A stretch of DNA of 64,000 nucleotides, taken from Golubevia sp. BC0850. Lineage: Eukaryota; Basidiomycota; Exobasidiomycetes; Golubeviales; Golubeviaceae. The translations under genes were made by a program, and so were the position numbers. Shown piece after piece: positions 1 to 64,000 of the stretch. The DNA lies in assembly GCA_012976225.1 (NCBI GenBank), contig JAAVVG010000017.1, positions 186,001 to 250,000 on the forward strand, given 5' to 3'. The notes under the pieces are model-generated. The model did not search any database, was not told the DNA's origin, and was given only the letters and a program-made list of their open reading frames with translations. Numbering within the stretch: the first letter of the stretch is position 1; every line of letters starts with the position of its first letter.

Positions 1-89
1 GGGACAAGGAGAAGTTCTAAGGGTGGAGTAGCAGAGTTGATGCTTGGATGTGTCGCTTCGAAGCTTCCTGCGTTGACTCCGAACTGTTG

Positions 90-830
90 AGATTTTGGAC
101 CTTTCCTTATGGAATTCAAAATCAGAAAAGTAGATGAGGTTGGAGAGAGGAGGTTTGGAAAGTAGTGATGAAGAGAGTGGAAGTGATGAGTAGAGGGAGA
201 AGAAGTTTTGTTGGGAAACCGCGCTCCTTTTGAGGGTAGGCGAGCTGGAAAAATCAGATTCGGCTTAGCTTGGTGGAGCAACATCGAGAGAAAAAACAGA
301 ATCAGCCCGGCCTGAGGGTGAAATAGCCTGGAGGGGACGCGTCGACGCGTCGAGGGTCGCATCCCACCCGTCCACCAAGAAAACTTCAGTCTGAGATCTG
401 GGCTGTTTTCTCGTGCTGTGAGTCATGTATTGGGCTGAATGGGCTCCGCCTACAAAGCCTGGAAAGTTGAGTTTGTGGTCGTCACCCAAATCGAGACGTG
501 AACCTCGTAGAGTTCACAAGGAGAAAGTGGGGGGGGGGGGTCAGGGATGGATGTTGGCGCATCAGCGAAAGGCGCAGCTCCAGCAGAAGCTGAAGGCGAA
601 GCATTTCTCTTCTGTTGAGAGAAAAAGTGGAGATGACCGATCTGCGACTTGAAGGCCCGATGGTCGTGAGGTGAGGGGAAGTTGCGAGATTGGTTTGTGT
701 ACTTCACTGTGTTCACAGGTAGCTTTCCCGTCGCTGGAATCCACCGACGTGTCTTATCTTTTCTCGTCATCAGCAGAGCCTGAACGCTCCGAGACTGCCC
801 ATGACAAGCATCCTACTCAGAGCCCACGAT
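90..830. repeat. Dispersed repeat unit, diverged copy 1
   Basis: This stretch aligns in order with the best copy at about 57075-57895. Shared blocks include 'gagattcagcccggcctg'-like sequence (here near 300), the CTTGAAGGCCCGATGGT block near 650, and the terminal block near 720-795 (agctttcccgtcgctgga followed by gtcttatcttttctcgtcat). No conserved protein is encoded. The minus-strand reading frames are low-complexity translations of the repeat. Boundaries are approximate because the 5' part is strongly diverged. The class of repeat is unknown. Confidence 0.6.
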
Positions 831-884
831 TCACAGCCCCCCACCTCTGCTTTCGCATATTGGGCGACTGTGGCGAACACGTTT

Positions 885-1540
885 TAGAGACGAGGATTTG
901 ATAATGGACATTCAGATCCAAAGCCGCTTCAAAGCTTTTAGACCTGGACCTTGCCTCAATCTCGCTCTCAAAAGAGAGAGTGAAGAATGGGACCATTCCC
1001 TCGACGAGAGAATTCGAAACGAGATTGGTTGAAGTAAAGAGTTGGAGAGGGGAGAGGGAGGAAGCGGAGGCGAGAAGGAGTGGCGACGTTGGAAGAAGGA
1101 GAGAAAGTGATGAGAAAGGGGAGAAGGAAGTTTGAGTGGGATTGTGCGTTCCCATTTAAGGGAAGCGACGACTCAAAAAGGGAAAAGAAAAGTGTAAACC
1201 GGCTCAGCTTCGCGTGAAAAGAAAAGAGATTCAGCCCGGCCTGGTGGTGAAACCTTTGGGAGGAACGCGCCGACGAGGCTGGGTGGCAAAGTGGCATCCA
1301 CCGCGAGAAGGTTTTCCGGTCTGGTGCGAGATCTCTTTTTCTCTCTTCTATTTTGGCAGAGATCAACAGCTCTTTGGCTTTCGTTTACAGAAACTCGAGG
1401 GTTGAGCTTATTGGTGTCGTCCAAATCGAAACCGCGAGCTCTGTAGAGTTAGCAGAAAAGGGGGTTAGGCGACGAGCGATGGGTTGGTATTGTGGCGAAA
1501 GGCTCAACTCCAACAAGAGCTACACAATATTGGATACTGG
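885..1540. repeat. Dispersed repeat unit, copy 2 (3' end missing)
   Basis: This is a second unit in the same orientation, directly downstream of copy 1. It begins at gaggatttgataatggacat and aligns closely with 56690-56815 and then with 57085-57680 (for example gtggcgacgttggaagaagg and aaacctttgggaggaacgcg). It breaks off before the terminal block seen in the other copies. Translating the minus strand here and at 57012-57536 gives recognisably related polypeptides, but this reflects DNA similarity rather than a gene. Confidence 0.7.
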
Positions 1541-1544
1541 ATAC

Positions 1545-2145
1545 TGATAGAATTCAGTTGTCCTAGCAAGAAGCAGAAGAGCTCGATCAAGACCGACACC
1601 GGAGTAACTTGAGAGAGCTCTTGTTCGCCTGTCTCCAACAACTAGCTTTCGCTACAACAGCATCAACAGCAGCGCATCCTATCGAACCACCTTACCAGGC
1701 AGAGATTTCAAATTGTTCCTGAGGTGTGGAAGAGACCTGCTTCTCGCCTGCCCAGTCACAACTTAAATGGCAGACTGGCTGTTCTGTGAGTGGAGTATTT
1801 CAAGTTGTAGCAACGAAGAAGAATGCTCTACAAGGGGCAGAAAAATTAAGGGTGAGAGGTAGAGTTCAAAAGAAATCGCACCTTCAAGACAAAGAAAGTA
1901 GCAAGAATCGAATTGTGTCAGATCGAGAAGCCTGAATGACAAGAGAGGAGGTAGAATAAAAGGGAGGAGTGAGAAAGTGGGAACGAGCAGGAGACACAGG
2001 AAAGTACGATAAGAGTTGGTAAACCATAAGCAAATTTGAGAGTAAACGTTTTCCCGAGTAGAAGTTAAGTTGGAATCATGTCACATATTTTGATTTTGTT
2101 CTTGAACCGAATTTTTTGTTTTACATTTCCACTGTCAACAAAGTT
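1545..2145. other. Intergenic stretch, nothing recognised
   Basis: About 600 bases lie between the repeat cluster and the 3' end of the HMG-box gene. No conserved reading frame, RNA gene or repeat was recognised. The last 100 bases presumably hold the 3' UTR of the gene to the right. Confidence 0.5.
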
Positions 2146-3631
2146 TTAGAGCGAGTTCTTCCTCTTGTATTCTTCCATCTCAGCTTTGTAAACTCTGGTT
2201 GGTTCTTCAGTCATTTTCTCATATCTATCCTTTTCATCTTTGTCCAAATTCTTCCATTCAGCTCCAGCATCTCTAACAATTTCCGTAACTTTTTTTCCAT
2301 CGATGTTTGAATCCTTTTTTCTAAAATCGCTCATGAAAAGGAAGAAAGCAGTTTGAGGTCTCTTTGGTTTAGAAGAATCATGTAACCTCGCTAAACCTTT
2401 TTTACCCGCTTTCTTTTGAGCCGAGACCCAAGCATTTTGTCTTCTGACATCCTCAGCTGTTAAAGAGTTCTGCCAGGTCTGTAAATCTCTCTCGTATCTT
2501 GCCTTTTCAATTTCAGCTTCTTGTTCGTATTTCTGAGAGGAGGGAGAAGAGAGAGAGAGAGAACACGTCAGCTCTTCAAAAGGCGAGATTTAAAAGGTAC
2601 CATTGCACCACTTCTATTACTCAAAGACCTACTCACCTGCTTCTCAGAAGCTCCCAAAGAATGCCATTCCTCTCCTACTGCTTTTGCCATCGAAGCAATG
2701 TCGAAAACGTCGTTTCCAGTCTTTGGACTCTTCTTCAGATGTTCTCCAGAGGCTTTGAGTTCTGGGATTCTGGAAGACATGAAGATCAAGAATGCAGGAC
2801 GACGAGTTGGCTTCGATGCAGATGGCAGAGGGACTGTCGTGTGGGAAGAAAGGCAGGATTGGTCAAAACCAGGAAGCTTTGGTCAGAAACGCGAGCTCTC
2901 CACAATGCGATGGAGCTGCCCGCCCTACTCAGGCCGTAGAATTCTTCTTTGAAGCTGTATGCAGATCTCCAGACGATTGAAGCCACTACTTGGAGAGCGA
3001 AGAGACTCTGAATTGTCTCGTTCCCTCCTCCTTCCCTCTGTCCTCTTGGTCTGACGCGTCCATCATCCATGAGTCCAGGAAGCTCGCTTACACCGGTAGC
3101 AACAATAAAGCCACACTCTCCTCTTGTGATCTTTGCAACATCGAGGGCGTGATCTCAAAGGGCTTCAAAGCCTTGCACCCCTCCCATTCCTTTCAACATC
3201 GGCCATCCAACCTTGCGCTTCCTTCTTGTCACTCTTCCTGCTCACAGTCTCCCAACTATATTATAAGCAGGCTCTTGTGATCTTGTGGCAAACTCACGTA
3301 GCTTTCCATCTTCGCCTCTAGCCTCCCAAGCCTTGAGCTTTGGAGCGGGTTTGGTCTTCTTCTTTGGAGCAGCTTTCTTGACGACCTTTGTAGCTGGCTT
3401 CTTAGTTGAAGTAATAGCCTTCTTGGCAGTAGAGACGCGCTTTGCTTTTGTTGTTGAAGTCTCTGTCGCTAAGAAACGACGAGTTGATAGTTGGATGGGA
3501 GTAGTGGAAGTGGGAGTGGGAGTAGAAGTGTTGGATGTTAGGCCGAGCTTACTGAGAGTCATGATTGACCTACTGCTTTGAGGTAAATTGAAAGTTGAGG
3601 ATCGAATCAGGCATCGAGTTAGAATTGCCAT
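2146..3631 (-). CDS. Mitochondrial HMG-box protein (Abf2/TFAM type), two HMG boxes
   Basis: Likely packages and bends mitochondrial DNA. Exons 3246-3631, 2637-2769 and 2146-2532 sum to 906 nt and give 301 residues. The start has a mitochondrial-type presequence (MAILTRCLIRSSTFNL, basic and lacking acids), followed by a Lys/Ala/Thr-rich linker. Box 1 runs across the first splice (PAYNIVGRL, then IPELKASGEHLKK and AVGEEWHSLGASEKQ). A basic coiled stretch leads to box 2 near the C-terminus (KPKRPQTAFFLFMSDFR, GAEWKNLDKDEKDRYEKM). Intron 1 is long for this region (476 nt). The first donor was set at GTGAGC (3240-3245): only this choice keeps frame and completes box 1, while an upstream GTGAGT at 3292-3297 does not. 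The start codon is 117 bp from that of the divergent small gene. The family call is strong; the mitochondrial location is inferred. Confidence 0.85.
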
Positions 3632-3748
3632 CTTGAAATGAAACAGAGAGGAAAGGACGGTGATGGTGGGACGGATCGAGAGACCACAACAAGTTGCTGC
3701 GATCTCTTCCCTCCCCCTTCTTTCCTATTCCCACTCAAACCTCCTTGA

Positions 3749-4072
3749 ATGAGTTCTTCTATTACTTATTCAAGGTTGAAATCTTCTCCTTCGCCTCCAC
3801 CACCATCAACTTCACATTCTCAACCTGCAGCTCCTTCGGTTCATAACCCGTCTCTGGCCCAAAGATACGCTCAAACTCTTCGAGAGGCTCAACAGCATCG
3901 GAGGCCACCTTTCTTCTCAAGAGTAGCTCTCATCATCTTCACACTATTACTCTTTTGGATGGCCTTCAATATGAGGTGGCAAGTCGGGCTTTGGAAAGAG
4001 AGCAATCGAGACAAAGCGTTGGACAATTGGTTCGACGAGTTTGATCAAGTTGAGAATCAAGTTTGGAGGTAG
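3749..4072 (+). CDS. Small single-helix membrane protein, unknown function
   Basis: A single-exon reading frame of 107 residues. The N-terminal half is Ser/Pro-rich and disordered (PSPPPPSTSHSQP). One hydrophobic helix follows at about residues 59-75 (ALIIFTLLLFWMAF), after a basic RRPPFFSR. The tail is short, charged and acidic (NWFDEFDQVENQ). The positive-inside rule suggests the N-terminus faces the cytosol or matrix. It starts 117 bp from the divergent HMG-box gene and presumably shares its promoter. No family was recognised. The clear membrane segment and the placement argue for a real gene rather than chance. Confidence 0.55.
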   Translation: MSSSITYSRLKSSPSPPPPSTSHSQPAAPSVHNPSLAQRYAQTLREAQQHRRPPFFSRVALIIFTLLLFWMAFNMRWQVGLWKESNRDKALDNWFDEFDQVENQVWR

Positions 4073-4365
4073 TAAAGGCTCAAGTTCCTGTTGCTTTATC
4101 CTAGTATTACAAGTGAGTTCAGCTAGTCCCGTGTCTTTTTTGTCTCCCTTCAAGCTGTGGACTGACGAAGCAACGTTTTCCTCTCAGCAGCATCTCGTCC
4201 TTTGTAAATACAGGTCTCAGTCTCTTATAAAATTCTTTGACTGAAATCAAAGCTCGAGCGTTCTCGGAAAACACCGACAAGGTCGTGTAGATTGGATCTG
4301 GAGACGAATTAAACGATGAATAGAAAGGTACAGGATTGAAAAGTGATAGAAAGAGCGTACTGATT

Positions 4366-7300
4366 TTATCTCATGTCCTTTGGCGGAGTCCAGAGTCTCA
4401 GAGTCAAAGCATTTAGAACGACAGTGGTAGATGAAAGCTTTGAAGAAGGAAGGAGAGAGAAGGGAGGACGAGAGATGAAGCAGGTCAGTGGATCGAAACG
4501 GGCGAAAGGGCAAAGAAACCTTGAATAGAACTCACTGCCATTGCTAATCCTGAAATAGATGGTCCAATCTGAACTCCAGCGAAGGCCAACCCACCAGCTG
4601 CGATTGGAACCAGACTCAGGTTGAAAAGTAGAGCCCAAAGAAAGTTCATCACTATGGTCTTTTGAGTACTGACACTCAAAGACAGAAGGATAGGAATGGA
4701 GAGCAGTGGAGAAGACCTTGCCAGTAAAACGAAGGAGGCACTTGAATGAGCAATTGAAGAACCTGACCCCATAGCGAAGGAAAGGTCTGCTTCTGCAAGA
4801 CTGGGGGAGTCATTGATCCCGTCACCGACAAATAGAATCGTTCGATTTGAAGAAGAAGAAGAATTGAGGTTGCCTTTGTTCTCTTCTCCCCCTGCCCTGA
4901 TTCTTTGCACCCATTCAAGTTTCCCTTTCGGAAGAACTCCAGCGACGATGTTTTGCTCTTCGATTCCAACTTGACGGCCTACAGCTTTTGCTGTGATCTC
5001 ATTGTCTCCAGAGACCATCCAAACTTGAGCTCCAAATCGTTCCTTTAAAATTCGAATGGTCTGAGCAGATTCCTTTCGAGTGGCATCAGCGACTGCTAGG
5101 GCTGCTTGGAGGGACGGAGGAGTTTGATCAGTTGAAGAAGTTGAGGACACTCTTGCTGCGACGTAGACCACCGAACGAGCTTGAGATTGCCAATCCCTAG
5201 TAAGAGAAGACGTGGAATCCGAGAGTGCAGGAACCTTGGCCTCAGTGAGAAGTCTCTGGTTTCCAATGTACAACTCAATTTTTGAAGCCGTCCCGGAGTT
5301 TGACTTCGAGAGGATCGTAGCTTTCATTCCCATTCCAGAAATCTCTTCCACCCTCTCGAGGCTCAGGGTAGGTGTCTTGGAAGTTGGCTCCTCCAAATTC
5401 TCCGTGTCGCTGGATTTGATTCCTCTTTGAGAGCAGAAAGCTTGAAGGGTGGCAGCAGCTGGATGAGTGCTCTGCTTCTCCACGATCGAGACGCAGTTCC
5501 AGAGGGTCTCTTCCTCGAGATCCGAAGGGAAGGTAGCGTGATCGACCACCTGACCTTCTCCTCCTTCAGTCAAAGTTCCAGTCTTGTCGAAGAGAACGAA
5601 GAGCTCCTTCTTCCCACTGGCTGCCTTGGAAGCTTCTTCGAAAGCTGAACCTCCTCCGTTGACCAAGACTCCGAGTTTCGAAGCGACTCCGATACCACAC
5701 ATTTGAGCTGTGGGAGCTGCCAATCCAATGCCACACGGGCAAGCGATAACGAGGACAGAGACAGCGAATTGAATGGCATAGAGGACTCTTGACCCGGGCT
5801 GACTTGGGTAAGGTGCATTTTTTTCAAACCAATGTTCGCTGATGAAGCCAGAATAGAGGAGGATCAACCAAACAGAAAGAACCAGAACAGCGATTACCAC
5901 CAGGATAGGGACGAAAATTCCGGTGCTAAAGAGAAGGAGAGTCAAGGTCAGCTTTCAGGTCTCCAGTTCGATGACCTCCATTCTCCAAGATTCGACAACT
6001 CACATCTTATCAGCAAGTCTTTCAATATTAGCCTTCTTCCCAGAGGCATCTCGAACAACTTCCAGAATTTCATCCAACATATTCTGACCGCTGAGAACCT
6101 CGATCCTGGCGATTACTGGAGAGCTAGATACGTTGACGGTTCCCACGTTCAAGATCTCGTTGACTTTCTTCTTCGCTGGTCGACTTTCCCCAGTTAAGCT
6201 CGCTTCATTAAGTAGAACTTCCAGGGAAGAAGAATTCGACGGACTGAGAGAGGAGTCCAGGGGAGGTGAAGAGCCTGAAGGGATGAGAACCAGATCTCCG
6301 ATCTCCAGAAGGTCCACTGGAGTAGAAGAAGTGTCACTGGAAGTTGGATCCGAAGGATCCAGAAGAAGAAGTCCATGAGTTGGTTTGAGACCTCCCAGCT
6401 CAGAGACAGCATCTCCAGTACGAGACTTGGACCACGATTCTAGAACCCTTCCGAGCAGGATGAAGAACTGAAGTAGAACGAAGAACATACTTAGGTCAGC
6501 GACCAAGTTGACCAAACTTTCGTTGAATGCGTTTGATTTAACTCACTATTAGGAAGACGCAAGCGTCGAAATACGTCATCCCCATGGAGTCCGTCATTTC
6601 TCCTTTCTTTGGCTGACCCCTCTTAATATCTACCATCAAGAAAGCCAAAGATGAGAAATAGGCTACTCCAGTTCCCAAAGAGACTAAAACGTTCATGTCT
6701 CCCCATCTCCAAATTCTATCGCCCCAACTCCTATCCTTTCTCCAAACGTTCCTGATCCCTTTCCAACTCCTCTTCCAGAAGACCAGTCCTACTCCAAACT
6801 CTACTGGGGTAGCTAACATCCAGAGAATGAGTTCACTTCTAGTAGCGCCTCCCAATATGGCCTTGTCCAAGAACTCGTTCAATGGATGTTGGTGATCCAA
6901 GATTGGAGCGACCATTCCCACGATCAGGGTCGGAATGACGAAGATGAAGGAGATGACCAATCTGGCCAGTAAGCCTCTAAACTCTTTTCTTGCTAAATAA
7001 GAGGATCGATTTCCGAGAGAGGGAGGAGCCACGAACTCAGCAGAGAAAGCCGGATCTAAGGCCTCCAAAGAAGAGAGGATGGTTCTCAAGGTCAGAATTT
7101 GATCTTCTGTTCCAACAGGAACGGCTGAGTAGCTACACTCGAATTCTGGAGCCGAAAGACTGAGACCGGAAAGATTGGATTCGGAGATTGAGAACTTGAT
7201 GTTTCTATCCTTGGACATCGATTGAAGATGCGAGCGAACCTTGTGAATGCAATGCTCGCAGAACATGCCTTCTATTCTGATGCGAACTGTTCTCCTGCTT

Positions 7301-8815
7301 TCAGTTGCTTTCTTGGATCTGGAAGCGTTGAGGGGTGTCTTCTCTTGTAGTGAGGCTAGCTGAGCTTCGTATCCGCAGTCTTCTATTGCTTCTAAGAGCT
7401 TGTTTGCGAATGCGAGAGCTGATTCTTGATCATCAGCTTTGAGAATTGCTGTAGCCGCTGACTCCAGCAAAGCGACTTCGAAAGATTCTACGTTCTCCGG
7501 TTTCCTGAAGGCTTCCACTGCTTGAGAGATGTTTCCAACGCAGCTTGAACAAGTCATTCCACCGACCGAGAACTTGGCTATGAAGGTATTTGGTCCAGAT
7601 TGAAGTGAGGAGGTAGATTCGTCTTGACCTAGAGATTTAGAGCTGATGACTTCAGCTTCATATCCTGAGTCTTCGATAGCTTCTACCAGAAGAGCGACCA
7701 GAGATTCCGACGTTATCACAGCTCGAGCGGATGAGGAAAGGAGATTCACGTCGAAGGAAATGAGCTTCTCTCCGTTGAGTGGAACGTTTTCGGTTGCTGA
7801 GACGACGTTCGAAACGCAACCAGCGCATGCTGGAGGAGAAAAGGGAACAGAGTAATGAAGATCAGCTTCAGCTGGATCACGAAGGAGAGAAAAAATCTCA
7901 AGAAACTCACTCATTCCTCCGATAGCAAATTGAACTTCCCACTCTCCTCTACATTGCACCCTCTCTTCCGTAGCTTCGGCAGGCTCGTCATGACCCTTTC
8001 CACTTTGGCAAGCTTCGCAAACTTGTAAATGCCTCTCGTAACGTTTTCTGAGCTCGTCTTCCTTCCTGGCCTTTTCAGAGTGGATGAATCGATCTAAACT
8101 TGCGAGAAATCCGGTTTGAAGTTCAGGTGGAGGGTAAGATCCAACGACAGTCTTAGAAGCGTCATTCTGGTGAGAATTGGAGGTAGAGCCATAATTCTTG
8201 TACTTGTCCTTCCTTGAGAGTTCTGGGATGAGTAGAGCTCTGGTTGCTTCGTCTCTTGCGTTTTCACCTTCTCTTGAGGTCTCCATCTCCTGTTCTTCAT
8301 TTTCTGGATCGATGACAAAGCTGGTATGGCTTGGATTAGAGCTCATCAGGTCTCTACAGTGTACGCTATCGACTGAATAGCTATCTTTCTTCAGCGATGT
8401 CATGACTTGTCGGAGGAGAGCGATGGTGAAAGATCGATCATCTATAGCCTTGTCGTCTCTTGTAGTTGTAGTGGTCGAGTCATTGCGTTTAGGATGAGAG
8501 AATGAGATAGTTTGATCGAAGTGAGAGACGGTTATGTCTTGAAGGTAGATGGGAGAAGAGTAAGATTTTCCTGAAGTGGAAGGAATCGGAACTCTGAAAG
8601 GAATTGAAGATAATGATGATTGAAGGAAGGAGACGCAGGATGGACAATGGATAGCAGGACCTGAACAGTAGTTGTGGAATGTAAAAGGATCTGTTAGAAA
8701 GAAGAGAGAGGATCTGAGGTTCGAAGCATGTCGAAGACTCACAGACGAACGTGGTCCTAAGCATTCCAGAATGAGAATCTCCATCCTGAGACTTTGTCTT
8801 CTTTGGAGATTTCAT
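4366..8815 (-). CDS. CCC2: Copper-exporting P1B-type ATPase, Ccc2/ATP7 family, four HMA domains
   Basis: Pumps Cu(I) into the secretory pathway to load cuproenzymes such as multicopper oxidases. Six exons (8743-8815, 7911-8690, 6547-7829, 6004-6467, 4536-5925, 4366-4437) sum to 4062 nt, giving 1353 residues. The N-terminal half carries four metal-binding sites in order: a diverged CPSC, then GGMTCAGC (across a splice), GGMTCSSC and GMFCEHC. The membrane core follows. The channel motif is CPCGIGLAAPTA, the phosphorylation site FDKTGTLTEGG and the hinge GDGINDSPSLAEADLSFAMGSG. The last exon encodes only the closing residues (LSSTTVVLNALTLRLWTPP). All catalytic motifs are present, so it should be active. 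The 73-nt first exon was chosen because an upstream ATG plus a 52-nt intron restores a plausible first domain. The tail lies close to the convergent small gene. Confidence 0.95.
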
Positions 8816-9360
8816 GATTCTCGATGAGGGATGAACGATGGGAAGAGAAGAAGAAGAAGAAGAAACAAGTTGTCCCTTCAAAGCGCGAGAATTGCAAATT
8901 GCCAAAACTCGGCAAAAAGCCCGCAAAGCATAGGACCATTTCTACAGAGGTCTCGACGCTCGACGACGACGAGATTCTCATAACTGACGCAGGCCGAGGA
9001 ACCCATGAATAGAGAACGTGGGAGAAGCAGGCAGCTGTCACCTGCAGCCAAACAAAAAGGGGAAGAGAACCCAAAATCTGCAGTAACAATCGGACAAGTA
9101 CAAAGATACAATAAGAACGAGCGGCTCCGCGAAGGAAACAACAGACATACAAACATCGACTCTATAGGAACAGCTATGACAAGGGAGAATTAAGGGAGGG
9201 AGAAAAGAGAAGATGTGCGAGCAATTGGTGGGGCAGAATGATAACCACGAAACCAGATACAAAGAAAATAAGTCAATGATTTAACAGCTTAGATAATATT
9301 TTTATAGTCACGAAACCTTTGAATTGCACGTCAACTTCTATGATGCTGATCCTTATTTCT
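8816..9360. other. Intergenic: ATPase promoter and P450 3' flank
   Basis: These 545 bases hold the upstream region of the copper ATPase gene and the downstream region of the P450 gene. I saw no convincing reading frame. A short GAAGAAGAAG run lies near 8850. No TATA-like or copper-response element could be assigned with confidence. Confidence 0.4.
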
Positions 9361-11939
9361 CTATCTTCTTGTCGCTCGGAGGGGCATTTGGCTTCCCTCT
9401 TTCTCCTTTCCGAATACTACAGGTCTTTGAACTATAGCGTCTACCGAGCCTGAAGACCAATAGAGAAAGGAAGACAAAAGGAAAGAACGTCAGAGATAAT
9501 TGGGGTTGACTTTTTCGATGAAAGAAGACGAGAACACTCACGAATCTCCACCTCCGGACAAGGCTCGAACCTGAATTTGGAGATCAAATCTAGTAGCATA
9601 ACCTGTGTCGGTAACCAAAAACAAGGAAGTTGAAGGAAGATACTGAGAACGTGATAGAGCGGAAAGAAGGCAAAGAAAAAAGAAAGCCAACTCACCTTCA
9701 TCTCTACCATTGCGAATTTTGAGCCAATGCAGCTTTTAGGACCAGCATTGAAAGCGAAAGACTTGAACGGAGGGAACTTCGAATTCGAATGTTCGATTGG
9801 AAGGTCATTGAATCTATCAGGGTTGAAAGTTTCTGGACTTGGACCAAAGTACCTTGGATCTCGATTGTTTGCTGTAATTGAAAGTTCTATGTTCGTACCT
9901 TTTGGAACCAAGATTGAGCTGAAGAGAAATTGAGAACAAATGATAGGGAGACGGGAGTCAGTCAATGCCAGAAAAAAGCTCTTGAACAAGCTTTTTCTGA
10001 TCTGATTTCTCACCTCATCATCTCGCCATTGACCCCCCTGATAGGTTCAGAGAGTGGAATCAGATCTTCAGATATGGAGTATCTCTTGGTCCTGTTTTGG
10101 AATCATGACAAAGGGTAAGTAAGAGAGTCAACAAGAGCGCCTTTTCTCATCTCTGCATCTCTCTCAAAACACTCACACTTGTACCGGAGGTCTCAACCTC
10201 AAAGTCTCCAACAACATATTTTCCAAACAGTCTAAATCTTCACTAGCCAATTGATCCCAAGACAACTCATCAGTCTCTTCGACTCCAAACTTTCCTAAAG
10301 CATCTCTAACAGATTCGAATAGCCTATCTTGAATCTCCAGGTTTTGAGACAGGAAGAAGAGACACCAAGAAAGTGTTGCAGCTGTAGATTCATTTCCTGC
10401 GAAAATACTACGAAGTGAAAAAAGAGAGAGGGGGGATAGAAGCAAAAGCATGAGCTATCGATCGATGTAAAAGGGAGATATGTTATTGAAGGACTTACAA
10501 AGTGACGATTTGCCCGGCTAATTCTTCATCTTTCTGCCTTTCATTTATCGGAAGACTCAAATTGTGTCTCATACAAGCATGTAAAATATCATTCTTCTCT
10601 TCCAAGATTTCAGATTTCTCATCAAGATTTCTAGAGATTCTAAACTCTTCTTCAACTTGTTTTGATTTTTTTCTAATGATTTCAGTCGAGATTTTCATGA
10701 GTTCTTTTCTCATTCTTTTCAATCTGAGGTTCAAAGTTGAGATGGGAAGGAATCTAAATTGAGGTAAGACGAAGAAAGAAATTGACTGAAGGAAGAAGGA
10801 AAAAGAAGAAAGCGTCAGACCATTCCCACCCTTTTTTTAAAAAGGAAGATAAGGGCAAGCTATAAAGGGGAAAAAAGACTCACTCCCACGATCAATTGAA
10901 AGCTACTCAAAGAAACCCAACTACCCATAGCATCACCGAAACTTTCTCTAACTGCTTTCCCATTTTCTCCTTGATCTAAAGCTTGAAAATCATAATCGAA
11001 ACCGGCTAACCCTATTATGTCTAAAGTACTTCTTCCCAAGAACTTTAACATATCAACCTTCTCATATTCGACATCTAGCTCTTGAGAAACCTTCTCACAC
11101 ATCTTGATCGAACATTTCTGAAAGACCTTTAGACATTCTCTCAATTGTTCGGTATTGAAAGAAGGAGCTAAAGCTTTTCTTTGCCTTTTGTGGGTTTCAT
11201 CGAAGGATGCAACTAAGCCTTCACCTATTAGAAGTCGGGTTGCGAGAGTTTCAGTGGATGAACGTTGATAAATTTCGGAGTGATGGAGGATGTGAGAAAT
11301 AAGTTGAGGTGAGGAAGTTAAGAGTGAGAGTTGACTGTGGATGGGAGAGAGAAATGAGTGAGATCAAGGGGTTAGAAGATCCATAGCAAGCTGGAAACTT
11401 GGGAGGTCATGACTACCAGAGAGATGATACCTCTGCCTCCTTCTTTCTAATCCAGCCCTGTCGCAGTTCCCTTTCCATTTCTGAATCCTTGACGCTCATT
11501 TTGAATCCAAGAAGGAAAATAGGGCTCTTGAACCTTATCAGGACCCTCATCCTTGCGTCTCGTCCTATAACCGAACCCTCTCTCCAGCTATGTAACCTCA
11601 TCTGATCATCCATCTTATGCCTTTCCTTTCCAAAGACATATCTTCATGTACTAACCCCAAAGGAATTGGGACTTTGACAGTTTGACTTGCAGCCTCCCTC
11701 AAGATTCTCATCTGAGATTGACCTGGTTGGATTTCATGTTCCCTTTGATCTAAGATGTTTCCTAAAAGCCATGAAGATGTTTGAGGACCTGGTAAATTTG
11801 ATAAAGATGATGTTGAGGACGAAGTTGAAGGTAAGAAATAAGTTAATACAAGAATTAGAAGTAGTAGGCTGATTAGAATGGAGGCTATCGAGGCTAGTAC
11901 CATGTGGTTAAGCTGCAATAGCAGATTAGACTCTAACAT
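9361..11939 (-). CDS. Cytochrome P450 monooxygenase, membrane-anchored
   Basis: A haem-thiolate oxidase of the ER; substrate unknown. The N-terminus is a hydrophobic anchor (ASILISLLLLILVLTYF) followed by the proline hinge LPGPQTSSWLLGN. Later exons read SPQLISHILHHSEIY and DETHKRQRKALAPSF, then DMLKFLGRSTLDIIGLAGFDY. The I-helix motif is FAGNESTAAT, with Ser in place of the usual Asp/Glu-Thr pattern. The ExxR motif is ETLRLRP, PERF-type NPDRFND, and the haem loop FNAGPKSCIGSKFAM has the axial Cys. The last exon (9361-9440) reads AIVQRPVVFGKEKEG and ends near the stop at 9361. At least six exons are needed. Joints around 11340-11700 were not resolved, so the span is firmer than the exon list. 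The divergent Nit2-type gene starts 235 bp away. CYP3/CYP4-like class is an inference. Confidence 0.88.
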
Positions 11940-12173
11940 TTATTTTGTACCCAAAGAAACGTTATTAATCCTTGACAAGTGAGTTGTACACTGAATTCTT
12001 CCTATAGAACTCTGATTCGATTCTTGCTATGCCAATGGGAATGGGAATGGCCGATTCTTGGGAAACACAGAAGGCATTAATTGAGAAAAAGAGAAGCTCT
12101 GTTCCTTCTTTTCCTTTGAATTGAGCTGCACCCTCTTCCTTTCTTCCTACCTCTTCTGAAAAAGGTTAGATTT

Positions 12174-13938
12174 ATGCTCACAGTTCCAACAGGTCTTTCT
12201 ATTTCTTCTAGGCATCGACTCAAATCAATCCTCAACAGTAGCAATCTCTTGAAGCCAATCTCAATCTCACTCACCAGCTCAAACTCATCTTATCTCCACC
12301 AACGCAACCTGCAGCTGTTGCCACCTCTACCTTCTTCCATCAATCGATCCTTCCACTCAAACCATATCAAAATGTCAACTCCCCCAACTCTAACCTTCTC
12401 CGATACTTCAATTTCCTTGATCCAATTAGGTCAAACCTCCAAAGACAAATCCTTCAATCTCTCCCACGCAGAATCTTTAATCCAAAAAGCTTGTTCTTCA
12501 ACTTATAAACCTGATTTAGTAGTTCTACCAGAATGTTTCAATTCACCTTACGGTGTAGACTACTTTTCTGAATATTCAGAAGATTTAGAAGGTCTTTGGG
12601 AATCTATCAAAGGGAAAGATAAGCTCAAACCTTCTTTCTCTTCTTATGAACCGTTTCAAGAAAATCCAACTTCCAAAACAGAAGAAGTATTTAAGATTGA
12701 TGGACTGGGGGGAAAGGGGTTCGATGTGAAAGATCATAAGAGTGAAACTGTTAAGATGTTGAGTAGAGTGGCTAGAGAATATCAAATTGTACTCGTTGGT
12801 GGAAGTATTCCGGAGAAGGATGCAGATGGGAAACTTTATAATACTAGTTTGGTCTTTGATCAGAAAGGTGAGTCTGGTTCAAGAGAAAGAATTCAAGGTT
12901 CGTTGAGAGGGCATGATGGAGGGTAGAATGAACAAGCCTCTTACTTTCTAATCATCCTTGCTCGATGATTTGAAAAGTTCCTTTGAGCTGATCTTGAATC
13001 AAGGCGTATTAAATGTTGTTCGCCTGCTTTAGTAGACGCAATTCAACGCAGACAATTGCTGAACAGCCTCTTCTCTTCTCCACCCTTCATCTTCTTTCTT
13101 ACTCTTTCCCTCCTACCTCTTTCTTTCCTCCCCAGGTCATGCAATCTCAATCTTCAGAAAAATCCATCTCTTCGATATAGATATTCCAGGAAAGATGACT
13201 TTTCAAGAAAGTCTAACTTTGACCGGTGGAGATCGAGTCACTGTGTTTGAGTGTTGTGAGTTTCTTCGCCTTTACTCTTTCTTCTACAGAAACCCATGAT
13301 CTACTCCTCTTCTGCTAAGGAACCCTTTTACTTTCAAGAAACATTAGGGTTCTTCAAAACCCTAGAGTCAGAAAAGCGAATGGGAATCCAACATTTCTGA
13401 CTTTCGATTTTCCTTCCATTCTTGACACAGCTCATGGAAGATTTGGTCTGGCAATCTGTTATGATTTACGTTTCCCAGAATTAGCTCAGATAGCTTCAAG
13501 AATGGGTGCTGGGGCTATGATTTATCCTGGAGCTTTTAATAGTGAGTTGTCTTTTCCTTTTCCCTTTTCATTTGCCCCTCCACTTCCACGTTCACTCTCC
13601 CTCCACTTTCTCATCTCCTCCTCTTCTCTCCCCTCTTCTTCCCAGCAACCACCGGTCCACGTCACTGGGAACTTCTCCAAAGAAGCCGAGCTACAGACAA
13701 TCAATTCTACATTTGTGCTTGTTCTCCAGCTAGACCTTCAGAAGGAGCAAAGTCATATCCTTCTTGGGGACATTCTACCATCGTAAATCCTTGGAGTGAA
13801 GTAGTGGCTACGATTGATGAGAAAGAGGGTATTGTGAATTGGAAAATGGAAAGGAGTTTGATTGAGGAAGTTAGGAAAATGATACCTATTGGGAGACAGA
13901 GACGATGGGATGTTTATAGAGATGTTAGTAGGGTTTGA
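12174..13938 (+). CDS. NIT2: Carbon-nitrogen hydrolase, Nit2-type omega-amidase
   Basis: Nitrilase-superfamily amidase that hydrolyses alpha-ketoglutaramate and related omega-amides. Exons 12174-12867, 13136-13255, 13431-13541 and 13646-13938 sum to 1218 nt (405 residues). The Glu-Lys-Cys triad is visible: Glu in VVLPECFNSPYG, Lys in FRKIHLFDIDIPG, Cys in FGLAICYDLRFPELA. The C-terminal block is SWGHSTIVNPWSEVV. Two in-frame starts exist. The first, at 12174, adds 66 residues rich in Ser, Arg and Leu that resemble a mitochondrial presequence. The second, at 12372, gives 339 residues and begins right before the catalytic domain (MSTPPTLTFSD). Dual mitochondrial and cytosolic forms from one gene are therefore plausible. 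Exon 3 is only 111 nt and holds the catalytic Cys. Confidence 0.92.
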
Positions 13939-14576
13939 AAAGGAACGAAACGAAAGAAAGTCATTGAAGGAATTGCATTCTAAAGACTCAGCCATGTACG
14001 TTGGTGGCGGGGAGACGAGAATAAGTCTTTTTCTCTCTCTCTCTCTCTCCTCCTCAAAAGGTCAATCTTTGTGAAATTTTGTTCCCTTGAGATTTCTCAA
14101 AGTGAAAGTAGAAATTATACACATACATAGAAAAGGGTCAACCACCTTCAAAACAAGGACAACTTCTGTGGGTGAGGCCAAGAGATCATCACAGCCCATT
14201 CCCTTTGTCGGCGGGATCTCGTTTGGGCAAAACAAGATTGATGTCTTTTGACATCTTTAAGCGTTTGAATACTTCCATTTTTCCATTTTTACTTTCCTCT
14301 AGCCTTCCTCTGCACTGAGCAGATCTCATTGAACGGGTGAGTCAATCTGACTGACTAGCTCTGCCGAAGTATTTAAGCTGAGCGCTGACCCTCCCTTTCT
14401 CCTTCCACTTTCCATTCCCACACACGACAAATTCTTGAAACTTTTGTTTCCCTCTATTCAAACTCACTTTCATTTTTAACGTCAAATTCAAATTAGAATC
14501 CAAGAATCAAATAATCTAACGCTCATTTCTCAAACTAGACTCCTTATACCTCTAGTCGAACTCACTTTCATCCATC
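13939..14576. promoter_or_regulatory. Upstream region of the chitin deacetylase gene with a TATA-like box
   Basis: These 638 bases separate the amidase stop from the chitin deacetylase start. A short (TC)n run lies at about 14030-14050. TATTTAAG at 14370-14377, about 200 bases before the ATG, is a reasonable TATA box. The stretch just before the ATG is C/T- and A-rich, as in fungal leaders. Assignment rests on motif and position only. Confidence 0.4.
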
Positions 14577-16487
14577 ATGGTTCAAATCAAATCCTCTCTA
14601 CTTTTAGCAGCCATCACAGCCAGTAGCGTAGTTTCTGCTCATGGAATGCAACGTCAACGTCGTCAAGAAGCTTCTTCAACTAGACATCATCGTTCTTCTT
14701 CAACTGCCGCAACCGCTTCTGCTGCTGCTGCACCAGCTGCAACTTCCTCTTTCACTGGTTCACTTCCAGCTAGCATCTTGAGCATCGTTTCAACCATTTC
14801 TTCAGGTGAAGGTAACACTGCTGCTACAACTGCTATGTACTCAACCGCCGTTGCAGGTGCTATCAACCCTTCAGTTTCTGGTGCCCCAGCACTACCAGCA
14901 GGTGAGTTTCAGTTTGTGGTCTGTCTCCGTGCGCGCATCGCAACGACCTTCAAGGAGATAAGGGGAATGAATTAGGAATCGGTGTTCAGACTGAATGACG
15001 GAAATGGGAGGAAGGTACATCGAGAGAAGATCTTTGAAGAAAGGGAGTTGTTCGGCACCAAGAGACACACCCCCCTGTCTAACCCAACCCCAACTCCACC
15101 TCTCTTCTTCTACCAGCCACCAACTACAACCCATCAGACTTCCCAGCTCTAGATGTTCTACCACCTCTAGATTCAGACAAAGCAAAAGCTTGGATCGCTG
15201 CCATTGACATGTCAAAGGTTCCAAACATTCCAGTCACAGTCGATTCTGCTTCTTGTGGATCAAACGCTGATAACTACGCCAACCGTGAAGCTAATGGATG
15301 GTGGACTTGTGGAGGATATACTCGTGATACCGATATCACTACTTGTCCTGATAAGAACACTTGGGGATTGTCTTATGATGATGGTCCTTCTCCTTACACT
15401 CCAACTCTTCTCAACTACTTGGAGGAGAACGATCTTAAATCTACTTTCTTCGTCGTCGGTTCAAGAGCTATCTCTAGACCCGAAATGCTACAGGTTAGTA
15501 TCTCGCATGGAGAATTTGAATACATGGAAGGAGAAATGTACTAACTCTTGGTGCTCGAACTTGCTCATTCTCTACTCTTTCCACTTCCTCTCTAGCTCGA
15601 ATACATGTAAGTCTATTTTCCCTTTCCCTACTCACAAGAACAGATTCACTCAATGTTTTCTTTTCCCATTCTTTCAATCCAACAGGGGAGGTCACCAGCT
15701 TTCCGTTCACACTTGGTCTCACCCAGCTTTGACCACCTTGACTAACGAGGAGATCGTCGTCGAACTAGGCTGGACTAGAGAAGTCATCAAGGCTATCACT
15801 GGAGTCTCACCAAACACCATGCGTCCACCTTACGGAGATATCGATGATCGTGTCAGAGCCATCTGTCAGCAAATGGACTTGACTCCAATCATCTGGACCG
15901 CCAACCCAGACGGATCTACTTACGATACTGAGGACTGGCAAATCGCTGGTGGTCGTGTCTCGTGAGTATCAACAGCCTCTGCTGATTTGAATGTCTGTTA
16001 GAATTCAAACATTCACAATTGAGAAGAGGAAACTTCCGAAAGCTCCGTTTCTGATTACCCTCTCTCTTCTCCTCTTCCCCTCCACAGTGCCGAAGAAGTC
16101 GTCTTCAACTTCGAAGGAATCATCAACAACGCCTCTCAACTAGACACTGGATACATTGTCTTGGCTCACGATCTTTACCAACAATCTGTGGAGATCGCCG
16201 TCGAAGTCGTTCTACCAGCTGCTCTCAAACAATCTCCAAAGCAAGACTTGATGCCAGTCATCAGTTGTTTAAAGAGACCTATGAGCGATGCTTACGTTGA
16301 GACTTACAACAAAGCCAATGGAAAGCCAAGTGATATCGGTACTGAAGCTGCTACTTCTGGAAACGGAGGTTCTTCTGGAGGTTCTTCAACTGGCTCTGGA
16401 GGTTCAAGTGACGCTTTCTCAATCAACGCTCCTTCGACTGTTGGTCTCTTGGGAGCTGTCGCTCTTGGTTTAGCTGCTATTCTTTAA
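14577..16487 (+). CDS. Chitin deacetylase (CE4), secreted and GPI-anchored
   Basis: Removes acetyl groups from cell-wall chitin to make chitosan. Exons 14577-14901, 15117-15493, 15596-15606, 15686-15961 and 16088-16487 sum to 1389 nt (462 residues). It opens with a signal peptide (KSSLLLAAITASSVVSA) and a Ser/Thr/Ala-rich linker. The CE4 domain shows motif 1 SYDDGPSPYTP, motif 2 SVHTWSHP with both metal His residues, and motif 3 RPPYGDIDDRV. After the domain come a Gly/Ser-rich spacer and a hydrophobic tail (VGLLGAVALGLAAIL) typical of GPI attachment. The third exon is only 11 nt (Leu-Glu-Tyr plus part of Met). It is required to join RPEMLQ to MGGHQLSVHTW as in the family. Introns are 80-215 nt. 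Function is well supported; role in wall remodelling is family knowledge. Confidence 0.95.
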
Positions 16488-17425
16488 ATTGATTTCTGTT
16501 TCGCTCAATGAACACAGAACAGAACGGACACTTCATCTTCTAGATTATCTTCTCTGAAGATCAAAATCTAGATTCATCTCTCTGGAATCAATCTCGAAAA
16601 CAATAGAAGCATCAAACCAAATCTCAATTATCAGAAAACAGGAAAAACTCAGAAAAAATCACCAAACATCAATTCAAGAATCGAGAAGACAGTTTTGAGG
16701 ATCTTTTCATTGGATCCGTTCAAGATTATGAATCGAAGGTTAAGCTCAAGGGAAAGAGCTTGGGAAACTGGCTTTTCCAATCCCTTTTCTTCAACTCGTT
16801 TCTCCTTCAACGTTCAAACCTTCTTACCCCATCTGTTCCTTGTCTCTCAATCGAAAAAAAGACATTCTTCCCTTTCAAACCTGTATACAACTTCAACACG
16901 TCCCCCATACCTACATAACTTCAATTGTTCCGATTTTTTTCGTTTCTCTTCTGAAATGTCTTGACGCCCCCAACCCCCACTTCTCGTATCTCTTTCTCTT
17001 CCTTTCTTACTTTTTTTTTCTGTTCTAAATCTCATTTGTCTTTAATTGCTTTGTTTTCCTTCTTTCTTTTGGATCGAGATGTTGTGAAGACTGGTGGTTT
17101 GCAAGCAGAAATTAGATCGTACGTAAAAGAGAAGATACATCCCGGAGGCAAGAGATAAACAAAGGAGGAGAAAGCCGAACAGGGGAGGGAGGGCATAGAA
17201 GCCAGGTGCTGAGAGAACTAAGAACTGAGAAAGCCACGCGGAAGAGAGAGTAGTGACTTCCTGGAAAGAAATTATGGGACGTGAAGTGATGAATGCTTTG
17301 GAGGTTGACCAAGAAGCGACGATGAGGGACTTGCTTGCATCAAGGTTCCGCTGTTGACAGGAGATACCATCGAGTGAAAATGTCAGCTTCGAAAGTCAAG
17401 GTTCGTAAGATCTGTAGAACTATGG
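16488..17425. other. Intergenic between convergent genes
   Basis: About 940 bases lie between the chitin deacetylase stop and the end of the DUF6534 gene. The left half is A-rich and then T/C-rich, consistent with a 3' UTR. I see no conserved reading frame. If the GTAAGT at about 17431 is a real donor, a short last exon of the DUF6534 gene would end near 17350. Confidence 0.4.
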
Positions 17426-18828
17426 CTACTTACTGATGGAGCCAAAGTACAAGGTTTCCATCTCTCTGGGCTGTCCAAAATCATGAACTGTATGTCTCCC
17501 TAATTTGTCTTCTTTCTCTTCGTCTGCCCTTCCGTCTGGACTTTCTGACCCTGTGTCTTCACTAAGTTGAAGAGATCCTATCCAATTCTCTAGGTCTGGA
17601 AGTGTTGTAGTGCGACCTTCCGTGGAAGACCCGCTTGAATGTCTAGAGTTGACAAAGTTCATTTGGGGCTCTGTCTGCCTTTCTGAATTCGAAGGGACTC
17701 TCCAGAAGCTAATTCTAGCATTGAGAATAGCTAGCATAGAGAAACTATAGATTGGAGCAAATACAGGGGAAAGATCCGGATAGGAGAAGAAGAGCACAGT
17801 AGAATGATGTGAATGAAACGTTGCGGTCATCTAGACGAAACCCAACTACTCGCCAGGGTAGACTCGACAAAGATGTCGACCCCGACCAGCACTGTGGATA
17901 AAAGCGAAACGGCTCCAAAAATGTAACCGAGCAGTGAGATGGATGCCTTTAAATGTTTCTTCGATTGTCGCCTGATGACAAACAGCTTTCCAATGACCAC
18001 ACTTGTAGTTATAATGTCTATCGCGAGCATGAGATTTAGGATGGCCCTTGTGAGATAGACTGGTAAAAATTGAGATAGAAAAGTACCAAAAGGATCATGA
18101 GCTTCTGTCGTGGTATCACGTGTCTCTGAATCTGACTCACTAGTTATCATAATACCAGAGTCAAAGGCAACTCTTCTGGGAACGAATCTATAATACACGG
18201 CATCTGCTATGGTCAGCCCGAAGGCAGAGACGATGAAGAAAGTCTGAATGATGATGATTACCATCCGGAATCTGGGAGCAGGTGCCAACAGACGATGGAG
18301 GCAGCCCAACCAGGAGATTTGGACTAGTCTTGAGTGGTTCGATAGGAACAAAAGGCGTAAACGAAAGATGAGACGGGTCTGAAGAGAGATCGGAGTCCAA
18401 CTCACTGCATTCCAATAAGAGTGAGAGCAATCGAAGCACCATTGATATCCCACGTCTCTTTGAAGGATTCCGAACCAATGCTTGTTTTCCAGACTGTAAT
18501 ACTGGCAGACCAAGACAAGAAAACCTCTATCACAGCGGAGCCGAAGTTGAAGAGTAGCACCAATGAGAGCAGAATCTTGGTGACCTTCTTATCTCGTTTC
18601 CAGAAAAGAAAGATGTAGTTCAAGAACAAGGCCAGATTGAAGCCAAAGATTATGAAGCCGATCGTAGAAATTTTTGAAGGTTTGATCAAAGGAGAGAACG
18701 GTTTCATTAGACTCCCTCGAACTCCTGCATTTTGAATTTACTCACGAAGCTGTGACCAGTTCGAATCCATAGTTGCTTCGGGCCGTGTCAACCAAATGCT
18801 GCTCTGTCACTGTATGCGCAGTCGACAT
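17426..18828 (-). CDS. Seven-helix membrane protein, DUF6534 type
   Basis: Basidiomycete multi-pass membrane protein of unknown role. Helices in order include TIGFIIFGFNLALFLNYIFL, TKILLSLVLLFNFGSAVIEV, GASIALTLIGM, VIIIIQTFFIVSAFGLTIA and LMLAIDIITTSVVIGKLFV (the DUF6534 pattern). SISLLGYIFGAVSLLSTVLV follows, then the closing YSFSMLAILNARISFW. A Ser/Thr/Glu-rich cytosolic tail follows. The start at 18828 (MSTAHTVTEQHL, donor GTGAGT at 18740-18745) needs an unusually short 34-nt intron; otherwise translation starts at 18707. Near 17828-17880 the frame changes. GT...AG introns of 38 or 50 nt would fit phase but have weak donors (GTCGAG, GTCGAC), so a frameshift is also possible. Family placement is fair, and exon edges are uncertain. 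Confidence 0.7.
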
Positions 18829-19065
18829 TTCGATGTTTGATGGGGGAAGGAAGGAAGAGGGGGAGAAGAAGGAGGGAGGAGTGAGACACTGAAAAGTTTG
18901 AATCAGGGCCAAAAGGTCAAGGCGAGGTAAAAATTAAAGGGTCCCTTGAAGGTGACGTGAGTGATGCACAATTCACGCCTCATAAAAGAAGAAGTTCAAT
19001 CGTTCATTGAAATTTTTGTTGGAATTGAGGAACACTGAGATACTGAGAAGAAAGAGAGAAATTGT

Positions 19066-20668
19066 CTACAACTTTGAATCTCTCGACTCCCTTCTTTCCA
19101 GATCCCAAATCCCACCTTTGATCAAAAGCCCCTCTTCCTTGATCCCGCCCTTCGTATTGAACCCCTTCATCTTCCCCCCCTTAGCAAAAGCATTTCTTAC
19201 GTGCTCAGTAAATATTTCTGGTACTTCAAGAGCCGCGAAATGCCCACCCTTCGTTGCTTTCGACCACCATTTGAGCTCCCCAGTATTCTCAACCCATTTA
19301 GCTGGAGAATCAGAGATCTCGTTCGGGAACCCCGAGAAGGCAAACGGAACTCTAATGTAGTACTCCGGATCCTTGACTATGTCTGAAAGATATTGGTTGG
19401 AGGCGTAGGGAAGGAATGAAGTCCCAATAGAGGCTGTGAACCAGTAGAGTGAGATGTTGACCAAGACTGATTGAAGATTGAGAGTGGTTTTGGGACTGGA
19501 AGGATCGGCGAAGATCTTGATGAAGAAATGTCCAATCCAGGATAGCAAACCAATAGGAGAATCGATGAGACCTGGCGCCAGTTGAGAGGGGCGGTTTCTT
19601 TGAATATCGTAGTAGCTTGAGCTGTTGTCTGAAAGGGAGCGGTCAAGGAAAGGGGAAAGTGTAGAAAGTCAGAAAGTTTGACTGCATTTCAGGAATCAGG
19701 ATCTTCGCTTCCAAGTCTTACCCAGAGAGACTCACTCTTGAAGTACAAGCCCTTTTGGATAGCAACCTGTTGGTCTTTAGGTAACCAGCTTCCGATGTAT
19801 CCTACCAGCCCGGTGGGAAGGATTCCACTCAGTTTGACCAAAGAGCTACTACCTGGTCCAACAGGACAGAAGTTGAGGTGAACCGCCTTGCAGCCTTTTC
19901 CGCCTTCGAATTGAAACTTCGACCCCAGAGCTCTGGCATGGCAACTACCCCAATCCCCACCTTGCACGGCATACCGCTCATACCCCAGCCCGAACATCAG
20001 AGCATTCATTACCCGAGAGTAAGAGTCGACGTTCGCCAGAGCTTTGGTTGGAGGAGCGGACGAGTAGCAGAACCCGGGAAGAGAAGGAACCACGACGTGG
20101 AAAGCTGGAGCATTCTCGTCTTGAGGTTCTGCTAAAGGTCCTATTAGATGATGAAATTCGTGGAAGCTGCGTTGAGATTTGGAAGGCGGGTGAGTAGAGA
20201 GTACGGACCGAGAAAGAAGGCGAACAGCTCGTTCTATAGAAAATCACCTTCCTGGCCAACCGTGGATCATGATCAACGGGATGGCATCAGCCCTCGATGA
20301 TCTGCGATGAACGAAATGAAGGGCTGAAGTGAAACAAGATTTGGTTGAGCAAAGGATCGTTCCGATTCGACCTTTTTCTCAAACGCACCACACCAATCGA
20401 TCTTTGTCTTGAAGTGCTCATGAGCATTCAGCTCGTTAGCCACCTGCTTGAAGTCCATATTTTTCCATTCTTCGGCCCATTTTCTGAGAGTCTCGGTTCG
20501 AGGCAGGATAAAAGGGTGATCTTTCTCTTTGGGTAGGACGCCTGCTGGAGGAAATCTTGCGTTGGAAAGGCGAGAGATTAGATCCGACACCTCGTCTGAG
20601 CCGAATTCGATCTTGAATGGAGTTGGAGTGGAGATTGAAGGAATGGAAGAGAGAGATTGTAGTGGCAT
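19066..20668 (-). CDS. Epoxide hydrolase (alpha/beta fold, EHN domain), tandem copy A
   Basis: Likely opens epoxides to diols, as in the microsomal/juvenile-hormone epoxide hydrolase family. The N-terminal EHN lid domain reads TPFKIEFGSDEVSDLISRLS and EEWKNMDFKQVANELN. Next are the oxyanion motif HGWPG (across a splice), the nucleophile Asp in VQGGDWGSCHARALG, and the catalytic His in ATKGGHFAALEVPE. The lid Tyr region contains DPEYYIRVPFAFSGFP. Introns follow DWCG (donor GTGCGT), the HGWPG codons and VAIQKGLYFK. I prefer the ATG at 20668 (MPLQSLSS) because it lines up with the paralogue; an in-frame ATG at 20749 would add 27 residues. Copy B lies head-to-tail immediately upstream and shares intron positions. 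No signal peptide is evident. Confidence 0.9.
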
Positions 20669-20871
20669 GGTGAAATGATGAAGATGTTCAGAGCGGAGAA
20701 ACGACGACCTCGAAGGACCGGGAGTGATATTGCCGATGATGTTCGTCAAATCTTATTCTCTTGGATAAGTCTTTTTCGAAAAGCTGGAGATTGGATTTCA
20801 ATTTCAACATTTACAAGGAAATAAAGGAACATGACTTTTGCTCACAGAACTTCGTCTCGTATCCCATTAGT

Positions 20872-22475
20872 TCACAACTTCCATTGAACCTCCCTTCTCC
20901 TTTCCAGATCCCAAATGCCCCCTCTGATCACCAGTCCGTCTTTCTTGATCCCTCCATTGAGATTAAAGGTCTTCAGTTTTCCACCTGCAGAGAAGGCATT
21001 CCTCAGGTGCTCCGCAAAGATTTCTGGGACTTCAAGAGCAGCGAAATGTCCACCCTCCGTTGCCTTCGAATACCATTCCAAATTCCCAGTCCTTTCTACC
21101 CATCTAGATGGAGACTGTCCAATCTCGAATGGGAACTCAGAGAAGGCAAACGGAACTCTAATGAAATACTCGGGGTCTCTACCTGCGGCCAAGAATTTGT
21201 CCGAGTTTGCAAAGTAAGGCAAGAAAGAGGTTCCGATAGAGGCAGTAAACCAGTATAAGGAGATGTCTCTCAAGACTGTTTGGAGATTCAAAGTTGACGT
21301 TGAGGGAGCCTTGGAAGAGTCCTTAGAAGGTCTGATCGATCTGAGAAAGAAGAATGAGATCCAACTAAGAAGCCCCAGAGGGGAATCGTTTAAAGCAGCA
21401 GCGAGCTGAGAAGGTCTCTGATATTGGATCTTAGAGTATGCTGAATGATTCGCTTAAAGTGAGAGCGTAGAGAGAGGATCTCAAAGAGGGTTAGTCCAAG
21501 GCTTGTGTGAAAGTGTTTTTTCATCGACGACTTACTGGTGAACGCCAACGTCTCTTTGAAGTCGTCGTCCGGCCCTGGTAAGAGCCAGCTTGGAAGTATA
21601 TAACTGAGCTTAGAGGTAGGTGGTCCCACTGGGCAGAAGTTGAGGTGAACGGCTCTACATCCTTTGCCACCTTCGAATTGAAACTTCGACCCCAGAGCTC
21701 TAGCATGGGGACTCCCCCAGTCTCCGCCTTGAGAGGCATAACGTTCATAGCCTAGTCCAAACATAAGAGAGTTAAGGATCCTTGAGTAGGAGTCGATGTT
21801 TGCCAAAGCTTTAGTTGGAGGAGCTGACGAGTAACAGAACCCGGGAAGAGAAGGAGCCACGACGTGGAAAGCTGGAAGGTCTGGATTGTCGGGTTCCGCC
21901 AATGGGTCTATCAGATGGTGAAATTCATGAAAGCTACAATGTGAACAGAGTACATAAACAAGGAAAGAGTCAGTAAGAAGAGTCCTCAAGCTCGGCTTTA
22001 ATCTCTTAACGGAAACTCACCTTCCTGGCCAGCCGTGCAGCATGAGTAGTGGAATCGCATCGGATCTTGATGATCTACGATGGATGAAATGAAGGTCTTC
22101 ATGTCACCCAGAGGGTTGATTCGAAGAATTTGGAATGAGTACTTCTTACTGTGACTACTTTCCAGCTTGCGTTCACTCACCGCACCAATCGATCTTTGTC
22201 TTGAAGTGTTCGAATTTGTTCAGCTCGTTTTCGAATTGCTTGAAGTCCATCTGTTTCCACTCTTCCACCCACTCTTTTAACATCGAAACCCTAGGGAGAA
22301 CAGCAGGTCCTGCATTTTTCTCGTCCGGCAAGATGTCTTCTCCAAATCGAGCGTTCGACAATCTTCTTCTCAAGTCGTTTACTTGCTCTTCTTCAAATTC
22401 GATCTTGAATGAGGTTGGAGTTGAGATTGGCGGGATATCATCTACCATTTTTGACATGGTTCCGTTAAAAGACAA
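20872..22475 (-). CDS. Epoxide hydrolase (alpha/beta fold, EHN domain), tandem copy B
   Basis: Paralogue of the downstream gene with the same domain order and intron sites. The EHN domain reads TSFKIEFEEEQVNDLRRRLS and EEWKQMDFKQFENELN. The oxyanion loop is LMLHGWPG, the nucleophile Asp lies in SQGGDWGSPHARALG, and the His in ATEGGHFAALEVPEIF. Both genes share nearly identical stretches such as LPGFCYSSAPPTKALAN and YWFTASIGTSFLPY. Divergence is highest in the N-terminal 100 residues and around the third intron. The donor after DWCG is the usual GTGAGT, not the GTGCGT of copy A. All catalytic residues are kept in both, so neither looks like a pseudogene. The promoter of copy A must lie in the roughly 200 bases between them. 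Confidence 0.92.
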
Positions 22476-22718
22476 GGGATTAGAAGGGAAGAAGACTCAA
22501 AAGAGAGTCGCGGGCTGTTAAGAACGACACTTTGACCCCTCCAATCGGAGTATCCAGCTCCGAATTTAGTCGAGACATGGTGACTGCTTGGAGCCAATTT
22601 CAAACTGAGGTCGATCACAGAAGAAGAAAATCGGAGTTAAAGAATTGAAAGATTTGTGAAACATTGGGTAAAGGGTAAGGTGACGATTATCAGGGGTAAC
22701 ACAGAAACACTTCTTCTA

Positions 22719-24564
22719 CTACTTCTTAATCTCCAAACTTTGAGACATCAGTTTGAAGAAGTTCGTGGCCTGTTGTCTCTCGAATCTTATGGTGTACAAG
22801 AGACCAGCCTTCCTCTTACCCTCCTTCAAAGCTGCTATTAGAGCTGCATCACGATCTTCCTCGATTTGAGGTGTATAGATCAGATCCAATCGCGTTGAAG
22901 TTCTGTGGGTACGAGGATCCGTGATCTCTGATTCGGATTCCTCGAGCCAAAATTCGAGATCTGGAAAGAAGGGATGAAGGAAGGTCAGACAAGAAAATTG
23001 GAGATAGAAACCGAGGCTCGAAGTTCCGCCTCTCGATGCTCTTTCTGGAGCGCTAGAATGCTATACTGACCATATGAGTCTTTCTTGGAATAAACCGCAT
23101 AAAATCGTCTGAATCCACTCTTCTCCAGATACACTTCAATCTTAGTGAAGATGATTCCCGTCAAATCAGCATACACGTCTTTAGCAGCCAGAGAGATTTT
23201 ACTTTCCTCCAAGTCTCTCGAGGACAACTGAGAATTTGTGATATCATGAATGGATTTGGAAGCGTTTCTTGGATTGGCTAATTGTTGAAGAGCTTTTGAA
23301 TTCGCGACTTCGACTTGCAGATCCATCTTTGCAGTCTTCAATTCAGAGGCGAGGCGTTTGGCTTTGAAATAAGGCAGTGGAATCCGAGAAGAGACGCGGA
23401 TCAGTATCGAGAATAGGATCCCCTTCAAAGGATGCACGCCTCTTTCAGAAGAGTACTCACCTTGGTCCTCCTTCGCTTTAGCATCTGCGATCGCATCATT
23501 TCTCTCCCTCTCTAGTTGTGCGATCCTCTCCATCACTTGAGGGTCCTCTTGAGCTGAGTGTCCTCGACTCATTCCAGGAGTTGCACTAATTCTAGTCAAA
23601 CTAGAATCTCCCACTCCGCCTTCCTCCAACTTTCTGACCCGTTTCTCAGAGGAGACTACTCTGACTTTGAGAGACGCGATATGATCTTCCAGACCTGCGT
23701 GAAAGAAACGATAGAGGCAAGAATTGAATCTTTTGTTAGTGAGATAGCGGAGGAGAACCCCATCGATGTGGGGGAGGTCGAGGGAGACTCACGTTTCTGA
23801 CGAGTTTCCGAAGCTTTCCTGTACTCGCGAAAATCTCTTTCTGCGTCGGTGTTGCGTAACTCTCGGAGCTCATCGAATTGACCCTGAACTTCAGCAAGTT
23901 CCTGCTTGGTCTGATAGAGCAAGGGGAGAAAAGAGTGGGGGTGTCAGTTCTGAGCTGAAGCCATAGATGAATGCATGCCACGCTCTATCCTCCTGCTCCA
24001 CTCAGCTGATTCTAATGGGTTCCTCATACAATCTCTCTAGTCATTCGAAACAGCGTTCATCGCAACAGCCAGCAGTCTGCCTTATCAATCCTGCAGCATC
24101 TCCTCTCTTGTCCTACTTACAGCTTTGTATTTCTCCTCCAAAATCTCCAATGCTCTTCCATTCCTTCCGGTATCCTCCTCAATATCACTATCTTCCTCAG
24201 TAGTAGTGATGTTTGAATTCTGAGCTTTCCCTCCTGCACTAGAACTTGAACCTTTCAGTGGCTGTTTCCTAGAGGCAGTTGAAGATTTCCCCATCCTTCC
24301 ACTTGAAGCTCTTGGAGTCTCTTGTTCTACATTCTCTTCATCTTCATCTTCATCAACTTGAATTCTTGCCCTTTGATGAGAAGTAGAAGAGGACAACTTG
24401 TGATTCGTTGAAGTGGATGGCTTTCTAACTTTGGGAGCTACAGCTGCTCTGTTGGGCTTGGTGGAACTTGCTTTCGATTTTTTTGGATTGTAGTCTTCAA
24501 GTCCTTCTTCTTCCGATTCAGAGGATGAATTCCTTCGATTGTTTGAGAGCGCGAAGGCTGGCAT
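22719..24564 (-). CDS. Coiled-coil chromosome segregation protein, Csm1/Pcs1-like
   Basis: Probably the fungal monopolin subunit that crosslinks kinetochore microtubule sites. The N-terminal 150 residues are basic and Ser-rich with acidic patches (QVDEDEDEENVEQE). A long coiled coil follows over several exons (QELAEVQGQFDELRELRNT, then MERIAQLERERNDAIADAKA, then AKRLASELKTAKMDLQVEVA). The C-terminal globular part has VYADLTGIIFTKIEVYLEK, which fits the Csm1/Pcs1 domain opening (DLTGL followed by a beta strand). It ends RKAGLLYTIRFERQQATNFF. At least five exons are needed; the last runs from the splice near 22960 to the TAG at 22719. Identification rests on architecture and the DLTG-type motif, so another coiled-coil kinetochore protein cannot be excluded. 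Confidence 0.68.
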
Positions 24565-24830
24565 GAGAAAGAATTGATTTTGTGGATGATGGTGTTAGGA
24601 GGAGGAAGAGACGCGTGAGAGTCACGAGCATAGAAGGAGCTTGATATCGACCCCTAATGATGAATCAGTTCTGAGAACATGCAAGTTTATGATCAAATAG
24701 TGAGAGTCTACATATTAAGGAATCACTAAGAATAGGAGTCGATATCGCGGGTACATTGCTTTCCTTCCCTCCTCCTCGCCCCCCTCTCAATCATTTTCCC
24801 TATCCGCAATTGCCGTTCTCCGCTATAGCC

Positions 24831-27194
24831 CTACAGATCACCCTCAACGGTATCCAGATGAACTCTGACCTCCTTGACCTGGTAGAGAACGAAGAGGAAA
24901 CGAAAGAAAAAATTAGTGCGAGAGCTTTCGAACCGAGTCAGGACCTGCCAAATACTCACCCCTTTCTGACTTCCAGTGATTTCTTTTCTCACGATGCTTT
25001 CGACCAATCTAGCTTCTGCTAGCTGGGTAGCTTGAGGCATCTGAAGGGTCACATCGACGAAAGTAGAGACTCCACTCTTCACAGCTCTAAGGTCTTTCCA
25101 TCCTTTCAGAATGTCTCCCTCGGTGTGCTTGACTCTCTGCAAGGCAGAATCGAAGTCATGTAGCACCGAAGGTTCCACTCCCTTGTCTGAAAGTTCTCCC
25201 AAAGCTCCAATCAGAAGATCTGCTCCTTGCTTTCCTATCAACCCCGCTACTAGCAGACCTCCTAAGGGGTCTAGGACTGGGAATCCTAACCAGGAACCTC
25301 CAATTGCTAGGAAAGTGACTGCTGAAGACAGACTGTCCGATCGATGATGAAGAGCGTTGGCCTGCGACAAAAACGAGAAAAGAGAGGATGCGGTTAGAAC
25401 GAGACGCATACACCTCACCTCTCAAGGAGCAATGCAATTTCAATTTCGGCGTAACTTCACTCACCTCAAGGACGCTCGAGTTCTCCTCTCTGGCGATCTT
25501 GAGAGTTGCGTGGTAGAGCCACTCTTTGATCAGAATACTAGCTAAAGCGAACCACATAGCATTTGGATCTAGAACTCCTCCAGCTTCTCCATGGTCGTGC
25601 TCATGAAGATGAGCTCCAGCATTCGCAATACTTCCAGTGAAACTTCCCAAAGCTTGAATGGCAGCTGGAGCGTGTTGCAAAGTAGGTTGAAGAGCTTCCA
25701 AGAGCAGACCATAAGAGTGAAATCCGATTCCAACAGCACCTGCTACCAAGACCAAAGAGACACCTAGAGATCCCATAGTCTCATATTTACCGTATCCCAT
25801 GGGGTGGGAAGGAGAGGGTGGCTTCTGAGACATCTTCCAGCAGAAGAGCGTGACAACATCTGCGAACATGTCTGATAGGGAATGAGCTGCGTCTGCTAGA
25901 AGCGAGGCACTGTTCAGGTAGACTCCTGCAACTCCTTTGGAAGCACATAGCCCAACGTTCGAGGCCAGTCCTACGAGAGTGATGTTCGACCCTCGATCAC
26001 CTACGAGAAAAGTGTGGGGAGGGGAGGAAGAGGCAGCAGTCGAAGTCAGTCTACAGCCTCACCAGAAGGAACTCTATCTATTCAAGGGGGTTAAAAAATG
26101 GAACTAGAAGTCAAAAGTTCTCTCCTCAATGCCGTTTGAGGATAGGAAACAAAGCTGGACCGCGGTCCTTCCTGGCCCGACTCTTCCACATTTACAATCT
26201 CCTTAGCTGGACGATACATAGCTGCTTCCAGTTACATCTCCGTTCTACTAGCTTCTAAGTTCTCTCCAAGGCCCCAATCCAACTCACCTTTTCCTCTCAA
26301 AGCGGCAAGGAGTTGATCCGCCTCCTCTGCACTCCCTTCGTGATTATGATTATGAGAATGACCACCTAGCCACCCATGAGAATGGCCATCGTGCGAGTGA
26401 CCTTCTTTCTGAGTCTCACTCTTGCCACTGCTGTTCCTCTGCTTGAGTTGCTCTGCAGCTGTTGAAGCGTTGTTAGCTATGCTGGAAGACATTGTGCTGG
26501 AAGATGTGACTGTTTGGTTTTGAGAATGGCTGGCTAGATCAGCGGCAGCAGAACTAGAGTTTGAAGGAGAGGGGTTATCTGAATTGACAAATAAAGAGGC
26601 TTTCTCAGGTAGAGAGGTAGTAGAGCTGCTGGAGGTAGTGGGATGGAAGCTAAAGAGGCTTGCTGGAGCTCTTCTGGATTCTAAACTAGCTTTATAACTT
26701 CTAGGAGAAGGATGATATGAATGGATATAGGATTTTGGATAGACGTAAACCTGATTTGAGGTCTGATTTGAATCGTCTTCGTATCTGATTAATCTTGGAG
26801 CTGTACCTTGGTTAGAAGGAGGAGGTTGAGGACGATTCTGACTTGATTCTTCTGGATTTGAGACGCTCTTGATATGCGATGGCTTTTCTTTCACTAGACG
26901 AAGGTTCTGTTTTGAATTTGGATGATGAGTAGACTTGAACCTTCGAGGGTAAGAAGTGGAAGTAGTGACAATCTTCCTGCTGCTGCTAAGTGACTTCTGT
27001 CGCAGGAAGTGAGTTCTAGTTGAGCTTGAAGAAGAAGACTGAGAGGCGAGAGAAGGTGATGGGGATATAAAAGCTCTTGAAATGGATTGTGGTTTAAAAG
27101 AGACCTTGAGAACCAACATTCGAAAATTGAGGTGGTTGAAAGGAACCCTCGAAGTCTCAAGCTCCCCACTGAACGGCTTGAGCGGTGCGACCAA
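24831..27194 (-). CDS. Mitochondrial CDF metal transporter (Mmt1/Mmt2-like), His-rich
   Basis: Cation diffusion facilitator, probably moving iron or zinc across a mitochondrial membrane. A long Ser/Arg-rich N-terminus (LASQSSSSSSTRTHFL, SYPRRFKSTHHP) resembles a mitochondrial presequence. A histidine-rich segment (HSHDGHSHGWLGGHSHNHNH) precedes the transporter. Core motifs: metal site DAAHSLSDMFADVVTLF, then SHPMGYGKYETMGSLG, a second short His patch HLHEHDHGE, and the second metal site NALHHRSDSLSSAVTFLA. The C-terminal cytoplasmic domain reads GVSTFVDVTLQMP and closes KEVRVHLDTVEGDL at 24831. Introns sit after QKG (donor GTGAGT), before ANALHHRSD and before the first core exon. The family is secure. 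The Mmt type is inferred from the presequence and the HSLSDMFAD signature. Confidence 0.85.
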
Positions 27195-27628
27195 CGGCTT
27201 CTTCTTTCTTCATTCATTCAATGGATGATGCGATGAGTTTGGACAGAAACTGTTGAGATCATAGCCATGAAAGCAAGTTCAGCCGTCAGTAAGTGAAGAC
27301 AGATGGTCGGATTGGGAAGGTGAATATAATATGGACAAAGCACAGAAGAACTGCCGCTTGAAAACAAAAAGCCATGGCTGTCAGAAGAAAGAAGACCGAA
27401 AGTAGAAGACAAAGAGGGTGACGGTGTACACGGAAGGTGACAATGGAATCTGCTTGCAGACTGCGGAGGGAGCGACTCGACTACCAGCGGAGACGAGGTG
27501 GAAAGATGGTCGAGTAAATAGTTAGAAGGAATTGAAGTTAAGTAAGGGTCTCATTTGAGAAGCCAGAATAGAACCTAAGAATTGAACGAAGGTCACATCG
27601 ATGGAACGAACGTGAGAGGTTTCTTCAT
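27195..27628. other. Intergenic between CDF transporter and peptide precursor
   Basis: About 430 bases upstream of the CDF gene and downstream of the peptide precursor gene. No reading frame with family resemblance, RNA gene or repeat was recognised. Confidence 0.4.
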
Positions 27629-28346
27629 TTATTCAGCAGCCTCCTCAGAACGCTTGTAGGCTGGAGAAGCAACTCTCCAATCTTTGGATGGCTTTTCACC
27701 GCGCTTGTAGGCAGGGGAAGCAACTGCAGGATGAAAGTAAACGGGAACTCATGGTCAGTGAAGGGTCAATGCCACTTGCAATTGTCGTTTCCTCGCTTGA
27801 CCGTACTCACCACGCCAATCTTTGGATGGCTTTTCACCACGCTTGTAGGCTGGGGCAGTAACTGCAGGACAGAGGTAAACGAGAAGTATGGTCAGTGAAG
27901 AGTCATTGCCAACTGTCGTTTCCTCGCTTGACCCGTCGACCGTACTCACCACGCCAATCTTTGGATGGCTTCTCACCGCGCTCCTCCTCGACGCGTTTCC
28001 AGGGAGCACCACCGTGAGCTGAGAAAGAAGAGATTTTGCCATGTCAGTAAGTCATCTCCTCCCAGCGCCGCTTTGAGATTGGCTTTGAGATTGGCCCACC
28101 ACAAACTCACCCCCACCCCAATCTTTGGACGGAGCTTCACCTCTTGGCTCCACTTCGTTCTTGAAGAGACAAAGATTGACGGGAAAGAAAGGAAAGGTAT
28201 CAGTTCGAACAGTTTCATTCGTTGGTCGTGCATTGTTTGGGTCTTTCATCGACCGAGAGGAGTTTGAAACTCACTTGCTGGGCGGGGAGGGCAGCAGTGG
28301 AGCCGACCACGAATACAGCAGCGATTAAAGCTAAGTTGAATCTCAT
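27629..28346 (-). CDS. Secreted repeat peptide precursor with Lys-Arg (Kex2-type) sites
   Basis: Not a family I can name. Exons 28275-28346, 28111-28159, 27950-28018, 27811-27861 and 27629-27723 sum to 336 nt (111 residues), all with GTGAGT donors and AG acceptors. Exon 1 encodes only a signal peptide (hydrophobic LALIAAVFVVGSTAA, cleavage near AALPA). The rest is an imperfect repeat. A unit GEKPSKDWR is preceded by PAYKR or a variant: GEAPSKDWG in exon 2, PWKR...GEKPSKDWR in exon 3, APAYKRGEKPSKDWR in exon 4, and SPAYKRGEKPSKDWRVASPAYKR in exon 5. Cutting after KR would release two identical 15-mers, GEKPSKDWRVASPAY, plus one variant. Exons 3-5 begin in the same phase, and introns 3 and 4 are near-copies. 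The arrangement resembles fungal Kex2-processed repeat proteins; function is open (signal, wall or modified peptide). No maturation enzyme lies next to it. Confidence 0.8.
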
Positions 28347-29161
28347 GTTGATGGTTGTTCGAAGATTTAGAGTGAGAAAGAGTCAATTGAAGAGTGAAAG
28401 GAAGATGTTAGATGAGGGAGTTTTCCAAGTTGCAAAGGAGTCCTCTCCCTTTTAAAGCTTTTCGTCAGGTACTGTCTTGGCTCTCTCATCGCGATCGTCG
28501 CTTGTTCCTGAGCAGTGAGCACCCCCCTTCTTCTCTCCTTTTCTGTTTATCCTTTTCCCCTTCCTCCTTTTTTTTTTTTTTTTTTTTTTTTTTGTGATCT
28601 TCGGGAGAAAGAGCATTCTTCTCAGGTGGACCGGAAAGGGGACTGGGTCGTGAGGGGAAACGAACGATTGTTTTCCCAAAGCGGAAACCACGATCCTCCA
28701 ACTGCTCTCTATACCATTTCATCCCATCACTTGGACGCTCGAAACAAGACTTCAAAGTCCAAGTGAAGTGGAAGAATTCGACATGATGATCGTTTTGGCC
28801 AAGTCCCAAGATGACAAGATCTTGATAAGGGAGCCGAAGGACAAGACGGCCCGAACCTTGTTCTCCCGGTATCCCTTCCAATCTTTTACGGTTGAAACGT
28901 TGGATGCGTTGAATCTTCATTTGGGAAGCGAATCGAGGAAGTGTCGATGTGCATCTACGAGCGTCATGTTGACCGAGAACGACACGAGAAGAAGAACCCT
29001 CGAACCTGGTTTCTCTCATCCTCAGACCTCACCATCAACAGACGACTCTCTCCAGCCTAACATTAAACAAAAAACTCATTGATTCACTGAGTTGTAGAGT
29101 ATTTCAATTATCGAAACCCTTCCCTCTTGCCCCTTCTCCTTTGTCCTACCTGTCCTTCTCC
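28347..29161. other. Intergenic with a 26-nt T run
   Basis: About 815 bases between the peptide precursor start and the eIF2B beta stop. It contains an uninterrupted run of 26 T at 28568-28593 flanked by pyrimidine-rich sequence. Open frames on both strands (for example 28768-29082) show no family resemblance, and I do not call them genes. Confidence 0.5.
28451..28458 (-). promoter_or_regulatory. TATA-like box of the peptide precursor gene
   Basis: Read on the minus strand, the sequence is CTTTAAAAGG about 105 bases upstream of the ATG at 28346. The spacing to a start site roughly 30-60 bases downstream is plausible. Position and motif are the only evidence. Confidence 0.4.
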
Positions 29162-31472
29162 CTACAATTCTCCCAAATCCTGTTCAGCATAATTCTCCTT
29201 AATCAATCTATAAACATAACTAGGAGGATGTTCACCGACATTGGTAATGAAAACATCCACCAATTCCGGAGGAATATAATCCAAATTAGGATTCACGATT
29301 TCTAATTCTCCATCTCCATCTCCATCTCCATCATCTCTACCTTCTTCATCAAAAGCCAAAACCTCTCCAGGATTCATTCCATTACCATCCATCGTTGCAT
29401 TTAAATCTCCACCAATCCAAGTCCAATCTGGACAAATCTTATAAACTCCACTTAAAACCACAACTGGAGTTGAATGAGCTTTTGCAGCTTGAGAACAAGT
29501 GATTGAACCAGGAGAAGAGAGTAAACCTCCATTTGCCAAGACTGAATGTGCTGACAATAGGACTTTTGAAACTCGTGGGAGAAGAGCGAAGATTGAGGAA
29601 TCTGGGACTAGGATGACTGAAAGACCTAGAGATGATGAGGATAGGATCGAGGCTGTTAGGTGGCCCGAATAGCTGAGGGAGAAAGCAAGAAGGAAAAATG
29701 CAGAGACAAGGGAGGGAGATCAAGGTCAGAACAAACCAGATGGGAAGGCAAAGCAGGAGATTACAACTCACGAAGGCGCTGTCTCAGCTACTATCACTGT
29801 GAAGTTTCGATCTTTAGCAGCCGCCTTTAGGAAAGCCAATACTGTTTCCGAGTGTCCGAGCGTCAGGATTACCTCTCTGAGAGTGACGGATGAAGAAGTG
29901 GGATGATGAAGGAAGATAGAGAGAATGATCGGTCTTTTACTCTCAGAGTTGAAAGCTCATAATAGCCATCTGGTTTTAAATCGAACGTTTAATCCTAAGA
30001 AAAACAAGAGAATAATCAAGAATAAAGTCTTGAACTCACCCAGAATGAACATGATCCCTAGCATCCTTTGCAATATTTTCCCTAACAGTTTCCAATTCAT
30101 CTATCAATTCTTGAATAGCTTGAATAAGAACCGGTTTCAACTGATGATTGAATTCCAAAGCTTTATTCTTCAACTTTTTTCCCCTTTTCTTCTCCTCCAA
30201 CTCGATTTCAGTTTCCTCTTCCTCATCTTCTGAAAAATCTCCATCGCTTTCACTTTCACTTCCATTTTCATCTTCCTCCATAATATCATCCTCATTGTCT
30301 CCATCTACCACAGTTTTACTATCAGAACTAATGCTAGAAAGTGCAGCCTGACTAAAAAAACCACTACCATCTCTACTCATACTCATACTTGAATCACCTC
30401 TAACTCCAGGAGTATTTTCCCCAGAAACGTTATTACTATTCCCTAAACTACCACCAGGAGTTCTAGAATTATAAGCACTTCCAGCAGCCACTAAATCTGA
30501 AATGCTGAAACTTCCAGATTGAAAAGTTTCAGTTCTATTTGGACCTTTTGGTCTTGAAAGTAGACCATTGAAGGATAAAGATGTATTCCCTCCACCACCA
30601 CCTGGAGTTGAGACAGCAGAAACCGGAGGGGATAGAATTCTAGAAGACAAAGGAGATGAAAATCTAATTCCTGGAGTTGAGAGACCTGATGAGAGACCAC
30701 TTTTGTTTTGAGGAGAGGTGGGAAGGGAGAGATTGACTCCATCTTCTGAGGATTCTAGGAGTAAGGCTTTGGCTTCTTCTCGTAAGAGATGGAGAATTCT
30801 TCGAGTTATGTTCCCTACTGTCTGTTCTATGAATGAGGAGGGAGGGTAAAGTAGGGAGGTTAGGATCGAGTGGAAAGAAGTTGGCAAGCATTCACAGCAC
30901 AGCTCATGTTCCAAGGAGTGGAGCCTTCGACCAGCATCAGATTTCGAGAGTCCTTCTGAATGAGATTTCGGTTCTTATGGCAACCTCGAATGGCCCCTCC
31001 AGGTAGTCTGACATCGCCTCTGCAAAGAAGGGCAGCTCGACAAGGCTCAAAGAATCACCCACCCTTGCTCACTGCAGACCTCTATTTTTGGGATCTTTCA
31101 TATACTGTTTTGACTTTCAATCTCCCATGCCATGCGCATATCTCGACTAGTCCACCTCTTCTACCTTGAAAGTGACAACTGCTTGCAACTTTCTCAGGAT
31201 CTCTCTCCTTCTTCTTGCTCACCTTTTATCTGACCTCTCTGAGCTTCCCTTCCAGCCTCTCTGATGATGTCGACCAATTCATCTAAAGTGTTGAACTTTG
31301 CAGCGCTGACGACATGCCTCAAGCATCTGGCAGTTGCTAAAGCTACATGTTCTGGACCTTGAAGTTTACCTTGTCTCAAAGATCTCGAGAGTTGTGAGAT
31401 GGCTTTTTGTGAGGATTTGTCTTTGACTAAAGTTGGGAATGTTGAAGTTGAAGTCTCAATCCCAGTCGTCAT
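29162..31472 (-). CDS. GCD7: Translation initiation factor eIF2B subunit beta
   Basis: Regulatory subunit of the guanine nucleotide exchange factor for eIF2. The first exon has the helical N-terminal domain (SQLSRSLRQGKLQGPEHVAL, RHVVSAAKFNTLDELVDIIR). A middle part with a long Ser/Gly- and Asp/Glu-rich insertion follows (about 30190-30700, EEDENGSESESDGDFSEDEE). The Rossmann-like C-terminal domain follows: QAIQELIDELETVRENIAKD, then SVLANGGLLSSPGSITCSQA, HSTPVVVLSGVYKICP and the diagnostic end NLDYIPPELVDVFITNVGEH with PSYVYRLIKENYAEQD. The Asp-Gly repeat DGDGDGDGELE near the end is unusual in this position. Several introns break the gene. The start at 31472 is 130 bp from the divergent Mtf2-like gene. 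Confidence 0.92.
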
Positions 31473-31602
31473 GACTTAAATAGGGAGGAGGATGAGAGGA
31501 GTGTGAGTGGGATGCAGACGGAGAGGAGAAGATATTAGAAGGCTCGAGAGAAGTTCCTTCTAATTGCCTCAACAACTCAATCTACTATACTCATTTGAGA
31601 GG

Positions 31603-33134
31603 ATGAATTCTACTAGAGCTTCAAGTTCATTACTTAGGTCAATCTCAATTGGCTCAAAGCAGATAGCAAGCAGTAGTAGTAGCAGGATAACCTGTTCTTC
31701 TATCAGTTCTACCTGTACCTCTACCTCTAATACTCAACTGCGAACTTTCCATCTTTCCTCGATTCAAAACAAGAAGAAATCCAACAAATCCTCAAAGCAA
31801 GTGGCTGAAGAATTGGATGTATCAGAAGATGAAGGGATCTTAGAAGATGATGATTTATTTGGTCCTACTTCTTCAGTAGAAGATTCAGCTTCCTCGAATG
31901 GAACCACTTCTTCAACTTTAGGTCAAACGACAAATTCAAGTGGAAAGGGTCAACCTCCTCTGCCTTTCAGTAAGAGAGCTGAGTTATTGAGCAATATTCG
32001 TAAGTGACTTCTTCACCTGGCTCTTCTTCTTCTTACCTCTGCTCACTCCACTAATCACTTCTTCTATCACGCCTCGGATAGTCTCATGGGAAGCATTGGA
32101 TACTGGTTCAACTCCAAGTACGAGGCATCTTCGTTATGTTCAACAAGCTGCTAGAGAGAGAGATCAATTTGAACAAGTACTACAGCTTTATCAAATCTTT
32201 AAGTCTAGGAAAGGCAATGTTGATCATGCTACTTGCGAAACTTTAGGTGAGTCATCAATCATTCAAGGTGATCTCATTCGGTGTGAGGTAGAGGGTTCTA
32301 TAGGAAGAACGGATCCAAGAGAGTCGGGTCTAGTAGGGGAAAGAAGATTAGGAAGAAAGCTCTTTTTCATCCTGTTCTGATATCTTTGCATTCTCTAATT
32401 CCCATCTTTCAGTTCGAAGGTTGATCTCTGCCAACCTTCCAGAACTAGCTCAAAACTCAATTTTGAATCGAAATGTCTCTGGATTGGAATACAATCTTCA
32501 AACTTTAAGAGCTTTACAAGTGGCTTTCTCTGACAAATTAAGTAGTAGCGAGGAGAGCGTCTTGTTATCTAGTAGTGTCATGCCAGGTGGGGTTAAAGAA
32601 AAAGCTTCAGAAGCTGAAGTCAAAGAAGAAGATCAAGAATCAACCTCAATTCTCCCATCTCCAGAAATCCTAAATGCAAAGTACTCGATCTTAAACCGAA
32701 TGTTATTGTTAATTTCTCTATCAAGAACGTATATCTCTTCATCTTCTAGATTTACTTTGAGTAAAGGTAAGGATGATCCTATTCTAATTGTTACTGCTCT
32801 TTCTGGGTTTATCAATTCTTTCAATTTATCATCCAATGGATTGACTAATTCTGATGATGGAAAGGTAAAAGATCTTTATAGAAGAGCAGATCAGTTATTA
32901 GAAGCTTTGGTCGAAAGTTTGAAAGGTCAATCAGATTTGATTAGTGGGGATAAAAAAAGTAAAGGTGATGGGAAGAAATCAATCAGAAGTTCATCTTTGA
33001 TTCCGAAATCTAAGAATGGATTGGATAGGTTAAAGAAGGATTTGGAGAGTTGTGAGAGGTTTGCGAGGGAGAGAGTGAATGGGGAGGGGGAGAAAGAAGT
33101 GGGGAGGTTAAGAGAGTTTTTGGAGAGGAATTGA
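31603..33134 (+). CDS. Mitochondrial protein, possibly Mtf2-like
   Basis: Exons 31603-31999, 32082-32246 and 32413-33134 sum to 1284 nt (427 residues). The N-terminus is a Ser/Arg-rich presequence (SSLLRSISIGSKQIASS). A Lys-rich then acidic linker follows (KKKSNKSSKQ, EELDVSEDEGILEDDDLFG). The conserved-looking core reads RYVQQAARERDQFEQVLQLY, then ATCETLVRRLISANLPELAQ and LEYNLQTLRALQVAFSDK. These form long amphipathic helices of the kind seen in mitochondrial RNA-linked proteins such as Mtf2. The C-terminus is charged and helical (GLDRLKKDLESCERFARERV). Mitochondrial targeting is inferred from composition. The Mtf2 link is a guess from helix pattern and length. The gene is divergent from eIF2B beta and convergent with RPB4. 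Confidence 0.72.
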
Positions 33135-33449
33135 GAGGTTGGGATCGGAGATGTTGAAGTCGAGAAAGGGTAATAGGCTTGTGGGGAAAAGCAAACTCCT
33201 CAAAGGAAACGAAATCGGTTTCTAGGAGAAAGATGAAAGAGTAGTGAATGAAAGTGCATCTTCGAATCTTTCCAAAAGGTCTTATCAAGGACCCTATTTC
33301 TGTTCTATACCTCGATGCAAAGTAATAGAACAAACAAACGAAAATACTGAGAGAGAAGCCCCCTTTTCTGAAAAAGAAAAATTGCTGGTGGAGAAGATAA
33401 AGTACAGATAGAGAGGAAAAGAGAGGTTTTGAAAGAAACCCAATTGGTT
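33135..33449. other. Short convergent gap
   Basis: About 315 bases between the stop of the Mtf2-like gene and the stop of RPB4. It contains only presumed 3' UTR sequence. Confidence 0.4.
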
Positions 33450-34399
33450 CTATGTTTGGAACTTTCGTAGAGATGATAATTCTTGAAGTAGTGTTCGAAG
33501 GAGGTAATCGTCTTTTTGAGCGAGTCTGAAAGAGCAGCAGAGAGAGAATATAGGCAACATGATGAATGAACATGTCAGGTCAGGTTGGTCATAGACGAAG
33601 GGTGGGTAGGATAGATGAGGCATTAGAAGAGGTTCTCCTCCCTCCTTGAGCACATCCAACTTCTGAGGGATCTTGGTTTTCAATCATGTTCAGACCATGA
33701 TCAGCCAGACTAGATACCTTGAAATCTTGGGTTCAAAGCACTGACTTTCACCACAAGCCTTTCTGCCTTTCTACATTCCTTCTTGGACCACCCTTTCCCC
33801 ATCTCTTATCTTCTCAACATTTCTCTTTGATCAAACTCACGTAGGAATCAAAGTTTTAGCTTCTTCAACATCCTCCATTCCCAAATTAGCCAACTGAGCG
33901 ATTTCAAAGTCAGTCAATTTTAAATTCTCGTCCTTTTCTTCCTCTAATTCCTCTATCGGATTTCCATCTTCATCGAATTGGCTATTTTGAAATTCTCTCA
34001 AACTTTGATTTACCAAGATAGCTCTAGCTTGTCTAACACTATCACTAGTCTTATATCTACTAAACATTTCAACGTAATCTTGTGTCTTGGTTAAAACTGG
34101 ATTGGTTGTTAATGTATGTTCCTGACCTGAATCTTTTAGAAGTTGAACTTGTCTATCTAATAAAAGTTTCACTTCTGAAGTTGTTAGAGTTTGAACATCT
34201 TCTGGATCATTGGCACTGTCGAACTCTGAAGGAGGTTTGTGAAAGGGTAGAAGGGAAGGTTGGTTGCTGCTCATCCTTCAAATGTAATACAGAAATCTTG
34301 AAACAGTTGCTACTCACCTGGACCAAGCTTTCCCTGATTTGCATCATCTTCTTCTACTGCGTTTCTAAGCTTCCTAAGTTTCCTAGAGGTTGAAGTCAT
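33450..34399 (-). CDS. RPB4: RNA polymerase II subunit RPB4
   Basis: Forms the Rpb4/Rpb7 stalk of RNA polymerase II. Exons 34318-34399, 33841-34225 and 33450-33525 sum to 543 nt (180 residues). Exon 1 gives TSTSRKLRKLRNAVEEDDAN and KLGP. Exon 2 starts EFDSANDPEDVQTLTTSEVK, with KTQDYVEMFSRYKTSDSVRQ and EIAQLANLGMEDVEEAKTLI. Exon 3 closes LAQKDDYLLRTLLQELSSLR. The core follows the RPB4 family closely. The acceptor at 34226-34227 was chosen over a nearer AG because only it keeps frame and yields the family's KLGPEFD-type junction. The second intron is long (315 nt), which hides the last exon from simple reading-frame scans. The start lies 165 bp from the divergent F-box gene. Confidence 0.95.
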
Positions 34400-34563
34400 G
34401 GCGAGATGTCTTGAGGCAAGAAGCAACCTGCTGCTTCTCCTTCTTCCCGAACATCCATCCAAATTTGCTCATCCATTCAATTCAAGGGAAGTCAGTCTGA
34501 ATCTCCCAAGAAGTATAAATTCTGACTTTCTAGTCATCCTTCCGCCACCCCTTTCTCTTCAAG

Positions 34564-35818
34564 ATGGCTTCTCATTCGATCAAAGACTGCCTTCCTCACG
34601 ACATTCTCTTGTCCATCTTCAAATGCCTCGATCCATACCAAGTCTTCAACATCAGAGGAACTTGCAAGGATTGGAAAAATATCATAGATGAGAATAGAAC
34701 CTTCTGGCAGACTCTGGTGGTAGAGAGAGAACTGAGTTTGGATGTCGTCGAACCACTCCTCGAGCTCTACGACGAGAAAAGTGGTTCGACTCTCAAGGAA
34801 GTCTCTCTTAACTTTGCTGGCATAGGAGAACATAAAGTCTTCAACTTTGAAGAACTCGTCAAGACTCTAGACAAGTCCAAAGCAACTCCCCTCTACCTCT
34901 CTCTCAGTTACCTCGGCGTGATCAAGTCAAGTATCATTAAGTCGCATCCAAACGAGCTGTTGGGACGCCTCTCCAAGATGGAACGATATGGATCACACAG
35001 TAGGCATCCTGGAATCTGGCCTTTCACTTCTCGAGTTCGACTTCTTGGAGAGCCTGGAACAGACAAAGGCGGACAACGTGGTAGGAAGAGTTCCCCTCTC
35101 CAAGTCTTCTGGTCGGAAACACCAGCTTTTAACAATAGCTATTTCAACATCAACATCGATCACATTGCCAGTCTCAATCCCGGGAATCTTCGACCATCTT
35201 TCCTCTCTGTGCCTTTATCAAGACCAAACCCATTTCGAGTGGAGAGCTGTGTTAGTATCCCCTTCAAGAACATTAAAGCACCTGGGATTCACGATCAAAG
35301 GCAATACCAGAGAAGGACTGTCTCCTCTTCAATTCCCAAATCTGCAAGTTTTAGAAATCAGATTCGGCAACGAGGAGACCTTTCCCGGCTGGATGAGAAT
35401 TCCACCAACTATCAAGCTGCGAATCTTCCATCTTGATGAGGACATGCCTCTAGCTGACGCTGATGAGCTAATGGTCTCTGTTATATGGAGAACTGCCCCT
35501 GTCTCCGCTGGACTCCCAAAACTTCAGACTCTCAGAATTTTCTGCCCAAGCCAAGGTCTATCTCACTGGCAGACTGAGGCGTTACGTAGTTACCGCGCTG
35601 CAGAGCCAGCGAACTTTCTGTATCTTCTTCAGAGAAGGAATCAAAACGTCGAAGCTGGAATGGAGGTGAATGGAATCAAGATGGAACGCATCAAGAAGCT
35701 TGTCATCGCCTTCGACAAGTACACTCCTCAACAGTTGGATGAGCTCAGAGAGCTGGTGGAGGAAGTTGTAGAGATGACGGCAGAGAATGAATTTTGTGAA
35801 GTTGAGGTTTCAAACTGA
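34564..35818 (+). CDS. F-box protein with a frame change near 34980
   Basis: Probable substrate adaptor of an SCF ubiquitin ligase. The N-terminus is a clear F-box (LPHDILLSIFKCLDPYQVFN, then IRGTCKDWKNIIDENRTFWQ). The remainder is an irregular leucine-rich region: KEVSLNFAGIGEHKVFNFEE, TPLYLSLSYLGVI, then in another frame GLSLLEFDFLESLEQT, RTLKHLGFTIKG, FPNLQVLEIRFGNEETFPGW and LPKLQTLRIFCPS. It ends at 35818. Between about 34925 and 34985 the frame shifts by one. GT...AG introns of 37 or 52 nt ending at the AAG at 34976-34978 would fit, but their donors (GTCGCA, GTCAAG) are weak. A real frameshift cannot be excluded. If so, this is a recent pseudogene. Confidence 0.75.
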
Positions 35819-36588
35819 AGCCTTTCTGAGTGAAGGCTTCATTCTTCGAGGTGAGTTGCCTTTGATATTCAAGTTTCAATCGTCGTATAGGAAAGAATCG
35901 AAAGTTCTGACTTCGACTGTTGTGACTTTCAATTATCATCTCGCAGGTCAACGACGTCTTCTTCGAAAGTCTCTTTCTCGAGAGTGCAGATGTCAATTGG
36001 GCTCTTGGTCTCTTCAAAACGTCATTATACCTTTCTCGATTTATCAACAATGCAGTTTCTACTAAAGAGATGCTCACCAGCCAGTCTCCAATCGAGCCGT
36101 TTCCCCTCTCTCCTTTCGCCAATTTCGCTGTTTGTGGTCCGCCTTTCTGGTCCGCCTTTTCTCCTCTTTCCTCGTACCTCTTCCTCTCTGTTTTTCTCTT
36201 CAGCTCCCCACCGTACTCATCAGCTGGAAATTTCAGAAGTTGAAATGTGTGCCTTTACTTTCATCCTCCCAACTCGTTCGCACTAGCAACCTGAATCTGA
36301 TTCGCCCTTAGTTCCCCTTCTCCAGATCAAGACGACGTGTTACCCGCACTTAGAGTGCAGCGCAATTCAACGAGAAGAAGGTCACAGAAATACGACTCTG
36401 TGACAAGTGCGCTGTCTGCGCTGACTATTAGGCAGAAAAAGATTCCTGATTCGCGATTCTTCGACTTCTTCTTCTTTCTTCTCAATAACATCGCCGTCTT
36501 ATTCGGATTCCTGAATCGAAATCTAAGCTTAAAGGTTCAGGAAAAGAATCGAAAGCTATTGAAGGAATCCCCGGTCTTACATTTCATC
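35819..36588. other. Intergenic, nothing recognised
   Basis: About 770 bases between the F-box gene and the first acetyltransferase gene. The right part is presumed promoter and leader. Reading frames here have no family resemblance. Confidence 0.4.
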
Positions 36589-37496
36589 ATGGCCACAACG
36601 AAATTCAGATCGGATTCTTATGATCTTCGATTAGCTGAGTCTATCCAGGATCTGTTAAGCGCCTTACGCATTCGACAGTCAGTATTTATCGAGGAGCAAA
36701 AATATGAGCAAGGAGTGGAAATCGATGAGTAAGTATTCAGTAGGCTTCGAGAAGGGTGACTGAAAGCTTATATTTCTCTTTCGTACCAACAGTTACGATT
36801 TCATATCTTCACACTTCATTCTTTCATCTCATAATGACCCGACCAATATTGTAGGAACGATTCGATTCCTACCCTATCCAATCCCAACCTCGAACCTTCA
36901 GAAAATCAAGGAATCAGAGTGGGCGAAAGGTTCTCCCCTTGGTGGAGTCTCGACCCCAGAGGATCTAGTCGACTCACTCTTGCATAACCATGCTCAAGAA
37001 AGGCCTTCCGATGACCAGATCATACAGATTAAGTTCGGGAGAGTAGCGATTTCGAAAGAAGCCAGAGGAATGAAATTGGGCGAGAAGATGTTGCTGGATT
37101 GTGAAGATTGGTTCTTACAGGCGATAAGAAACAGAAGTGAGAAAGAAGGCTTAGGGATCAAAGAAGTGGAATTCAGAGCTAGTAGTCAGCATTTTGTTGT
37201 CGGTTTCTATGAGCGGTGAGTGAGAAGCTGCGTGCCATGAAGAAGAGCTACGAGAGGAAAGCAGACCTCATGGCCTCATCATGAGCTTCATCTAACCTTC
37301 CTTTTCACTTGGTACTCGAAAATTACAGACTAGGCTATGCGACAGAAGGGGATGTTTACAGTGAGTTTGGGAAGCGAGTCAAAGCTCCAAGATGGCCAAC
37401 CAGGCAATCACTGATCCTCACCTCTCTTTCGCTTCACCTGACAAAGTGGATACTGGAACACCTCATCAGCTCGTAAAGAAGCTAGTCGGGCTTTGA
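36589..37496 (+). CDS. GNAT-family acetyltransferase, tandem copy A
   Basis: Acetyl-CoA dependent N-acetyltransferase of unknown substrate. Exons 36589-36728, 36793-37215, 37329-37360 and 37447-37496 sum to 645 nt (214 residues). GNAT features: LLSALRIRQSVFIEEQKYE at the start, then beta strands NIVGTIRFLPYPIP, the acetyl-CoA loop motif FGRVAISKEARGMKLGEKML, and VEFRASSQHFVVGFYERLGY. The end reads TEGDVYMDTGTPHQ, which matches the usual E-G-x-x-(D)-x-G-x-P-H finish of this subfamily. Two of the four exons are only 32 and 50 nt. The last acceptor uses AAG. The second copy follows head-to-tail 272 bp after the stop. Confidence 0.88.
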
Positions 37497-37767
37497 AGGG
37501 TCCCAAGGAGCGCATTCATCAACAAACAAACGGTCCCTAGAATCTATCGCAATCTGCAAGCCGCCGATTTCTCTGACCAAAGCTTCATGTTACCACCAAT
37601 ACATCTACCTCGAATTTCAGTTGTTTCTGTTTCCCATATTGCCATGAAGAGCGTGGCTTGATTTCTCTCATGGGCCCTACGTGAGCACTCGCTCGTCTTC
37701 GGATCGCGAAGAAGATTTCCATTCTCATTTTGCCGTTTGCGTCTTCTCCTCCTGTCCATACACTTAT

Positions 37768-38791
37768 ATGTCAAGCTCGGACTACACAGTTAAGCTAGTC
37801 AGCTCAGAAACTGAACTTCGAGCTTGCTACGATGTCAGGATGAAGGTGAGCATATCAAGAGAAGTATCCACAAACCTTTTCGAGTCACGAAGAGATTGAC
37901 CTTTCTTCTCTCTTTTCAGGTCTTCACGGATGAGCAAGGTTTCGATGCTGATCTGGAACTCGACGAGTAAGTATACGGTCTCAGATCTCAGAACCATCGA
38001 ATTTCTACAAGCTCGAAGCTCTAAAGGCAACTGACAAGGCCAATTTCTCCCCGTGAACAGGCATGACTGCGACTCGATTCATTTCGTCGTGGCCTTATCC
38101 ACAGACCCATCGCATGTAGTTGGAACTGTACGATACTGTCCATACCCGTATCCTACCAAGACGGCATCCGAGGAAGCTGCCTCGATACCAAACGCTCTGA
38201 GCAAAGGAGTGAAAAGTCATGCAGAAGCAATTGAAGGGTTCCGCCTCTCTTCTTCAAACAACGAAGCAGCCCCTGGAACAGCTGGTGCTAAGCTGGGTAG
38301 ATTGGCTCTGCTGAAAGAGACCAGAGGAAAGAAACTTGGAGAGAAGACAGTAAGAGAGGCGGAAAGCTGGATCGAAGAGATCTTGAAAAAGGATGGCAAG
38401 GTCGAGCACGTTGAGTATAGAGCTTCCGCTCAAATGTATGCGATTGGGTTCTATGAAAAGTGAGTCTGAGCGTTCTGAGCTCAAATTCTTCAAATATTCA
38501 TCTGTTGAAACACTCAGTCACAAGGACCTCGACGTCGGATCTGTGACTTCCGGGGTGTGGCAACTGACCCCCTCTCAAACTTGCCCCTGATCCTCTGCCT
38601 CACACAGGTTAGGATATGAAGCTGAAGGGGAGCCTTATGGTAAGCCCTGAGGATGGGCCAGAAGGCGAACACTTCTCCTAGACTGATACTGATTATTTCT
38701 TCTTCTTCCTCCCCCTCCTGGTCTCGTTGGCCCAACAGATGACGACGGTCAGCCTCACAAGATGTGTCGAAAGATCGTTTCTTTGCGATAA
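37768..38791 (+). CDS. GNAT-family acetyltransferase, tandem copy B
   Basis: Paralogue of the upstream gene. Exons 37768-37845, 37920-37966, 38061-38459, 38608-38639 and 38739-38791 sum to 609 nt (202 residues). Conserved blocks: RACYDVRMKVFTDEQGFDAD, SHVVGTVRYCPYPYPT, acetyl-CoA loop LGRLALLKETRGKKLGEKTV, YRASAQMYAIGFYEKLGYEA and the close GEPYDDDGQPHKMCRKIV. The last three splice sites match copy A in position and phase, and both have a 32-nt exon encoding the LGY..EG block. Copy B carries one additional intron near its N-terminus (after RMK). The EG-DDDGxPH ending is closer to the family consensus than in copy A, so B may be the less changed member. Confidence 0.9.
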
Positions 38792-39135
38792 GTTGTCTCT
38801 CTATCTGCTACCACTTTTCTTTAGATGTGCTCGAGCTCTCGAGAGGGATGGGTTCCGGTGGGGGGAAAACGGGCCGAGTAGATTGATGTTCACTTGCTCT
38901 GTGGTGAAGGGTAGAATCTCTTTTGTACTTTAGACAAACGAATTTATTACTCCCTCAACTTTCTTGCATACAGTCTCTTCGGATCTCCCCGCCAGCAAGA
39001 GACTCTGGTTATTTTGGTTTGACCTCTTCGCTTCCACCATCAGACCGCTCTCATAGAAGCTCCTACCATCTCTATCCTACCCCTTTTTGATTCTCAAATT
39101 TTTTCAAACTTTGAGTGGGACTACAAGGAATCCAA

Positions 39136-42100
39136 ATGACATCAAATGGACAAGTAGAAGCAGAAGCATCATCTGGTGCTATCTCCGAGCCTCTTCCGCT
39201 TCCACATCCTAAACCACTTCTACAAAACAGCCAAGACTTAACTCCACTTTCAAGCTCAGAAAGTTCAGACTATCATCCTAATCAGCTCCGTCAAACCGAT
39301 GTTGATCCTCATGATGAAAACAGCTCAATCTTTGAACAGAATTGGAACCACTGGTTGGAAGGAGCTACAAAAGGGACTTCTTTCCTAGATTCAAAGAGGG
39401 AAAGCGAGCGTCACTTTGTCAAGGAACATGGTACCTGTGTTGTGAATACGGATCTCTCGTATGAGACGATCGGTGAGTTGTCTGCAAGGTTGGACATGAG
39501 TCTTGGAGAAGAGAGGTTGGAGAACAAGAAACCTATGCATCACTCACTCGCTGGGCAGGAGAGGTAATTGGCTGGTGTTTGAGGAAAGCAGGTAGAAGAG
39601 TAATAGGAGTCAATAGTGATTCACCCAGTTGCTTCCGAACTGTGCTCACCTCTTCTCTGATCTGAATTGGCAGAGAAAGGCAAAGCGCAGCACGTCTAAA
39701 ACTCCTCTTCCTCCTTTCTCTTCCAACCTTTCTTCTTACCTATTCCAGGATTCTGGAAAGAATGCTTCCTGGCAGTACCGGACGTGGAAAAATCTTCAAG
39801 ACGTAAGAGAGCGTGAGTCTTCAAGGGCAAGAAACAAATGCTTCGCCACACTAGTTTCCTCTCGAAAATCTCAGTGGCACTTGACTGACTCTTGATTCAA
39901 TTGTTTCTTCTGTAAATCTCCAGTGCTGCTTTGAGACGTCACGGTTTCACCTCTCTCTTGGACAGGCCGGCACTTGCACGATACTGTGCACATGCAAGAA
40001 GAGTCTTTCAAGCAGAATTCGCCTGTTTCTCCTTAGCCCCTACTACCAAGAAGTTCGAATCGGCTCTCATGGGAGAAGTCTCAACTGACGGTACAGTCCC
40101 CACCTGCAAAACGAACAGCTACTGTGAAGGTCTCATCAATCATGAAGAATCCTTCGTTATCAAGAACGTCGATTACGATGCTCGTATCCAAACTCGGCCT
40201 CATCTTCAAGAGCAAGCCGATAAGAACCCTCACAAGATGAAGTTCTATGCTTCAGCGCCGCTCTTTCTATCTCTACCTTCAGGAGAGAAGGAAGACACTC
40301 TCGTGTCTGTGGGAAGACTCTGTTTAATTTCCGCCGCTCCGAGGCCTAATTGGAACGATGATGACACTAAGCTGTTGAATGAGATCTCTTTGATGACCAC
40401 GGAGAGCTTAGAGAGAGAGATGCAGACAGTCAGATCTAAGAGAGTCTCTCTGATGCAGCGAGCTACCGGTGAGTGTGATCATCTCCCCTCCATCCCCTCC
40501 ATCCCCTCCATCACCTCCATCACCTCCATCACCTCAGCTTCTCACCTCATCTCGCCTCATTTAATCATCATTTACTCCTCATTCCCAATCCTATAGCTTT
40601 CCTCGCTAGATCGGTGGAAGAACCTCATCTCGTGGGAGGACATGCTTGCTCTGAAGGGATTGGCGCAGGAAGTGGACCGACCACCCCTGAGGGCTTTAGC
40701 TATTGCCCAAAGAGAGTTCAGCTAGCCTGCAACCAGGTTCAAAAGGCAGTAGGCGCTAGTTCGGTCTTCGCTATCGATGTCTCTACGTTCAGATATCAAA
40801 AGTCTACAGCGAGATCCCCAGCAGCCTCAACAGGTAGCCCTCGCACTTCCTTCTACCCTCAATCTCCCTGGATCTCTTCCCCTCTCACTCCTCCTGCAGA
40901 AAGTTCTTTTGGAGAAGGAAGCGAAGGCTCAGGATCATCTCTCAAGAGGTCAAAGAGCCGACCTCACTTCAGGAGCATCTCTTCTCAGATCTCGTCCCAA
41001 CTTTCGAACCAAACTCCCACCTCCGAGGATGGGGATCTGATCCGAATTCCGGAAACCGGTCCAACTTTTGTCGCTTCTGGAAGTTCAACCACTGGAAATG
41101 TGACATATGGAACTGCCCAAAGAAAGGCTCTGAGTTCATGGCTTAGTTCTTGGAGAAAGGAATCTCGTGCTTCAAGACCTGCAAACTATCTCGTTCAATT
41201 GACGGATGCTTCGGACGATACCGACGATGAAGGACCCATGAGCAACAATCCTCTTGGACCTCTGCTTCTCGATTCCGAGAAAACAGTTCAGTATGTCGCT
41301 ATCCCAACCTTCTCTCTAGATCAGCAACCTCTCTTCGTGCTCCTTGCCTGTTTCAATGAGAGAACGGTCGTCGAGGAGGAATGCTTTCTGTTCATCGAGA
41401 GTTCGGCAGCCATCATCCGAAGCTCCATGCTGAGGCAGGCTGTGATGAAGGCGGACTCTCAAGCACACTTGTTCGTTCAACAGGTTCAGCACGGTACGTA
41501 GTTTGAATTGAGCTTTCTGCTTGAAATTTTAACCATCATCTGACTTTATTCTCTCTCTCCCTCTCTCCCTCACCTTTATGTTTCAGAGCTAAGGACACCA
41601 CTTCACGCCATTCTAGGGATCTCAGACTTCATTCGTGCCTCACTGAACGGAGACATTGCAACTGACGAGAGGATAGATCTGAGTGATGACAGCGTTCTGC
41701 TATCTCTACTAGAATCCATAAGACTCGCGGGATCGAAGTGAGTAGAAGGGTTGAACCGAATCGATCTCTGTCAAACCGTCTTCTTTTCTCGTCTTACTGA
41801 CTCTCAACCCTCTATCACATCTTTAACCCAAAGCTTGAACTCGATTCTCGATGACATCTTGGACTTCGGCCAGTCTAGTGGCATCTCTAACAGTGCAACC
41901 GCTGCAGAAAGAAGAGTGGAAGATGTAGATTTATCAAGAGTCATAGAAGATCTCAGCACGGATGAGTTAGAACACTTACATCTCACCAACCTCATCGACG
42001 ATCAGGTCTCCAATAGGCTACATCAAGCCTCCCGACTCGGAGAACAAAGATCTCCAGAGCTCATCATCAAAATGAACCCTCTCTTAGAGAATCAAAGATG

Positions 42101-44080
42101 GCGTGTAGACAGAACCTCTCTTCAGAAGATTCTCAAGAAAATCGTCAACAACGCCTTGAGGTTCACCGAGAGCGGTTATGTCCTCATCTCAATCAATCCG
42201 ACTCAACTGTCTCCTTCTTCGACACCTTCAAGCGAGCATTTGATCTGCTTCACCATCCAAGACACCGGGCCTGGAAGTAAGTGCATTCTTCTTGCTTCCT
42301 TGATCTCTCGTCTCTTGAACACTCCAGCTCAACTCTTTCTCTCCCTTTTCTCATTGCGCGTACAGTGTCTAGAGAATTCATCGAAACGAAGCTCCTGAAG
42401 CCTTTCGCAAAAGGAAGTAGCTTCAAGCAAGGTTCAGGTGTGAGTAGCTTTTGTCGTCACCGTCGAGTTTCATCGAAGGTCCCATGTCACCAAAGGAGCG
42501 CGTCTGATCCTTATCTCTTCCCTTCCTTCCATCCGATCAGCTTGGAATGACAGTTGCGGCTTCTCTAGCTGATGCAATGGGGGGAAAGGTTCTAGTGAAG
42601 AGCGAAGTTGGATCCGGGACAGGTAAGATTTAGGTAAAAGGCTCTTGGTCTCCGCCTCTTGATCTGACTTTCTCTTCTCCTCTCTCTCTTCTCTTCTTCC
42701 AACAGAAATCGACGTCTTGCTGCCGTTGTTGAATCTTGGCTCCATTCAAGCCCCTCCAGATCCAAAGTACAAGGTCAAAACTGCTCACTTCGTCGGTTTC
42801 AATTCTAGTGGCTCTGAACAGGTCAAGATTCTGATCGAACAAGAGCTCGTCAATCACGATACTACGATAGTGGATTCAGTAGCTGAAGCAGAAGTTCTCA
42901 TCTTATCCGAGGATCGTCTCTCTGATGAGTCGCTTCCAGACCGGATTCAAGACCTGAGAGGGGACGTTCGAGTCATCGTGGTAACTGGCAATCTCGTCGC
43001 TAGGTCGCTTGACCTTCTTCCGTGCGACAATCACGTACTTTCAAATCGACCAATCCGATTCCTCAAACCTCCCTTCGCTCCATCCATGCTCAAAAGCATG
43101 AATGAGTTCCTCGAAGAAGAGACTCCATTCCGTCTATTACCTCTTCGGGCCCGTAGACAAGGCGCATCTAGCAGCTCTCAACAATCGGAGCAGGAGAGAG
43201 GAAGAACTAGTGCTCTTGGAGTGGAGCGAGACGCTTCCTCTTCCAGTTCCAGCAAGACTCAAACTAAGGAACAAGAAGCTGCCTCTACTGAACCGTCAGC
43301 GGATGCTCTACAATCAGCAGGCGATGATACAGAGTTCAAAGTTTTGATCGTTGAGGTGAGTACCATGATCTTATCGTAGCAGCCATCCATCTCCTTCTCT
43401 TTCACAGTGATTGTTCATCTTTCTTCTTGTTAACTCCTGCAGGACAATCCCATCAACATGAAACTTCTCTCGACCATCTGTGATCGTATGAAAATCAAAG
43501 TCAGCTGTTGAAGCACTTCCTCACGTCTCTGTCGTGCTTGATCGTTTGCTGATCTTTGCCTTTATCCTCATTCGCAGACCGAGAAAGCCATGGACGGCGC
43601 GGAAGCGATATTGAAGTACATCGAATTTAAGCCTTCACTCGTCCTTCTTGACATCTCTCTTCCAATCAAGGACGGATTCGAGGCTTGTATCGAGATGCGT
43701 GCTCATTCGCTTGAACGAGAACCGAGGATTGTCGCAGTCACGGCATTGTCTAGTCAACAGGACAAGAGCAGAGGCTTGGGTGAGTTCATAGGTGACAAGC
43801 CTCAAAGAAACACTTCGTTGCTGATCGCTATTCTCTCTGTCGTCTTCTCACCTCTCCCTCTCTCTCTCTCACACACACCCGCACACAGAACTCGGTATAG
43901 ATGACTGGAGGACCAAAGTAAGTCTCGAAACGTCCGCCGCCGCACTCTGGGGTTTCTCGAAGCCCAGGGACTGATGTCTTCCCTCTCTTTTCCTCACAGC
44001 CCGTTTCAATGAGAGGATTGAAGACAGATCTAGAAGGATGGAGAGCGACTTGGAACGCTACCCATCTTCGTTCTTTCTGA
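39136..44080 (+). CDS. Hybrid histidine kinase: GAF, HisKA, HATPase and receiver
   Basis: Phosphorelay sensor, probably feeding an HPt protein and the HOG pathway. The start at 39136 gives a disordered N-terminus. A GAF-like sensor follows at about 39925-40470 (ARYCAHARRVFQAEFACFSL ... KFYASAPLFLSL), then a Ser-rich linker region. The H-box crosses a splice as QHELRTPLHAILGISDFI, with the phospho-His. The ATPase has N-box KKIVNNALRFTESGYVLI, G1 IQDTGPG, F-box PFAKGSSF and G2 GSGLGMTVAASLADAMGG. The receiver has the acid pocket LIVEDNPINMKL, the phospho-Asp in SLVLLDISLPIKDGFEA and the Lys in WRTKPVSMRGL; it ends at 44080. No transmembrane helix was seen, so it should be cytosolic. About a dozen exons are needed. 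All key residues are present. Confidence 0.92.
40483..40535 (+). repeat. Minisatellite inside a histidine-kinase intron
   Basis: Five to six tandem copies of a 9-base unit (ccatcccct changing to ccatcacct) lie just after the donor GTGAGT near 40470. They sit within the intron, so copy-number change would not alter the protein. Confidence 0.75.
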
Positions 44081-44604
44081 AAATCTCATCCAATCAACTT
44101 CTCTCAAGGTCCTTCAAAACCAACTCTCTTTTCGTCTAAAACTCCTCAATTTCTCTCCTCTTCCTCTCAGCCAACCTGAATTTCAAGACCCAAATTAATA
44201 CACCTCAATTCTTTAATCAATTCTTTCATCAATCTTCCTTCTCCAAGCCTCTACTTTCACCGGATTTTCCCTCTGTCACCAGTATCCTTCGAAATCGCTT
44301 TTACAAATGCTTGTCCTTCCCAGTGGCTTTTCCTACATCACTTGTCTATAATCCGTAATCAGTCCACGAACTCCTTGTAACAACGTACTTTCTCCTTCTC
44401 CCATTTCTCTTCTTTATTTTGTCTGGATGCAAACAAAAATAGTAGCTTTGAGGTAATTCGTCACACCTTTTAATATGATTTTTGAGGAGATTCGATGGAG
44501 AAATTGGATTATTGAATTGACTAAAGTTACAATGATTGGAGAGAGAAGACTGGGAAGGCAGAGAGAAAGTAAAGCGAAAGCGAGCAAAGGAAAGAAGAAG
44601 AGTT
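44081..44604. other. Convergent gap between histidine kinase and HUS1
   Basis: About 525 bases holding two presumed 3' UTRs. The sequence is T/C-rich on the left and A/G-rich on the right. No gene was seen. Confidence 0.4.
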
Positions 44605-46214
44605 TCAATCTTCGAGCAACCCGGGAATGAAGAACTGAGAAGTTAACACAGTCAAAAGGAAGGTATCATCAAGGTAGAAGAGAAAGAGGAGTGTAAGAAT
44701 GAGTCATTTGGTCGCAAAAGGTGAAACGGAAGAAGTGAACGTCCACAAAGAACTCACCGTCATCAGACCCTTGTAATTAGAAACATCGCCTATGTAGACA
44801 TAGAACACAACACATTGACCAGAACATAAACACATGATCGTGGAAGTCTCAACTACGTAACTGGAGAGAAAGCGAGAGAATGACTTCATGGAAAGTCGAA
44901 CTGAAGAGAAAGACTGTGCATCGGAAGGAGGCTCCTCCGGTTCTCCTAGATTTTGGAAGTAGATTGAAAGTTCCAGAGGTAGAAGAAAATGAACGACGGC
45001 AAAAGGCAGAGAGAGAGAGAGAGGGGGGGGGGAGAGAGAGAGAGAGTCAAGTCAGAACAGTATTAGAAGGCATGAAACCTCAGCTGAAGCAGCACTCGCC
45101 AGTGACGTTAGGGTGTTGTAGTCCTTTCCAAGTGGTATCGACCTTAACTTCATCCTTCTCGATCGCTAATCGCAATTCCCCAGAATGATTAGCAGAGATC
45201 AAGATAGATTCTGAAATGTTGCTCATTCGATCTGTCACTGTCTTCAATTTGTTGAGCTTGGGCAGCAAGATGCTGACCTATTAGAGTGATATTACGAATA
45301 CGAGGAAATTGAGAATGGCCGAGAGAGACGAACGAGATGAGTCGAAAGCATGAGGTGGAAAGAGAAGACCTGATCTGACATCTCGTAATAGCTTTTCATA
45401 AAGCACTCACATCGATTTCAGGCACCATAGGTTCGACAATAGTATTCACCTCTGCAGGTTTCAGGATCTTGATAAGAACGCTGTGGTTGATTTCTAGACG
45501 AGCTCCAGTCGAGCTCTGCGAAGGCAAGTTGAGCGAAGAGATTGAGCATGCAAGAACAGGACTCCTCATTACAAGTCAGACAGTTTTCCACTCACCACAG
45601 TAGCAATGGCAAAAGACAGAAGAGGATCTGAACCTCTTTTCGAGAGTTTCAGAATCACATCTGCAGCGTTTTGAGCTGAACGCAAAGCCTTTAAGAGAGT
45701 ATCGAGAGAGGCTTCCAATGAGATTTGATTATCGTATTTGGACTCTACTCTGTAGTCTTTGAAGAACTCCTCCTGGGAGGCGAAGAAAATGGGAGCAAAG
45801 AGCCGAGGGATGAAGATCAGTGAATGTTGGAAGCTTGTAGTGGGGACTAAAACCTTTACGTACGGCTCCAAGATTGCTAAACAGAAACGAATCCAAGATC
45901 GGAGTGAATCAGTCAGGATGAATCAAGAAGAAAAGTGGCATGTAGGCACCCTTTGAAGGTAGAAATTTGGGATGGGCAACTCACGTCCAAATCTGAGTCT
46001 CTTGGCTATCTACGTTGCAAATCAGGACGACAGTGTCTGGAGTGAACTTTATGATACACTTTGTGGATATCTTATGCATCGACTCTGATGGTATGCGGAG
46101 AGGAAACGAAGTCGAAATCAGCGAAGAAGAGTTTCTGTTGGAAGGCTATTTAGGATACCTACGAACTACTCTTGTGAGAGTGATGACATCCGTGATAGTC
46201 GCTCTGAACCTCAT
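44605..46214 (-). CDS. HUS1: DNA damage checkpoint clamp subunit HUS1
   Basis: Subunit of the PCNA-like 9-1-1 clamp (Rad9-Hus1-Rad1) loaded at damaged DNA. Exon 1 (46163-46214) reads MRFRATITDVITLTRVV. Exon 2 (45985-46084) gives QSMHKISTKCIIKFTPDTVV and CNVDSQETQIW. Later exons have EEFFKDYRVESKYDNQISLE, LKALRSAQNAADVILKLSKR, then ILLPKLNKLKTVTDRMSNIS and LRLAIEKDEVKVDTTW. The closing exons read SSYVVETSTIMCLCSGQCVV, YVYIGDVSNYKGLMT and FFIPGLLED, which is the typical Hus1 ending. A GT-rich AG-flanked stretch (gggggggggagagag) lies in an intron near 45020. The start is 141 bp from the divergent carnitine-pathway gene. Confidence 0.92.
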
Positions 46215-46354
46215 CAGAAGATCTAAAGACTGATCTAGAGGAAGATCAGAGAATGGCTTGGTAAAGTTGGAAGACGAAGGAGGAGACGCAACTCCAATCT
46301 CTTCCTCCCCCCTCCCCCATCCCATTCTCTCTTTCTTCTTATCATCAGTTGAAA

Positions 46355-48687
46355 ATGATTCAACGAACTCTACAGTCCAGGCTTCGAAAACAACTCGTCT
46401 CATCTTTACCAACTTCTCCAATCTCTCACACGACTTCAACCTTCCGGCTTCGACTCCGACTTACTACTTCAACTTCCAACTATCATGCTTCTGCTTCAAT
46501 CTTTAGCGCTGCTGTGGCAGAATCTCACGAAACTTCAAGCAATCAGTCTCACTCGATCCTGAACAACGCTGCTTCATCAGCTCCGGACGTCAGCTCGACT
46601 ATCTCTGTAGTCAATCAGGACAGAGAGAACGGCGTCCCTTGGTTGTCTACTGAATTGCCAAGAGCTATCACTGTAACTTGGGCTAGTGGCATAGAGAGTA
46701 CTTAGTGAGTAGACTCATAGCTTATCTGGATCAAGGCGTAGTAGTGAAAGGAAGGAGTTGAGTTGGAGAACAAGACTCCGAGGTGGTATCCAACCTCTCA
46801 AATCATTCTCTTCCCCTTTCGGTTATCAAGTCATAACATCTGGCTAAGAGATCACTGCAGATGTCCTCATTGCTATCATCCAAAGACGAAGCAGAGACTT
46901 CTCAACACTTTCCAGGTGAGCTCCCAATCTCGAACCTATCAGTTCTCACACAGCCACGCTTTCCTCCTTGCTCTCATTCCCCCTAACCTTCGCTATCTTC
47001 TTTCAATCCGATTTCATCAGATTCCATCAGATGTTCAACCTCTAGAAATCCAAAGTACAACAGAAGGTCTTCATGTCTTATGGCCAGCTACTACTCCAAT
47101 CTCTTCAACCCCAGATCAATCTTCAAATCCAACTCCCAATTCTTCTTCAGAAATCCATGAACCTCCGACTCATACTTCACTTTACCCTTGGAGGTGGCTT
47201 ATGAATCATTCTTATTCTCCAGCTTTGTCCTCCTCTAAAGGAACAGCTGCGACTAGTGGCTTGGAGAGAATTCTTTGGGGAAAGGGCATCGGAGCTTCTC
47301 CCCCTGTGGTTCAATTTGATGAAGTCATGAATAGTGAAGAAGGAGTTTTGAAGTGGCTGTCCAAGATTGTGAGTGTTTCAGTCGTGGATGAGAGGGGGAA
47401 AGTGTCTTGATTCCTCTGCCAATCCCAAATTATCTTTCTTATGCTTTCTGTTTTCTTTCTCTTTCTTTATTCCAGGCTCAGTACGGGTTCTCATTTGTCA
47501 AGGGAATTCCAGCCACTCCTACTGATACGGAAGCTCTGATCAGGCGGATTGCTTTCATTAGAGAAACTCACTATGGTTGGTCTGCTCCAAGATCTGGACA
47601 CATTCTCTTTCAACTCCAGTCACTTACCTTCACTCATTTCTTTCTTTTTTCAAGGTGGATTCTGGGACTTCACTAGTAATCTCGAACACGGGGACACAGG
47701 TCAGCATCCACTTCAACTCAATTCGATGCGCTTGCTCCTCATTCGAGACTGACTTTTTTTTGCTCCTCTACCCTTTCTCCAGCCTATACCAACCTCGCTC
47801 TTGGAGCTCATACGGATACGACATATTTTTCGGATCCCTGTGGTCTTCAAATGTTCCATCTCCTTTCTCACAGACCTTCCTCCAAGAATTCAACCCCTCC
47901 ATCTGGAGGTGAATCGCTTCTAGTAGATGGTTTCTTAGCAGCCAAAGTTCTGAAAGACGTTCATCCAGAAGCCTATGAAACTTTAAGTCGAATTAGAATC
48001 AGTACTCATTCCGCAGGAGATGAATCTACTCTAATCAGACCGTTGATGAATGGAGGTTATCCAGTTTTAGATCACGATCCTAAAACTGGGGAGTTGATAA
48101 TGGTCAGATATAACAATGATGATAGAAGTACATTGAGTGTCAGTGGAGAGGATGTGGAACCGTTTTATGAGGCTTTGAGAAAGTGAGTAGGGACTCGACG
48201 AGAGTGGAAAGCGATGCAAAGGCAAAAGCTGACTCTGTCTTTCTGGACCCTTTCATTTCACAGATGGCATGAAATTCTGACCAGCCAGGAAGGAGAATAT
48301 TGGTCTCAATTGATCCCGGGAACTGCTTTAAGTAAGTTTCGCCACCCAGTTTAGATTTGAGTTTGCTCTTCAGAAGCTCACCTCCGACTTGTTTCTCTTC
48401 CAGTCTTCGATAATTACCGAGTTCTCCATGGAAGGTCAGCATTTGTCGGAGATCGTAGATTGTGCGGAGCTTAGTGAGTAAAGTTTTCAGTTCCGCAGGT
48501 TCGCTGAAACCGCTCAACTCAGAGCTGACTCGCATCTGTCATGTTCCCTTTTCACTTTCGCAGTGTACCTCACGATGATTTCAGATCTCGCTTGGCTGTT
48601 TTACGTAGCAAGCATGGCGACGGAAGTATCTCTTCATCTTCTAGAACCAAAAGTGGTGAACGAGCTGTTTGGGATGATGCTTTGTAA
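46355..48687 (+). CDS. Mitochondrial Fe(II)/2-oxoglutarate dioxygenase of carnitine biosynthesis
   Basis: Trimethyllysine or gamma-butyrobetaine dioxygenase (AIM17-like). The N-terminus is a mitochondrial presequence (MIQRTLQSRLRKQLVSS). A Cys-rich zinc site follows, characteristic of this family (WLRDHCRCPHCYHPKTKQR). The catalytic domain has QYGFSFVKGIPATPTDTEAL, then LALGAHTDTTYFSDPCGLQM with the His and Asp iron ligands. Next come GGESLLVDGFLAAKVL, and the distal His and 2-oxoglutarate Arg in FDNYRVLHGRSAFVGDRR. It ends at 48687. Eight or so exons are needed. The middle carries a low-complexity insert (SSTPDQSSNPTPNSSSE). The exact substrate cannot be decided from sequence, since the two enzymes are close homologues. 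Confidence 0.9.
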
Positions 48688-49049
48688 ATCCTTGTTGTCT
48701 TTAATTATTCGTCTATTTCTCTGTTGTTTGCAATTCAATCTAATTCTATTTGGACGGCCCTGCACGAAAGCTCGTCCTTTATCACTCTACACGAAAGGTC
48801 TATTTTCCGAATCGATTTATTTTTCAATTTTGTAGACTACAGCTTTTTCAGAACTTTTCGGAAAGGGATGAAACTAAAGAACGGCAAAAAGATTGAAGCA
48901 AAGAAAAGAGAGCGTGGGGAATCGAGTGTCTTCGATTCCAAAGAGAGACCAGAAATTTGGAACTTGAAATTTGGCGATGAGAAGAGGGAAGAAAGAGAAA
49001 GGGGGATGTATATCTAAAACGGGAAAGGGAGAGACAACGAGACTTGATT
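48688..49049. other. Convergent gap, nothing recognised
   Basis: About 360 bases between the dioxygenase stop and the tricalbin stop, presumably two 3' UTRs. Confidence 0.4.
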
Positions 49050-52000
49050 TTAATGTTTCTTTGAGAAAGGGTTGTGAATTCTACTCTTCCTCTTTGAAGG
49101 ATTTCCAAGAGTGTCGACGGTAGAAGCAGCGTCATTGAAACCACTTCCACTACCTTGCTGATGATCTTGAATGTCCATAGCAGAGGTGTTTCCATCTTCA
49201 TCCAAAACGGCAGGGAATTCTGGAATGGTAGGTTCGTGTTCGGCTTCCGACCCAGATCTGTTTCTGTTTCGTCCAGTCAAAGTTCCAATACCTGAGATGG
49301 CCCCTTTTCCTAAACCAAACCCAGCTTTACCTACACCTTTACCAACAGCCATTCCTCCTCCAGCAACTCCAGTGACACCCTTGACACCTAATCTTCCAAC
49401 TCCACCACCAACTTGAGTGAAGGTACGACCGAGACTGGTTCCTTTACGTTCTCTACTGGCCACGAATTCAGGTCTGAAGACGAATCTGACAGTTAAGAAA
49501 CCATCTTCTCCAGCTCCTTTTCCGACAACAGGTAGAACTTGCTCTGAAGATTGGAAAGGTTCGAGATCTGCGAGATTGACTTGACATTGCCCCAACTTGT
49601 CTGGAGTTCCAACTGTATCCCAATCGAAGATTTCAAAGACAGCTTCAGCGGCGACACGGCTGTTGACTTGACATTCTCCGAGATTCTCATTGAAGGTAGG
49701 ATTGACGGTCTTCTTGACGACCTTGGACTTGAAAGTTCGTTCTCCATTGAGATTGAAGACGACGTATGGGTCAGACTTTCCGCCTCGATCAGCTGCACGA
49801 AGGTTCTTAGCGCTGACTAGATCGATGCGAAGGAATCCTTGGTCTAAATTGGCAAGGGAGAGATATCGAAAAGATTAGCCCACTTCTCGACTGCCCAGAA
49901 CGAATCAATGACGCGGACACTCACTGTTGACACTTTCAACTGGCTCGATGTGGATGTCGGTAGGAATGTACTTGCAGGTCAGCTGCAGAGAGGAAGTTGT
50001 GAAGAGCGAACAGTGTAGGTTAGAAAAGAAGCCATCGTGTCTGAACAGCCCAACCTTCGACTCACCTTGATAGTACTAGTAGAAGTTCCAGCGTTAGAAG
50101 CCAGCTTGAATTCGGCTTCCTTGTCCTGAAAAGCCCGACGAATACAAAGAGAAGAAGTAAGAAAGAGTCCATGCCAATTCCTAGCCCTTCTCTTCGACGA
50201 GAACGTTCACCACCGATGATCCTCAAATACTCACCAAGGCCCTTTCTAGAACGTCCTTAGTGTTCCCTTGGAATTCAGCAAAGACATCTTCATCATCATC
50301 TCCAGTTCTCAGTTTCAACCACATTCTAGACCAATCAAGTTCTTTGATAGTAGCTTCACCGACTTCATCCCAAGTACAATGTTCAGCTCTAGCTTTCTCA
50401 GTGGTATAAGTAGGCCAATAAGCGTCATCGAAGGAGACTTCCAATCTAGCATTCTTCTTGGAAACGACTCCAGAAAGGATATTAAAGACCAAAACACCAG
50501 ACTGAGTTTGAAGAAGTTGTTCTCTAGGAATATTAACTCCACCAACATCTTTATCGACAGTATCAGTAGTTTTAACACTAGCCAAAGAAGCCACTGAAGC
50601 TTTGTTCTTTGCATGACCTGGTTTTTCCTTGAACTCTCCAGCAGTTGGACTCAAAGCCACAGTAGCGTGAGACATTTCTTTGATTCTCTTCTTTGAATCT
50701 TCATCCTTTTCATCTTCATCTTCATCATCTACATCATCTGGAGCGTGAACATCTGAGCCTTTTGCAGCAGCCTCATTTCCAGCTCCTTCGAATCTAACTC
50801 CGTTCAAATGAACTCCAGGAAGGAATTCGCAGTCGAAAAGAATCTCTCCTTTGTAAACATTTCTACCTAGATGTAATCTGTCCTTGTGAGATTTCTTGCC
50901 GGTTGAAGAGTAGGGAAGTTTTGGATCTGAAGGATTCTCCATTGCTAGCTCTGAAACTGGAACGTCTACCGTTCCGATCGAACGATCCTTACCAGTATTT
51001 TGATAGTCCATGACTTCGACAGTGACCTTCTCATTCAGAGAATGAACAGGACAGTAGAGAATCTCGTCCCATTCTGGATTGAGGTTGTTGTTGACGATTG
51101 TAGATCCATCGTAAATCTGACCTCTTTGCTTGACGTGAACGTAAGGATCTGATTTACCTCCCATCATAGCTTCTACATTCTTGACGTCGATTGCTTTCTT
51201 CATCCAGAATTTGACGACTCCGATAGCTGGAGTATAGCCGCTTCCACCATTCATTGAACCAGACATGAGAACAGGTTTCCATTCAGCTGACATTCTAACT
51301 CTTCCATGTTTAGATCCAGAGAGAGGGAACCAATCTTGCTGCTTCTCTTTAGCGTGTAGTAAATCGCTCAACTTGACACTGAGGTAAGAAGTAACGTTGT
51401 TATCGTTCATGATCTCGATTCCAATGACAGCTTTCTTCCTCTCGGTGACAAGGAACTCCTTGTGTTCCTCCCAGATTGGAGAAAGGGTTCTCTTCATCTG
51501 CTTAGTTTCGAAGACCTTGTTTCCATTCAATCTCAATCTAGCCTTTGGATTGACGTCTCCTAGTAGTCCAGTAGCTTTGTCCAGTTCCTTGGCTTGATGG
51601 ATTGTTAGACGGACTACACCAGAACTGGTTTCTGGAATAGGTTGAACAGTTCCATCGTCGGCTACTTCTGGCTTGAGAGTTGGGTAGTAAGAAAGAGAGT
51701 ATTGAATCTCTCCACGTTCCTTTCCATCGAGCATGATTGGAGTGCTGAGATTCTCGTGTTCGGCCTCTTCTTCCAGACCTTTGAGATCCCAAGCGGCGTG
51801 ACCGAGAGTAGAATCTGGACGATGCTCGTTGAAGTCCATGAGAGAGAAGGTGAGCATTCCATTGAGGTTGGTGAGGAGAATGAATTTGGTTTCTTTGAAT
51901 TGAGGGTTGGCACTGGATAGGCGAGAAAGAAGTGAGAGAGGAAAGAAGGCGAGCGGGATGAGCAAAAAGGAGGTGGCTCGATTGATTCCAGCTAGATCGA

Positions 52001-53961
52001 CTTCTTCTATCTAACGAGATTTGTTACAGGTCAGCTCCTTGGCGATGAGAGCTCGACACTCACGTGCTCTTCTTCCACTTGGTCTTATCCAAAACGTCCT
52101 TGTTATCAATAGAGATGGCAGCATAAGGATCAGGAGTTCCACCCCCAAGTTTGACACCCTTCAAATTTCTAGCTGACCAAATGCTAACTTGAAGTACACC
52201 AACGGCAGTATCCAAAGGAGTACCACTGAGAAGCTCTTCCAAGTTGATGGTAAACATGTTCGGATTATACATCATAGGACCCAAATTAGCATGAACTTGT
52301 TCTTGAATAAAGTTAGAAAGACCAGGAATATTACCAATATCGAAACCGAAAGTATTACCTCCAACTGGTTTCAAGACATAATCGAACTTAGGAGGTTCCA
52401 TGAATGAAATATCAACAAGTTGAACATGAGGGAAGTTAGAAGTCAATTTCATTCTCAATCTAATGTTACCAATAAAAGAGATGTCTTCAACTAAAATTGG
52501 CATTCCAGCACCTCTAACCAATTGAACTGTAAGAACGATTTTAGGATTGATTTTCTGCGAAGCTTGTTTAACAGTTAAATCTAAAGTGTCGTTAGGAGTG
52601 AAAGAGAATTTCCAATCCATCATAACGATATCATCTTCAGTTTTTGGGAAAGTTCTAACATGATCGATTTTTGGAGCTTTGGTTCCTAAAGTGAAAGTAG
52701 TCATTCTTATTGAGTTCAAGAAACTTGGACACTGTTGAACTAGAATTGCGTCAACTGTTGAAATCACTGTTGCAGATAAAACCGGTTCATAAATCATCCA
52801 AAATCTAGACATGAAATGATTAATCCATTCTGCTGTTTCATGTTCTGAAGCCATGTGAGTTTTTGACATTTCTCTGGCTATATCATCTCTTGCTCTTTGA
52901 CGTGTACGACGCATGGATGCATTGTAATAAGTAGTCGAAAAGGCTCCGATGACTATCATACTAAAAATTCCTCCTCCAAATCTAGTTGCGAAGTATGTAG
53001 AAAGAATTGCGAGAATGACTGAGAAGGATGAAGAGAGAGATTATAAAAACATGAACTTCTACTTCTTTTCCGATCTCTTTCAAGTCCTCTCTCTACTATC
53101 TTACTATCTCCAAAGCTTACTAGCTACTCACTGACAGCTCCATTCCACCAGAACATTCCATAATAAGCATCAGTCAAATATCTGCTAACCATTCTGGTCT
53201 CGAATCCATCATCTCTTTCGACTTCAGTTCCATCAGCATTGAATTTCCTTTGCTTATAACCTGCTCTTTCCATAATCCCTTTACTGACTCCCGTCCAACC
53301 AACTTCGTAGTAATCTGGCATGGTAGAAGATTTAGCTCCAGCTTGAGTAGCTCCAGTTGCGTTCATTCCATCCCCAGATTGACCTTCTGATTTGGAAGTT
53401 CTATCAACATCTGCCATGCTTACAGTCGGTTTGATTGGTTTGCCACCTCCTAGATCAGAAGCTAGAGCTGTTTAGGTGAGAGGGACATCATGGGGGGTTA
53501 GAGATAAGGAAAGAGCGAAGGCCAAAGATTGGAAGACGTTCTTCCGTCTACTCCGCTTCTTCCCTGGAAGGTGCTATCCAAATGAATTTTCAGAGATTTA
53601 AGTAGTTTCCCATCGATCAAAGCAACAGAGGCAGCCTATCAGCTGCCTCCAACCAGCATAGCCCGTGACTCGCTCATCGTTCCAACTCACCAGCTCCTTC
53701 AGTCTTCTTGACACCACCATTGATACCTTTACCGTTCATCATTTTCTTTGCTTGTTGAGCTTTCTCCTCTGGAGTAGCGTTTGCATCAAATTCATGAACA
53801 CTTGCACCTGCAGCTTCGTTTTGTTGAAGTCTGGTCTTTAGTTGCTGTTCTTCCTTCATGTCTTGGATTTGAGCTCCTACTACTGCTTGAGCTTCTTCTT
53901 TGGTGGCCAGTGAATTTGGACCATCTCCATTGACCATATCCTTACTTTTCACTGAAGCCAT
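49050..53961 (-). CDS. Tricalbin-like ER-plasma membrane tether with SMP and C2 domains
   Basis: Lipid-transfer tether at membrane contact sites. The N-terminus is acidic and Gln/Ala-rich and disordered. A cytosolic segment follows (YYEVGWTGVSKGIMERAGYK), then a hydrophobic hairpin (VILAILSTYFATRFGGGIFS and MIVIGAFSTTYY). The SMP domain occupies about 52250-52900 (ETAEWINHFMSRFWMIYEPV, QKINPKIVLTVQLVRGAGMP, DISFMEPPKFDYVLKPVGGN). C2 domains follow: GVLQVSIWSARNLKGVKLGG; GVVRLTIHQAKELDKATG; GVVKFWMKKAIDVKNVEAMM with GKSDPYVHVK; a degenerate GVLVFNILSGVVSKKNARLE; and GFLRIDLVSAKNLRAADRGG with KSDPYVVFNL. The C-terminal tail is Gly-rich and basic (GVGRLGVKGVTGVAGGG, ending NPFSKKH). Calcium-binding Asp residues are visible in the first, third and last C2. 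About eight exons. It is divergent from the DUF1295 gene. Confidence 0.92.
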
Positions 53962-54269
53962 CCTGAAGAGTGAAAAGAGAATGGAATGTCAAGTGAAGGA
54001 GTTGATGGGAAAGAAGTTCGATTGAATGAGATCAGTTCGCAGTCAAGGTTCGGCAACGCTCGGTCTAGACTCGTAGCCACGAGGCTATCGAAATAGATTA
54101 TGTAATTAGATTCGAAGAAAGATTGAGATACAATAACGTGAATGAAAACGAAATTACCGCGAAAGTGTCAATTGGATAGAGAGCTAAGAGTGTGCGAGAT
54201 CAGTCGCCCTGGGGGGTTGCCAACTTGTTCCCTATCCAGCTCTCCTTTACGTAACATCAAGTATCAATC

Positions 54270-56018
54270 ATGACTTATACAGCTGGACTAAGAGGTCTAC
54301 TACCAACTTTAGGTTTAATCTATGGAGTTCAAGCTGCTTGCGCTTCAGTAGCAGTTCCACTAAAGACTGAGAAGGTGAGCAAGCTCTTATCCAGCAGCTC
54401 ACAGCTCCAAGCTCCACCCTGCTTGCTACCTTCATCCACTGACATCCCTCCCTGACATACTCAAAGTATTACGATCTAGCAGGATCCTTTGGTTTCCAGA
54501 CCGCAGTTCTCTTCTCTCTATGGGCTCCTTCCTTGAAAGCTAGATTCATCGAAGGTTCAAAGTTACCTCTTCCTGGTATCACCTCCTTCCATTCTAGGCA
54601 ACTCATCATGAGTGGTTTGACTATGTTCTGGGCAGCTAGATTGGGCACTTTTTTGTTTCAGGTGAGTTGGGTTGGCCACACCTTACAATTGGTTAACACG
54701 AGGTATGAATCATGATAGGATCAGGGTCCTGGCTTCTCTGCTCTATAGAACGCATGAAGCGACCGGAAGAAAGAGAAGAGACCGCAGGAAAGCCTGAAAG
54801 CCTTCAAGCTGAGCCAGAAGAATGCAGGAAAGGTCATAATCGACCTTGTCTTTCAGAAGTGTTGTTCTCTCCTCCACTTGGTCACTTTCTTCTGACTAGA
54901 AATAACTAAGGCCTTCGAAGATGTTCACAGAGGAGTGATATATCTCAAACGGTACATGAAGTTAATCCGATCCCAGTCGATCCAGCCTGTGAAGACGCTC
55001 GGGTTGAGGCTGACCAACTTCTCACTTCACCTCCTCCGTCCATCTCTTCAGCGTATTCAACGTTCAGGTTCTGACTCTAGATTTGATGAAATCAAGCAAT
55101 CTCCAACTAAGTTCTTTGGAGCTTGGATGATGCAAGCTACGTAAGTCTTTTCTTTGTCTCTGCAATCTCGATTCGACTATACTTACCTCACCCTCTTCCA
55201 CTCGTCCTTCTTCTATTTCCTACTCTGCCTCATCTTCGGCTTACTTTCATTTCCCTTCTCGTTTCAGATGGATCTCCTTAACCGCACTACCAGTCTTCCT
55301 AGTTAACTCCATCCCTTCCAAAGCTCAACCCCCACTCGGTATCAAAGATTTCCTAGGTTTATCGGTTTGGTTACTTGGAATGGGCTTAGAAGCAGTCGCA
55401 GACAGACAGAAATCAGCTTGGAGAGAAGAAAAGAATGAGAAGAAACATGATGAGAATTTCATTAAGAGTGGGGTTTGGAGTTGGAGTAGGCATCCTAAGT
55501 GAGTCACTTCGAGAAGAAAGCAGCTTTTGAAATTTATTCTGACCTATTTCTTTCTTTCTCTTCATCAGTTACTTCGGAGAGATCACACTTTGGAGTGGAA
55601 TGTATTTGCTTTCAACTACTTCTTTACTTAACGCTGCTCCTTATTTCCCAGCTCATACCGTTGGATTGGCACTTGCTTCTCCAGTTTTGGAATATGGTTT
55701 AATTAGATTCGTTTCTGGAGGTGAGTCTTTTGCTTTTCGCCAACACTACAATTCCATTTCAAAATTTCTCGCTGAACCTGAACTATCTCTTTCTTTGATC
55801 TATAGTTCCTCTGTTGGAGAAAAGCTCTGACAAGAAGCTAAAGGATGATCCAAAGTGGAAGGAGTACAAGCAGTGAGATGTTCGCGACTACTTTTTTGAA
55901 AAATCTTTAACCCATGAAATTGGGGAGACTCGGAAAAAAGGCGAAGCAGCTGACTTTCCGTCCTCTCTCTTGCAGAAATGTTCCTTGTTTTGTCCCTTTC
56001 ATTGGAAGCAAAAACTAG
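54270..56018 (+). CDS. DUF1295 membrane enzyme, steroid 5-alpha-reductase-like
   Basis: Polytopic ER-type oxidoreductase; substrate unknown. Exons 54270-54374, 54467-54661, 55052-55140, 55268-55498, 55569-55720, 55806-55872 and 55976-56018 sum to 882 nt (293 residues). Motifs of the family: FWAARLGTFLFQRIQRSGSD followed by SRFDEIKQSPTKFFGAWMMQ, LGLSVWLLGMGLEAVADRQK, and the cofactor-side GVWSWSRHPNYFGEITLWSG. The end reads KQNVPCFVPFIGSKN. Hydrophobic helices cover most of the rest (LPTLGLIYGVQAACASVAV, ISLTALPVFLVNSI). The second intron is long at 390 nt and contains misleading open frames. The exon sum and the conserved junction FLFQ-RIQRSGSDSRFDE support skipping all of it. Confidence 0.92.
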
Positions 56019-56489
56019 AAAAAAGGTCACTCAAGTTCGTGTTGGAAAGCGTCCATTTTCCTAAGTCAAGGTCAACAAGTAAACTCTACTACTTCTCTCA
56101 ATGTCTTTGTTCAGCCTTACTTTATCATTTGACTCTGTTCACTCCGATCAACTCTTCTCCTCTTCTGATCCCAGTTCTTTGGACCTTGTTTGATTGCCAA
56201 ACTCCCACGGTATCGAGAAGAAGCGAGAGAGAAGTGATGCGGATCGTTGACTTTCGAGGTCACAGACACTTCGACCACCAGTTTCCAATCCATAAAGATT
56301 AGGAAGATATTGCAGTCGTACATAGTCCTCAAGTTTCTCCCCATCGCATTCAAGAAGGGGCTTGTTCCTAACAATTGAGGAGCGCTTTCTGGAAAGGAGG
56401 ACAGTCACACTTTGCATAGAGTTCACTCGTCACGCTAAAGATCAAAAGGTTTAAAGAAAGAGAAAAAATGGTGGTATTCAGAATTCTTT

Positions 56490-56620
56490 AATCTGCTGAA
56501 AGAGCCAGTTTGCTATTTGCTGATCCAACAGCTTAGCTTTCCCATCGCTGGATTCAAGCGACGTGTCTTATCTTTTCTCGTCATCAACAGAGCCTGATGC
56601 TCCGAGATAGCTCGTTGTGA
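56490..56620. repeat. Dispersed repeat, terminal block fragment
   Basis: The block agctttcccatcgctggattcaagcgacg plus gtcttatcttttctcgtcat matches 720-795 and 57822-57885. It contains an imperfect-to-perfect palindrome (CGTCGCT, 7-base loop, AGCGACG in the 57.8-kb copy). This is the right end of a unit whose left part is not recognisable. Confidence 0.6.
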
Positions 56621-56689
56621 ACAAGCTTCCTACAGAAAGCTGGTGGTTCGCCAGCCTTTCCAATCTTTTCATAGAAACAACCCGCGCCA

Positions 56690-56815
56690 GCCCCCGTCCA
56701 GAGAGAGGATTTGATATGGTCATTCAGATCCAAAGCCGTTTCAAAGCTTTAAGATCTGGACCTCGTCCCAATCTCGTTCTCAAAAGAGAGAGAGTGAAGA
56801 ACTGTCCTTTCGAAC
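56690..56815. repeat. Dispersed repeat, left-end fragment
   Basis: This matches the start of copy 2 (885-990): gaggatttgata, then cattcagatccaaagccg and ctcaaaagagagagtgaag. As on the left flank, it follows a right-end block after roughly 80-90 bases, so the two ends occur in the same tandem order at both loci. Confidence 0.6.
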
Positions 56816-57074
56816 TCCTTCAGGCTAGCCGAAAGAGCTCCTTTGCCTCTTCGCTGTTTCCGAGACAGCTACTAGCGTTTCCACTCGAAGAGTGTTTACT
56901 TATCGAGTCTGGCCGAATAAAAAGAGAACAATGTCTCAAATCACAGCTCGAAAACGATCATCCGGGTCAGGCACCTCATCGAAACCGGCCATGGCAGATA
57001 AGAACGAGTTCTTACCCCCATAGAGGCGACGATGTGATGCCCAATCGGAGGGAGATAACGATATGGCCCCTTTG

Positions 57075-57895
57075 AATCCTGAGCCTTTCAGAGCTACAAG
57101 ATTCGAGCCTTGCCCCAATCTCGCTCTCAAAAGAGAGAGTGAAGAATGGTCTTTGACTTTCCCTCGACGAGAATAATCGGAAAAAGATTGCTTGAAGTAA
57201 AGAGTAGGAGAGGGGAGAGGGAGGAAGCATAGGCGAGAAGGTGTGGCGACGTTGGAAGAAGGAGAGAAAGTGATGAGAAAGGGGAAAAGGAAGTTTGAGT
57301 GGGATTGTGCGCTCGCTCCAATTTAAGGGAAGCGACGACTCAAAAAGGGAAGAGAAAATGGTAAGCCGGCTCAGCTTCGCGTGAAAAGAAAAGAGATTCA
57401 GCCTGGCCTGGTGATGAAACCTTTGGGAGGAACGCGTCGACGAGGCTAGGTGGCAAAGTGGCATCCGCCGTGAGAAGGTTTTTCGGTCTGGTGCGAGATC
57501 TCTTGTTTTTCTCTTTTCTATTTTGGCAGAGATCAACGGCTCTTTGGATTTCGATCACAGAAACTCGAGGATTGAGCTTGTTGGGGTCGTCCGAATCGAA
57601 ACGGCCAGCTGAGTAGAGTTAGCAGGAAAGGGGTTGAGGCGACGGAGCGAGAGGTTGGAGTACTGGCGATGGCGAAAGGCTCAACTCTGTTGCAGAAGAA
57701 ATCTTTCTCTTCTGTCGAAAAGAAAAGTGGAGATGATCCGTCTGCGCCTTGAAGGCCCAATAGTGGCGAGGTGAAGGGAAGTTGCGAGAGTCGTTGCTGT
57801 GCTTCACCGCTTTCACAGCTAGCTTTCCCGTCGCTGGATTCAAGCGACGCGTCTTGTCTTTTCTCGTCATGAACAGAGCAGGAACGCTAGAAGAC
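57075..57895. repeat. Dispersed repeat, most complete unit
   Basis: About 820 bases containing both the left part shared with 920-1500 and the right part shared with 560-800. Shared landmarks run in the same order: ctcgctctcaaaagagagag, gtggcgacgttggaagaagg, aaacctttgggaggaacgcg, cttgaaggcccaatagtg and the terminal palindromic block. No conserved protein is encoded and no terminal inverted or direct repeats were found. The class is unknown. Confidence 0.7.
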
Positions 57896-58798
57896 ACTGA
57901 TCGCTTTTCTTGTCTTGGAGCATGTTCACTCGAGGCTTATCCAAACACCCGAACGCTGGACTCAAGCTTCTCTTCTTTGGCACGTCAGACCCTGTCTAAG
58001 TCTCAGGCAACTTTCCACTTTCAAAGCGTCAGATCCTTCCACATCGGAATCTCACTTTCTTGCACTTCCACGAGATGACGAAGCTTGTCTCTCATTTGTC
58101 TTTGCCACCCGAGCTAGCTCCTTCTCCTCCTCCACTCCCTTCCCCTCTCATTTACGACTGCTGTTCACCCATCTAAGCTTTACACTTACTGTGATAAGTC
58201 ACGGAAGATGACAATGCCTACATTAGAACGGCATTTCCGAGCAAAAGGTTTGACTTTTCTTCAGAGGAGACAGGGAGCTGCTCACATGACCTCATCTCAC
58301 AACAGGCGCGTGTCAGAGATCAACACCTTCTTCGGATTCTCAACCATCTTTCTCTTTCCTTCTTATTTTTATCCATTCCAGTCTTCCTTTATTCCAAATG
58401 CAACCACCTCCTCTCAAATCGGGCTAATCTTTTCCCCAAACAATGCTCCGACCTAGCTTGGCCGCTGGAAGGAAGACCGACTCGGATCAGCTTCACTCAA
58501 CATCCATTGGGTTTGAAGTGAATGAATCTTTCTTTGCCTGGCTCTCCAGATAGTATGTTAGAGACTAGCAGTACCAAAGCTAGCAGTACCAAAGAATGAG
58601 TCCATCTGGAAGCACGAAGTCGGTGAAGTTAAGTTGAAGTCGTGGAGGTTGGGCCAAACACAGTCTCCCCAGTTGCAATCAACGTTTGGGATGCACCTTG
58701 CTTGCCAAACATCAGGATGGTTCTAGTCTTTAAAGAGCTTTTTGAAGAAAAAGGAGCTCATCGGAACTAGAGATAGCAGGTGAGTAAGAGATCAGATA
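57896..58798. other. Gene-poor stretch, nothing recognised
   Basis: About 900 bases downstream of the repeat cluster, with C/T-rich patches and no recognisable gene or RNA. A short direct duplication (ctagcagtaccaaag twice, near 58563-58595) is the only structure noted. Confidence 0.4.
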
Positions 58799-59282
58799 CT
58801 ATGTGTTCCGAGTTTCTGTGTTTGGCTTAGGCTCGGAATCCTTTCTTCCACCTATCTCTCTCCTTCTCTTAGACTCAAGCCACTGAAGACTATACTCTTT
58901 GAAGGACTCTAACTTGCCAGGCACGTGACAAAGGCTATCAGCTTCGATACTCAACCTTTCGAGAGAACCTCTTTTGGGCGTTCGTTTGGTTAATGATCCT
59001 GAAAAGAATGAGGCCAAGGCCATGGGTATATCTGAGAGTAGAGACGGAAAGGTCAAAATTCACCATTGGGTAAAGGAGCTGGTAGGTCGTTTCCAGAACG
59101 GTCAGGGCTGGGTAGAAAGTCATGATGCTCTCGCAAGGCTTCAAGTCTCCTAAACTTCTAAGGAAGGGTTCAACCCCTTCAAATATCTCAAGCGAGACCG
59201 TTGGATGAGAAATTGTTCTTGCGAGGCTCATCCGAATGGAGTCTGTGTCTCTGAGAAGGGGCGAATCAACTCTTGAGCTCAC
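58799..59282 (-). pseudogene. Possible remnant of a leucine-rich host gene
   Basis: Two overlapping minus-strand frames each look protein-like and follow one another. The first reads VEPFLRSLGDLKPCESIMTF and ALTVLETTYQLLYPMVNF. The second continues PSLLSDIPMALASFFSGSL and SLERLSIEADSLCHVPGKLE. The spacing of Leu residues is like an F-box/LRR protein. The frame changes at about 59040-59060 without a clear splice pair, and no start region or F-box was found. It could instead be a chance frame, so this is tentative. Confidence 0.3.
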
Positions 59283-59887
59283 TTACGATCCTTCTGCGTG
59301 GATTCTCCAGCCGGCCATCTCCCTCTATCACTTCTCTCTCTCTACAGAATAAATGATCACGATCATTAAATTCGAACGTTCCAGGATGTACCACTCGCAG
59401 CCTCTCGAAGTGGAAGATGGAGATGCCGAGTGAGGTGGCAAAACGAAAGCCTCCACCCCTTCTTTTCTGGATATCATTTTGGAATCAAACTTCTGGCTCC
59501 TCCTATCTACAGCTTCTGGAGAGCTCTTCGAACTCTCGAGGCACTGGCTTGGGAAAGCTAGCTCGCCGCCGCCCCGCCCTCTCGTCGAATCGAAGGGGGC
59601 TTTGTCTTAAAATAATTCAGCTGCTTCAACATCTGGCTTCATCCTCTCCTCCCTCTCGAAGCAACAACCTTTCCCTTTTCCTTTTTCAACTTTCTGTCTC
59701 TTTTCCCTTCTCTTCTGTCCAACTCCTTCGTTCCATTTCACAAAACTTCAAACGTCTGGTTGGAAAAGAACGACAACTACTTCTCCTTCTCTACTCTTCC
59801 CTCTTCTCTCTCTTCTCTTACCTCAAACTTTCATCTGATCAGCAAAGCCCAGCATGAGTCAAGATCCATCCAACAACGAGTTGCTTC
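59283..59887. other. Upstream region of the 59.9-kb gene
   Basis: About 600 bases, strongly C/T-rich on the plus strand in the last 250, as in fungal leaders. A small palindrome atgatcacgatcat lies near 59353. No gene was seen. Confidence 0.4.
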
Positions 59888-61929
59888 ATGCCCAAGAAGC
59901 TGCATTGGGCAAAACCACCTCTATCCACCATCACTCCCTCCGCTTCTACTTCTACTTCAACTACTACGTCCTTCACTTCTCCAACCTCTATTTCTTTGTC
60001 CACTCTTTCTTCAAACTTCGTCAACTCTAATCTTTCTAGCGTCTCTCCTTCTACTTCTACCTCCTCCTCAAGCAACTTTGATAATAAATCTGGAAGTCCA
60101 GAACACGTCGAAGCTGACAAAACAGATGGGGAACCTTCTCAAGACTCTAAAGTTAGATTGGACAAGGAGGAGATCCGGCCTAGCACCTCGAATGGGCCAG
60201 GATCAGTCATGGGAGAAGAGGGAGGATATACCGCTCAAGGTGAGTAGACGAGATCGATACAGGGAGAAAGTTGATTTGGGAAAGCTATGAAAATCAAGGG
60301 AATACTGGACAGAGAGACGGGGGAAAGTTACAAGGTTTGAGTTGGTAGATTGCTGAAGCCAAGGCGCAGACGCACGCGGGTGCAGCCTGTCTATCTCTTG
60401 AGCTCTGAGACTAGAGCACCAATGGTGCCCAACTCGAAGTCTTGGTTTGAAAGTTGGATAAAGGAGCATGTAAATGCAAATGCAGATGCAAGTGCGTGGT
60501 CTCAACTCATCCCTTTGTATTTGTCCTTCTTCTTCTTCTTCTCCCAGGTCCATCTCTTCCAGTCAGCTCCGAAGTCTCCAGTAGACTCATCAACCCTCTC
60601 CCTTCTAGTTCCGAGCCAGCGGAGAAGAGAGAAGAAGGTGCAGGAATGGAATCTATCGAACCAGTCAGCTCCGGGTCCCAACTCCTCTTCAGCCTCCAAG
60701 CAAGCTCAGTTCGGAGATCCACGGTCTGACTCTGGAGGGAGCCATCTCGAAAGAGACTCTAGCAAGATTCATCGAGTTCCATGTAGGAAAGAAGGTCGTT
60801 CTAAGTGAGAGGGGAATCTGTGAAGACTTCGACGAAAACTCTCTGATGAATGAGTGGGGGAAGAAAAAACTTTCAAACAGCTGGAGAGGGAGCTGAACTT
60901 TCCACCTCTGACTAAGAACCAGGGTGAGTAGAAGCAAGATGTAGTCATTTGTGGAAGAAATTCCTTTTTTGAACGAGAAAGGACAGGGTGAAGAACCACC
61001 GTTTTTCTTCTCTTTTCCTCCCCCCCCAACTGACTTCGTCTCTCCATCGCTCACAGGCAAGGCTTCAGCCCCAGCCGTCGCTGACGTCCTTCTGATCAAC
61101 CACGTTCAAGATAGTAATCAGTGGTGTTACTCTCTCACTAGTATCAACAATCTCAGGATGGCTTTCAACCTACTGGAAGATGAAGAAGCTCTGCAGGATC
61201 TCTTCTCCGTCATCCTAGGCTTAAGATTGCTGAAGAAGGGAGGAGGTACTTTGCGTCCAGAAACTTCATTACGTAAGAACTCGAAGGATCTTACTCTATA
61301 CCGAGTCAATGATCACGTTCTGAGCAAGAAGATGATCAAGCCAACTGGACCAATCGAGCTCGTTCCCACGGTCTTCTCTAGAATGGGGGCATTCTTGAAC
61401 GACAGTGAGTAGAAGTCTTCCGAAAGACTCAACCTGGTCACAACTTCAACGGAGGATACTCACTCTGTTCTCTTTCCCTCTACTTCTCGTCTCAGGGTCG
61501 TTCAAATTGACCGACGATCGTCTTCACATAGCCCGTCTCCGCTTCAACTTCTTCGGAAATCAGCAGCGCCCTTTGGAAGGACGAATCAACCATGCATTGG
61601 ACACAAGTAGTTGGCTTCAAGAAGGTGATCTTGAATGCTTCAGATTCGCTGTAGAAAATCCAGGCCTTTTCTTCGACGCCTGGGAAGGCAGCCCACTTCA
61701 ATTTGCATGGGAGATGAAAGTTCCTCAAGATCGCAGTGAAACTTGGGATTCTACCGACGTCATGGAGACTCTCAGGCAAGCTGAAAGAAAAGCCGTTGAA
61801 GCTCTTGAAGCTGTCACTCCTTTAACTGTAGATGGACGAGTCGTCGCCGCTATCCTAGAGATGAAACACATCTTGTCAAGACCATCAGATATGGATCAGA
61901 CCCCTGAAACCTCTTTCGGATCCAACTAA
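59888..61929 (+). CDS. Hypothetical protein, conserved-looking C-terminal domain
   Basis: I do not recognise the family. The N-terminus is a long Ser/Thr-rich low-complexity stretch (STSTSTTTSFTSPTSISLST), then disordered acidic and Ser-rich segments. From about 61050 the sequence looks folded: ADVLLINHVQDSNQWCYSLT, INNLRMAFNLLEDEEALQDL, FSVILGLRLLKKGGGTLRPE. After an intron (donor at 61407, GTGAGT) it continues SFKLTDDRLHIARLRFNFFG, NHALDTSSWLQEGDLECFRF, NPGLFFDAWEGSPLQFAWEM and ETLRQAERKAVEALEAV. It ends at 61929. The start is uncertain: an ATG at 59854 in another frame is an alternative, and exons between 60250 and 61050 were not resolved. Confidence 0.6.
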
Positions 61930-62596
61930 TTTACTGGTTCATTGAAGCAGATTAGAGCTCCACGACCTCCAAGCCACTTCCTACTATCAACTACTTTCAT
62001 CGATTCTCATCATTAACTCCTGTCATCAACTCCTATCATCAACTCCTGTCATCTACTCCTATCATCAAGATCAAATCGTACCATCTCACCAAGCTTGTAA
62101 ATCTTTCTCCGCCTTTCACTTCTTTTCAAATCTGTCCCTCGAACTTACTATGGTTTGAATCTTCAACTTCTCTTTCAACTTCTATCCACACTATTCTCCT
62201 CTCACCTGTAACGATCATCTCGAACACTTCAAGCCTGTTCCTTCGACTACCTCTCGACCCTCCTCCTTCTTTCCTCCAAGCCCCATTTTTTTTTTTTCGC
62301 TTTTACGACCTTTTATGGCCTCTTTACCACCCCCTCACGCTATCACGATTGTACGACCTCGTCCGTTCTCTCGACTGTTCCTTTGTTTCTCCGCTCCCAA
62401 TCCTCCAACCTCCTTCTTTCCTTTTGTTTTGTTAGGTTCCTAGCAGATACTTCTCTTTTCGAAACCACCCCCCAAAGATCGATCGAATGATCCTTTCATA
62501 TTTCGTTGGTCAAACAAGACCTGCTGCTGCTCTAGTGATCGCGTCGAGGCGAGGCTTTCTATCTCATCCTTACCTATACCACTCTCGATTTGTAGA
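61930..62596. other. Intergenic with a short tandem repeat
   Basis: About 665 bases. A degenerate 12-base repeat (atcaactcctgt / atcaactcctat) occurs four to five times at about 62010-62070. A T run of 11-12 lies near 62290. The remainder is pyrimidine-rich leader or 3' UTR sequence. Confidence 0.55.
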
Positions 62597-64000
62597 ATGT
62601 CAAGCACGGATCCAGATTCAAGCAATCTGGATGATAAATCCAGTCAAAGAGATCAGCAACGAGGAGCGAGCTCACAACAGCCCAGCCGTCCAAACACTCA
62701 ACCTCAATCCCAACCTCTACCTACCTCATTCTCTCAACTTTCCAACGATCAACTTCCCAAGCCTCGAAACAGTGCGATTCCTTCAAAATCAGCTTCTCAA
62801 GTCACTCCAAACCCTAACAACTCACGTATCCTCAATTCATCTCGTGTTGGAACTCCAACTTCCTCCAAAAGTGCAGAGAGGCAATCTCTCTTGGCCTCTA
62901 TCCAACAGATCGAATACCAGACGAAGCAATTAGAAAAGGAGTTGGAGACTGAAAGGAAGAAAATCAAACAGGCAGAGAGATGGAAGAGGGAGAAGTTGGA
63001 CCAAGTTGGAGGAGCTGCAGATGGATTCGGAGAAGTATCGCAGATGGATCCTTCAATGGGACTGGAGGAACAGGTCAGAGAGGCTATGAAAGGTCTAGAT
63101 GATGATCATCTGTGAGTTCGTAATAGTTAGGGCAGTAGAGCGAGGGACGAATGGACGTGGGGCAAAGATGGTGGATAGTCGAAGAAGGGGAGCTCACTTC
63201 CTGCTCTCAGCATCGAATGAGAATGCAGCCACGTCTGAAAGAGCGTGTTGAGATAATGAATGTAGATAGCTGATCCTAAGAGCATCGTGTATGCCACGCT
63301 GGTTCGATGCTGACTTTCCTTCCTTCCAATCCGGCTCCCTCAGTCTCTCTCTTCTCACATCTCCTCTTTCTGCCGTGCTGGAACCTCTGAGCGCCAAGTC
63401 AGTACAGCTCCCAATCTCAATCTTAATGGCCCCACCTTTATCGGCTGGTATAGAACACACGGGTTCAGCAGTCGAGATGGACGCTCTTCTTCAAAGACAA
63501 AGAAGGCTGGAAGATAGACTTGCAAGCACTTCCGACCTTTCAAAGAAAAGGTCAAGGGGTGAAAACGGGAGTTTGGACAAGAGGAAGGAAATGATGAAGC
63601 TCCAGGGAGAGGGTAGAGTGAGAAGAGGAGAAAAATTGGTGAGTTACCTCTAGCTCTTATCTCCCTTCGATGGCTAGATCTCACCCACCCATTTCTCCCT
63701 TGACTTTCACGACTTCTTCTCAGCTGTATGGTCTATCTGATTACACCTCTATCAGTATCACTTCAGTCCAAACGAAAGACTTCCCTTCCTCCTCCACCTC
63801 CTCGCCAACTCGACGTATCGAAATGCAAGGTAATCTTCTTCATTTCGGCAGATTCACTGCCAGCTTCGAGATCGCAGAGTCTAATTCTAAGGACCTCCTT
63901 GGTGAGGAAGTTGCCTCATCGTCCGATCTGAGTTTTGGAGTTCTTGGACCAAAGATGAATAATCTGCAAGTGGATCTGCCGCTGATGGCCAGCAAAGCGT
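62597..64000 (+). CDS. Coiled-coil protein, possibly a kinetochore component (partial)
   Basis: Starts at 62597 and runs off the right edge. The N-terminal 95 residues are Ser/Gln/Pro-rich. A coiled coil follows (LLASIQQIEYQTKQLEKELE, then TERKKIKQAERWKREKLDQV), and a splice after DDDHL. The next exon gives MDALLQRQRRLEDRLASTSD and KRKEMMKLQGEGRVRRGEKL. After another intron comes LYGLSDYTSISITSVQTKDF, and then GNLLHFGRFTASFEIAES and SFGVLGPKMNNLQVDLPLMA. A coiled coil leading into an alpha/beta domain suggests a CENP-O/Mcm21-like RWD kinetochore protein, but that is only a pattern guess. The exon 2 acceptor near 63450 is not fixed. Confidence 0.6.

Follow-up and report, generated by a model that had tools for sequence, protein, structure and literature searches.

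The window, i.e. the whole stretch of 64,000 nucleotides that was analysed, carries on its minus strand a small gene (28346..27629) in which five exons join into an open reading frame of 111 codons plus a stop codon (Table 1). This gene model was read from the letters. All four introns have a GTGAGT donor and an AG acceptor, and each contains a single CTGAC or CTGAT element that starts 29-44 nt upstream of the intron end. Judged from the letters and these splice signals, the exon structure and the residue count of the first-pass annotation (five exons, 111 residues) are right.

Table 1. Exons and introns of the peptide gene and its recognisable neighbours (positions in the window)
Feature	Position	Length	Strand	Content
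Exon 1	28275..28346	72 nt	-	MRFNLALIAAVFVVGSTAALPAQQ, resembling a signal peptide; phase 0 at its end; 11-residue hydropathy reaches 2.95
Intron 1	28160..28274	115 nt	-	GTGAGT..CTGAT..AG
Exon 2	28111..28159	49 nt	-	leader NEVEPR and front half of unit 1, GEAPSKDWGG; phase 1 at its end
Intron 2	28019..28110	92 nt	-	phase 1, within unit 1
Exon 3	27950..28018	69 nt	-	end of unit 1, AHGGAPW, then KR, VEEER and front half of unit 2, GEKPSKDWR
Intron 3	27862..27949	88 nt	-	phase 1, within unit 2
Exon 4	27811..27861	51 nt	-	end of unit 2, VTAPAY, then KR and front half of unit 3, GEKPSKDWR
Intron 4	27724..27810	87 nt	-	phase 1, within unit 3; near copy of intron 3
Exon 5	27629..27723	95 nt	-	end of unit 3, VASPAY, then KR, the entire intronless unit 4 GEKPSKDWRVASPAY, KR, SEEAAE and stop
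Cation-efflux protein	25156-26058			neighbour of the gene (Pfam)
IF-2B family protein	29162-29719			neighbour of the gene (Pfam)
P450 fragment	9441-10046			17.6 kb from the gene (Pfam)

The order of the elements in the precursor is MRFNLALIAAVFVVGSTAALPAQQ-NEVEPR-GEAPSKDWGGAHGGAPW-KR-VEEER-GEKPSKDWRVTAPAY-KR-GEKPSKDWRVASPAY-KR-GEKPSKDWRVASPAY-KR-SEEAAE. The N terminus, MRFNLALIAAVFVVGSTAA, is signal-peptide-like by its hydropathy. There are four KR sites, one behind each of the four units, and a lone Arg stands ahead of units 1 and 2. The earlier description of a secreted-type precursor with Lys-Arg (Kex2-type) repeats thus agrees with both the start and the four sites. Cleavage at KR and trimming of the KR residues is predicted to give a first segment ending in GAPW, the 20-residue VEEERGEKPSKDWRVTAPAY, two copies of the 15-residue GEKPSKDWRVASPAY and the tail SEEAAE, i.e. 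the two identical 15-mers and the longer variant that had been claimed. Three of the units follow the pattern GEKPSKDWRV[TA][AS]PAY, and the diverged unit 1 ends in Trp, unlike the others. The units are 15-17 aa long, have GRAVY values of -0.97 to -1.26 and a net charge of -1 to +1, and lack Cys.

Rep1-type repellents are hydrophobic in character, and the size, hydropathy and missing Cys of the window units do not fit the hydrophobin-like repellent that the first-pass annotation had listed. A structural or repellent-type cell-wall peptide of this sort seems very improbable to us; Ustilago Rep1 is likewise a Kex2-processed repeat protein of a basidiomycete, but its peptides are 37 aa long (PMC6339444) as against the shorter hydrophilic units found here.

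Pairs of 45-nt segments that are at least 91% identical and lie 30-300 nt apart are confined to this gene within the 64-kb window, and one shuffled window contained none; the repeat is above chance expectation. It is conspicuous that introns 2, 3 and 4 each split their own unit soon after the Trp, in phase 1. Introns 3 and 4 are identical in 71 of 80 aligned columns, with an alignment score of 115 as compared to at most 40.5 over 200 shuffles. Since these two introns are near copies of each other and exon 4 is both 51 nt long and symmetric, the array arose in part by duplication of an exon-plus-intron module. Further intron pairs also align somewhat above their shuffles (e.g. introns 1 and 3 with 53 as compared to at most 39 in 200), which may be explained by the common splice ends. 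Exon 4 is worth 17 codons and has phase 1 at both ends, and a check indicated that leaving it out costs one unit without disturbing the frame. If intron 3 or intron 4 is retained, the frame enters a short KR-containing tail before it meets a stop; these KR are probably there by chance.

The genome to which the window belongs (25.77 Mb in 64 contigs, the window being C8:186001-250000) was searched for relatives, which yielded two related genes. Paralogue B (C3:413207-413815; loci L002 and L028) consists of a signal-peptide-like exon, one intron and the units DAPKPAQYWRVASPAY, AEKPASDWWRVAYPAY, DASEPSKDWQPSFPPF and DAPEAAQDWRVASPAY. Units of this gene end in WRVASPAY and WRVAYPAY, and the final DWRVASPAY abuts the stop codon without a KR, which suggests that Tyr is the natural C terminus. 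Relative C (C8:480118-480630; loci L009 and L030) lies about 266 kb from the window gene and has mostly Trp-ended units, e.g. AQKPSTDYYSGGSGGPAW. A phase of intron 1 common to all three genes was considered and rejected: the phase is 0 in the window gene and in relative C and 1 in paralogue B, and what the three have in common is only its location behind the signal peptide. Weak genome matches on C11 (E 0.07), C44 (E 1.35), C3:423k (E 0.17) and C63 (E 0.58) were discarded, as none had a frame that brings two aromatic-KR sites into a stretch of 40 residues.

In three scans of the protein database only two proteins, P0001 and P0002, matched. P0001 corresponds to paralogue B translated through its intron, residues 2-102 being letter-identical to the frame of B. 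P0002, from a contig of 1474 nt, is a divergent relative built on the same plan; its units end in DWSVAYPPF, DWRVAYPAF, DWMMAYPAF and DWRVAYPAY, and the last of these coincides with the end of the protein. Its best match in the genome has 65% identity, which places its origin at a different locus or in a different species. When P0002 was compared with collections of genome contigs and viral contigs, no relative was confirmed. All four genes have a lone Arg before the first unit (EPR in the window gene, VEER in B, VER in C, VVER in P0002), and the start of the units in B, C and P0002 was set by this residue. The homologues on which the first-pass annotation had made its reading of the product depend therefore exist, namely B, C and P0002. 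Unit 1 of the window gene is closer to the Gly-rich, Trp-ended units of relative C than to its own neighbours, and in terms of sequence a single precursor may thus release two kinds of peptide.

Which part of the unit is constrained was investigated with the 11 units that end in Tyr or Phe (three from the window gene, four from B, four from P0002), aligned flush right. A4 was dropped from the conservation counts because it is identical to A3, which leaves ten units (A and B denote the window gene and paralogue B). In this alignment the last nine residues match, and the spacer in front of them is 5-8 residues long. Within the nonapeptide DWRVA[S/Y]PA[Y/F], the Trp at position 2 and the Pro at position 7 are invariant (10/10), positions 1, 4, 5 and 8 are D, V, A and A, each in eight of the ten, and the terminal Tyr is replaced by Phe in 4 of the 11 units. 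A3, A4 and B4 encode an identical nonapeptide.

The same tendency is seen in the codons. Over all 21 pairs of the three window and four B units, the nonapeptide has 0.65 synonymous and 0.21 non-synonymous differences per site, as compared to 0.57 and 0.37 for the six codons before it; the pairs are non-independent, so that no significance is claimed for the contrast. Without unit B3 (15 pairs) the values are 0.61 and 0.13 for the nonapeptide and 0.62 and 0.38 for the six preceding codons, and for A3 against B1, B2 and B4 they are 0.80 and 0.12 for the nonapeptide and 0.75 and 0.47 for the preceding codons. The 21 pairs comprise 49 synonymous and 61 non-synonymous codon differences; the six pairs that include B3 account for 38 of the non-synonymous ones.

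These sequence comparisons suggest that the active part is probably the C-terminal nonapeptide and that GEKPSKDWR, which the first-pass annotation had taken as the core, is probably mostly spacer. GEKPSKDWR is indeed the most constant part within the gene, but relatives with the same C terminus keep the C-terminal half better. Some observations make the nonapeptide the better core and not a certain one, i.e. unit B3 departs from it (DWQPSFPPF), unit B2 has an extra Trp that shifts its Asp forward by one residue, the spacer residue two positions ahead of the Asp is Ser or Ala in 10/10 units (3.32 bits, with 3.35 for the last core residue), and what relative C has in common with the window gene is the front half of the unit (AQKPSTDY..) and not the back half.

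The constraint also bears on the suggestion that the gene is a relic or is not expressed, and that its duplicated exons are functionless. Relative C has an in-frame TGA, followed in frame by another unit-like stretch, which would favour this reading. The window gene, however, has intact splice signals in 4/4 introns, and the non-synonymous differences in the nonapeptide are well below the synonymous ones, so we regard a relic as quite improbable.

The enzymes that the precursor would need are encoded in the genome. A Kex2-type protease is represented by a P_proprotein match on contig C5 (E 2.3e-16), and the genome further encodes a DPPIV_N protein as well as several members of the serine carboxypeptidases, the family to which Kex1 belongs. 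The genome was searched for such families exon by exon; none of the 14 control genomes was positive for UstYa, STE2 or STE3. For STE2 (PF02116) nothing in the genome exceeded the cut-off, the best match having E 0.07, in a search with no positive among the controls and of unproven sensitivity. A weak STE2 match, L012, was inspected by eye and showed no convincing receptor frame. STE2-type receptors are reported as restricted to Ascomycota in PMC12842992. One STE3-type pheromone receptor is present (C62:362016-363056; loci L018 and L019), which indicates that the exon-by-exon method is able to find a fungal receptor. An STE3 match next to no STE2 match over the cut-off suggests that the fungus is a basidiomycete. 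No lipopeptide pheromone (PF08015) in the genome exceeded the cut-off (E 7.2), a result that says little because divergent pheromones are easily missed.

The KR-separated, Tyr-containing units behind a signal peptide recall the dikaritins (ustiloxin and phomopsin type), as the ustiloxin precursors have the same build (PMC7329392), and dikaritin-type modification was among the possibilities raised in the first-pass annotation. A peptide of this kind, cyclised at its Tyr, nevertheless seems barely credible here. The genome has no UstYa (PF11807, DUF3328) over the cut-off and one match at E 0.34, again with controls that gave no positive and a sensitivity that is unproven; moreover, the Tyr of the present units is C-terminal and replaceable by Phe. 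The Pfam scan of the window took in every stop-to-stop frame of 200 aa or more (25 in total), plus one of 185 aa, and neither UstYa nor tyrosinase was among the 25. Besides the proteins of Table 1, pieces of a heavy-metal ATPase, CN-hydrolase, polysaccharide deacetylase, alpha/beta hydrolase and F-box protein, and of GAF/HATPase, GBBH-like and tricalbin-type C2/SMP proteins, were recognised further out. The P450 fragment 17.6 kb away is the one point in the neighbourhood that could favour a modified peptide, and it is also the only possible reading of a tailoring gene, so the earlier statement that none lies nearby stands for these 25 frames.

We consider it reasonably probable, judging from the sequence, that this is a gene for a KEX2-processed repeat protein (KEP) whose linear, unmodified peptides are released by Kex2 and Kex1 and most likely serve as extracellular signals between cells of the same fungus. 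The release of linear peptides is likely in itself; the signalling role is one that we infer. Kex2 in the Golgi would cut behind each KR and perhaps also behind the lone Arg that precedes units 1 and 2 (apparent single-Arg cuts were observed in Pichia; PMC9769878), and Kex1 would then trim the KR from the cut peptides. The products would be two copies of GEKPSKDWRVASPAY, one GEKPSKDWRVTAPAY, either alone or preceded by VEEER, and a single GEAPSKDWGGAHGGAPW that ends in Trp, all linear and unmodified. Their calculated monoisotopic masses are 1689.847 for GEKPSKDWRVASPAY ([M+2H]2+ 845.931), 1703.863 for GEKPSKDWRVTAPAY and 1678.749 for GEAPSKDWGGAHGGAPW. Linearity is expected by analogy with the KEPs of Coprinopsis, Lentinula and Pleurotus, from which linear peptides were detected, several of them with aromatic C termini (PMC9769878). 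DWRVA[S/Y]PA[Y/F] would probably be the part that counts, with the front acting as a spacer that is possibly trimmed. Outside the cell, the peptides would act as signals that resemble alpha-factor in their layout and not in their receptor.

A more far-reaching version, which we put forward as a speculative and rather doubtful idea, is an alpha-factor-like hormone family that works without STE2: the nonapeptide would act through another receptor or importer, a second, Trp-ended peptide would accompany it, and the symmetric in-frame exons would allow the copy number to vary by splicing.

The same processing could also yield peptides that act outward, as effector-like or antimicrobial agents, and not as self-signals. 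Such a role is unlikely in our view. The units differ from paralogue to paralogue, but the slow non-synonymous change of the nonapeptide across the paralogues speaks against it, as does the character of the window units. Short, hydrophilic, Cys-free and near-neutral peptides are unlike typical membrane-active peptides. In the KEPs of Coprinopsis a role in biotic interactions is favoured, whereas no antibacterial activity was seen for the KEP peptides described in PMC9769878. The same source reports that knockouts of six Coprinopsis KEP genes had no visible phenotype, which counts against the signalling role proposed above, and that KEP functions are largely unknown.

What the analysis adds is a small gene family and a predicted active nonapeptide: the related genes in one genome, together with one relative outside it, make it possible to predict which residues matter. 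Should the peptide indeed signal, the fungus would have a system that resembles alpha-factor but lacks the alpha-factor receptor. The layout of one unit per exon is, moreover, a natural case in which to ask whether splicing sets the dose of a peptide.

Among the known systems, the basidiomycete lipopeptide mating pheromones are defined by a C-terminal CAAX box. No such box is present in the window precursor, which ends in SEEAAE, and its units have no Cys. The ascomycete alpha-factor precursors share the layout of a signal peptide, KR, a variable spacer and a constant C-terminal peptide in several copies; they differ in that the present genome has no STE2 match over the cut-off and the present protein no Pfam match. 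Unit starts of the form XA or XP number 0 of 4 in the window gene and 4 of 16 over the four genes, so the STE13 signature (XA/XP) of alpha-pheromone-like precursors (PMC6339444) is not seen here.

A further likeness concerns Cryptococcus Qsp1. The last 11 residues of unit 1 (27999-28141, split by intron 2), DWGGAHGGAPW, can be aligned with the Qsp1 11-mer (its letters are also given in PMC5959062) with 7 identities and two one-residue gaps. In this comparison of only 11 residues, the score is the best among six units and is reached by 0.6% of shuffles, or by 2.6% if the last residue is kept. Much of the likeness is explained by the Gly/Ala/Pro-rich composition, and we would treat it as a weak lead.

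The closest correspondence is with the KEPs, of which 7878 members are described in 1345 of 1461 fungal strains, 2560 of them without homologues (PMC7329392). The features in common are a signal-peptide-like start, short repeated units and KR between the units (PMC6339444, PMC7329392, PMC9769878), as well as a Kex2-type protease in the genome and an aromatic C terminus once the KR is trimmed. Different is that units 1-3 of the window gene are each split by a phase-1 intron; the word 'intron' does not occur in the main texts of PMC6339444 and PMC7329392. The 111-aa protein matched no Pfam or NCBIfam family, and the three PDB matches were weak (best E 0.07) and fell on unrelated enzymes or a lipoprotein. 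A search of article texts for three letter strings taken from the peptide gave no paper. The peptide that the first-pass annotation did not recognise thus has no counterpart in these sources, and its label 'undescribed' applies to the letters and not to the architecture, which is that of a described class. By its sequence the gene is a KEP gene, with letters that are new within the searches made and of a kind that is ordinary.
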